Shown one piece after another: positions 1-36,653 of a stretch of 36,653 bases of DNA. Under the pieces are notes generated by a model. The model was not told the DNA's origin. It saw only the letters and a list, made by a program, of their open reading frames with translations, and did no database searches. The position numbers and the translations under genes were made by a program. Position 1 is the first letter of the stretch; each line of letters begins with the position of its first letter. This DNA is from an uncultured Cryomorphaceae bacterium (lineage in GTDB: Bacteria > Bacteroidota > Bacteroidia > Flavobacteriales > Schleiferiaceae), in the NCBI GenBank assembly GCA_905182675.1, contig CAJJCK010000108.1:1-36653 (forward strand), in the 5' to 3' direction.

Positions 1-454
1 CTAATGTTAATAGGAAAACAAGTCCTTTTGTAACATTAAACTTCTTTTTTAGCTTAGGAAGGTTTTTGGTGAGTGTTAATTCTGAGTTGAGTTTGACTTT
101 TTTTGAAGACCATATTCCTATAACCCCTTCTTTTTTCAATTGACTAGCTTGATGAAGTAAACCATGATCATATCTACTTAATAAATAACCAAGTCTATGG
201 TCGGGTAACCAAAAAGTTAAAAGGGTTAAAAGAAAGTATCTTAATGGTAATAATAGACTGATAAGTAATAACACTATTCCCGCACCTACCGCTAGTAATC
301 TAATTACCTTTAAATCTGGTAGGTACAAATAATTATAACCTACAATTATTAAAACAATAATCGTTGATAAAAACAACCATAAAATACTGTAATACAGTGA
401 TTTACGTAAAAATAAAGCTTTTGCAAACTCTTTTATATGTTTGTTTTCTTTCAT
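1..454 (-). CDS. Partial membrane protein, possibly DUF4175-like, running off the left edge
   Basis: An open reading frame starts with ATG at 454 on the minus strand (first residues MKENKHIKEF) and stays open for 151 codons to the window edge. An in-frame TAA stands directly before the ATG. There is a short charged N-terminus, two hydrophobic helices at about residues 18-40 and 52-75, a charged stretch with the sequence LPDHRLGYLLSRYDHGLL, and the start of a third hydrophobic segment at the edge. Two helices, a helical linker and a third helix is the N-terminal layout of DUF4175 proteins of Bacteroidota, but no diagnostic motif was recognised, so the family is a guess. Its first 58 bases overlap the oppositely oriented lipoprotein gene, which makes the exact start of one or both uncertain. 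It is real coding sequence in my view because of its length in AT-rich DNA and its coherent membrane topology. Confidence 0.55.
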   Translation of the reverse strand, partial: MKENKHIKEFAKALFLRKSLYYSILWLFLSTIIVLIIVGYNYLYLPDLKVIRLLAVGAGIVLLLISLLLPLRYFLLTLLTFWLPDHRLGYLLSRYDHGLLHQASQLKKEGVIGIWSSKKVKLNSELTLTKNLPKLKKKFNVTKGLVFLLTL

Positions 455-1068
455 TTATTCTTTCCAGCTGTGCGGAGCTAATCCCACTTGAAACAAACCT
501 ACCTAATTATAAAATGCATGGAGAGGGTAAAATAAAAAATCCGGTGGTCCTGTTTTTTAGAGATCCGGCAGTTCTTGCTAATGACTCCATAGCTAAATAT
601 TTAACCAAGACCTATTATGTAATTAATATTGAAAAGGTTTATAAAAATACTTTACTCGTGCTTAATGAAGACCACCCAAAACTAAGGGGTGTGGAGGGAT
701 TGGAAATCCATAAGCAACTATCGAAGAAGTTTGTTATTCATAATATAGCAGCCTCTGGAATGGAGGCTGCCGTAATAATAACATGGTTTACAAGTTTACC
801 TTTTAAAAAAGCATTGTTATATCCTTATTATCAAGGTTCCTTAATAGATCATTTAAAAAAAGCAATAGGGACGGGATCTGAATACCTTATAGCTTATAAA
901 CCTATGTTAACCTCGGTTGAGTTTTATTCTATACTTAAGACAGACCCACTACCTTCAGGCCGATTAGGAATTTATTCTTACCGTTTTATAGAGGCACTAT
1001 GGATTTTAGAACCTAGTTTATTATTAACTCCATATGAGGGTGTTGTTGAAACATATATAGTTCATTAA
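397..1068 (+). CDS. Lipoprotein of unknown function
   Basis: The protein has a signal peptide with a lipobox (SFILSSC), so it is probably exported and lipid-anchored. There is no ATG before the hydrophobic segment. Candidate starts are TTG at 364, GTG at 397 and TTG at 421. I prefer GTG 397 because it gives a lysine-containing n-region and a normal-length signal peptide. The mature part is about 200 residues. It has a possible beta-alpha-beta pattern around FVIHNIAASGMEAAVI followed by a hydrophobic helix, slightly like the nucleophile elbow of an alpha/beta hydrolase. The GxSxG motif is not intact and I do not assign a fold. Its stop codon overlaps that of rpiB by four bases, tail to tail, and its 5' end overlaps the divergent membrane-protein ORF. 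Family not recognised. Confidence 0.65.
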   Translation: MIYVKIKLLQTLLYVCFLSFILSSCAELIPLETNLPNYKMHGEGKIKNPVVLFFRDPAVLANDSIAKYLTKTYYVINIEKVYKNTLLVLNEDHPKLRGVEGLEIHKQLSKKFVIHNIAASGMEAAVIITWFTSLPFKKALLYPYYQGSLIDHLKKAIGTGSEYLIAYKPMLTSVEFYSILKTDPLPSGRLGIYSYRFIEALWILEPSLLLTPYEGVVETYIVH

Positions 1069-1496
1069 CAGCATGCAATTTTATCTACACGACGTTTATG
1101 CCTTCCTCCTTCAAATTCTGTATTAAAAAATGCATTGATTATTACTTTAACCTCTTCTGTTGTTAGAAATCTCGCTGGTATAGCAATTACATTAGCGTTA
1201 TTATGTTGGCGTGCTAAAGAAGCTATCTCTGGTAACCAACATAAAGCGCCTCTTACTTTTTGATATTTATTTACCGTCATATTAATTCCATTACCAGAAC
1301 CACATATAACAATACCTGAATCAACCTCTCCATTAGAAACAGCTTCAGCCACTTTATGACCATAATCAGGATAATCCACACTATCACTTGTAAAAGGCCC
1401 TTTATCTAAAATAATTAACCCTTCGTTTGATAATAATTCTACGATCATTTTTTTTAAATCAATCCCTGCGTGATCACATCCAATAGCTATTTTCAT
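1065..1496 (-). CDS. rpiB: Ribose-5-phosphate isomerase B
   Basis: The protein interconverts ribulose 5-phosphate and ribose 5-phosphate in the non-oxidative pentose phosphate pathway, in the cytosol. From the chosen start (MKIAIGCDHAGIDLKK) it is 143 residues, close to the usual ~150. It keeps the GCDHAG phosphate-binding motif at the N-terminus, the CGSGNG loop with the catalytic cysteine at residue 65, and a histidine at residue 98 in ARQHNNANV. Both match the positions of Cys65 and His98 in the E. coli enzyme. The frame is open upstream to 1538, but the extra residues do not belong to the family, so the ATG at 1496 (or 1505) is preferred. The gene reads towards the upstream lipoprotein gene and overlaps its stop. 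The 400 bases before it are non-coding. Confidence 0.93.
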   Translation of the reverse strand: MKIAIGCDHAGIDLKKMIVELLSNEGLIILDKGPFTSDSVDYPDYGHKVAEAVSNGEVDSGIVICGSGNGINMTVNKYQKVRGALCWLPEIASLARQHNNANVIAIPARFLTTEEVKVIINAFFNTEFEGGRHKRRVDKIACC

Positions 1497-1897
1497 CCTT
1501 ATCATATTTAAATGCAAGTTCGTAATACATGTTAACAACCATGGTTATAAAAGTGAATAACCTATTAACATAAAATAGAAACTTACCCTTGTTTAATTCA
1601 ATGTTTTTTCCAATTCATAAAAAAAATAACATACCTATTATGAATAACTAAAACTTTTAAATAATCGGTACACATATAAAGTTCCGTTGTACACGGCTAT
1701 TTGTAAATATATTATAAAGAAACATTTGTTTACAACCCTATTAACAGTGTTTATTTAATTTTGTAAAACCTTATTAATTAGTAGTATAGTGTTCATAGTG
1801 ACTGTTTATAAAGTATTAAATATGTTTATATTTTATAATTATTACCAAAGTTACCACGGTTACTAACACCCTATTATTATTACTATATTTCTTTTAA
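1497..1897. other. AT-rich non-coding region between rpiB and the Nudix gene
   Basis: This is the longest stretch without a convincing gene. It is very AT-rich and must hold the divergent promoters for rpiB and the Nudix gene. Visible structure includes the perfect palindrome AACCATGGTT near 1536, the inverted pair CCGT/ACGG around 1684-1696, and a run of related GTTACC/GTTACT words near 1851-1866. A TAATTTTG element (plus strand, 1756-1763) and a CAAAGTTA element (minus-strand TAACTTTG, 1846-1853) match the Bacteroidota -7 box, but both are far from the flanking starts. No exact TTATCCACA DnaA box was found, and no tRNA or convincing terminator. Confidence 0.6.
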
Positions 1898-2464
1898 ATG
1901 AATACTTATATATATAAAGGAGACTGGCAAATTGTTAATACTACAGAGATTTATGGTAATCCCTGGATTTCTTTAACCCATCACTCTGTTATAACTCCGG
2001 GTGGAAGTGAAGGTATTTACGGCGAAGTAAATTTTAAGAATATAGCTATCGGTATCATTCCGCTTGATGATCAAGGTTATACTTGGCGTGTTGGACAATT
2101 TAGATTTCCAATCAATCAATACAGTTGGGAAATACCCGAGGGTGGAGGATTACTTAAAGATGATCCTCTATCCAGTGCTCAAAGAGAATTAAAAGAAGAG
2201 GTGGGTTATACTGCTCAGGTGTGGGAGTTGTTTTTAGAGATGGATTTAAGTAATAGCGTTACAAATGAGCATGCTCACGTCTATTTTGCGGAAGGTTTAA
2301 CCTTTTTTGGTACAGATCATGATGATACAGAAAATATCACGTTAGAACGCTTGCATTTTAGTGAATTACATCATCAAGTACTTCAAGGCGAAATAAGAGA
2401 TGCTATTTCGGTTGCCGCGGTCTTAAAATTAGGACTACTGAAACCATATTTATTAAATAAATAA
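1898..2464 (+). CDS. Nudix hydrolase, ADP-ribose pyrophosphatase type
   Basis: The protein probably hydrolyses a nucleoside diphosphate linked to another moiety, such as ADP-ribose or a nucleotide sugar. It is 188 residues. The Nudix box spans residues 82-104: a glycine at 82, then RELKEEVGY at 96-104. Arg96, Glu97, Glu100, Glu101 and Gly103 are in place. The first glutamate of the consensus (Gx5Ex7REUXEEXGU) is replaced by Asp88. The EIPEGG sequence just before the box is typical of the ADP-ribose pyrophosphatase subgroup. The N-terminal 45 residues resemble the dimerisation segment of that subgroup. Substrate cannot be read from sequence. The stop overlaps that of the convergent GSCFA gene by 12 bases. 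Confidence 0.85.
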   Translation: MNTYIYKGDWQIVNTTEIYGNPWISLTHHSVITPGGSEGIYGEVNFKNIAIGIIPLDDQGYTWRVGQFRFPINQYSWEIPEGGGLLKDDPLSSAQRELKEEVGYTAQVWELFLEMDLSNSVTNEHAHVYFAEGLTFFGTDHDDTENITLERLHFSELHHQVLQGEIRDAISVAAVLKLGLLKPYLLNK

Positions 2465-3226
2465 AAACTCTTTAAATCTATCCATTACAACAGCTACTGC
2501 TTTTTGATTTGGATGAGTTCCATTATCTTCAGAGAAAGAATAATCTCTTAGTTCATCTGTAATTATCTCATAACTAGGAAAATAGAATGAATTTTTTCTA
2601 AGGGTTAATAATTTTTCTATAGCTAATCTTAATATAGACTTACCTAAAAAATTATCTATTAAACCAATTTTAGTGTAGCGTACTGGACTCACGGTAAAAA
2701 TAATATTCCAATGCTCAGGTATTTTATTAATTACTTTTTTCCAAGCTTCTATTATTTCTTCTTGTGTGAGTATTCTGCGGATAAAAAAATCTCCTGGAAG
2801 CTTATGACAGTTATTTACAATACGCCCATTTCTTTCCCAAGCATGTGCTGTTCCAAAAGAGAATACCAATGTTACATTCTGTTGAGAGGTATTTAGAAAA
2901 GAACTAAATAATTGTCTTTGCTTATTAATTTTAGAGAATAGTAATTCCTTAGAATTTGCTTGGAATTTATTACCCGCTGCTAAATGATGCACAGAAGAGC
3001 TATACAACTCTATAGGCTCTAAAGAATATTGATCATCTAATAACCAATTTAACTGTTCTGAGATACTCACGGGATTAAAACTTGTCCCTAAAGGGTTAAA
3101 CTTATAAGGAATATTCCAAGAAGATAAAGAGTCCTCTAGGTGACTTATAAAACAACTACCTAATCCTAAACATAAAAAAGGGGAGACCAGACAAGGTCCG
3201 GCTCCCACTTTTACTTTTGTAATCAT
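2453..3226 (-). CDS. GSCFA domain protein
   Basis: The protein has the signature GLGSCF near residues 21-26, which defines the GSCFA family, a SGNH/GDSL-hydrolase-related group common in Bacteroidota. Other family hallmarks follow: FNPLGTSFNPVSI, the LVFSFGTAHAWE block, NCHKLPGDF, and HPNQKAV near the C-terminus, the last corresponding to the Asp/His end of SGNH folds. It is 257 residues, shorter than typical members (~310). The shortening is at the N-terminus, where the usual FRTEL lead-in is missing. The frame is open to 3250, which would overlap the preceding dehydrogenase gene. ATG 3226 leaves a 7-base gap after the dehydrogenase stop and is preferred. The two genes are probably co-transcribed. 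The substrate is unknown. Confidence 0.8.
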   Translation of the reverse strand: MITKVKVGAGPCLVSPFLCLGLGSCFISHLEDSLSSWNIPYKFNPLGTSFNPVSISEQLNWLLDDQYSLEPIELYSSSVHHLAAGNKFQANSKELLFSKINKQRQLFSSFLNTSQQNVTLVFSFGTAHAWERNGRIVNNCHKLPGDFFIRRILTQEEIIEAWKKVINKIPEHWNIIFTVSPVRYTKIGLIDNFLGKSILRLAIEKLLTLRKNSFYFPSYEIITDELRDYSFSEDNGTHPNQKAVAVVMDRFKEFLFI

Positions 3227-3233
3227 TATTGTA

Positions 3234-4775
3234 TTAAATATTAAATTCAATACCCTGTGCTAAGGGTAAATCAATACCATAATTAATAGTATTCGTTTGT
3301 CTTCTCATATAAGCTTTCCAAGCGTCAGAACCACTTTCTCTTCCGCCACCAGTTTCTTTCTCTCCTCCAAATGCGCCACCAATTTCAGCGCCAGAAGTAC
3401 CAATATTAACATTAGCAATCCCACAATCAGAACCTCGTTCACTTAAAAATAAATTAGCCTCCCTAAGGTCACTAGTCATTATAGCACTAGATAAACCCTG
3501 CTTCACACCGTTTTGGATAGTTATAGCATCTTCTACAGATCCTGAATACTTCAGTAAGTATAGAATAGGAGCAAACGTTTCTCTTTGAACACTTTCATAA
3601 TTATTATCTGCCTCAATAATACAAGGCTGGACATAATAACCATGATCGTAAATCCCACCAGATAAAACTTCACCGCCACATAAAACAGTTCCACCCTCTT
3701 TTTGAACAGAGTCAATAGTATGAAGGAAATTATTTATAGAATCTTGATCAATTAAAGGTCCTACATGGTTGTTAACATCTAATGGGTTACCAATTTTTAA
3801 TTGGCTATACCCCTGGATTAAAGCGTTCTTAACTTTATCATAAACACTATCGTGTATGATCAACCTTCTTGTTGATGTACAACGCTGACCACAAGTACCA
3901 ACAGCACCGAATATAGCACCAGTAATTGTAATTTTAAGATCACAGCTAGGTGTAATAATTATAGCGTTATTACCACCTAACTCAAGTATAGATTTTCCAA
4001 ATCTTTCAGCAACCTTAGCACCTACAATACGACCCATTCGTGTGGATCCTGTTGCGGAAATTAAAGGCATTCTATCATCGGTAGTCATCCACTCACCCAC
4101 AGTATAATCCCCAGAAACAATAGAGGATATACCTTCAGGTAAATTATTTTCAGCTACGACTTTGTTCCATATGTTTTGACAAGCGACAGCACATAAAGGA
4201 GCTTTTTCACTACCCTTCCAAACTACCGTGTTTCCACAAACCAGCGAAAGCGCGAGGTTCCAAGCCCAAACAGCTACAGGAAAATTAAAAGCAGAGATAA
4301 CACCGACAACTCCTAATGGGTGCCATTGCTCCATCATATTGTGTTCAGAGCGCTCACTTTTAATAGTAAGACCATAAAGTTGGCGAGATAAACCAACAGC
4401 AAAATCACATATATCTATCATTTCTTGAACTTCTCCAAGGCCTTCTTGATAACTTTTACCCATCTCTAAAGAAACCAAGGCGCCTAACTGTGCTTTTTCC
4501 TCTCTTAGTGCGTTTCCAAATTGACGTACATATTCCCCTCGTTTAGGAGCGGGAGTTTTTCTAAGCTCTTTAAAGGCTAAATCAGCTTTTTTAAGGACTT
4601 CATCATACTGAGATTTTGAAGTAACACTAACCTTACCCAACTCTTTCCCGTCTATAGGTGAAAAAGAAGTGATCCATTTATCAGTACCCATCCAAGATGT
4701 TCCTGTAGAAGTTCCGGGGTTAGTGGGTTGAAGCTTCAGTGACTGAAGAATTTCTGATGGTGTGAAGTTTGACAT
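3234..4775 (-). CDS. amaB: ALDH7-type dehydrogenase (L-piperidine-6-carboxylate / aminoadipate semialdehyde dehydrogenase)
   Basis: The protein oxidises an aldehyde to an acid with NAD(P)+. Its closest recognisable group is ALDH7 (antiquitin, AmaB/Pcd), which oxidises 2-aminoadipate 6-semialdehyde in lysine degradation. It is 512 residues from MSNFTPSEIL. Asn164 (SAFNFP), Lys187 (VVWKGSE), Glu265 (LELGG) and the nucleophile Cys299 (GTCGQRCTS) are all present. The C-terminal block GTSGAEIGGAFGGEKETGGG is characteristic of ALDH7. The frame extends to 4823, but the extra 16 residues do not fit the family. The gene is followed 7 bases later by the GSCFA gene. No other lysine-degradation gene lies in the window, so pathway assignment rests on family similarity. 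Base composition is clearly more AT-rich than in genes beyond 5 kb. Confidence 0.88.
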   Translation of the reverse strand: MSNFTPSEILQSLKLQPTNPGTSTGTSWMGTDKWITSFSPIDGKELGKVSVTSKSQYDEVLKKADLAFKELRKTPAPKRGEYVRQFGNALREEKAQLGALVSLEMGKSYQEGLGEVQEMIDICDFAVGLSRQLYGLTIKSERSEHNMMEQWHPLGVVGVISAFNFPVAVWAWNLALSLVCGNTVVWKGSEKAPLCAVACQNIWNKVVAENNLPEGISSIVSGDYTVGEWMTTDDRMPLISATGSTRMGRIVGAKVAERFGKSILELGGNNAIIITPSCDLKITITGAIFGAVGTCGQRCTSTRRLIIHDSVYDKVKNALIQGYSQLKIGNPLDVNNHVGPLIDQDSINNFLHTIDSVQKEGGTVLCGGEVLSGGIYDHGYYVQPCIIEADNNYESVQRETFAPILYLLKYSGSVEDAITIQNGVKQGLSSAIMTSDLREANLFLSERGSDCGIANVNIGTSGAEIGGAFGGEKETGGGRESGSDAWKAYMRRQTNTINYGIDLPLAQGIEFNI

Positions 4776-4876
4776 GTATCTGTAATTATGATTCTGTATA
4801 AAATTAAACATAATGAACCACATCTCTTTTATTTAAAAACTTCAATTCAGGGTTTTTATCGAGAGGACCTAAAGCG

Positions 4877-4884
4877 TATATTTG
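4877..4884 (+). promoter_or_regulatory. Probable -7 promoter element of the metal transporter operon
   Basis: TATATTTG matches the Bacteroidota sigma-A -7 consensus TAnnTTTG exactly and ends 24 bases before the ATG of the binding-protein gene. No clear TTTG -33 element is seen at the expected spacing. Confidence 0.5.
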
Positions 4885-4908
4885 TTATTTAGAATTAATA
4901 CAAATAAG

Positions 4909-5826
4909 ATGAGAACCATTCTCAAAGCACTCCTACTTATTGCAGTATTTCAGTCGTGTGAGCCTGGTCGGTCTGAAAAAAACCAATCGTCTGAAAAAAT
5001 TAAGATCGTTTGTACCACAAGCATATTAACGGACTGGGTATTAAACATAGCGACCGAGGAAGCAGCGGTCTATTCATTACTTAATAAAGGAATAGACCCT
5101 CATGTATATAAGCCGTCAAAAAAAGACCTAGACCTGCTTCGTTCGGCAGATATAATTATTTATCACGGACTTCATCTTGAGGGTAAAATTATCACCGTTT
5201 TAGAGAAGATGAAGGGCCCGTTAGTTATAGACGTGTCAAAAAACTTTCCTAAATCAGCAATAATAACAGACCCGAGTTTCCCTGCATCACAAGACCCTCA
5301 TTATTGGTTTGACGTAGCGTTAGTTAAAAACGCATTAACCACGGTAACAAAAGAGATTTCGGTTAATTATCCTGGTCTTGAGGCAGAAATGAAGGTTAAT
5401 TTACAAGAGTACCAAGGGGAGATAGATTCAGTTACCATCGAGGTACAAAAAACGATAGACAACATAGATCCCGGTCAACGGATTGTGATAACAACACATG
5501 ATGCACTCAGTTATTTCGCTCGCGCTTTTGGCCTGACTGTTAATACCCTTCAAGGCGCTTCTACCGTAAGCGAGTATGGGCTTAGAGAAATCACAGATCT
5601 TGTTAATTTTATATGTGAGAGAAAGGTTAAAGCAATTTTCTTAGAAAACATAGTAAGCCCACAGGCCATGGAAAGTGTTCAGAGGGGGTGCCAAGAAAAA
5701 GGATGGAACGTAGCGCTTGGCCCAGAGCTACTTAGTGATTCCCTGGGTCAAAAAGAAGACCAGGACACATATTTAGAAATGCTCCTGTTTAACGCACGCA
5801 CGATTGCTTCATATTTAACTAAGTAA
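4909..5826 (+). CDS. Metal ABC transporter substrate-binding lipoprotein (ZnuA/TroA family)
   Basis: This is a cluster A-I binding protein that captures Zn2+ or Mn2+ for the membrane permeases encoded next to it. A lipobox (VFQSC, Cys17) anchors it to a membrane. Probable metal ligands are His65 (DPHVYKPS), His131 (DPHYWFD), His197 (TTHDALSY) and Asp277 (LLSDSLG). Their spacing of 66, 66 and 80 residues is nearly that of Treponema TroA (H68, H133, H199, D279). The third ligand is His, as in ZnuA/TroA, not Glu as in PsaA/MntC. The histidine-rich loop of classical ZnuA is absent. The protein is 305 residues from ATG 4909; the open frame to TTG 4882 overlaps the promoter element. It is first in an operon with the two permease genes. 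Confidence 0.9.
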   Translation: MRTILKALLLIAVFQSCEPGRSEKNQSSEKIKIVCTTSILTDWVLNIATEEAAVYSLLNKGIDPHVYKPSKKDLDLLRSADIIIYHGLHLEGKIITVLEKMKGPLVIDVSKNFPKSAIITDPSFPASQDPHYWFDVALVKNALTTVTKEISVNYPGLEAEMKVNLQEYQGEIDSVTIEVQKTIDNIDPGQRIVITTHDALSYFARAFGLTVNTLQGASTVSEYGLREITDLVNFICERKVKAIFLENIVSPQAMESVQRGCQEKGWNVALGPELLSDSLGQKEDQDTYLEMLLFNARTIASYLTK

Positions 5827-5829
5827 TAG

Positions 5830-7134
5830 TTGGAAATACTCTATAAATATTTAACCCTCGCTGACCCAAACGTCAGGTATGTAGTGCTTTCAATCGTGTT
5901 GTTAGGAGGGGTAAGTGGTGCTGTAGGCTGCTTTAATTTTTTACAAAAGAAAACACTAGTCGGAGAGACCGTAGCGCACAGTATGCTTCCCGGCGTATTG
6001 GTTGCTTTCTTGCTTAGTGGAGTGAAAAACCCTTATATTTTAGTTACTGGTGCCGCTATTAGTGGATGGCTAAGTATTTTACTGGTGGACGCAATCACGA
6101 ACCACAGCAAAATAAAAAGTGACAGCGCCTTGGCTATTGTTTTGTCAAGTTTTTTTGGGTTTGGCATAGTGTTACTTACGATGATTCAAAGCAGGTACTC
6201 TGGAAACCAAAGCGGACTAGATCATTATATTTTTGGAAGCGCAGCAGCGATGTCTCCAGAGGACAGTATTGCGTTTGCTTGGGTATCAATTCTTGTGGTC
6301 CTTCTGGTGATCGCTTACTATTTTAATTTAAAGGCCATCATTTTTAATCCCGACTATGCACAAAGCATTGGTATTAATAGTAAAAGAGTAAACGGATTAA
6401 TCAGTTTTATCACCATTCTTAGTATTTCCGTAGGAATAAAAGCGGTAGGAATTGTTATGATGAGCGCCCTGCTTATTATACCACCAACAGCAGCTCGGTT
6501 TTGGACATCAAGGTTAGTGCCCATGCTACTGCTTAGTGGTTTTTTTGGTGCATTTTCTGGATGGATTGGGGCTTTTGTTAGTTATGCAAAAACATCTATG
6601 CCCACAGGGCCGTGGACGATAGTAGCGGTCAGTTGCATTGCTTTTGCATCCATGTTGTTTGCGCCCAAAAAAGGAGTGTTACATCAGCGCTGGAGTAAAC
6701 TACTGTTGAAACGAAGAATTAACGAGGAAAACCTCCTCAAGGCCGCTGTTCAAAACGAGGTTAGGGGAAAAGGGAGGCTTTTTACAAGAGAGTCAATCAT
6801 GCAACGTCAATTTTTCGAGTTCAAGCGTTGGAAAAGAACAATAAATAGACTGGCTCGCAAAAAACTAGTCCTCAAAGTAAATACAGGACATACATTAAGC
6901 GCAAAGGGCCGCAGCTATGGCGCCGAGATAGACAGAAGACACAAGATATGGGAAGTTTATTTGCAGCGGAGAATGCAGATGAGCCTCCACCTTGTCCATG
7001 ACGAAGCTGAAACCATGGAGCACTTCCTAACACCTGAAATAGAAGATGAAATTTTAAGCGAACTAGGCCTGTGTTCAAGGTTTAACCCCATATTAGAAAT
7101 TCACGAACTCATCCCAGACACCAACTTAACTTAA
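5830..7134 (+). CDS. Metal ABC transporter permease fused to a DtxR/MntR-like regulator domain (YtgCR architecture)
   Basis: Residues 1-280 form an ABC-3 family permease with about eight hydrophobic helices and the cytoplasmic coupling motif FNPDYAQSIGI at 172-182. After a basic linker (residues 279-297) comes a winged-helix segment at about 298-365 and then a DtxR-type dimerisation/metal-sensing helix pair at 369-415. The sensor ligands align with DtxR: His371 (H79), Glu375 (E83), His390 (H98), Glu394 (C102 position), Glu397 (E105) and His398 (H106). Glutamate instead of cysteine at 394 is the MntR pattern (E99/E102/H103). Chlamydial YtgCR has the same order of domains, and its regulator part is released by proteolysis. 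The start is TTG at 5830, just after the previous gene's stop; no ATG precedes the first helix. The next permease overlaps by one base (TAATG). Confidence 0.88.
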   Translation: MEILYKYLTLADPNVRYVVLSIVLLGGVSGAVGCFNFLQKKTLVGETVAHSMLPGVLVAFLLSGVKNPYILVTGAAISGWLSILLVDAITNHSKIKSDSALAIVLSSFFGFGIVLLTMIQSRYSGNQSGLDHYIFGSAAAMSPEDSIAFAWVSILVVLLVIAYYFNLKAIIFNPDYAQSIGINSKRVNGLISFITILSISVGIKAVGIVMMSALLIIPPTAARFWTSRLVPMLLLSGFFGAFSGWIGAFVSYAKTSMPTGPWTIVAVSCIAFASMLFAPKKGVLHQRWSKLLLKRRINEENLLKAAVQNEVRGKGRLFTRESIMQRQFFEFKRWKRTINRLARKKLVLKVNTGHTLSAKGRSYGAEIDRRHKIWEVYLQRRMQMSLHLVHDEAETMEHFLTPEIEDEILSELGLCSRFNPILEIHELIPDTNLT

Positions 7135-7967
7135 TGGATGCGTTTTGGATCATACTGACCGGATTTTTAGTGGCCTCCTCAACAGGAATGCTAGGGAATC
7201 TACTGTTGCTCAGAAAAATGAGTATGATGGGCGATGCGCTTAGTCACGCGGTATTGCCAGGAATAGTTGTGGCTTACCTCATCAGCGGCTCTCGGGCCTC
7301 GCTTCCGCTTTTTTTAGGAGCGATCATTATGGGTGTGCTAACCACTTTTTTAATCCAATTTTTCTCTGCTAAAGGCAAAATGCAATTAGACGCTGCGATG
7401 GGAACGGTATTTACGTTTTTATTTGCGGTAGGGGTAATCATGGTAACACGTTTTGCGGGAGAGGCAGACATAGACGCGGACTGTGTACTACATGGTGAGC
7501 TAGCGTTTGTTCCTCTGCAGGTTTCTGGTTTTATGGGGCTGGGTGTTCCAGGTCCCGTTTGGACGCTGCTGGTGCTTTTAGCAATAATCCAATTTATTTT
7601 TTGGATGGGTTATAAAGGATGGCTCATCACCTCTTTTAATGCAGAATATGCACAAAGCATAGGGGTTAAAACCATGATTTGGCACTATAGCCTTATGGCC
7701 GCAACAAGCGTCGCAACGGTGGTTAGTTTTGAAAGTGTAGGTGCTATTTTAGTGATTGCATTTCTCGTAGTTCCCGCAGCAACAGCATACCTACTCACAG
7801 ATAAGCTTCGTCTCATGCCTGTTTTAATAATGTCTCAAGGCGCACTAAGTGCCGTGGGAGGCTACTTTATATCTGAGGCACTGGAGGCATCTATAAGCGG
7901 GTCTATGTCTGTAATGAGCTTTTTTCTGTTTGTTGCCGCTTTTCTTTGGAGCAAAAAAAAGGGCTAA
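7134..7967 (+). CDS. Metal ABC transporter permease, second subunit
   Basis: This 277-residue ABC-3 family membrane protein has about eight hydrophobic helices and pairs with the preceding fused permease to form the transmembrane channel for Zn2+/Mn2+. It carries the same coupling motif (FNAEYAQSIGV) and the family signatures LSHAVLPGI near the N-terminus and VGAILVIAFLVVPAATAY. It has no C-terminal regulatory extension. Its ATG overlaps the preceding stop, so the genes are translationally coupled. The order binding protein, permease-regulator, permease is that of ytgA-ytgCR-ytgD, but the gene for the ATPase (ytgB equivalent) is not here. The last few codons lie over the hairpin that probably ends paaABC transcription from the other side. 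Confidence 0.9.
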   Translation: MDAFWIILTGFLVASSTGMLGNLLLLRKMSMMGDALSHAVLPGIVVAYLISGSRASLPLFLGAIIMGVLTTFLIQFFSAKGKMQLDAAMGTVFTFLFAVGVIMVTRFAGEADIDADCVLHGELAFVPLQVSGFMGLGVPGPVWTLLVLLAIIQFIFWMGYKGWLITSFNAEYAQSIGVKTMIWHYSLMAATSVATVVSFESVGAILVIAFLVVPAATAYLLTDKLRLMPVLIMSQGALSAVGGYFISEALEASISGSMSVMSFFLFVAAFLWSKKKG

Positions 7968-7984
7968 AGTCCCCACCTTAGCCC
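7953..7984 (-). terminator. Rho-independent terminator downstream of paaABC
   Basis: GGGCTAA (7961-7967) and TTAGCCC (7978-7984) form a 7-bp stem with a 10-base loop. Eight A residues at 7953-7960 become a T run just after the hairpin on the minus strand, so it should end transcription leaving paaC. It overlaps the 3' end of the permease gene, whose stop codon is in the stem. Confidence 0.75.
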
Positions 7985-8119
7985 TCACTCGCTTAACACA
8001 AAAACACTTACGATTACTACATCGTTCTCATACAAAAAGCAAATATGATGCCGAAAACGTGTGGCCGCTATATTTTTGTGTTAATAAATTGATGTTTAAA
8101 CGAATAGCGAAGAGGAAAG

Positions 8120-8911
8120 CTACCAGGTTGCCTCGGGATGTGTCCTTGCTAGGCTTTGCATTTCCGCAAGTATAAACCCAAGCTCAGAGGTGTGAATACC
8201 ATATCTACCACCTGTTTGCATCCAGAGCTCAGGGCTAGGAATAACGAGTGTAGCTTCTTTTAACACCTCTCCTGTTTTATGTAGCCAAACCTCTCTAAGT
8301 GATTCAAACCTCACAAAAGAATCGTCAAGCATATCGAACATCGGATGTGCCTCAAACAACTCTCCGGACCACATCCAAAGACGGTTGATGCTTTCCTGCA
8401 TTTTATGATGACTCTCGTCTGTTCCGTCTCCTAAACGAATAACCCATTCAGCACTCCACTGCGCTTGGTAGGAAACTTCCTTTAAAGCCTTCTCAGCAAC
8501 ACCAGCGAGGGTTTTGTTAGAACAACTACGAAGCTTATCAAAGAGATAAAAATTAAAAGTATCAAAGAAGAAGCTTCTTGCAATGGTGTCTCCCCAGTGC
8601 CCGTTTGGCTGTTCGAGCAACAGCGCGTTTCTAAACTTCAAGTGATCTCTAAAATAAGCCAAGGTGTCCTCTGTTACCGCACCCCCCTCCATTTTAGCAA
8701 GCTCTTGGTATAACAAACGAGCCCTGCCTATATGGTCTAGAGAGGTGTTAATGATTGCGATATCTTGTTCTAAAACAGGGCCCTTGGAACACCATTTACT
8801 TAATTGTTGCCCTAACATCAGGGCGTCATCTGCAAGAAAAAAGAAATACTCCTTGAGCGCTTCTTCTGAAGTAAAATCACGTTTTACCCCGTTTAACCAA
8901 CCTCCTGCCAT
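8120..8911 (-). CDS. paaC: Phenylacetyl-CoA 1,2-epoxidase, structural subunit PaaC
   Basis: PaaC is the ferritin-like, non-catalytic partner of PaaA in the multicomponent monooxygenase that epoxidises phenylacetyl-CoA. It is 263 residues, near the usual ~250. Family signatures include LDHIGRARLLYQEL, WSAEWVIRLGDGTDESH and the C-terminal HTSELGFILAEMQSLAR. The helix that would carry metal ligands in a catalytic homologue reads EVSYQAQWS, without the ExxH motif, as expected for the structural subunit. The gene begins 3 bases after the paaB stop and ends the minus-strand group. In many bacteria paaD follows at this place; here the next thing downstream is a terminator. Confidence 0.93.
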   Translation of the reverse strand: MAGGWLNGVKRDFTSEEALKEYFFFLADDALMLGQQLSKWCSKGPVLEQDIAIINTSLDHIGRARLLYQELAKMEGGAVTEDTLAYFRDHLKFRNALLLEQPNGHWGDTIARSFFFDTFNFYLFDKLRSCSNKTLAGVAEKALKEVSYQAQWSAEWVIRLGDGTDESHHKMQESINRLWMWSGELFEAHPMFDMLDDSFVRFESLREVWLHKTGEVLKEATLVIPSPELWMQTGGRYGIHTSELGFILAEMQSLARTHPEATW

Positions 8912-8914
8912 GGC

Positions 8915-9202
8915 TTACATGTGTTGAACATCGTCTGGGATGTCATAAAAAGTGGGGTGTCTATATACTTTGTCGTCACTTGGGGTAAACAAGGCTTCTT
9001 TTTCATCAGGAGAACTCGCTGTAATCTCTTCTGAAGGAACGACCCAAATACTGATTCCTTCAGAGCGACGAGTGTATACGTCTCTGGCGTTTTTTATAGC
9101 CATATTAGAATCAGGAGCGTGCAGGCTGCCTACGTGTTTATGGGAAAGCCCATTCTTGCTTCTTAGGAAAACTTCCCAAAGCTTCCAATTTGTTGTGCTC
9201 AT
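8915..9202 (-). CDS. paaB: Phenylacetyl-CoA 1,2-epoxidase, subunit PaaB
   Basis: PaaB is a small protein needed for function of the PaaABCE epoxidase. It is 95 residues starting at MSTTNWKLWEVFLRSKNGL, the normal length for the family. The signatures WEVFLRSKNGLSHKHVGSLHAPD and the central ARDVYTRRSEGISIWVV are characteristic. The open frame upstream to 9268 runs into the paaA coding region and its lysine-rich residues are not part of the family, so ATG 9202 is chosen, 16 bases after the paaA stop. It is co-transcribed with paaA and paaC. Confidence 0.93.
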   Translation of the reverse strand: MSTTNWKLWEVFLRSKNGLSHKHVGSLHAPDSNMAIKNARDVYTRRSEGISIWVVPSEEITASSPDEKEALFTPSDDKVYRHPTFYDIPDDVQHM

Positions 9203-9218
9203 GGTGGTTTTTTTAGGT

Positions 9219-10175
9219 TTATGCGGCGGACGCTTCTTTGTTTTTACGCTTTGCTTGTTTTTCAGCAAATGCGTTGGCGGCTTCTCTCACCCAAGCACCA
9301 TCCTCATGTGCTTTAACGTGGTGAGCAATGCGTTCTTTATTACACGGGCCATTGCCCTTCACGACCTGATAGAACTCGTCCCAATTAATATCACCAAAGT
9401 CATAGTGTCCACGGCTTTCGTTCCAAACCAAGTCTTTGTCTGGAATAGTTAAACCAAGGTATTCGGCTTGAGGAACGGTTTTATCAACAAACTCTTGGCG
9501 AAGCGTGTCGTTGCTTTTTCTTTTTATTTTCCAAAGCATGCTTTGCTCAGAATTTGGGCTGTTATCATCAGATGGGCCAAACATCATTAATGAAGGCCAC
9601 CACCACCTATTCAAACTTTCTTGTGCCATTTCTATTTGCTCAGGTGTTCCTTGGGTCAATTTCATGACAACTTCGTATCCCTGTCGCTGGTGAAAACTCT
9701 CCTCTTTACAAATCTTAACCATCGCCCTTGCGTAAGGACCATAGGAAGTACGCGTGAGCATTACTTGGTTTTGAATGGCCGCACCGTCTACAAGCCAACC
9801 AATAGTACCCATATCAGCCCAAGAAGGGGTAGGATAATTAAAAATCGAACTGTATTTGGCTTTTCCGCTCTGTAAATCGGCGATCATTTTGTCGCGCGGC
9901 TCCCCAAGCGTTTCAGCTGATGAGTAGAGATAAAGACCATGTCCCGCCTCGTCCTGAACCTTTGCTAGAAGGATTAATTTAGCACGCAGGGAAGGAGCTC
10001 GAGTGATCCAATTCGCCTCCGGCTGCATTCCAATTATCTCACTATGAGCGTGTTGAGATATTTGACGTATGAGCGTCCTGCGGTATTTTTCGGGCATCCA
10101 ATTCTTTGGTTCTACCTTTTTTTCGGCGTCCACATAAGATTGGAATTTGTCTTCCAGCGATACATTCGTTCCCAT
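9219..10175 (-). CDS. paaA: Phenylacetyl-CoA 1,2-epoxidase, catalytic subunit PaaA
   Basis: PaaA is the di-iron oxygenase that forms ring-1,2-epoxyphenylacetyl-CoA, drawing electrons from PaaE. It is 318 residues (typical ~310). Two ExxH motifs of a ferritin-like di-iron site are visible: DEAGHG in the first helix pair and [11 protein letters not shown] in the second. Further family signatures are the segments [37 protein letters not shown] and [15 protein letters not shown]. The C-terminus ends in a short basic tail. It is the first gene of the minus-strand group paaA-paaB-paaC and lies 99 bases from the divergent paaE. A good -7 box lies 22 bases upstream of its ATG. Confidence 0.95.
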
Positions 10176-10197
10176 GGTCTGTGTATTTGGTTCGTTA

Positions 10198-10205
10198 CAA
10201 AGTTA
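10198..10205 (-). promoter_or_regulatory. Probable -7 promoter element of paaABC
   Basis: CAAAGTTA on the plus strand reads TAACTTTG on the minus strand, an exact TAnnTTTG match ending 22 bases before the paaA ATG. The -33 element is not evident. Confidence 0.5.
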
Positions 10206-10248
10206 AAACACAACGCGCTATATGGTGTTATGGTTTAGAAATGAGAAC

Positions 10249-10256
10249 TACCTTTA
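10249..10256 (+). promoter_or_regulatory. Possible -7 promoter element of paaE
   Basis: TACCTTTA differs from TAnnTTTG only in the last base and ends 18 bases before the paaE ATG. With the paaA element at 10198-10205 it would make a compact divergent promoter region. Confidence 0.3.
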
Positions 10257-10274
10257 CCATTCAACTTGATATAG

Positions 10275-11405
10275 ATGCTGAAGTTTTTTAAGAAAAACAA
10301 AGAAGAAAAGACCTCTTTACTGGCCAATTCCAAAAAGTCAAGCGACACTAAGTTTTACCAGATAAAAGTAAAAGAGGTGCGTCGCGAAATAGAGGATGCG
10401 GTGAGTGTTGCCTTTGACATACCAGAGGGTTTAATGTCAACGTTTACTTTTTCGCCCGGCCAGTACGTGACATTAAAAACAAACGTTCAAGGAGAAGAGC
10501 TACGACGCTCCTACTCTATTTGCTCCGCACCTCACGAAGGTGAGCTTCGCGTCGCTATAAAACAGATAGAAGGAGGTAAATTTTCTACCTACGCAAACCA
10601 AACCCTGAAAGAAGGAGATTCGCTAGAAGCCATGCCTCCAATGGGAAACTTCAAGTGGTCTCAAGGCGCAGAGCCTTCTCACCTTGTAGGCTGGGCAGCA
10701 GGATCAGGGATTACCCCAATGATGTCTATCGCAAAAACTGTCCTACAATCAGACGAACACAGTACGTTTACTCTTTTTTATGGGAACAAAAACAGCAACA
10801 GCATTATATTTAAAGACGAACTGGAAGACTTGAAAAACTCTTTTGTAGATCGCTTAGAGGTGCACCATATTTTAAGCCGTGAAGACCAGGGTAGTGACGC
10901 AACTAATGGCAGAATAAACGGAGATAAGGTAAAGTCGTTTAACCATAAGTTTTTTGACATTAACACCGCTACAGGTCATTACTTGTGTGGGCCCCTAGGC
11001 ATGATAGAAAGTGTTACAGAAACACTTCAAGAGCTTGGCACAGCAAAGGATAAAATTCATTTTGAGCTATTTAACACGACCTCTTCCTCAAGCGCGAAAC
11101 AGAAAGAAACAGCGTCATCATCATCTGAGCGGTCTTCCGTTACCGTAGTTTTAGACGGAGAGGAGACACATTTTGAAATGAAAGGCAAGGAGTACCTCTT
11201 GGACGCAGCGCTTGACGCTGGTGCGGACGTTCCTTACGCGTGTAAAGGAGCCGTGTGCTGTACTTGTCGCGCGAAGGTTTTAGAAGGCTCAGCGGAGATG
11301 GTTATGAACTACGCTCTTGTAGACGAAGAGGTAAAAGAGGGTTATGTATTAACGTGTCAAACACGCGCGACTAGTGAAAAGCTAGTGGTGAGCTTTGACG
11401 AGTAA
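10275..11405 (+). CDS. paaE: Phenylacetyl-CoA 1,2-epoxidase, reductase subunit PaaE
   Basis: PaaE passes electrons from NADPH through FAD and a [2Fe-2S] cluster to the PaaA di-iron site. It is 376 residues. The FAD-binding motif RRSYSI is at residues 77-82, the NAD(P)-binding GSGITPMM at about 143-150 and the LCGPLGMI segment at about 237-244. A serine-rich linker (about 270-287) leads to a plant-type ferredoxin domain with Cys323, Cys328, Cys331 and Cys361. The extra Cys329 beside a ligand is ordinary for this family. A lysine-rich extension of about 25 residues precedes the reductase domain. It is divergent from paaABC, and a small basic ORF follows after 11 bases. Confidence 0.93.
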   Translation: MLKFFKKNKEEKTSLLANSKKSSDTKFYQIKVKEVRREIEDAVSVAFDIPEGLMSTFTFSPGQYVTLKTNVQGEELRRSYSICSAPHEGELRVAIKQIEGGKFSTYANQTLKEGDSLEAMPPMGNFKWSQGAEPSHLVGWAAGSGITPMMSIAKTVLQSDEHSTFTLFYGNKNSNSIIFKDELEDLKNSFVDRLEVHHILSREDQGSDATNGRINGDKVKSFNHKFFDINTATGHYLCGPLGMIESVTETLQELGTAKDKIHFELFNTTSSSSAKQKETASSSSERSSVTVVLDGEETHFEMKGKEYLLDAALDAGADVPYACKGAVCCTCRAKVLEGSAEMVMNYALVDEEVKEGYVLTCQTRATSEKLVVSFDE

Positions 11406-11416
11406 ATAAAAAGACC

Positions 11417-11566
11417 ATGACAGACGACAAGCCGGGACCCGCATTTCATGAAAAAAAAGACAAAAACAAAAAGGACTATAACATAGGTGGCGGCGAAAAA
11501 ATAAGAATGAACAAAGCAAAAAAATACAAGAAGTCCATCAAGAGAGGTCCTAAGAAAAAGAAATAA
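11417..11566 (+). CDS. Small lysine-rich protein, 49 residues
   Basis: An ATG 11 bases after the paaE stop opens a 49-codon frame beginning MTDDKPGPAFHEKKDK and ending in RGPKKKK, closed by tandem-like TAATAA. About 40% of residues are Lys or Arg, with a central DYNIGGGEK segment. The frame sits between paaE and a strong terminator, so it would be transcribed with paaE. Composition recalls small ribosome-associated or nucleic-acid-binding proteins, but it does not match the bTHX protein pattern that I know. Family not recognised. The A-rich DNA could open such a frame by chance, which limits confidence. Confidence 0.5.
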   Translation: MTDDKPGPAFHEKKDKNKKDYNIGGGEKIRMNKAKKYKKSIKRGPKKKK

Positions 11567-11567
11567 T

Positions 11568-11598
11568 AAAAAGCCCGGCATCATGTGCCGGGCTTTTT
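11568..11598. terminator. Bidirectional terminator between the paaE group and the M1 peptidase
   Basis: A perfect inverted repeat AAAAAGCCCGGCA / TGCCGGGCTTTTT with a five-base loop (TCATG). It has A and T runs on both sides, so it can stop transcription from both convergent units. Confidence 0.9.
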
Positions 11599-11599
11599 A

Positions 11600-13411
11600 T
11601 TATTTACTCCAAACGTTATTACCTAAAGAAACATCAAGCAGCCTGCCTGTTGGGTCTATTTTAACCGCATTTATTTCTTGACCGCCGGTATTAAGCTTTA
11701 GCTCATACGTTGGGTGTGTCCAGGCCCACGGGGATTGAACAACGTGACCCGTTACTTTTTTTGCGCCATACATACTGACCAAAGGAATAGTCATGTGTTC
11801 TATACGCCCACCAGCATACTCCACTTCAAGATCAATAGGCATAGGAAACTTGCCCAAGCGAGCTAAAGAAATAACCACACCGTTCATCACGGGGGAAACA
11901 GAGGTTATGGCGTAATCAACAGATTTTACTTGGTCCACATAATAACTCAAGTACCAATCTAGTTCAAGGTCGGACACGCGCTCCATGATTCTAATAAAAT
12001 CCTCCGGGGTGGGGTGCTTAAACTGCCATGCGCTCCAATAACGCTTCATTCCCATGTTAAAAGCGAATGGCCCGACGATATATTCTAACTGGTTTAAAAA
12101 CAAGGAACCAGCACTGTAGCTATTGATGCTATATACCATGTTATAATCAAAGTTATCCGCAGGTGTGCTAAGCGGTTCTCGTAGCCCAGCCGTGTCTATG
12201 TAAAGGTAGCTTCGGTATGCTCCTAGGTGAGGGTTGTCTAGCTTACGGTCAAAGAGAACATTCATGCACTCTTCTTCTGCGTAGGTGGTAAAGCCCTCGT
12301 CCATCCAGGGATATAAAGCCTCGTTAGTACCAATGACTCCATAGTACCAATTATGTGTTGCTTCATGGACAAATAGACCGGTGAAGCCTTCAAAATCATC
12401 ACCCCCGCCAAGAATCATGGTACACATAGGATATTCCATGCCGCCATCTCCACCTTGAATAACAGAAAACTGACGATATGGATATTTACCGAAATTAGTG
12501 CTCATAAAGTCAAAATAACCCTGTAGATACCCTTCTTGTAGCCTTTTCCAATTCTTCACATTTGCTGTTGCCGGATCATAAAACAAGTGAACTAAAGGGC
12601 CGTTTTCAATTTGAAGTTGGTCATGTACAAAGTCTGGATCTGCCGCAAAGGCAAAGTCATGTACGCGGTCTGCTTTAAAACGCCAAACTCGTTTTTTATT
12701 TTTTTTCACCCGAACTCTTTCGAATCCCTCGTAGCCAAACCCCGTAGCATCGGCGTTTTGTAAATAACCGGTACCGCCAAGAACATAGTCTCTGTGCGCA
12801 TGAATAGTGACATCAAAATCTCCCCAAATCCCATAAAACTCACGACCCACGTATTGATCAGGGTGCCACCCGTTTTTATCATACTCTGCTAACTTTGGAT
12901 ACCACTGCGTCATGGTAAACTCTACGCCCTCCTTGTTGCCGTATCCAGATCGTCTAATTTGCTTAGGCACCTGTGAATTCCAGGCCATATTGAAGGTGGT
13001 TTGCTCGCCTGGCAGCAAGGGAACAGCAAGCTCCGCCTTAAGCACTGTACCAGAAACACTCCAGTTTAAACCCATGTTATTTTGGCTCAATGAGATAATA
13101 TTATGGTAGCCTATTTCATCTTTTTCAAGCTTGGAAATACGATCTTTAACACGGCGGTCTGGATCCGTGATGTTTAGGCTTCTCACGTCCATCATGCTTC
13201 CTGGTTGAAAAGCATTAAAATAGAGGTGAAAATAGACCTTATGCAGTGTGTCGGGACTGTTGTTGGTATATACTACAGAACTGGTGCCGTCATATTGATG
13301 TGCTTCAACATCGAGGTCAATATCCATGCTGTAGCTTACAGACTGTTGCCAGTATTGACCAAAAACTAATGGGCTTGCGCAAAGCGCAAGAAGAAGAAGA
13401 ATTTTTTTCAT
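11600..13411 (-). CDS. Secreted M1-family zinc metallopeptidase
   Basis: The protein is an exported peptidase of the gluzincin M1 type, probably an aminopeptidase of the periplasm or cell surface. A Sec signal peptide (MKKILLLLALCASPLVFGQ) opens the 603-residue protein. The zinc site HEATH at 349-353 is followed at the canonical distance by Glu372 in WMDEGF. The GGMEYP sequence at about 323-328 replaces the GAMEN exopeptidase motif, a common variant in Bacteroidota. The N-terminal third is beta-rich, as in the M1 saddle domain. The gene begins 6 bases after the MBL-fold gene, so the two form an operon. Substrate unknown. Confidence 0.9.
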   Translation of the reverse strand: MKKILLLLALCASPLVFGQYWQQSVSYSMDIDLDVEAHQYDGTSSVVYTNNSPDTLHKVYFHLYFNAFQPGSMMDVRSLNITDPDRRVKDRISKLEKDEIGYHNIISLSQNNMGLNWSVSGTVLKAELAVPLLPGEQTTFNMAWNSQVPKQIRRSGYGNKEGVEFTMTQWYPKLAEYDKNGWHPDQYVGREFYGIWGDFDVTIHAHRDYVLGGTGYLQNADATGFGYEGFERVRVKKNKKRVWRFKADRVHDFAFAADPDFVHDQLQIENGPLVHLFYDPATANVKNWKRLQEGYLQGYFDFMSTNFGKYPYRQFSVIQGGDGGMEYPMCTMILGGGDDFEGFTGLFVHEATHNWYYGVIGTNEALYPWMDEGFTTYAEEECMNVLFDRKLDNPHLGAYRSYLYIDTAGLREPLSTPADNFDYNMVYSINSYSAGSLFLNQLEYIVGPFAFNMGMKRYWSAWQFKHPTPEDFIRIMERVSDLELDWYLSYYVDQVKSVDYAITSVSPVMNGVVISLARLGKFPMPIDLEVEYAGGRIEHMTIPLVSMYGAKKVTGHVVQSPWAWTHPTYELKLNTGGQEINAVKIDPTGRLLDVSLGNNVWSK

Positions 13412-13417
13412 AATAGC

Positions 13418-14278
13418 TTAAGAGATAAAGTGGTTAAGACGTCCGTTTTCTAAAAGGCGCGGTCCTTTATCGGTCATTTGAAGCGTACAGACCTCATTAT
13501 AAGCGTCGTGCTCAAGGAACAAGTGGTACCCTTTTTCAGCGGCCTCCGTAAAGATACGCTGACGCTCATCTATGGTAAGCAGTGGGCGAGTATCGTATCC
13601 CATCACGTAGGGTAATGGTATGTGGCCGGTTGACGGCAACAGATCTGCCATGAAGACCACAGTTTTTCCTTTGTAATCTAAAATAGGACACATCTGTGCA
13701 TCCGTGTGACCGTTTACTACAAAAGCGTCAAAACCAAGTGTTGTGGTAATGCGATGCGCGTCCTCAGGGGCATCAACAAACCGCAGCTGGCCACTCTCTT
13801 CGAGGGGAAGAATGTTTTCCTTTAAGAAGCTTGCTTTTTCTCTAGCGTTAGGCGCTGTCGCCCAATTCCAGTGTCTCTTGTTTGTCCAATAAATGGCGTT
13901 TTCAAAGGCGGGCTCATACCCTGTTCTTTCTTTGTTCCAACGTACTGCGCCGCCTACATGGTCGAAATGTAAGTGGGTAAGAAAAACATCAGTAATGTCA
14001 CTACGATTAAAACCAAGCGCAGCCAACGAAGCGTCCAAGCTGTGGTCGCCATGGAGGTGATAATGACTAAAAAATTTTTCGTGTTGTTTTTCTCCAATGC
14101 CGGTGTCTATTAAAATCAAGCGCTCTCCGTTTTCAATCAACAAGGAGCGCATCGCCCAAGTGCAAAGATTTTTCTCGTCAGCAGGATTGGTCCTTTCCCA
14201 AAGACCCTTTGGAACAACACCAAACATAGCGCCGCCATCAAGCTTAAAGTTACCGGTATGTATAGGGTATATGGTCAT
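13418..14278 (-). CDS. MBL-fold metallohydrolase
   Basis: The protein is a metallo-beta-lactamase-fold hydrolase of 286 residues with no signal peptide. Ligands seen are HLHFDH (His102, His104, Asp106, His107), His191 in NGHTDAQ, Asp212 in FMADLLPS and a C-terminal His257 in FLEHDAY. This full set fits a two-metal site. The general layout resembles the AHL-lactonase-like branch, but substrate cannot be read from sequence; a housekeeping thioester or lactone hydrolase is equally possible. It is first in a two-gene unit with the M1 peptidase. Confidence 0.88.
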   Translation of the reverse strand: MTIYPIHTGNFKLDGGAMFGVVPKGLWERTNPADEKNLCTWAMRSLLIENGERLILIDTGIGEKQHEKFFSHYHLHGDHSLDASLAALGFNRSDITDVFLTHLHFDHVGGAVRWNKERTGYEPAFENAIYWTNKRHWNWATAPNAREKASFLKENILPLEESGQLRFVDAPEDAHRITTTLGFDAFVVNGHTDAQMCPILDYKGKTVVFMADLLPSTGHIPLPYVMGYDTRPLLTIDERQRIFTEAAEKGYHLFLEHDAYNEVCTLQMTDKGPRLLENGRLNHFIS

Positions 14279-14294
14279 CTGTCTTGGTTTTGGT

Positions 14295-14302
14295 CCAAGT
14301 TA
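14295..14302 (-). promoter_or_regulatory. Possible -7 element of the MBL-fold/M1 peptidase unit
   Basis: The minus strand reads TAACTTGG, one mismatch from TAnnTTTG, ending 16 bases before the ATG. Weak on its own. Confidence 0.25.
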
Positions 14303-14366
14303 CAAAGCGCAGCACTTATTACGAACGCGCAGTTGTTAAAATGAACATATTGGTTAGCTTAACGCT

Positions 14367-14374
14367 TATAATTG
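14367..14374 (+). promoter_or_regulatory. Possible -7 element of gapN
   Basis: TATAATTG has one mismatch to TAnnTTTG and ends 19 bases before the gapN ATG. Confidence 0.3.
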
Positions 14375-14393
14375 AGAACAACATAAAAAAGCC

Positions 14394-15989
14394 ATGATGC
14401 CCAATTTCAATCACCCCCCTATTGCACAGCACCAATCACCCCCATCTATTAAGTGGGACAAGTACCTTATTAACGGCGAGTTAAAGACCTGGAACGGGCC
14501 TGTAGAACGTGTTTATAGCCCAATGGGAAAGGTCGATCAAGAAGGCAGGGTTGACCGTGTTTTTTTAGGGGAGGCACCGACGTTAGACGAAAGTGTTGGG
14601 CTAGAGGCGCTTGGCGCCGCAAAACAAGCCTATAACAACGGAAGAGGTTTTTGGCCTACCGCTAGCGCTACCCAGCGCATAGAGTGCATGGAGCGTTTTC
14701 TTGAACTGATGGCTCTCAAGAGAGAAGAAGTCAGCACCCTTTTGATGTGGGAAATAGCTAAAAACAAAAGCGCATCATACAAAGAGTTTGACAGAACGAT
14801 TGACTACATCAGAGACACCATAGACGAGTATAAGGAACTACAGCGCCGCGGATCACATATCGCTAGTAAAGGCGGCGTGATCTCCCAGGTACGTCGAGGA
14901 CCACTAGGTGTCGTTCTTTGTCTAGGGCCCTATAACTATCCGCTGAACGAGACTTTTTGCCTGCTGATACCCTCCGTTCTTATGGGAAACACGATCGTTT
15001 TTAAGCCAGCGAAGTATGGGGTGCTTTTACTGACACCTCTAATGGAGGCATTTCAAGAAGCTTTCCCACCGGGCGTACTCAACGTGGTTTTTGGAAGAGG
15101 AAGAACCCTTGCGGGACCCATTATGAAAACAGGAGATGTAGACGTCTTGGCTTTAATAGGCAATTCAAAAAGTTCAAACGCACTAGCCTCGCAACATCCA
15201 AAACCAAACCGACTAAGACAGGTTTTAGGATTAGAAGCAAAGAACCCGGCCATTGTTTTTGAAGATGCAAATCTAAATAAGGCCATAAAAGAGTGTGTTG
15301 CTGGGGCGCTAAGTTTTAATGGCCAGAGATGTACGGCGCTAAAACTAATTTTTGTCCATAAAAACATCTCTGCGGACTTTGTGCGGCGATTCAGTGACGC
15401 TGTTGATGAACTAAAGCTAGACCACCCAGAAAACAACAGTGATCTTACACCGCTTCCAGAAGCGAACAAGGCAGAATACATGGACGAATACGTCCTTGAC
15501 GCTAAGGAGAAAGGAGCAAGCGTCATGAACAAAAGAGCAGGAAAGGTTAACGAAACAGCTTATTTTCCAGCTGTTTTGTTTCCGGTAAACAAGCATATGA
15601 GGATTTTTCACGAAGAGCAGTTTGGCCCAGTGGTACCTATTGTTGAATATGACAAACTAGAGGAGGTTATGGATGCTATAGCGGAGTCAGATCATGGTCA
15701 ACAGTGTAGTGTTTTTAGTGAAAAGGAGTCTACAATATCTTACGCCGTGGACAACCTGGTAAATCAAGTGTGTCGTGTTAACATCAACACGTCCTGTCAA
15801 CGCGGTCCTGATTATTTACCTTTTACAGGAAGAAAAGACAGCGCTGTGGCAACACTAAGCGTACATGATGCGTTGAGGAGTTTTTCCATTCGCACCGTAG
15901 TCGCTGCGGGAACAGACCAAAAAAACCTGGTCCGAGACATTGTTTCGTCAGGCCAAAGCAATTGGATGACGACAGACTACTTGTTGTAA
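14394..15989 (+). CDS. gapN: NADP-dependent non-phosphorylating glyceraldehyde-3-phosphate dehydrogenase
   Basis: The protein oxidises glyceraldehyde 3-phosphate directly to 3-phosphoglycerate with NADP+, bypassing ATP formation and giving NADPH. It is 531 residues. The ALDH catalytic residues are present: Asn181 (GPYNYP), Lys204 (VFKPAKYG), Glu281 (LGLEAKNPA) and Cys313 (FNGQRCTALK). The phrases SFNGQRCTALK and CQRGPDYLPFTGRKDS are diagnostic for GapN rather than general ALDHs. This long form is the one often found in Flavobacteriia. Two consecutive ATG codons open the gene and either may be used. It is monocistronic and followed by a strong terminator. Confidence 0.92.
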   Translation: MMPNFNHPPIAQHQSPPSIKWDKYLINGELKTWNGPVERVYSPMGKVDQEGRVDRVFLGEAPTLDESVGLEALGAAKQAYNNGRGFWPTASATQRIECMERFLELMALKREEVSTLLMWEIAKNKSASYKEFDRTIDYIRDTIDEYKELQRRGSHIASKGGVISQVRRGPLGVVLCLGPYNYPLNETFCLLIPSVLMGNTIVFKPAKYGVLLLTPLMEAFQEAFPPGVLNVVFGRGRTLAGPIMKTGDVDVLALIGNSKSSNALASQHPKPNRLRQVLGLEAKNPAIVFEDANLNKAIKECVAGALSFNGQRCTALKLIFVHKNISADFVRRFSDAVDELKLDHPENNSDLTPLPEANKAEYMDEYVLDAKEKGASVMNKRAGKVNETAYFPAVLFPVNKHMRIFHEEQFGPVVPIVEYDKLEEVMDAIAESDHGQQCSVFSEKESTISYAVDNLVNQVCRVNINTSCQRGPDYLPFTGRKDSAVATLSVHDALRSFSIRTVVAAGTDQKNLVRDIVSSGQSNWMTTDYLL

Positions 15990-15995
15990 AAAAAG

Positions 15996-16028
15996 AAACC
16001 CCCGCTGCATACATGCAGCGGGGGTTTT
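15996..16028. terminator. Bidirectional terminator between gapN and tRNA-Cys
   Basis: CCCCCGCTGCAT (15999-16010) and ATGCAGCGGGGG (16013-16024) form a 12-bp inverted repeat with A-rich and T flanks. It serves gapN from one side and the minus-strand tRNA from the other. Confidence 0.9.
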
Positions 16029-16034
16029 ACTCTG

Positions 16035-16105
16035 AGGTTCCGAGCGGATTCGAACCGCTGTACATGGTTTTGCAGACCATTGCCTAGCCACTCGGCCACG
16101 GAACC
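16035..16105 (-). tRNA. tRNA-Cys (GCA)
   Basis: The minus strand folds into a complete cloverleaf: acceptor GGTTCCG/CGGAACC, D arm, anticodon arm ATGGT-CTGCAAA-ACCAT with anticodon GCA, a four-base variable loop, and T arm AGCGG-TTCGAAT-CCGCT. The discriminator base is T, as usual for tRNA-Cys, and CCA is not encoded. Confidence 0.96.
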
Positions 16106-16115
16106 TTAGGGAGGC

Positions 16116-16123
16116 CAAAAATA
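16116..16123 (-). promoter_or_regulatory. Probable -7 promoter element of tRNA-Cys
   Basis: The minus strand reads TATTTTTG, an exact TAnnTTTG match ending ten bases before the tRNA 5' end. Confidence 0.5.
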
Positions 16124-16158
16124 GCAGAAAAAATCTGTTCACCACAGAAATATTTCAA

Positions 16159-16524
16159 CTAACGTTCAGCTGTAAAAGTTAGAGCGACTCTTTCTACATC
16201 GCCATTAATAGGCGGGTTGAGCTTTGCTACATTCACATATGCCCTTTGAACGGAAGAGTGCTCGTTCATTATCCGGTCTATAATTCGCTGACAAACAACC
16301 TCAAGAAGTTTTGCGCGCTTGGCCATCTCTTCTTTTGTAATCTCATAAAGAGCTACATAATCAACGGTATCTTTTAGCTCATCTGTTTGGACAGAAACAG
16401 AAAGATTAGCCCAAACACTAATATTAACTTCGTAATGAGAGCCTATAACAGCCTCTTCCTGCATGCAGCCATGGTTAGCATAAAGCCTTATACCATGAAC
16501 ATCTATCTGTTGAAGCGTCGCCAT
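16159..16524 (-). CDS. folB: Dihydroneopterin aldolase
   Basis: FolB converts 7,8-dihydroneopterin to 6-hydroxymethyl-dihydropterin in folate biosynthesis. The 121-residue length is normal. The family patterns are GIRLYANHGCMQEEAVIGSH near the N-terminus, with the substrate-binding glutamate, then VDYVALYE, LLEVVCQRIIDRI, and the catalytic lysine in VNVAKLNPP. The ATG overlaps the gltX stop by one base (TAATG), so folB is translationally coupled to gltX. Confidence 0.93.
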   Translation of the reverse strand: MATLQQIDVHGIRLYANHGCMQEEAVIGSHYEVNISVWANLSVSVQTDELKDTVDYVALYEITKEEMAKRAKLLEVVCQRIIDRIMNEHSSVQRAYVNVAKLNPPINGDVERVALTFTAER

Positions 16525-18047
16525 TATTTAAGTGTTTCTATTGCTAAACTGATGCGCGCGAGAACCTCTTCTTTCCCCAACACTTCACATATCGTAAACA
16601 TGCTTGGGCCCATGCCCTTTCCGGTTACAGCCAGCCTGAACGAAGGGCCAACTTTTCCAAAACCGAGCTCTTTTTCCGTCAAATAACCTTTGAAGCTGGT
16701 TTCTATAGAATCAGCGTCGAAGGTGCCGAGTGCACGGAGCCTAATGGCTAGATCAGCCATCATTTGCGGGCTGTCAGCCGTCCACTTTTTCTTCAGCGTT
16801 TTTTCATCATAGGTTGTTGGGCGCTCAAACAAGAACAAACCTTCTGATACAAGGTCTTGGGGGAACGTAGCTCGCTCGCTCATCATCATCGCTACCGTGC
16901 CCAAGTGTTTTTCGTCACAATCCAGGCCACGCGAATTAAGCTCAGTCTTTAGCGCTCCAGCTAATTTTTCCTCACTCATTCCTCTTAAATAAACCTGGTT
17001 GAACCATTTACCTTTTTCAAAGTCAAATTTAGCGCCGCTTTTAGAGACGTTACTCAGGTCAAAAGTGTCGATCAACCCTTGAAGACTGAACACCTCTTGT
17101 TCTGTTCCCGGATTCCAACCAAGTAACGCAAGCATGTTTATAAAAGCATCAGGATAGAAGCCAATTTCTCTGTATCCACTTGCCGTCTCTTGAGTTTCCT
17201 CATTTTTCCAGTCAATAGGGAATACAGGGAAGCCCAGCCTGTCGCCATCGCGTTTTGACAGCTTTCCTGGCCCGTCGGGCTTCAAAAGCAGAGGTAAGTG
17301 GGCAAATATAGGGCGTTCCCATCCAAAGGCTTCGTAGAGCAGCACATGCAAAGGAGCAGAAGGAAGCCATTCTTCGCCGCGTATAACGTGGCTGATTTCC
17401 ATGAGATGGTCGTCCACAATATTAGCGAGGTGATACGTAGGCATACCATCACCTTTAAACAGGACTTTATCGTCCATGTTGTTTGTGTTTACACTCACCC
17501 ATCCACGAATGGTGTCTTCAAAGCGAACCTCGTGGTCTCGCGGAAGCTTCATTCTAACGACGTACGGCTCACCAGCGGCTATTTTAGCAGACACCTCGTC
17601 CTTGGCAAGGGTCAGCGAATTTTTCATGTTTTCGCGAGTGATGTAGTTGTATTGCCAGTTTGACGCCCCAGCCTCCTTCGCGAGTGCTCGTACCTGCTCG
17701 AGCTCTTCGGCGGTGTCAAAGGCGATATAAGCTTTGTCGTTTGCAAGCAAAGTCTCTGCATACTCTCGATACATAGGCTTGCGCTCACTTTGACGGTAAG
17801 GGCCGTTTCCGCGGTCTTCCCCACCGATACCCTCGTCAGGAGAAATGCCACACCAGGCCAAGGCTTCAATGATGTATTTTTCTGCTCCTGCAACAAATCT
17901 TGTTTGGTCCGTGTCTTCAACGCGAAGCAAGAAGTCTCCACCGTGTTTTTTGGCGAACAAATAATTATACAATGCAGTGCGCACCCCACCAATATGCAGG
18001 GGTCCTGTTGGAGATGGCGCAAATCTTACGCGAACTTTTGAGCTCAT
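16524..18047 (-). CDS. gltX: Glutamyl-tRNA synthetase
   Basis: The class I synthetase charges tRNA-Glu. It is 507 residues from MSSKVRVRFAPSPTG. The HIGH-type motif is PLHIGG at residues 17-21 and the KMSKS-type motif is KLSKRDG. The frame is open to 18080, but the family begins at VRVRFAPSPTGPLH, so ATG 18047 is chosen. A -7 box lies 22 bases upstream. Whether it also charges tRNA-Gln is open: the gatC in this window suggests the Glu-tRNA-Gln transamidation route, which would need a non-discriminating GltX. Confidence 0.95.
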   Translation of the reverse strand: MSSKVRVRFAPSPTGPLHIGGVRTALYNYLFAKKHGGDFLLRVEDTDQTRFVAGAEKYIIEALAWCGISPDEGIGGEDRGNGPYRQSERKPMYREYAETLLANDKAYIAFDTAEELEQVRALAKEAGASNWQYNYITRENMKNSLTLAKDEVSAKIAAGEPYVVRMKLPRDHEVRFEDTIRGWVSVNTNNMDDKVLFKGDGMPTYHLANIVDDHLMEISHVIRGEEWLPSAPLHVLLYEAFGWERPIFAHLPLLLKPDGPGKLSKRDGDRLGFPVFPIDWKNEETQETASGYREIGFYPDAFINMLALLGWNPGTEQEVFSLQGLIDTFDLSNVSKSGAKFDFEKGKWFNQVYLRGMSEEKLAGALKTELNSRGLDCDEKHLGTVAMMMSERATFPQDLVSEGLFLFERPTTYDEKTLKKKWTADSPQMMADLAIRLRALGTFDADSIETSFKGYLTEKELGFGKVGPSFRLAVTGKGMGPSMFTICEVLGKEEVLARISLAIETLK

Positions 18048-18069
18048 TTTATTAACCTTAGAATTGTGA

Positions 18070-18077
18070 CAAAGGTA
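18070..18077 (-). promoter_or_regulatory. Probable -7 promoter element of gltX-folB
   Basis: The minus strand reads TACCTTTG, an exact match to TAnnTTTG, ending 22 bases before the gltX ATG. Confidence 0.5.
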
Positions 18078-18103
18078 CAATCGGCCAAACCATTAGGAAA
18101 CAC

Positions 18104-18111
18104 TAACTTTG
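18104..18111 (+). promoter_or_regulatory. Probable -7 promoter element of the brxA operon
   Basis: TAACTTTG matches TAnnTTTG exactly and ends 20 bases before the brxA ATG, divergent from the gltX element 26 bases away. Confidence 0.5.
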
Positions 18112-18131
18112 TTTTATAAACACATCATATT

Positions 18132-18545
18132 ATGTACCCAGAAGAAATGATTGCGCCCATGCGCGCAGAGCTCGCTAACAGCGGATATACAGAGACAAAA
18201 ACGCCAGAAGAAGTAACCGCCGCAATAGAAGCTGAAGGCACAACACTAGTTGTGGTAAATTCAGTTTGTGGGTGTGCAGCAGGGTCTGCTCGTCCCGCTG
18301 CAATGGCGCTTGCGAAGTCTGAAGTAAAGCCAGATAGAATGATTACGGTTTTTGCTGGTAACGACCGTGACGCGGTGGACCAAGCAAGAAAGCACATGAT
18401 GCCGTTCCCTCCCTCGTCCCCTTGTATGGGCTTGTTTAAAAACGGAGAGCTCGTGCACATGGTAGAGCGTCATCACATTGAGGGTCGCACGGCACAAATG
18501 ATTGCCGGAAACCTTCTTGGGGCTTTTGAAGAGCATTGTAAATAA
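18132..18545 (+). CDS. Bacilliredoxin, BrxA/BrxB family
   Basis: The protein is a thioredoxin-like disulphide reductase of the BrxA/BrxB (YphP/YqiW) family, which removes bacillithiol from oxidised protein thiols. It is 137 residues, beginning MYPEEMIAPMR. The active site is the CGC motif at residues 46-48 inside NSVCGCAAG, the family hallmark. Cys98 in SSPCMGLF is a further conserved-looking cysteine. The family is common in bacillithiol-using Bacteroidota; no bsh biosynthesis gene lies in the window. It is the first gene of a plus-strand run, 7 bases ahead of the TrkA-like gene. Confidence 0.93.
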   Translation: MYPEEMIAPMRAELANSGYTETKTPEEVTAAIEAEGTTLVVVNSVCGCAAGSARPAAMALAKSEVKPDRMITVFAGNDRDAVDQARKHMMPFPPSSPCMGLFKNGELVHMVERHHIEGRTAQMIAGNLLGAFEEHCK

Positions 18546-18552
18546 GCACGCT

Positions 18553-19227
18553 ATGAACAAGAAGTTTGCAGTTATTGGATTAGGTGTTTTTGGCTCGGCT
18601 ATTGCACGAAAACTTGCCGAACGCGGAGCTGATGTAATGGCTATTGACGAGAACGAAGAGCGGGTTCAGCATCTTGCACAAGAGGTGGCCTTCGCAGTCA
18701 CGCTTGACGCAACGAACCTTCAGGCACTAGAAGCGCAAAACCTTAGAGACGTTGACGCTGTTGTGGTGAGTATCGGATCAAGTTTCCAAGAAATGCTTTT
18801 GTGTGTGTTTCAGCTGCAAGAAATGGGTGTTCCCAGAATCATTGCACGTGCTCAAGGACCTGTTCAGCGAAAAATTCTAGAAAAAATGGGTGTTCAAAAT
18901 ATCCTGAGCCCAGAAATGGAGGTTGCAAATAACGTCGCAGAGCAACTCATTAATCCCGGTGTTTTGATGTGTGTTCAGCTTCCGGACGACTATGAAATCA
19001 TAGAGGTTGAAGCACCGTCTAAAATAATCGGTCGCTCCCTAGAAGACATCGGCCTTCGCAAGAAATACAACATCAACCTGGTTACGGTTTTACGCAAATC
19101 AGAAGAAGACAACACCCACCACATCAACGGTGTCCCAAGCCCAGACAGCTTCATCAACCCGGGAGACATTATTTTGGTTTTCGGTCAAGTAAAAGACATC
19201 AACAGGTTTATTGAGATCAACGTATAA
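18553..19227 (+). CDS. TrkA/KtrA family potassium uptake regulator
   Basis: The protein is a cytosolic RCK subunit that gates a potassium uptake channel of the KtrB/TrkH type in response to nucleotides. It is 224 residues. An N-terminal Rossmann domain (residues 1-130) has the GLGVFG motif at 9-14 and an acidic residue after the second strand (AIDENEE). A C-terminal TrkA_C domain follows at about 140-220. Single RCK length points to the KtrA form rather than the duplicated E. coli TrkA. No channel gene is adjacent. ATG 18553 is preferred over an upstream in-frame start that would overlap the end of brxA. The stop overlaps the next start (TAATG). Confidence 0.9.
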   Translation: MNKKFAVIGLGVFGSAIARKLAERGADVMAIDENEERVQHLAQEVAFAVTLDATNLQALEAQNLRDVDAVVVSIGSSFQEMLLCVFQLQEMGVPRIIARAQGPVQRKILEKMGVQNILSPEMEVANNVAEQLINPGVLMCVQLPDDYEIIEVEAPSKIIGRSLEDIGLRKKYNINLVTVLRKSEEDNTHHINGVPSPDSFINPGDIILVFGQVKDINRFIEINV

Positions 19228-19943
19228 TGGGCGCAAAGGGCCAAATCATAATCACAGGAGTGAGCTCTGGAATAGGGCTTGCCATCGCAAAATTAGCGCT
19301 GGAAACAGGCTTTAGCGTGCAGGGAATAGGAAGAAATGAGCCAAAAGAGCTAACGAGCAACCCGTATTGGTTTTTCACTACAGCGGATTTATCACAAGAA
19401 AACGAAGTAGAGGACATTCCGTTTAAACTCGCTGCAGACCCACTGCCAACGGTGCTCATTAACAACGCCGGAACACTCGGAGCAATGGGCCAGGCTAAAA
19501 CAATTGACTGGAACGACACCAACGAATGCATGACCCTGAACGTAACCGCTCCAATGAGATTGACGGCACGTTTTATGTCGTTATCTCAAGAGTCAAAACA
19601 AGTCTTCTTTACAGGTTCAGGCGCCGCGGAATACCCGATTAACGGATGGTCATCCTATTGTGCTTCAAAAGCAGCAATTCACATGTATGCTGAGGTTTTA
19701 GCGCAAGAAAACCCCTCAGTACCTATTCATGCGTTTACGCCAGGAAAGGTAGACACTCCCATGCAAGCACAAATACGGGCGGCCTCAAAGGAAGACTTCC
19801 CAGGAGTGGAACACTTTAGAGAAGAGTACGCAGATGGATTGCTTGTAAAGCCAGAAGCTGTAGCTAAAGCAGTTTTACATGTAGTACAAAACCCCGGTGA
19901 ACAACCGGTCGTTTTTCCGACATCACAAATAACAACAGTATAA
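19227..19943 (+). CDS. Short-chain dehydrogenase/reductase
   Basis: The protein is a classical SDR of 238 residues. The nucleotide-binding TGVSSGIG is at residues 10-17, NNAG at 79-82, a catalytic Ser at about 131, and YCASK gives Tyr144 and Lys148. The Arg36 in GIGRNEP after the second strand hints at NADP(H) preference. The substrate is not identifiable. It is translationally coupled to the potassium regulator by a one-base overlap, which suggests co-expression rather than shared function. Confidence 0.9.
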   Translation: MGAKGQIIITGVSSGIGLAIAKLALETGFSVQGIGRNEPKELTSNPYWFFTTADLSQENEVEDIPFKLAADPLPTVLINNAGTLGAMGQAKTIDWNDTNECMTLNVTAPMRLTARFMSLSQESKQVFFTGSGAAEYPINGWSSYCASKAAIHMYAEVLAQENPSVPIHAFTPGKVDTPMQAQIRAASKEDFPGVEHFREEYADGLLVKPEAVAKAVLHVVQNPGEQPVVFPTSQITTV

Positions 19944-20429
19944 ATGAACAAGATTCTATCCACCATTGCCCTTGCCATTTGTTTTGCTTCGTGCGACACA
20001 ACGCCTCAGTCTTCAGAAGTTTTTGTTCATCAAGACTTATTGGGAGAATGGACTGTAAGCCAGGTGGCTTACAGCGGAGAAATGCCCAACCCATTGAACC
20101 CGTCAGCGCTCATGCAGTTTAGCGGCCTAGGCAGTCAATTGGTAGGCGAGGTAAACATTTATGAAATGCCGGACAGTGGCAACATAGACCTACAATTTGT
20201 CGCAAATTTAAACACTATTCAAGTTCCTGTAGAGCTAGCAAGCGCCGGAACATGGAGTCTAACGAACAGTGATAGTGCTTTAGTTTTAGACAATGACAGC
20301 GTGAGCTACAGTTTTGTTATGGTGAGCAGTCTTCCTGCCACGCAAGTATGGAGAACGTCCTTCATGCAGGTTCCGGCAGACAGCAGCTACTGGGCAGACA
20401 TTGACCTTGAACTAATGTTGATTAAATAA
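19944..20429 (+). CDS. Lipoprotein, possibly lipocalin-like
   Basis: The 161-residue protein has a lipoprotein signal with lipobox CFASC, Cys17. The mature part begins with a spacer and then LLGEWTVSQVAYSG, the kind of GxW motif seen in lipocalin-like Bacteroidota proteins, followed by alternating beta-like strands. It starts directly after the SDR stop and lies 17 bases ahead of trpS. Function is unknown, and the lipocalin idea rests on one short motif. Confidence 0.8.
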   Translation: MNKILSTIALAICFASCDTTPQSSEVFVHQDLLGEWTVSQVAYSGEMPNPLNPSALMQFSGLGSQLVGEVNIYEMPDSGNIDLQFVANLNTIQVPVELASAGTWSLTNSDSALVLDNDSVSYSFVMVSSLPATQVWRTSFMQVPADSSYWADIDLELMLIK

Positions 20430-20446
20430 TAGATAGTCGCTAAAAA

Positions 20447-21415
20447 ATGGCAAGAGTACTCACAGGAATTCAAAGCTCAGGACGTCAGCATCTAGGAAAT
20501 ATTCTAGGCGCTATTCGACCTGCAATTCAAATGAGCAACGACCCTAAAAACGAGGCGTTTTTATTTATAGCAGACCTCCACAGCCTGACCTCCGTGAAAG
20601 ATGCGGGACTGCGTAAAGAAAACCTGCTAGCTACAGCAGCGGCATGGCTTGCCTGTGGTCTTGATCCTGAAAAAGTAGTGTTTTATGTGCAAAGCGATCT
20701 TCCGGAGTGTACAGAATTAACATGGTATTTGAACTGCTTTACGCCGTTTCCTATGCTCGCTAATGCGCATAGCTTTAAGGACAAGAGCGATAACCTTAGC
20801 GATGTAAATGCTGGGCTGTTTGATTACCCGGTACTTATGGCCTCTGACATCTTACTTTATGACGCTGAGGTTGTGCCGGTTGGCAAGGACCAGAAGCAAC
20901 ACCTTGAAATCACCCGTGATCTAGCGCTTAGCTTTAATCACCGTTATGGAGACACTTTTGTAGCCCCGGAAGTTAGTATTTCCGAAGAAGTCATGACTGT
21001 TCCCGGTACAGATGGGCGTAAAATGAGCAAGAGCTATGGCAATATTATTGACGTGTTCTTGCCAAAGAAGCAGTTGAAAAAACAAGTGATGGGCATTCAA
21101 ACGGACTCTACGCCTCTTGAAGGAGCTAAGGACCCAGATTCTTGCAATGTTTTTGCGCTTTATAAATTGCTCGCTACAGCATCACAAACAGAGGAAATGT
21201 CAAGGCTTTATAGAGCAGGAAACTATGGTTATGGACACGCTAAAACAGCACTCCTAGAGCTTATTCTAGAAGAGTTTAGTGACGCACGTGACAGGTTTGA
21301 CCACTTCATTGACCACCCAGAAGAGGTTTTCACCGCGCTTCAACAAGGAGCAGATAAAGCGAGGCCTATAGCTAAAGAGACCCTACTTAGAGTAAGAGCT
21401 AAGCTTGGCTTTTAG
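20447..21415 (+). CDS. trpS: Tryptophanyl-tRNA synthetase
   Basis: The class I synthetase charges tRNA-Trp. It is 322 residues, near the usual ~330. The HIGH-type motif is HLGN at 15-18 and the KMSKS motif is at 192-196 in GTDGRKMSKSYGN. The GKDQKQHLEITRD segment is typical. The end overlaps the long open frame of plsC, but not its chosen ATG. Confidence 0.96.
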   Translation: MARVLTGIQSSGRQHLGNILGAIRPAIQMSNDPKNEAFLFIADLHSLTSVKDAGLRKENLLATAAAWLACGLDPEKVVFYVQSDLPECTELTWYLNCFTPFPMLANAHSFKDKSDNLSDVNAGLFDYPVLMASDILLYDAEVVPVGKDQKQHLEITRDLALSFNHRYGDTFVAPEVSISEEVMTVPGTDGRKMSKSYGNIIDVFLPKKQLKKQVMGIQTDSTPLEGAKDPDSCNVFALYKLLATASQTEEMSRLYRAGNYGYGHAKTALLELILEEFSDARDRFDHFIDHPEEVFTALQQGADKARPIAKETLLRVRAKLGF

Positions 21416-21419
21416 CGCC

Positions 21420-22175
21420 ATGAAAAAATTACTGAGCTACATACATCACTTTTGGTATTATTTGGTTGCGCTAATTTCTATCGTAGTGCTTTTACCCGCG
21501 CTTCTATGGACCGCAAGACCAGGAGCTAATTATGCCCATTTTTTTAAACTAGCCAAGGTTTGGTCGTGGTTGTATCTAGTAGGAATGGGTGTTTGGCCTA
21601 GACCGGGAAAGTACAAAATGAAGCATCCTGGCCCCATGGTACTAGCAGCAAACCACGGATCAGATCTTGATATTCCCATGACTTTTTTAGCGAGTCCCGT
21701 TCCCGTAGTCTTCATGGGAAAGGCTGAGCTTTTGAAACTCCCCTTGTTTGGCTATTTCTTCAAGCAGACCAGCATTGCCGTGGATAGAAGCAGCTACTCA
21801 GGCAGAAAGCAAGCGCTTATTGACGCAGGCCAGCGGATAAAGGACGGATATAGTGTTTGTATATTTCCAGAAGGCGGTATCCCGCCTCAAAAGCAGCTAC
21901 TGGGCTCCTTCAAAGCAGGCGCCTTTAAACTTGCCGTGGACAACAACGTTCCCATAGTACTGATGAGTATTTACCAAAACAAGTTCAGACTAGGCGACTG
22001 GGGAGAGCCCTCAAGCTTAGGGCCTGTGGACACAAAGGTGATAGGAGAGTTCTGGCCAAATACGGATGCTGAAAACGCTCTAAAAGAGCTGAGGGACCTC
22101 TGCTATATCACCCTTGCTGAGGACTTAAAAAACTGGGGACACACCGGCAATCTTGCCTTACCTTTACGCTCCTAA
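21420..22175 (+). CDS. plsC: 1-acyl-sn-glycerol-3-phosphate acyltransferase
   Basis: The membrane-bound acyltransferase makes phosphatidic acid for phospholipid synthesis. It is 251 residues from MKKLLSYIHH. A hydrophobic helix spans residues 10-30. The catalytic HX4D motif is NHGSDLD with His79 and Asp84. The acceptor-binding motif is FPEGG at 149-153 (usual FPEGT). An in-frame TTG at 21405 overlaps trpS, and ATG 21420, four bases after the trpS stop, is preferred. gatC follows after 9 bases. Confidence 0.92.
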   Translation: MKKLLSYIHHFWYYLVALISIVVLLPALLWTARPGANYAHFFKLAKVWSWLYLVGMGVWPRPGKYKMKHPGPMVLAANHGSDLDIPMTFLASPVPVVFMGKAELLKLPLFGYFFKQTSIAVDRSSYSGRKQALIDAGQRIKDGYSVCIFPEGGIPPQKQLLGSFKAGAFKLAVDNNVPIVLMSIYQNKFRLGDWGEPSSLGPVDTKVIGEFWPNTDAENALKELRDLCYITLAEDLKNWGHTGNLALPLRS

Positions 22176-22184
22176 GGTCACACT

Positions 22185-22478
22185 ATGAGCATCACAAAAG
22201 AACAAATCAAACACCTTGCACACCTAAGCCGTCTTGAGCTTAACGATAATGAACTGGACTCTATGCAAGGTGACATGGAAAAGATATTAGAGTTTGTCGC
22301 GAAAATCGACGAGCTAGACCTCACAGGTGTTGAGCCGTTAACTCAAATGAGCGGCAGTGTTGATGTGATGAGAACAGATGAAGCGCTCAACATGATCACC
22401 AAAGAACAAGCCTTGAAAAACGCTCCAGACGCTAACTCAGACTATTTTCGTGTGCCTAAGTTTGGAAAGAAGGCATAG
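22185..22478 (+). CDS. gatC: Glutamyl-tRNA(Gln)/aspartyl-tRNA(Asn) amidotransferase subunit C
   Basis: GatC stabilises the GatAB amidotransferase that converts mischarged Glu-tRNA-Gln to Gln-tRNA-Gln. It is 97 residues with the family pattern HLAHLSRLELNDNELDSM, then MEKILEFVAKIDELD, VEPLTQM and the C-terminal YFRVPKF. gatA and gatB are not in the window, as is usual for Bacteroidota. It is the last gene of the run that starts at brxA. Confidence 0.94.
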   Translation: MSITKEQIKHLAHLSRLELNDNELDSMQGDMEKILEFVAKIDELDLTGVEPLTQMSGSVDVMRTDEALNMITKEQALKNAPDANSDYFRVPKFGKKA

Positions 22479-22536
22479 TCCAGCAACATTTCTACGATCA
22501 CGATGTTGACCATGTAATTGACCCATCATATCCTCT

Positions 22537-23064
22537 ATGAAAATCACTATTGTTCAAGGAAGCCCTAGAACGGGATCCAATTCCAGTAAAGTTGCCGTTT
22601 TTTTAGCCTCAGAGCTTGAGCGAAAATTTGGAGCATCGATAACCATGGTCGATGTTCAAAAAATCAATGCGCCTAATTACGGCTCCAACACTAATTTTGA
22701 CCAAGAGGAAGAGGTTGCTAGACATTTTGGAGACGCTGATGGACTACTCTTTGTGGTTCCTGAATACAATGGCCGCGTCCCGGGAGCTTTTAAAAACCTG
22801 ACAGATTACTATCGGTCAGAGTTCAAAAAGAAACCCATGGCGACATGTACTGTAAGCGCAGGGCCTTTTGGGGGACTGAACGCTCTTCACGACCTGCGCT
22901 CGTGGATGCTTTATGTTGAAGGTGTAGTTTCTCCAACGAAGCTTTTAGTGAGCGGAGCTGGAAAACTCTTTGATCAGGACAACACTCCAGGAGACGCACA
23001 TTTTAACATCAACTACCCCGTCTTTCTAGAGGACTTTATTTGGCTGACGGAAAAGCTCACCTAG
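22537..23064 (+). CDS. NAD(P)H-dependent FMN reductase
   Basis: The flavodoxin-fold reductase is 175 residues. The phosphate-binding loop GSPRTGSNSSKVA is at residues 9-21, and the family signature PEYNGRVPGAFKN follows in the middle. The family reduces FMN, azo dyes or quinones, and the substrate is not defined by sequence. It is separated from gatC by 58 bases without a recognisable promoter box and ends before a terminator. Confidence 0.9.
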   Translation: MKITIVQGSPRTGSNSSKVAVFLASELERKFGASITMVDVQKINAPNYGSNTNFDQEEEVARHFGDADGLLFVVPEYNGRVPGAFKNLTDYYRSEFKKKPMATCTVSAGPFGGLNALHDLRSWMLYVEGVVSPTKLLVSGAGKLFDQDNTPGDAHFNINYPVFLEDFIWLTEKLT

Positions 23065-23124
23065 CAGCCCGCGGAAAGCAGATGACACCACTCCATGGCG
23101 TTTGCAACAATACAGTAGACAAAT

Positions 23125-23156
23125 AAAAAAGCCCCACAGTACTGTGGGGCTTTTTT
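23125..23156. terminator. Bidirectional terminator between the FMN reductase and the DUF2723 gene
   Basis: A perfect 32-base palindrome, AAAAAAGCCCCACAGT followed by ACTGTGGGGCTTTTTT. It lies between convergent genes and fits termination from both sides. Confidence 0.93.
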
Positions 23157-23179
23157 GTGTTCAATTCTCGAGAGAACGT

Positions 23180-26100
23180 TTAGTTATTCTGAAAGGAATT
23201 TGCCGCAGCAAGATATCTTTGGTAGAACGACTGCGTGTTTTCGTTGTCATGTGTTTGAATGTTGCGGAACAACATCTGATAGAACTGTAGATCTGTTTGC
23301 CACTCGTTCTTAGCTCGCTTTTTGTCTGACCTACTCAATCCCTCGAAATACAACAGTTCGTCGTCTAAAAGGTCGGCAAAATCATTTGTGAGTTCTCGAG
23401 CTTGATCCAAAGCACCGGCTCTGTAATACGCATCGATGATCCCAAATAAGAAGTAGTTGTATCCGAATTTTTCCGAAGGCATGATGTCCATGGCAAAATC
23501 TAAGACCTCTACAGCTTTTTCATTGTTTCCCTCTGCAATGAATTGATTGGCTAATCGGCCAAAAATCGTGCGGAGGTTGTAGCTCAAACGCCTGTTAGTT
23601 TCGTCTAAGTAGACGTCAGGAAGCTCCATATTACCGTATGAGAACTTATTGATTAAGTTGTCGTACATGATCTCCGTGTCCACTTTTCCAAAGTCGATTC
23701 CGCTGTTTGCCCCTGGATTGAATACCGGGACAAACCGGTATGCCATTCCCTCTAAGCGGAAGTATTCGTTGAGCCAAAAGAATGATTTGGCGCTGTTTCC
23801 CACGGTAATCGAAAAGTAGATCGGTCGTTCCCAATTGTTGTTTGCGATGAGGTCAATAACCATAAGATCACGCTTGGTGATTACGTTACTTTTCCAATCC
23901 CAATCAATATAATCAACCACTTTCGCAGAATCAGCGAGATCAACTACGCCGTTTGCCAGCACAGCGTCTTTATCGATGCTGATGCGTAGTTTCTTTTGTG
24001 GGTAAAGCGGTAACTCTTTGTTCCCGCCTGTTTTGAATTTTACTTGGGCATCATCGCGTTTTGTGAACTCAACGAAGTCTTTCACATCCCAGCGTCCTTT
24101 TACGCCCATGTCTCTATAGTACAATACGTCACGTGTTCCTTGGACGTACTGATTCCATTCAAAACTGAACGGTACCGCTTCTCCATCATAAGCCTTGCGG
24201 CGCTGCTGGTCAATGTACCAATCGGTATTTAGTAAACTCAAGTTGACCACCCGAACATCCGTCCTGTAACCTTCAACTTCTTGAACATACCATAATGGGA
24301 ACGTGTCGTTGTCTCCGTTTGTAAAGAGGATCGCGTTTGGATCACAACTATCTAAATAAGCTTTCGCGATGTCACGAGCAGTATAGCGATTGCTTCTGTC
24401 ATGATCGTCCCAGTTCTCAGCAGCCATACGCACGGGAACGGCTAACATCGTGATTCCAATAACCAGATAGGAGGCAACCATAGGACTCATCTTTTTTCGT
24501 AATAAATCCCAAAGCCCAAGTGCGCCAATACCAATCCAAATGGCAAAGGCATAGAAGGACCCTACAAAGGCATAATCACGCTCTCGTGGCTCAAAAGGCT
24601 TATGATTGGTGTAGACCACAATCGCAATCCCGGTTAACAGGAAGAAGAGCGTAACGGCCCATGCATCTTTGTTGTTTTTCTTGAATTGGTACCAAATACC
24701 AAAAACACCTAATACGAATGGCAACATAAAATAACTGTTGCGAGAAGGGTTGTCCTTCCAGGCCTGAGGCAGGTTGTCTTGATTTCCAAGTCTGATGGAA
24801 TCAATAAAACCAATCCCGGTTATCCAGTTCCCCTTCGTTAATTCATAGCGGTGCTGCTGATCGTTTTGCTTCCCAGAGAAGTTCCACATGAAGTAACGCC
24901 ACCACATTTTACCTACCTGGTATTCAAAGAAGAAGCGCACGTTTTGTGCAAAAGTGATCGGCTTATCAGGGTCTGTAATACCCATGATGTTAATATAGTT
25001 TTGCTTGTATTGGGGATCGTCGTTCCAAATTCTAGGGAAGAACCCTTGATATTTAGGATCATAATTAGGCTTGCTGGCCTTTTTTTCATCCGTTAACAGG
25101 TATTTTGCTGATATGCTCAACGCAGCGTTTTTGTCAGCAATGTAATCCTCTGCCTCACCTCTAAGCTTGAATGCGGTAACCTGCTTTGGCCCCTTCATCA
25201 CGGCGAATCCTTTTTGATATACCGGAGTTCCGTCGTCAAAAGGCTGCGTTCTGTCGTACGGAGCATTAAAGCTCTTTCCGTAAAGAATAGGCCAGTCACC
25301 GTATTGCTCGCGGTTGTAGTAAGCAAGTAAAGACATGGCGTCTTCTGGGTTGTTTTCGTCAATCGGCGTGTTCGCGTTAGAGCGAATGGCAAGAATGATA
25401 AACGTTGAATAACCCATAACGAGTAGCATGATGGCAAGAACAGCTTGCTGGGCCAGCGGACGCTCTTTGCGCCTGGTCCATACCAGGCCGGCAACAACGG
25501 AAGCGGTAAGAATAACCGTTGCAGCAATAGTTCCAGAGTGGAAAGGCATGCCAAAACTATTAACAAAGGTGATTTCTAGCGTGCTAAACAAACGCAATAC
25601 CATTGGAATGATTAAGGCAAAAACTATAGCTAATACCCCAATTCCAGTGGCGTTAGCGACGATAAATCCGTTGCGAGTGGGGTTGGGGTTTTTCTTAAAG
25701 TAATAGATCATAGAGATCGCTGGGATGGTCAAGAAAACAAGGATATGAACCCCAATAGAGAGACCAACTAAATAAGCAATAAGCAGCAACCAGCGATTTG
25801 CATGGGGATCTTCATCAACAGCTTGTTCCCATTTTAAGATGGCCCAAAAAGCCGCTGCGGTGAAGAAGGAGCTCATGGCATAGACCTCTCCCTCTACAGC
25901 GGAGAACCAAAAACTGTCAGAGAAGGTATAAGCTAATGCACCGACGGCACCCGCGCCCAAAACGGCGACAATTGATGGATTGTCAAGTTTTTCTTTACCG
26001 CCAAGGAGTTTTAAGGAAAGTGCGGTAATGGTCCAAAACAAGAATAGAATACTAAACGAACTCGAGAGCGCACTCAATGCATTCACCATGAGCGCCTGAT

Positions 26101-26314
26101 TTTCAGGGCTGCTGGCTAATTGACTAAACAGGTTTCCCATCAACTGAAAGAAAGGAGCACCTGGCGGGTGACCCACCTGAAGCTTTACAGAAGTTGCGAT
26201 GTATTCCCCACAATCCCAAAAACTGGTTGTAGGCTCTATAGTCATGAAATAAGTGAAGGTGGCTATCCCAAAAATGGCCCAGCCTACTATGGTATTAAGC
26301 TTCTTGTAATTCAC
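23180..26314 (-). CDS. DUF2723 membrane protein, probable GT-C glycosyltransferase
   Basis: This large membrane protein of about 1044 residues has a hydrophobic N-terminal half with a dozen or more helices and a soluble C-terminal half. The DUF2723 signature WDCGEYIATSVKLQVGHPPGAP lies in the first loop, where GT-C enzymes place their catalytic acidic residue. The block TNGDNDTFPLWYVQEVEGYRTDV in the middle is also typical of Bacteroidota members. The eukaryotic relative TMEM260 is an O-mannosyltransferase, so protein glycosylation is a reasonable inference. The open frame reaches 26533, but that part is antisense to tRNA-Gln. GTG at 26314 gives MNYKKLNTIVGW, the usual start; TTG at 26335 is an alternative. 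The C-terminal 150 residues look helical and TPR-like. Confidence 0.88.
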   Translation of the reverse strand: MNYKKLNTIVGWAIFGIATFTYFMTIEPTTSFWDCGEYIATSVKLQVGHPPGAPFFQLMGNLFSQLASSPENQALMVNALSALSSSFSILFLFWTITALSLKLLGGKEKLDNPSIVAVLGAGAVGALAYTFSDSFWFSAVEGEVYAMSSFFTAAAFWAILKWEQAVDEDPHANRWLLLIAYLVGLSIGVHILVFLTIPAISMIYYFKKNPNPTRNGFIVANATGIGVLAIVFALIIPMVLRLFSTLEITFVNSFGMPFHSGTIAATVILTASVVAGLVWTRRKERPLAQQAVLAIMLLVMGYSTFIILAIRSNANTPIDENNPEDAMSLLAYYNREQYGDWPILYGKSFNAPYDRTQPFDDGTPVYQKGFAVMKGPKQVTAFKLRGEAEDYIADKNAALSISAKYLLTDEKKASKPNYDPKYQGFFPRIWNDDPQYKQNYINIMGITDPDKPITFAQNVRFFFEYQVGKMWWRYFMWNFSGKQNDQQHRYELTKGNWITGIGFIDSIRLGNQDNLPQAWKDNPSRNSYFMLPFVLGVFGIWYQFKKNNKDAWAVTLFFLLTGIAIVVYTNHKPFEPRERDYAFVGSFYAFAIWIGIGALGLWDLLRKKMSPMVASYLVIGITMLAVPVRMAAENWDDHDRSNRYTARDIAKAYLDSCDPNAILFTNGDNDTFPLWYVQEVEGYRTDVRVVNLSLLNTDWYIDQQRRKAYDGEAVPFSFEWNQYVQGTRDVLYYRDMGVKGRWDVKDFVEFTKRDDAQVKFKTGGNKELPLYPQKKLRISIDKDAVLANGVVDLADSAKVVDYIDWDWKSNVITKRDLMVIDLIANNNWERPIYFSITVGNSAKSFFWLNEYFRLEGMAYRFVPVFNPGANSGIDFGKVDTEIMYDNLINKFSYGNMELPDVYLDETNRRLSYNLRTIFGRLANQFIAEGNNEKAVEVLDFAMDIMPSEKFGYNYFLFGIIDAYYRAGALDQARELTNDFADLLDDELLYFEGLSRSDKKRAKNEWQTDLQFYQMLFRNIQTHDNENTQSFYQRYLAAANSFQNN

Positions 26315-26457
26315 GGAGCGGTATTTTTTAACCAATTCTAAGATTGGTGATCTAGTAATTGCCCCGAAAATAAGAAAATCCAAGCCCTCAGCTGAACAAA
26401 AGATTGTTAAACACTGAAAATTTTGCGTAACTCTTTTATGTAGTTTATCAATTGGCG

Positions 26458-26465
26458 TATATTTG
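26458..26465 (+). promoter_or_regulatory. Probable -7 promoter element of tRNA-Gln
   Basis: TATATTTG matches TAnnTTTG exactly and ends 19 bases before the tRNA 5' end. Confidence 0.5.
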
Positions 26466-26484
26466 CCGTCCCTAAAGGGAGAAT

Positions 26485-26555
26485 TGTCCGATGGTGTAAT
26501 GGCAACACTTCTGTTTTTGGTACAGACATTCAAGGTTCGAGTCCTTGTCGGATAA
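26485..26555 (+). tRNA. tRNA-Gln (TTG)
   Basis: A full cloverleaf of 71 bases: acceptor TGTCCGA/TCGGATA with a U1-A72 pair and a G-T wobble at 2-71, D arm, anticodon arm TCTGT-TTTTGGT-ACAGA with anticodon TTG, and T arm CAAGG-TTCGAGT-CCTTG. The weak U1-A72 pair is typical of tRNA-Gln. CCA is not encoded. Confidence 0.95.
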
Positions 26556-26561
26556 CTCAGG

Positions 26562-26593
26562 AAAAGCCCCTCACGAAAGTGTGGGGCTTTTTT
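26562..26593 (+). terminator. Terminator after tRNA-Gln
   Basis: GCCCCTCAC and GTGTGGGGC pair across a GAAA loop, with one T-T mismatch, and are followed by six T residues. Confidence 0.85.
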
Positions 26594-26660
26594 GTTTAAA
26601 AAGAGCAGATACCTGTTAAAAACCTCGAAGAAAAAGGGCTCTCCGTTGTTTTTGTAAGAG

Positions 26661-27623
26661 TTACCTCACTAAGCGGCGTCTATTAAACTCTGAAGGAAGC
26701 TGCTTCTTGAACGCATAGCCTAGCGTTACTGATCCTATATAGACTTCTTCTTGGAAAGATCCCGCCTGAAAGAAAGTGCGCCCATCTAGACGCCCAGTTA
26801 CCTTCCATGCCCTCATCCCAAGTTGAGCCTGCAGCCCATAACGGAATAAATGCGTGTTAAAGTTACTAGAGACCCTTGTCATCAACCGCTCACCCTCCCA
26901 GTCTGAGCCGAGTACGGTGCTTTCACTCCCAAGCCGTATGCCTGCGTAGGCACCAAACCCTAGAGATAAACTCTTATCAACAGCCCCACTTTGGCTAAAA
27001 TCCAGTTGTGCCATTACCGGAACCTCCATATATACTTGGTTAAGACTATTCCTGCGTAAAGAGTAAACCCCGGTCACAGGAATTATTTGAGTGGTGGATC
27101 CTCCGCTTAAGTCGCTTGACTTTATAATTTCATTGTCTTCTTTAAAACTATACTGGTTGGTTTCTATGCCTAATCCTGATTGGATGACAAGGAGGCTTGA
27201 GGGGCCGCCAATTTTTTTCTTGACTCCCCAAGTAAATCTACTGGTCAAGCTTTCCCATCCGTTAAGTAAACTCTCGCTATTAGTTTCATAGCCAGAAGCG
27301 TCTCGAAAACTGTTTGCTCCGACATGAAACTCAAAGTAGTCAAAGGACGTACGGCTAGGCTTTTTAGAAGATACCCTTTTCTTAGAAGCGTCATTGCCTA
27401 TGCCGAATTTAAGAACCATGGACTTCACGCTAGTTGCGCCTAAGCTATCGCTCAATGTTGCGGCCTCCTTCATAAACTCCTCTTGCCAAACCTCACCGCT
27501 AACGCTTGTTGTATCTTGGTTTTGGGAGCTGTTAAAGTCCAAGGAAACAGGCATTGCGCTAAGGCTCAGTCCAAGAGCTAGATAACCAAGTCCAAGTAAA
27601 GTTACGGTTGTTAATTTTTTCAT
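26661..27623 (-). CDS. Outer-membrane beta-barrel protein, PorT-like
   Basis: This 320-residue protein has a Sec signal peptide (MKKLTTVTLLGLGYLALGLSLSA), a polar linker rich in Ser and Thr, and then alternating beta strands with aromatic ends (FEFHVGANSF, FTWGVKKKIGG, YMEVPVMAQLDF, LSLGFGAYAGIRLG, VTLGYAFKKQ). VYMEVPVMAQL and GFGAYAGIRLG are typical of the outer-membrane beta-barrel family common in Bacteroidota. The barrel probably has about eight strands. Substrate or role is unknown. It is monocistronic and convergent with tRNA-Gln. Confidence 0.75.
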   Translation of the reverse strand: MKKLTTVTLLGLGYLALGLSLSAMPVSLDFNSSQNQDTTSVSGEVWQEEFMKEAATLSDSLGATSVKSMVLKFGIGNDASKKRVSSKKPSRTSFDYFEFHVGANSFRDASGYETNSESLLNGWESLTSRFTWGVKKKIGGPSSLLVIQSGLGIETNQYSFKEDNEIIKSSDLSGGSTTQIIPVTGVYSLRRNSLNQVYMEVPVMAQLDFSQSGAVDKSLSLGFGAYAGIRLGSESTVLGSDWEGERLMTRVSSNFNTHLFRYGLQAQLGMRAWKVTGRLDGRTFFQAGSFQEEVYIGSVTLGYAFKKQLPSEFNRRRLVR

Positions 27624-27727
27624 TGGTTTGTAATTTCAAAGATTAAGGGTATCAGTGAGCGGGGCTTTTAAATATAAGTCAACAGCACTTTTAATGCCAA
27701 GCCTGTTAAAGCAACGAGCTAATCAAG

Positions 27728-27748
27728 GGCTATTGGTAGCAAATAGCC
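27728..27748. repeat. Inverted repeat upstream of rnr
   Basis: GGCTATT and AATAGCC form a perfect 7-bp inverted repeat around a seven-base spacer, about 50 bases before the rnr start. There is no T run, so it does not look like a terminator. It may be an operator or a leader hairpin. The rest of the 173-base intergenic region (27624-27796) shows nothing more. Confidence 0.35.
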
Positions 27749-27796
27749 AACGCACTGGCAGCTCCGAACCATAAAGGATGGTATATTTACCTTAAT

Positions 27797-29977
27797 ATGG
27801 CAAGAAAGCACAATAGAAGGGCAAACAAACGTTCACAGAGTGTAGATATCAAAGAGTATGCCCAAAAGGTGGAAATAGTATTTCGCACCCATCCTACCCG
27901 AAAATTTAATTATAAGCAAATCGCGTCACAAATGGGGTATAAGCCCGAGATGGTGAAGGCGAAAGTGGAAATGGCCCTGTCTGACTTGGTTCAATCTGGA
28001 AAGATTATGATGGTTGACAGAGGTAAATACAAGCTTAAATACACCGCTACTTATGCAGAAGGGATTGTTGACATGGCCAGCAACGGCAATGGCTACATTG
28101 TGAGCCCAGATGTGGAAAGCGACATCATGGTTAGGGCTCCTAACTTAATGCACGCCTTAAATGGCGATAGAGTCAAAATAGGTCTCTTCGCTACAAAAAG
28201 CAGTAAAAAACTAGAAGGCGAGGTCATTGAAATACTAGAGCGTAAGCAAACAGATTTTGTAGGAACGATAGAGATTGGCAAGGGTCATGGATTTTTAGTC
28301 GCCTCCAGTAGAAAGATGCTGGTGGACATATATATACCCAAAGCGAAGCTGGGCGGTGCAGAAAACGGCCAAAAAGTGATCGCCAGAATAACAGACTGGC
28401 CAGAAAAAGCCTCGTCTCCTTTTGGTGAAATCATCAAAGTTCTAGGCAATGCTGGAGATCACAACACAGAGATTCACGCTGTTCTTGCTGAGTTTGGATT
28501 GCCTAATGAGTTTCCTGTTGAGGTTGAGTCTGCGGCGGATGAACTAGACACAAGCATTAAAGAAGAAGAAATAGCAAAACGCAGGGACTTTCGAAAAGTG
28601 CCCACATTTACGATTGATCCCGCAGACGCCAAAGATTTTGATGATGCCTTGAGCTTACAAAAACTGGAAAACGGTCACTGGGAAGTAGGAGTGCACATTG
28701 CTGATGTAAGTCATTATGTTACACCGGGGTCTATCCTAGATGATGAAGCAGTAGTGCGTGCTACGAGTGTCTACTTAGTAGACAGGGTAGTTCCGATGCT
28801 TCCAGAAGTGTTGTCAAACGGAGCCTGTTCTTTGCGCCCTAACGAGGATAAATACACCTTCTCTGCCGTTTTTGAAATGGATGAAAAAGGAAGGATTTAT
28901 AACGAGTGGTTCGGTAGAACGGCTATCCATTCAGATCGCCGGTTCGCTTACGAGGAGGCGCAGCAAATCATAGAAGACAATCACCCCGACGGAGATCAAG
29001 CAACCTTTTACGAAGAGATCAGAACTCTAGACAAAGTGGCTAAGGTTATGCGCGGTGAGCGCATGAACAAAGGCGCCTTGAGTTTTGAAAAAAAGGAAGT
29101 TAAATTCCGATTGGACGAGAACAGTAAGCCGGAAGGCGTCTACTTCAAGATAGGCATGGCAGCAAACCACCTGATCGAAGAGTTTATGCTGCTAGCTAAT
29201 AAAAGCGTGGCAGCATTTATTGGTCGCGCTAAGAACGGTGAGCCTACAGGTAATACGTTTGTATACCGTATACATGATGATCCAGATCCAACAAAACTTC
29301 AAGACCTGAGTACTTTTGTGCGCCAGTTTGGGCATGACATAAGACTCGGCAACAAAAACACAATCACCCAAAGCTTAAATAAAATGCTTTCAGAGGTCAG
29401 AAACACCCCGGAGGCAAACATGATAGAGACGTTGACTATTCGCACCATGAGTAAGGCGAAGTATACTACTCAAAACATAGGGCACTACGGCCTGGCGTTT
29501 GACTACTACACCCACTTTACGTCTCCAATACGGCGATATCCGGATGTTATGGTACACCGGTTGCTCGAGCATTATTTAGAAGGCGGTAAATCACCTCACT
29601 TTGGCAGCTACGAAGAAGTGTGTGAACGAAGTTCTGAGCGTGAAAAAGCAGCGTCAAATGCTGAACGGGCATCTATTAAATACATGCAGGCGGTGTTCTT
29701 AGAAAAGCATGTGGGCCAGACTTTTGCCGGCGTGATCTCAGGCGTGACGGAATGGGGCGTTTTTGTGGAATTGGCAGATAATTATTGTGAAGGAATGATC
29801 AGAATTCGTGACTTCCGTGATGACTACTACACCTATGATAGCAAGAACTATTGTCTTTCTGGTGAGCGTAAAGGGCGTAAAATACAACTGGGTGATGCCA
29901 TGACCATTTTAGTTAAAAATGTAGACCTCGAGCGTAAACAGATTGATTTTGAACCATATTCTGGAACAGAATCGTAA
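27797..29977 (+). CDS. rnr: Ribonuclease R
   Basis: The 3'-to-5' exoribonuclease degrades structured RNA. It is 726 residues. A basic N-terminus and a winged-helix region (about 18-80) precede cold-shock domains, the RNB catalytic domain and a C-terminal S1 domain (about 640-726). The catalytic acidic cluster is DPADAKDFDD at residues 274-283, with Asp274, Asp280, Asp282 and Asp283 at almost the same numbering as E. coli RNase R. FTSPIRRYPDVMVHRLL is the other RNB signature. The ATG start gives a basic MARKHNRRANKR tail. A TATATTTA element lies only 7 bases before the ATG, too near for a normal leader. Confidence 0.94.
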   Translation: MARKHNRRANKRSQSVDIKEYAQKVEIVFRTHPTRKFNYKQIASQMGYKPEMVKAKVEMALSDLVQSGKIMMVDRGKYKLKYTATYAEGIVDMASNGNGYIVSPDVESDIMVRAPNLMHALNGDRVKIGLFATKSSKKLEGEVIEILERKQTDFVGTIEIGKGHGFLVASSRKMLVDIYIPKAKLGGAENGQKVIARITDWPEKASSPFGEIIKVLGNAGDHNTEIHAVLAEFGLPNEFPVEVESAADELDTSIKEEEIAKRRDFRKVPTFTIDPADAKDFDDALSLQKLENGHWEVGVHIADVSHYVTPGSILDDEAVVRATSVYLVDRVVPMLPEVLSNGACSLRPNEDKYTFSAVFEMDEKGRIYNEWFGRTAIHSDRRFAYEEAQQIIEDNHPDGDQATFYEEIRTLDKVAKVMRGERMNKGALSFEKKEVKFRLDENSKPEGVYFKIGMAANHLIEEFMLLANKSVAAFIGRAKNGEPTGNTFVYRIHDDPDPTKLQDLSTFVRQFGHDIRLGNKNTITQSLNKMLSEVRNTPEANMIETLTIRTMSKAKYTTQNIGHYGLAFDYYTHFTSPIRRYPDVMVHRLLEHYLEGGKSPHFGSYEEVCERSSEREKAASNAERASIKYMQAVFLEKHVGQTFAGVISGVTEWGVFVELADNYCEGMIRIRDFRDDYYTYDSKNYCLSGERKGRKIQLGDAMTILVKNVDLERKQIDFEPYSGTES

Positions 29978-30003
29978 CTTAATCCCCACAAAACCATTTT
30001 ATT

Positions 30004-30378
30004 ATGCCTACAGCTGAAAGGTCAAAAACTATAGAAATTGCTGCCATCGCTATTGGAGCGTTTGCTATTGCCGCTTCTGCATATTTTATTTTTATGACAG
30101 AGGGCAACGCGTTTAAAATGACAAACTGGGTCATCTCACTCGCGTTCGTGGTCTTTGTAGCATACAACTTTGTCAATGTTAGAAACTTAAAAGGCGAGCT
30201 CAATGAGTTGTCAGATAAAAATGACGCCTTAACGGAGAACCTTCAGGTGACGAAACAAAACTTAGCTCAGGCACAGTCGGATGTTGAGGTAATTAAAGCG
30301 GATTTAGTTTCTACACAAAACGACCTTCGTCATCGAGAAAAAGAACTGGAAGTATTGCGCACCCAAAAAGAGCAATAA
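30004..30378 (+). CDS. Small membrane protein with C-terminal coiled coil
   Basis: This 124-residue protein has two hydrophobic helices (about 10-30 and 38-58) followed by a heptad-like charged helix from residue 60 to the end, rich in Leu, Glu, Lys and Gln. This suggests an inner-membrane protein with a cytoplasmic coiled coil. It starts 26 bases after rnr and probably shares its transcript. Its stop lies one base from that of the convergent mutS2. Family not recognised. Confidence 0.7.
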   Translation: MPTAERSKTIEIAAIAIGAFAIAASAYFIFMTEGNAFKMTNWVISLAFVVFVAYNFVNVRNLKGELNELSDKNDALTENLQVTKQNLAQAQSDVEVIKADLVSTQNDLRHREKELEVLRTQKEQ

Positions 30379-30379
30379 C

Positions 30380-32947
30380 TTACTTTTTATCAAAAAAGGC
30401 TTTCAGCTTCTCTAAATCGGCATCTGTCGCTACTTTTTTTTCTTCGGCACTTTGTTCTGCTTTGGCCTTCTCTGATCCTGCTTTTCGTACTGGGGTAGCG
30501 GTCTGATATTGCTGTTCAGGCGTTAGGACAGGTTTAGCGACCCCGGTTGATTTTTTAACAGGATTCTTTTTTAGTGGAGTGGAATGCGCGACCTCGTCAA
30601 GCTTTTCTTTTGCCGTTTTCGGCGCTACCGCGGGTTTTTCAAAAACCGTCTTTTTTGAGCTTTTTTGGTCTTTTTTGCCAGCATTTTGAGTCTTTTTGGA
30701 CTGTTTTACCGACTTTTTAGCAGTTTTCTTCTCAGCGCGCTCCTCTTCTTTGGTCTTTGGAACAGCTTCGATAGCGTCGTTTTTCACGACCTCAGGCATA
30801 CTGGTTCCACCACGAGCTTTGCCTTTCACGGTGCCCTGATCGCCGTGCAGACTTTGAGCCGGAATGAATTTATCTCGGGTTACCCAAGTACTTAGCGCAC
30901 CTATAGAGAGGAGGTATTGGTCTTTTTTGATTTCGATAACTAGCCCAGGCTGTCTAGAACCAATTAATTTGACTCGATCACCCACCTTAGCAGGAGTCGA
31001 AATCAGTTTTTTGATGGCTTTTTCCTTCTGCTTTTGGTATTTGGACTTTTTCTTAACACTGTCGTCGGCAGTTTGAGAAGCACGTTCACCAGCATAAACC
31101 TTAAACCTTCCCACGACTTCTTCCTTACCTTTCTTAGACGCTTGCTCGCTGTATTCGGTAACTAGATTTTGAAATTTTTTACCCCAAGTAATCATCGCGT
31201 TCTGCTGCTCATTCATGGCGCTTTGGCGACGAACTTTATCTTCGAGAAGCTCGATTTTATGATCTTGCTTTTCCTTCATTCGCTCGAGCTCTTCTAGGCG
31301 AGCACTCAAAAGTTCACGTTTTTTGCTGAGGTCGTTTTTCTCTTTTTGAATACCAACCAACAAACGGTCTACAGCGACGGTACTCTCATTAAGCAGATCT
31401 CTTGCATGTGTAATAAGCGCTGTTGATACGCCTACTTTTTGTGCGACCTCATACGTATATGAGCTGCCGGGAACCCCTTGGTTTAAAACATACTCAGGGG
31501 ACAAATCGGAGGAGTCAAACTGCATGGAGCCATTTTCTACACGCGGCAATTCGCTGGCAAGAGCCTTGATGCTATTATAGTGGGTAGTCATGACCCCAAA
31601 TGTCTTACTGTTGTTCAGCTCCTTTAAAAAGACCTGAGCCATGGAAGAGCCGAGGTCTGGGTCTGACCCCGATCCAAACTCATCAATAAGCACAAGAGTT
31701 TTCCCATAAGCGGCATCCAGGAAATGGTTCATTTTGGTCAGCTTGGAGCTGTAAGTGGACAACTCATTTTCGATACTCTGAGAATCACCTATGTCTGCCA
31801 TCAGTCCATTAAACCACCCCATGGTGCTATCTGGGTGTACGGTAACCAGTAAGCCGCTTTGTAGCATGAGTTGCAACAAGCCAACGGTCTTCAATGTAAT
31901 AGATTTGCCACCCGCGTTAGGACCAGATATGACCAGAATACGGCGCTCTGAATCCAGATGCATATCCAAGGGGACAACGGGCTTTCCTTTTGGGCCGTTA
32001 AAAGAGCGCAATACGGGATTAATCGCCTTTATTAAATGTATGCTGGGTTTATCCACAAGCTGGGGTAGACAAGCTTCCTCATCCAGTGCGTAAAGTGCTT
32101 TTGCGTTTACAAAGTCTATCTGGTACAAAGCGGTGCTGTAATCGCGTAGATCGTCTCTGTAGATCCCCACAAAGGCTGTCAGTAGCCTAAGGATACGGGT
32201 AACCTCGCGCTTTTCCTCTTCCTCTAATACAGCAATTTCATTATTGACCTCTTGAGTTTCGCTGGGCTCTACGAAAAAGATAGAAGACTTGGCTGAAGAA
32301 CCATGAAAGACCCCGTTAACCTGCCCTTTATAAGCCCCTTCTATGGCCAGAACTCGCTTGTTGTCGTGTACGGTTTCTTGAATATCTGCAAGCATGCCAG
32401 AGGCCTGGTATTTTTTTACGGCGCGATAGAAAATCCGATCTGCAGCAGTCCTCTTTTTGTTCAGGGCACCACGAATTTTGCCAAGTTCAGAAGACGCAGA
32501 TGTTTTGACAACACCTCTGCGGTCTAAAACGCGGTCAATTTCATCAGGCACGGTCTTGTTTTTTTGCAAGTGTGCAAGCTTGTCCTGCATCGAAGGCGTG
32601 CGCATCGAGTGCAGCTTGAAAAACGTATAGACCCTGTTGAAGCTTTCTATGAGGTTTTTTATGATCAAAAAGTCCTCGCCTTCTAGACTGGCCCCTTGAA
32701 TCTTTAGGCGCAATAAAAACGGCTTGATGTCTTCTGACGCTAATGCAGGAACCCCTAAATCACTGAGGTAAAGACCCAGGACTTCATGAACCTCTTGCAG
32801 ATCTCGTGTTGCTACGGCGTAATCACTAGAGGGCTTGAGCCCGGAAATACGCGCTCTAGCGCGCTCTGTAACAGCACGTTTTGATACCGCTCTTTTAACG
32901 AGGTCAAACTCAATGCTTTCAAATAAGTCTTCCGGATAGGTATTCAA
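30380..32947 (-). CDS. mutS2: MutS2-family ATPase lacking the Smr domain
   Basis: The protein is a MutS-superfamily ATPase; MutS2 proteins act on recombination intermediates or on collided ribosomes. It is 855 residues. Walker A is GPNAGGKS at 342-349 and Walker B LVLIDEFGSGSD near 418-429. A coiled coil occupies about 530-610, as in MutS2, and a KOW-like segment (VGDRVKLIGSRQPGLVIEI) lies at about 655-673. The N-terminal mismatch-recognition domain of MutS is missing, which confirms the MutS2 type. No C-terminal Smr nuclease domain follows; residues 705-855 are a low-complexity tail rich in Lys, Ala and Ser. The only start in frame after the preceding stop is TTG at 32947. It is last in the operon with lysS and a membrane protein. 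Confidence 0.88.
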   Translation of the reverse strand: MNTYPEDLFESIEFDLVKRAVSKRAVTERARARISGLKPSSDYAVATRDLQEVHEVLGLYLSDLGVPALASEDIKPFLLRLKIQGASLEGEDFLIIKNLIESFNRVYTFFKLHSMRTPSMQDKLAHLQKNKTVPDEIDRVLDRRGVVKTSASSELGKIRGALNKKRTAADRIFYRAVKKYQASGMLADIQETVHDNKRVLAIEGAYKGQVNGVFHGSSAKSSIFFVEPSETQEVNNEIAVLEEEEKREVTRILRLLTAFVGIYRDDLRDYSTALYQIDFVNAKALYALDEEACLPQLVDKPSIHLIKAINPVLRSFNGPKGKPVVPLDMHLDSERRILVISGPNAGGKSITLKTVGLLQLMLQSGLLVTVHPDSTMGWFNGLMADIGDSQSIENELSTYSSKLTKMNHFLDAAYGKTLVLIDEFGSGSDPDLGSSMAQVFLKELNNSKTFGVMTTHYNSIKALASELPRVENGSMQFDSSDLSPEYVLNQGVPGSSYTYEVAQKVGVSTALITHARDLLNESTVAVDRLLVGIQKEKNDLSKKRELLSARLEELERMKEKQDHKIELLEDKVRRQSAMNEQQNAMITWGKKFQNLVTEYSEQASKKGKEEVVGRFKVYAGERASQTADDSVKKKSKYQKQKEKAIKKLISTPAKVGDRVKLIGSRQPGLVIEIKKDQYLLSIGALSTWVTRDKFIPAQSLHGDQGTVKGKARGGTSMPEVVKNDAIEAVPKTKEEERAEKKTAKKSVKQSKKTQNAGKKDQKSSKKTVFEKPAVAPKTAKEKLDEVAHSTPLKKNPVKKSTGVAKPVLTPEQQYQTATPVRKAGSEKAKAEQSAEEKKVATDADLEKLKAFFDKK

Positions 32948-32968
32948 GGCGCGGTTTTTTTGAGGGTG

Positions 32969-33484
32969 CTACCCTCTATAAATGGTTTCTTCTGAAGTAA
33001 CGTTATTTTCCTCTCCATGTTTACGAAACCCACCAGCGATAGAAAAGGCAATGAAACTAAGCCCAATGGTACAAAGGACATCGATGGAGGTCCAGGCCAT
33101 GCCCACGGGTATGTCGTACAAATCATTTTGTAGGTCTACCCAGATCCATAACGAGAGCAATACGATGGCCCCATTAAAAGGCTTGACTCTTCGTTTAGTG
33201 CTCCAGAAAGGAACTTTAGCGGTTCTCGTAGAGAAATATATGGCGAGCGCGGCACCCATGCCGTGAGAGATGATCATGCTGTAAATCGCAAATGGATTAG
33301 CAGCCATATAGGCCTCTACTATAACCAAGCGCTCCGACCAGTTGGCGCCAGAAAGCGCTTCTATAGGCAGCTCTTCCATAAACAAACCAAACATATAGTG
33401 CAGTCCGCTCGTTACAGCAATGGCTATAGCAAGGCCCACAATGGTGAGCCCTATATAACGTAGCGTGAACAAGACTCTTTTCAT
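32969..33484 (-). CDS. Four-helix membrane protein of unknown function
   Basis: This 171-residue protein has four hydrophobic helices (about 8-30, 62-84, 102-118 and 128-150), a periplasmic-like acidic loop after the first, and a polar C-terminal tail. It lies 11 bases after lysS and 21 bases before mutS2, on the same strand. Its TAG stop is in the same frame as mutS2, with eight codons between. Family not recognised. Confidence 0.75.
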   Translation of the reverse strand: MKRVLFTLRYIGLTIVGLAIAIAVTSGLHYMFGLFMEELPIEALSGANWSERLVIVEAYMAANPFAIYSMIISHGMGAALAIYFSTRTAKVPFWSTKRRVKPFNGAIVLLSLWIWVDLQNDLYDIPVGMAWTSIDVLCTIGLSFIAFSIAGGFRKHGEENNVTSEETIYRG

Positions 33485-33495
33485 AAGACTAAAGA

Positions 33496-35220
33496 TTAAG
33501 ATTTAAACCAGCGCTCAACCTGGTCAAGCTGGAGTGCGGGAATGTCTAATTTATTCTTCTTGCGATAGCCATTGAGCTTTTGATGCAAACCTGCTGGTTT
33601 TTGTTCAAGAAGTGAAGCTACCGTATGGAAGCCCGCCTGAACCATCAGTACAGACCACTCAACAGAAACACCGATGGCTTGAAAATCTTCAGGACCCGCA
33701 ACGCTGTCAAATTTCTCTGGGCGCATTTGAGGGAAGAACAGCACTTCCTGGATACTTTCCTGGTTGGTTAACATCATCGTTAATCTGTCGATTCCAATCC
33801 CTAAACCTGAAGTTGGTGGCATGCCATACTCAAGAGCACGGATAAAGTCTTGGTCGATAAACATGGCCTCGTCATCTCCCTTTGCACTCAGTTTTAATTG
33901 GTCCTCAAAACGCTCAAGTTGATCTATCGGGTCATTCAGTTCTGAATAAGCGTTTGCAACCTCTTTGCCGTTGACCATGAGCTCGAAACGTTCAGTAAGC
34001 TCAGGGTTGTCTCTGTGCTTCTTACAAAGCGGAGACATTTCAACAGGGTAGTCTGTAATATAGGTAGGCTGGATATAGTGCTTTTCACACTTTTCGCCAA
34101 AAATCTCATCAATCAACTTCCCTTTGCCCATGGAGTCGTCCACGTCTAAGCCAATTGATTTAGCCGCTTCGCGAACGTCATGTTCACTTTTCCCGGCCAG
34201 GTCTAATCCAGTATGTGTTTTGATCGCATCAAGGATAGGAACCCTGGCATAAGGAGCCTTAAAGCTCACTGTATTAGCCCCAATTTGTGCGTCAGTACTC
34301 CCGTTCACTGCCAAGGCAACATCCTCTAACAGGTTTTCAACAAAACGCATCATCCAGTGGTAATCCTTGTAGGCCACATAGATTTCCATGACCGTAAATT
34401 CGGGGTTATGGGTTTTGTCCATTCCTTCATTTCTGAAGTCTTTGGCAAATTCGTAGACGCCTTCAAAACCACCAACAATAAGGCGCTTTAAATAAAGCTC
34501 ATTCGCGACCCGTAGGTATAAAGGGACGTCTAGCGCATTATGATGTGTGATAAACGGACGAGCAGCAGCGCCTCCAGGAATAGGTTGAAGTATAGGGGTT
34601 TCAACCTCCATATAACCAGCATCATCAAAGACACGTCGCATGGTTGAAATCACTCGATTACGCTTGCGGAAAATATCTTTAACACCTGGGTTGACGATCA
34701 AATCAACATACCGCTGGCGGTAGCGAATCTCAGGATCAGTAAGCGCGTCGTAAACCTTTCCATCACCATCCGTTTTTACAACTGGAAGAGGGCGCAAAGA
34801 CTTCGAGAGCACTGTCAATTCCTTCACATGTAGACTTATTTCACCGGTCTGCGTCACGAACATATGTCCGGTCACACCAACAAAATCGCCAATGTCTAAG
34901 AGTTTTTTAAAAACATCATTGTACATGGTTTTGTCTTCTCCAGGACAGATCTCATCTCTGTTCACGTAGACCTGAAGGTCGCCGGTGGAGTCGGTAAGTA
35001 CGGCAAAAGACGCCTTACCCATAACGCGTTTAGTCATCAACCTACCGGCGATACAAACGTTTTCAAAGCCGCTAATCCCCTCAGAATACTGAGCGTTTAG
35101 GTCCTTTGCGTAATGAGAAACTTGGTACTCTGCTGCCGGGAACGGGTCAATGCCCAGGCCCTTCAGCTTGCTTAATGATTCACGTCTAAGCAGTTCCTGT
35201 TCAGATAAAAGTCTTGCCAT
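33496..35220 (-). CDS. lysS: Lysyl-tRNA synthetase (class II) with C-terminal extension
   Basis: The class II synthetase charges tRNA-Lys. It is 574 residues from MARLLSEQELLRRE. The OB-fold anticodon domain is N-terminal. Motif 2 is FRNEGMDKTHNPEFT and motif 3 GLGIGIDRLTMML. The core ends with a FFPQMRPE segment near residue 505. A further ~65 residues (AIGVSVEWSVLMVQAGFHTV and on) look like a helix-hairpin-helix type extension, which is known from several Bacteroidota LysS proteins. The frame is open to 35247; ATG 35220 fits the family and has a -7 box 24 bases upstream. It heads the operon with the four-helix protein and mutS2. Confidence 0.95.
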   Translation of the reverse strand: MARLLSEQELLRRESLSKLKGLGIDPFPAAEYQVSHYAKDLNAQYSEGISGFENVCIAGRLMTKRVMGKASFAVLTDSTGDLQVYVNRDEICPGEDKTMYNDVFKKLLDIGDFVGVTGHMFVTQTGEISLHVKELTVLSKSLRPLPVVKTDGDGKVYDALTDPEIRYRQRYVDLIVNPGVKDIFRKRNRVISTMRRVFDDAGYMEVETPILQPIPGGAAARPFITHHNALDVPLYLRVANELYLKRLIVGGFEGVYEFAKDFRNEGMDKTHNPEFTVMEIYVAYKDYHWMMRFVENLLEDVALAVNGSTDAQIGANTVSFKAPYARVPILDAIKTHTGLDLAGKSEHDVREAAKSIGLDVDDSMGKGKLIDEIFGEKCEKHYIQPTYITDYPVEMSPLCKKHRDNPELTERFELMVNGKEVANAYSELNDPIDQLERFEDQLKLSAKGDDEAMFIDQDFIRALEYGMPPTSGLGIGIDRLTMMLTNQESIQEVLFFPQMRPEKFDSVAGPEDFQAIGVSVEWSVLMVQAGFHTVASLLEQKPAGLHQKLNGYRKKNKLDIPALQLDQVERWFKS

Positions 35221-35244
35221 GCTACAATGATTAATTAGAGGTAA

Positions 35245-35252
35245 CAAAGATA
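35245..35252 (-). promoter_or_regulatory. Probable -7 promoter element of lysS
   Basis: The minus strand reads TATCTTTG, an exact TAnnTTTG match ending 24 bases before the lysS ATG. Confidence 0.5.
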
Positions 35253-35275
35253 ATTGCCTTTTGTAGCTTAGCAGT

Positions 35276-35824
35276 ATGAGGATTAGCCGATTTTATCTAC
35301 TTGTTATCACCGTGTTTTTTACGGGTGTGTTGTTTGCCCAGCCCAGAGTACAAAAAGGGACTAGAATGGCTCATACGGGAGGCTACGCTTCCTTGCAGGG
35401 ATTGGGTGGAAGCCTTTCTAACGCCGGGATAGCCGTCGACGGAGGAACGTCTATTTTTTTCACCCAAAAACTTGCCCTAGGCTGTGGTTTCGAGTATGAC
35501 TGGGCGCCGTTAACCGCTTCGTCTACAGGTAAAATACGATTACAACGACTGGTTTACGGAAATACAGATACAAGATCGTCACTCCTTTTTGACATTCATA
35601 GCGAATTACAGCAAAGCATGAGTACCACCCTTTCGGGTTCGCGGTTTGGATCCAGAAGCGCTGGGGTAGGGCTGGGAATGCAATATACGTGGTGGCTTTC
35701 TGAGAGTGCGGGAATCTACGTTTGGCCTCAAATGAGCAGAACAAACGGAGGTCCTAGCGGACTATGGGAATGGCAATTGTACTTGCCAATTGGAGTACAA
35801 TGGACTTGGCAAAAGAGAAAATGA
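35276..35824 (+). CDS. Exported protein, probably a small outer-membrane barrel
   Basis: This 182-residue protein has a Sec signal peptide (MRISRFYLLVITVFFTGVLFAQ). The mature part is Gly- and Ser-rich with alternating strands ending in aromatic residues (LALGCGFEYDWAPL, AGVGLGMQYTWWLS, AGIYVWPQMS, WQLYLPIGVQWTWQ), consistent with a small outer-membrane beta barrel. The stop overlaps the lipB ATG (ATGA), so both are in one transcript. Family not recognised; function unknown. Confidence 0.75.
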   Translation: MRISRFYLLVITVFFTGVLFAQPRVQKGTRMAHTGGYASLQGLGGSLSNAGIAVDGGTSIFFTQKLALGCGFEYDWAPLTASSTGKIRLQRLVYGNTDTRSSLLFDIHSELQQSMSTTLSGSRFGSRSAGVGLGMQYTWWLSESAGIYVWPQMSRTNGGPSGLWEWQLYLPIGVQWTWQKRK

Positions 35825-36540
35825 GAAACGTTCACTTTCAAGACATAGGCACGGTTAGATATGGCGCTGCATGGGATTATCAAACAGAACTGTTTAAGTT
35901 AACGGTAGACCAAAAACTGGTCAATAGAAAAACACCTGCGGAGTCAAAAGAAACCACAGATCACCTGATTTTAGTGGAGCACCCACCCGTGTTCACCCTA
36001 GGAAAGAGCGGGAAGGAAGACCATCTGTTGATTGACGAGAAAAAATTGGCCGCAGAGGGAATTGAATATTATCCTGTAAACAGGGGAGGAGATATAACCT
36101 ATCACGGCCCTGGTCAGATTGTGGGCTACCCCATTTTAGATTTGGACCACTATTTTACGGATATTCATAAATATCTGCGGTACTTAGAGGATGTCATTAT
36201 CAGCACGATGGAAGACTACGGATTAAAAGCAGGCAGGTCTGACGGTGAAACGGGTGTTTGGCTGGATGAGGGCACTCCGTTTGCTAGAAAAATTTGTGCC
36301 ATGGGGGTAAAAGCCTCTCGTTGGACAACCATGCATGGCTTTGCGTTTAACGTTAATACGGACCTCAAACATTTTGACTTTATCGTCCCTTGTGGAATAA
36401 CGGATAAAGCCGTCACATCTCTTCACATAGAACTCGGAAGGGCGCTTGATTTAGAGGAAGTAAAGGATAAAATAAAGTACTATTTCCAGCGCCAATTCAA
36501 CTGTAAACTTGTGCCTGCCATAACACCATATACCCCATGA
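35821..36540 (+). CDS. lipB: Lipoyl(octanoyl) transferase
   Basis: LipB moves octanoyl groups from acyl carrier protein to the lipoyl domains of 2-oxoacid dehydrogenases. It is 239 residues from MRNVHFQDIG. The signature RGGDITYHGPGQ is at 88-99, the catalytic lysine is in ARKICAMG (about 157) and the catalytic Cys191 in VPCGITDKAVTS. The open frame extends upstream to 35764 inside the preceding gene. ATG 35821 is the family start and overlaps the preceding stop. The next gene starts within its stop codon (ATGA). Confidence 0.94.
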   Translation: MRNVHFQDIGTVRYGAAWDYQTELFKLTVDQKLVNRKTPAESKETTDHLILVEHPPVFTLGKSGKEDHLLIDEKKLAAEGIEYYPVNRGGDITYHGPGQIVGYPILDLDHYFTDIHKYLRYLEDVIISTMEDYGLKAGRSDGETGVWLDEGTPFARKICAMGVKASRWTTMHGFAFNVNTDLKHFDFIVPCGITDKAVTSLHIELGRALDLEEVKDKIKYYFQRQFNCKLVPAITPYTP

Positions 36541-36653
36541 AAACAGCATTTATAGTATTAGTAATCAGTATTATCCTTTTCTTCTCCCTTAAGATCTCTC
36601 CTTATGGGTATCTGATTAAAGGGGTTAAAGGGGCTTATTTTGACGGGCATACC
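36537..36653 (+). CDS. Partial N-terminus of a probable serine hydrolase (beta-lactamase family)
   Basis: An ATG overlapping the lipB stop opens a frame of 39 codons that runs off the right edge. It has one hydrophobic segment (MKTAFIVLVISIILFFSLK) followed by SPYGYLIKGVKGAYFDGHT. The phrase YLIKGV..AY..GH resembles the N-terminus of Bacteroidota serine hydrolases of the class C beta-lactamase type. The catalytic region is outside the window, so the family call is tentative. Confidence 0.45.
   Translation, partial: MKTAFIVLVISIILFFSLKISPYGYLIKGVKGAYFDGHT

Follow-up and report, generated by a model that had tools for sequence, protein, structure and literature searches.

Organization of the Locus and Structure of the Fusion Protein

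The DNA analysed here (the window, 36,653 nucleotides) comes from an uncultured Cryomorphaceae bacterium and carries a metal importer operon that consists of an SBP gene and two permease genes only, which leaves the SBP/permease/ATPase set incomplete. As shown in Table 1, the first permease is fused to a C-terminal DtxR-fold sensor domain. The fusion gene begins 3 bases after the end of the SBP gene (5826) and overlaps the start of the second permease gene (7134). The nearest solved structures of the SBP were 3mfq and TroA 1toa. Since relatives in this family carry Zn, Mn or Fe, the kinship of the SBP is compatible with several metals.

Table 1. Features of the importer operon and of the fusion protein, in window coordinates.
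Feature	Position	Strand	Remarks
Putative Bacteroidota -7 promoter element TATATTTG (TAnnTTTG)	4877..4884	+	Sequence read
Imperfect palindrome TTATTTAGAATTAATACAAATAA, Fur-like box, probable operon operator	4885..4907	+	3 mismatches to TTATTTAGAATnATTCTAAATAA
Metal-binding lipoprotein SBP, ZnuA/TroA family	4909..5826	+	Pfam ZnuA E 3e-60; likely ATG start 4909
Permease/DtxR-fold sensor fusion, 434 aa	5830..7134	+	Single uninterrupted frame, TTG start
ABC-3 permease part, residues 15-277	5872..6660	+	Pfam PF00950 E 1.1e-51
Fixed-length tether P279-E300, 22 residues	6664..6729	+	Mostly within predicted helix 283-311
Helix-turn-helix and wing, residues 310-357	6757..6900	+	Fold retained, DNA-reading sequence unconserved
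Metal-binding and dimerisation domain, residues 358-414	6901..7071	+	Pfam PF02742
Type A tail C415-x2-F-x-P-x2-E-I-H425	7072..7104	+	Type B without tail
Second ABC-3 permease, no fused domain	7134..7967	+	Pfam E 5e-44

A sequence-only reading of the window had described a permease and a DtxR/MntR-like sensor in one frame, and the uninterrupted frame with its two Pfam domains agreed with it. The ABC-3 family match spanned the whole membrane part, and the Fe_dep_repr_C match (PF02742) covered residues 358-413 (E 1.1e-13). The full-length frame was found again in 9 congeneric genomes at 75-93% identity, and therefore the fusion is not a sequencing artefact. The frame is intact there and at >100 further loci, which rules out a fusion produced by chance or by a frameshift.

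The fusion was modelled with AlphaFold2 on a 63-row alignment (mean pLDDT 84), and the model was compared with solved structures by VIA-align. Residues 13-281 matched the PsaBC permease with Z 33.8, and residues 294-427 matched DtxR with Z 16.6 (rmsd 2.1 Å, 128 aa). The predicted sensor domain comprised a helix-turn-helix (HTH), two wing strands and dimerisation helices, that is, a full winged helix, and a continuous helix of residues 283-311 ran into its helix 1. The order of the parts, an ABC-3 permease and then a C-terminal DtxR-fold domain, is that of chlamydial YtgCR, as the earlier reading had recognised. In-frame ATG, GTG or TTG codons near the junction lie at residues 257, 275, 276, 283, 293 and 324. 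An internal start producing a free sensor domain is unlikely, since no candidate among these stands out and residue 324 falls inside the domain.

Distribution of the Fusion and the Probably Shared ATPase

Permease-repressor fusions are known from 11 phyla (Thompson et al., 2012, as reported in PMC5599777), and therefore the fusion type itself is not new. A further 125 Bacteroidota-type fusions were collected in this work; the expectation that such a protein would be unusual outside Chlamydiae did not hold. Matches at E<=1e-20, mostly full-length fusions, were obtained in 43 of the 60 genomes of the taxonomic family. The best 80 loci from 84,980 species genomes belonged to Bacteroidota and near kin. 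Pontibacter, Reichenbachiella and Marivirga were represented by named strains, the named relatives nearest to the window were Schleiferiaceae, and no Chlamydiota occurred among the 80.

The fusions occur in two kinds of operon. Type A, to which the window belongs, has the order SBP, fusion, permease (32 fusions), and type B has the order mntR, SBP, ATPase, fusion, permease (93 fusions). None of the 32 type A loci held an ATPase or an mntR gene, and type A formed a single clade (32 rows, SH-aLRT 100). The genome of the window carries both types, with type B on contig C88. In this sister operon (L004, G000:C88), a putative outer-membrane protein gene of 291 aa (7536-8411) separates the fusion gene from the second permease gene. 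Genes that by the look of their sequences resemble those of phenylacetate degradation are found near both metal operons, paaA/B/C-like genes at 8120-10175 of the window and a paaZ-like gene with a thiolase at 599-5637 of L004; this may be a coincidence.

One close metal-type ATPase was found in each of 11 genomes checked, while further matches were about 32% identical. In the genome of the window it is encoded by the sister type B operon (L004, 9664-10464). A 99%-complete congener showed the same gene set, with both transporters and one close ATPase, which makes an assembly gap an unlikely cause of the missing ATPase, and therefore the two importers probably share an ATPase. It appears that one ATPase per genome serves two permease/SBP sets, one of them probably the window's set at 4882-7967.

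The genomes also encode separate regulators. Each of 11 genomes checked had a single unambiguous freestanding MntR, its HTH intact, and a FUR-family protein was present in all five genomes checked for it. Because a freestanding MntR accompanies the fusion in 11 of 11 genomes, the system is not the one-gene transporter-sensor device that had been suggested.

Divergence of the DNA-Reading Part

The HTH and wing of the fusion were compared with those of the freestanding MntR in 72 operons that carry both proteins. The mean pairwise identities of the HTH, wing and metal parts were 0.27, 0.21 and 0.60 in the fusion, compared to 0.45, 0.53 and 0.62 in MntR. Within the genus of the window, the dN values of the HTH and the metal part were 0.262 and 0.083 for the type A fusion (ratio 3.2), 0.540 and 0.075 for the type B fusion (ratio 7.2), and 0.211 and 0.161 for MntR (ratio 1.3). 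Only dN ratios were used, and no dN/dS, since synonymous sites were saturated. In the genus of the window, the HTH dN was only 1.7 times that of the permease.

Moreover, the recognition-helix residues S-V-T were kept in the MntRs of the 72 operons, while the corresponding columns of the fusions had no dominant residue apart from buried ones. The DtxR N-terminal HTH family (PF01325) gave no Pfam match in the window's fusion and none in 21 fusions even at E<=5. In a larger set, 5 of 63 fusions matched weakly (best E 0.011), none reaching the Pfam cut-off, compared with 18 of 18 freestanding MntRs from fusion-bearing operons; the yardstick here is the operon MntRs, and chlamydial YtgR, a proven repressor of the same architecture, lies outside this set. 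The length of the fusion HTH also varied, from 57 to 67 residues between E300 and G360. The HTH and wing were the fastest-evolving parts of the fusion, and these results suggest that the DNA-reading part was largely lost while the metal site was kept. Of the complete winged helix claimed earlier, the fold was confirmed in the model, but the DNA-reading sequence was not preserved.

Some HTH residues were conserved. In type B, Arg was found in 88 of 93 fusions at the column of window residue Q327. The genus of the window keeps W334, R336, T337 and R340, of which R336 and R340 are basic residues of the recognition helix. These positions may serve in docking or, in type A, still in DNA contact. 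Type A may still bind DNA, because the winged helix and R336/R340 are kept and the HTH dN only moderately exceeds that of the permease.

Conservation of the Metal Site and the Type A Tail

The predicted metal ligands of the fusion are H371, E375, H390, E394, E397 and H398, at the positions given in the sequence-only reading, and their spacing equals that of DtxR H79/E83/H98/C102/E105/H106, a mix of ancillary and primary site residues. The Glu that had been noted at the third core position, as in MntR, is E394 at DtxR C102. One position was missing from the earlier list: N301, in helix 1 of the sensor domain, occupies the place of the N-terminal primary ligand (DtxR M10, MntR D8), and this column was N or D in all fusions. 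The ligands were kept in 125 of 125 fusions, with E or D at the E394 position; one search pattern included E397-H398, so the conservation of these two was partly selected in that set, and the set from the family genomes, searched with no such filter, agreed with it. In addition, a helix of the form RxHRLWExYL/F was common to the fused domain and the freestanding MntR.

The two operon types differed in the tail that follows. The type A consensus is C415-x2-[FY]-x-P-x2-E-I-H, while in type B the motif is D-P-H and the Cys is missing. C415 (window 7072-7074) was found in 32 of 32 type A fusions and in 0 of 93 type B fusions, and the form of the tail, Cys-EIH or DPH, tracked the transporter type exactly. 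The Cys and EIH tail of type A possibly reflects a change of metal preference that accompanied the Fur-like promoter box described below.

Promoter Boxes and Gene Control

Upstream of the SBP gene, TATATTTG, a putative -7 element of the operon of the kind found in Bacteroidota promoters, is followed by the palindrome TTATTTAGAATTAATACAAATAA. The TTTG of TATATTTG and TTATTTAGAATTAATACAAATAA lie in a block that was kept at 10 of 10 congeneric loci, and the DNA farther upstream had diverged. Similar palindromes, judged by eye, precede the SBP gene in most type A operons of other genera that were examined (L033, L035, L037, L039, L041, L046, L049 and L053).

A pattern search for the Fur-like box, allowing <=3 mismatches, was run together with a reversed control pattern, which gave 0 matches. 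The box also stood before sufA-like/sufB genes in two species, a TonB-dependent receptor gene and the operon of an FAD-binding subunit, as well as before some genes without an obvious connection to iron. In two species it lies some 240-260 bp ahead of a gene for a DEAD-box helicase (G023:C36:13639-13661, L166; G046:C106:2097-2119, L167), which likewise has no obvious tie to iron. These sequence patterns point to Fur, or to a global regulator similar to it, as the probable reader of the box. That the fused domain reads it is unlikely, because the fused HTHs differ among genera and the box is the same. Since the box of the window is shared with suf and TonB receptor genes, other proteins appear to regulate the genes.

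The type B operons have a different box. TTTAGN6CTAAA, searched as a regular expression, occurred within 310 bp of mntR in 48 of the 72 operons, and 53 of its 76 exact copies fell in 1.6% of the DNA. In the genome of the window, the genus form, TTTAGYTTTGCCTAAA, occurs once without mismatch, upstream of mntR on C88. This MntR-type box was not found before the window's operon or before the type A operons looked at.

The Tether and Its Counterpart in Feo Operons

In 125 of 125 fusions, exactly 22 residues make up the tether that follows the last membrane helix. In light of the structure prediction, this constant length and the continuous helix speak against a flexible cleavage linker, although a protease might still act on it.

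A related protein was found in iron transport operons. In a survey of the phylum, Fe_dep_repr_C proteins of about 340 aa adjoined freestanding DtxR-type genes, and 18 of these Feo-operon proteins were collected (L140, L141 and 16 loci among L146-L161), of which 17 had the DtxR-type gene next door. In this protein a single membrane helix is followed by a linker, a DtxR-like domain and a pair of FeoA domains, and at the two fully read loci (L140:2815-3840 and L141:2780-3802) it lies upstream of split feoB genes. Its membrane helix and linker gave a gapless alignment with those of the permease fusion (hhalign E 4e-12), and the 22-residue spacing was found wherever the PxxG[LIVF] motif occurs (15 of 15). 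It retains a closely similar metal domain and gave no Pfam match to the DtxR HTH at the cut-off. That the tether persists in a protein lacking the permease argues for a sensor that operates at the membrane.

Proposed Function of the Fused Domain

Building on the observed architecture, conserved metal site, unconserved DNA surface, fixed tether, separate operators and freestanding MntR, we propose, with about an even chance of being right, that the fused domain senses metal in the cytosol while tethered to the membrane, and restrains the importer to which it belongs. Since the metal site is kept and the DNA-reading part appears largely lost, the domain more likely stops the transporter than switches genes. 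The fusion would serve as one permease subunit, of two, in an ABC importer of the Mn/Fe type, whose ATPase would most likely come from the sister operon on C88, and the DtxR-fold domain would hang off its last membrane helix by a rigid helical tether of constant length. On the cytosolic side, the domain would bind the imported divalent metal and change its own conformation or pairing, and the metal-loaded domain would then restrain the transporter in a form of substrate trans-inhibition. This restraint would act as fast feedback atop a slower gene control, exerted by MntR for the type B operons and probably by Fur for the window's type A. A point against this is that the domain is present on one of the two permease subunits, so that a dimer like that of DtxR could form only between two transporters or with a different partner.

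MetNI is an example of a substrate-inhibited importer. In ModABC of Methanosarcina acetivorans, CorA and MgtE, substrate-sensing domains close the importer (PMC10710835). The fusion, for which this is a proposal, would share with them a cytosolic domain that shuts the transporter in response to the imported substrate, but its sensor has the DtxR fold and is part of a permease subunit. The term "DtxR" is absent from the text of that review. Compared with the repressors B. subtilis MntR, C. diphtheriae DtxR and D. radiodurans DR2539, the fused domain has the same fold (Z 14-17) and ligands, but it is membrane-bound and has no Pfam match to the N-terminal HTH, and in type A it adds the invariant Cys415.

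It is unlikely, though conceivable, that the tethered domain instead uses its dimerisation helices, nearly identical to those of the freestanding MntR, to pair with that protein, either holding it at the membrane, with de-repression while the transporter is idle, or giving it metal. The regulators of the DtxR family that adjoin the tethered sensor at 72 ABC-type and 17 of 18 Feo-type loci point this way, as does the RxHRLWExYL/F helix of both proteins, and a partner devoid of the DNA-reading helix would inactivate an MntR dimer. However, the type A operons, including that of the window, have no neighbouring MntR (0 of 32), and no MntR-type box was found before the window's operon or the other type A operons looked at.

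We regard as very doubtful that the C-terminal domain, cleaved off or acting at the membrane, represses its own operon with metal. In its favour and against the tethered sensor, YtgR, of the same architecture, is cleaved from YtgCR and is a proven repressor (PMC5599777, PMC6504234), and in the window the DtxR fold is complete, the basic recognition helix is conserved within the genus and an operator-like palindrome lies upstream of the operon. YtgCR (CT069), like the fusions of the 11 phyla, is an ABC-3 permease-DtxR-fold chain within a metal ABC operon. A system of the YtgCR type would have no known metal regulator other than the fused domain, whereas MntR (11 genomes, every Bacteroidota genome checked for it) and FUR-family proteins (five genomes) are present here. 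In the fusions studied here, moreover, the DNA-reading helix is unconserved and the tether, constant in length, is predicted to be helical, and the boxes point to MntR and probably Fur. A released repressor, one of the two branches left by the sequence-only reading, also fits poorly with an HTH and wing that are the least conserved parts of the protein. Its repression of its own operon is at odds with the 4824-4908 region, where the expected target carries a box that other operons share and that recurs in genera with unrelated fused HTHs. The other branch, gating of the transporter, is the better supported as an inference, and the tethered-sensor reading is the best supported overall.

That the domain is a relic of an ancestral fusion or an assembly tag, with a structural metal site and a role only in folding or docking (e.g., to the shared ATPase), is highly improbable: the HTH has strongly diverged and the fusion-specific type B Arg at the Q327 column resembles a docking contact, but a regulatory-type metal site that is invariant in 125 of 125 fusions down to its ancillary residues, with a closely similar domain in the Feo-operon counterpart, goes beyond what would be expected of a relic.

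The default view of permease-DtxR fusions, taken from chlamydial YtgCR, is that of cleaved repressors. The comparison suggests that Bacteroidota re-use the repressor fold as a membrane-tethered metal sensor and leave gene control to MntR or Fur. If this is true, these manganese/iron ABC importers would have an in-built feedback, of which we found no description for this importer family, and the presence of a repressor and a repressor-like domain within one operon would be explained.

A Possible Common Module

The tethered sensor of the fusions and that of the Feo operons may be one and the same device. We tentatively suggest, at somewhat less than an even chance, that a DtxR-fold sensor no longer able to read DNA, joined by a rigid tether of 22 residues to a membrane helix, constitutes a general Bacteroidota module, which controls ABC-3 permeases (as a fused domain) and FeoB (as a separate TM-sensor-FeoA-FeoA protein) post-translationally, each paired with a freestanding MntR/DtxR that controls the genes. 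PgMntR of Porphyromonas gingivalis has an N-terminal DNA-binding domain and twin FeoA domains and binds DNA (PMC4805248). Like the Feo-operon protein, it is a DtxR-family protein with two FeoA domains; the Feo-operon protein differs from it in having a membrane helix, a feature not described for PgMntR, and in its lack of a Pfam HTH match at the cut-off. The pairing of the fusion with the tethered Feo-operon sensor makes the idea testable in culturable Pontibacter, Reichenbachiella and Marivirga.

In addition, two longer permease fusions, of 496 aa (L143:2762-4252) and 494 aa (L162:4807-6291), were observed in which the DtxR-fold domain is followed by an additional FeoA-like domain at the C-terminus. 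The middle part of the fusion at L162 was more HTH-like.
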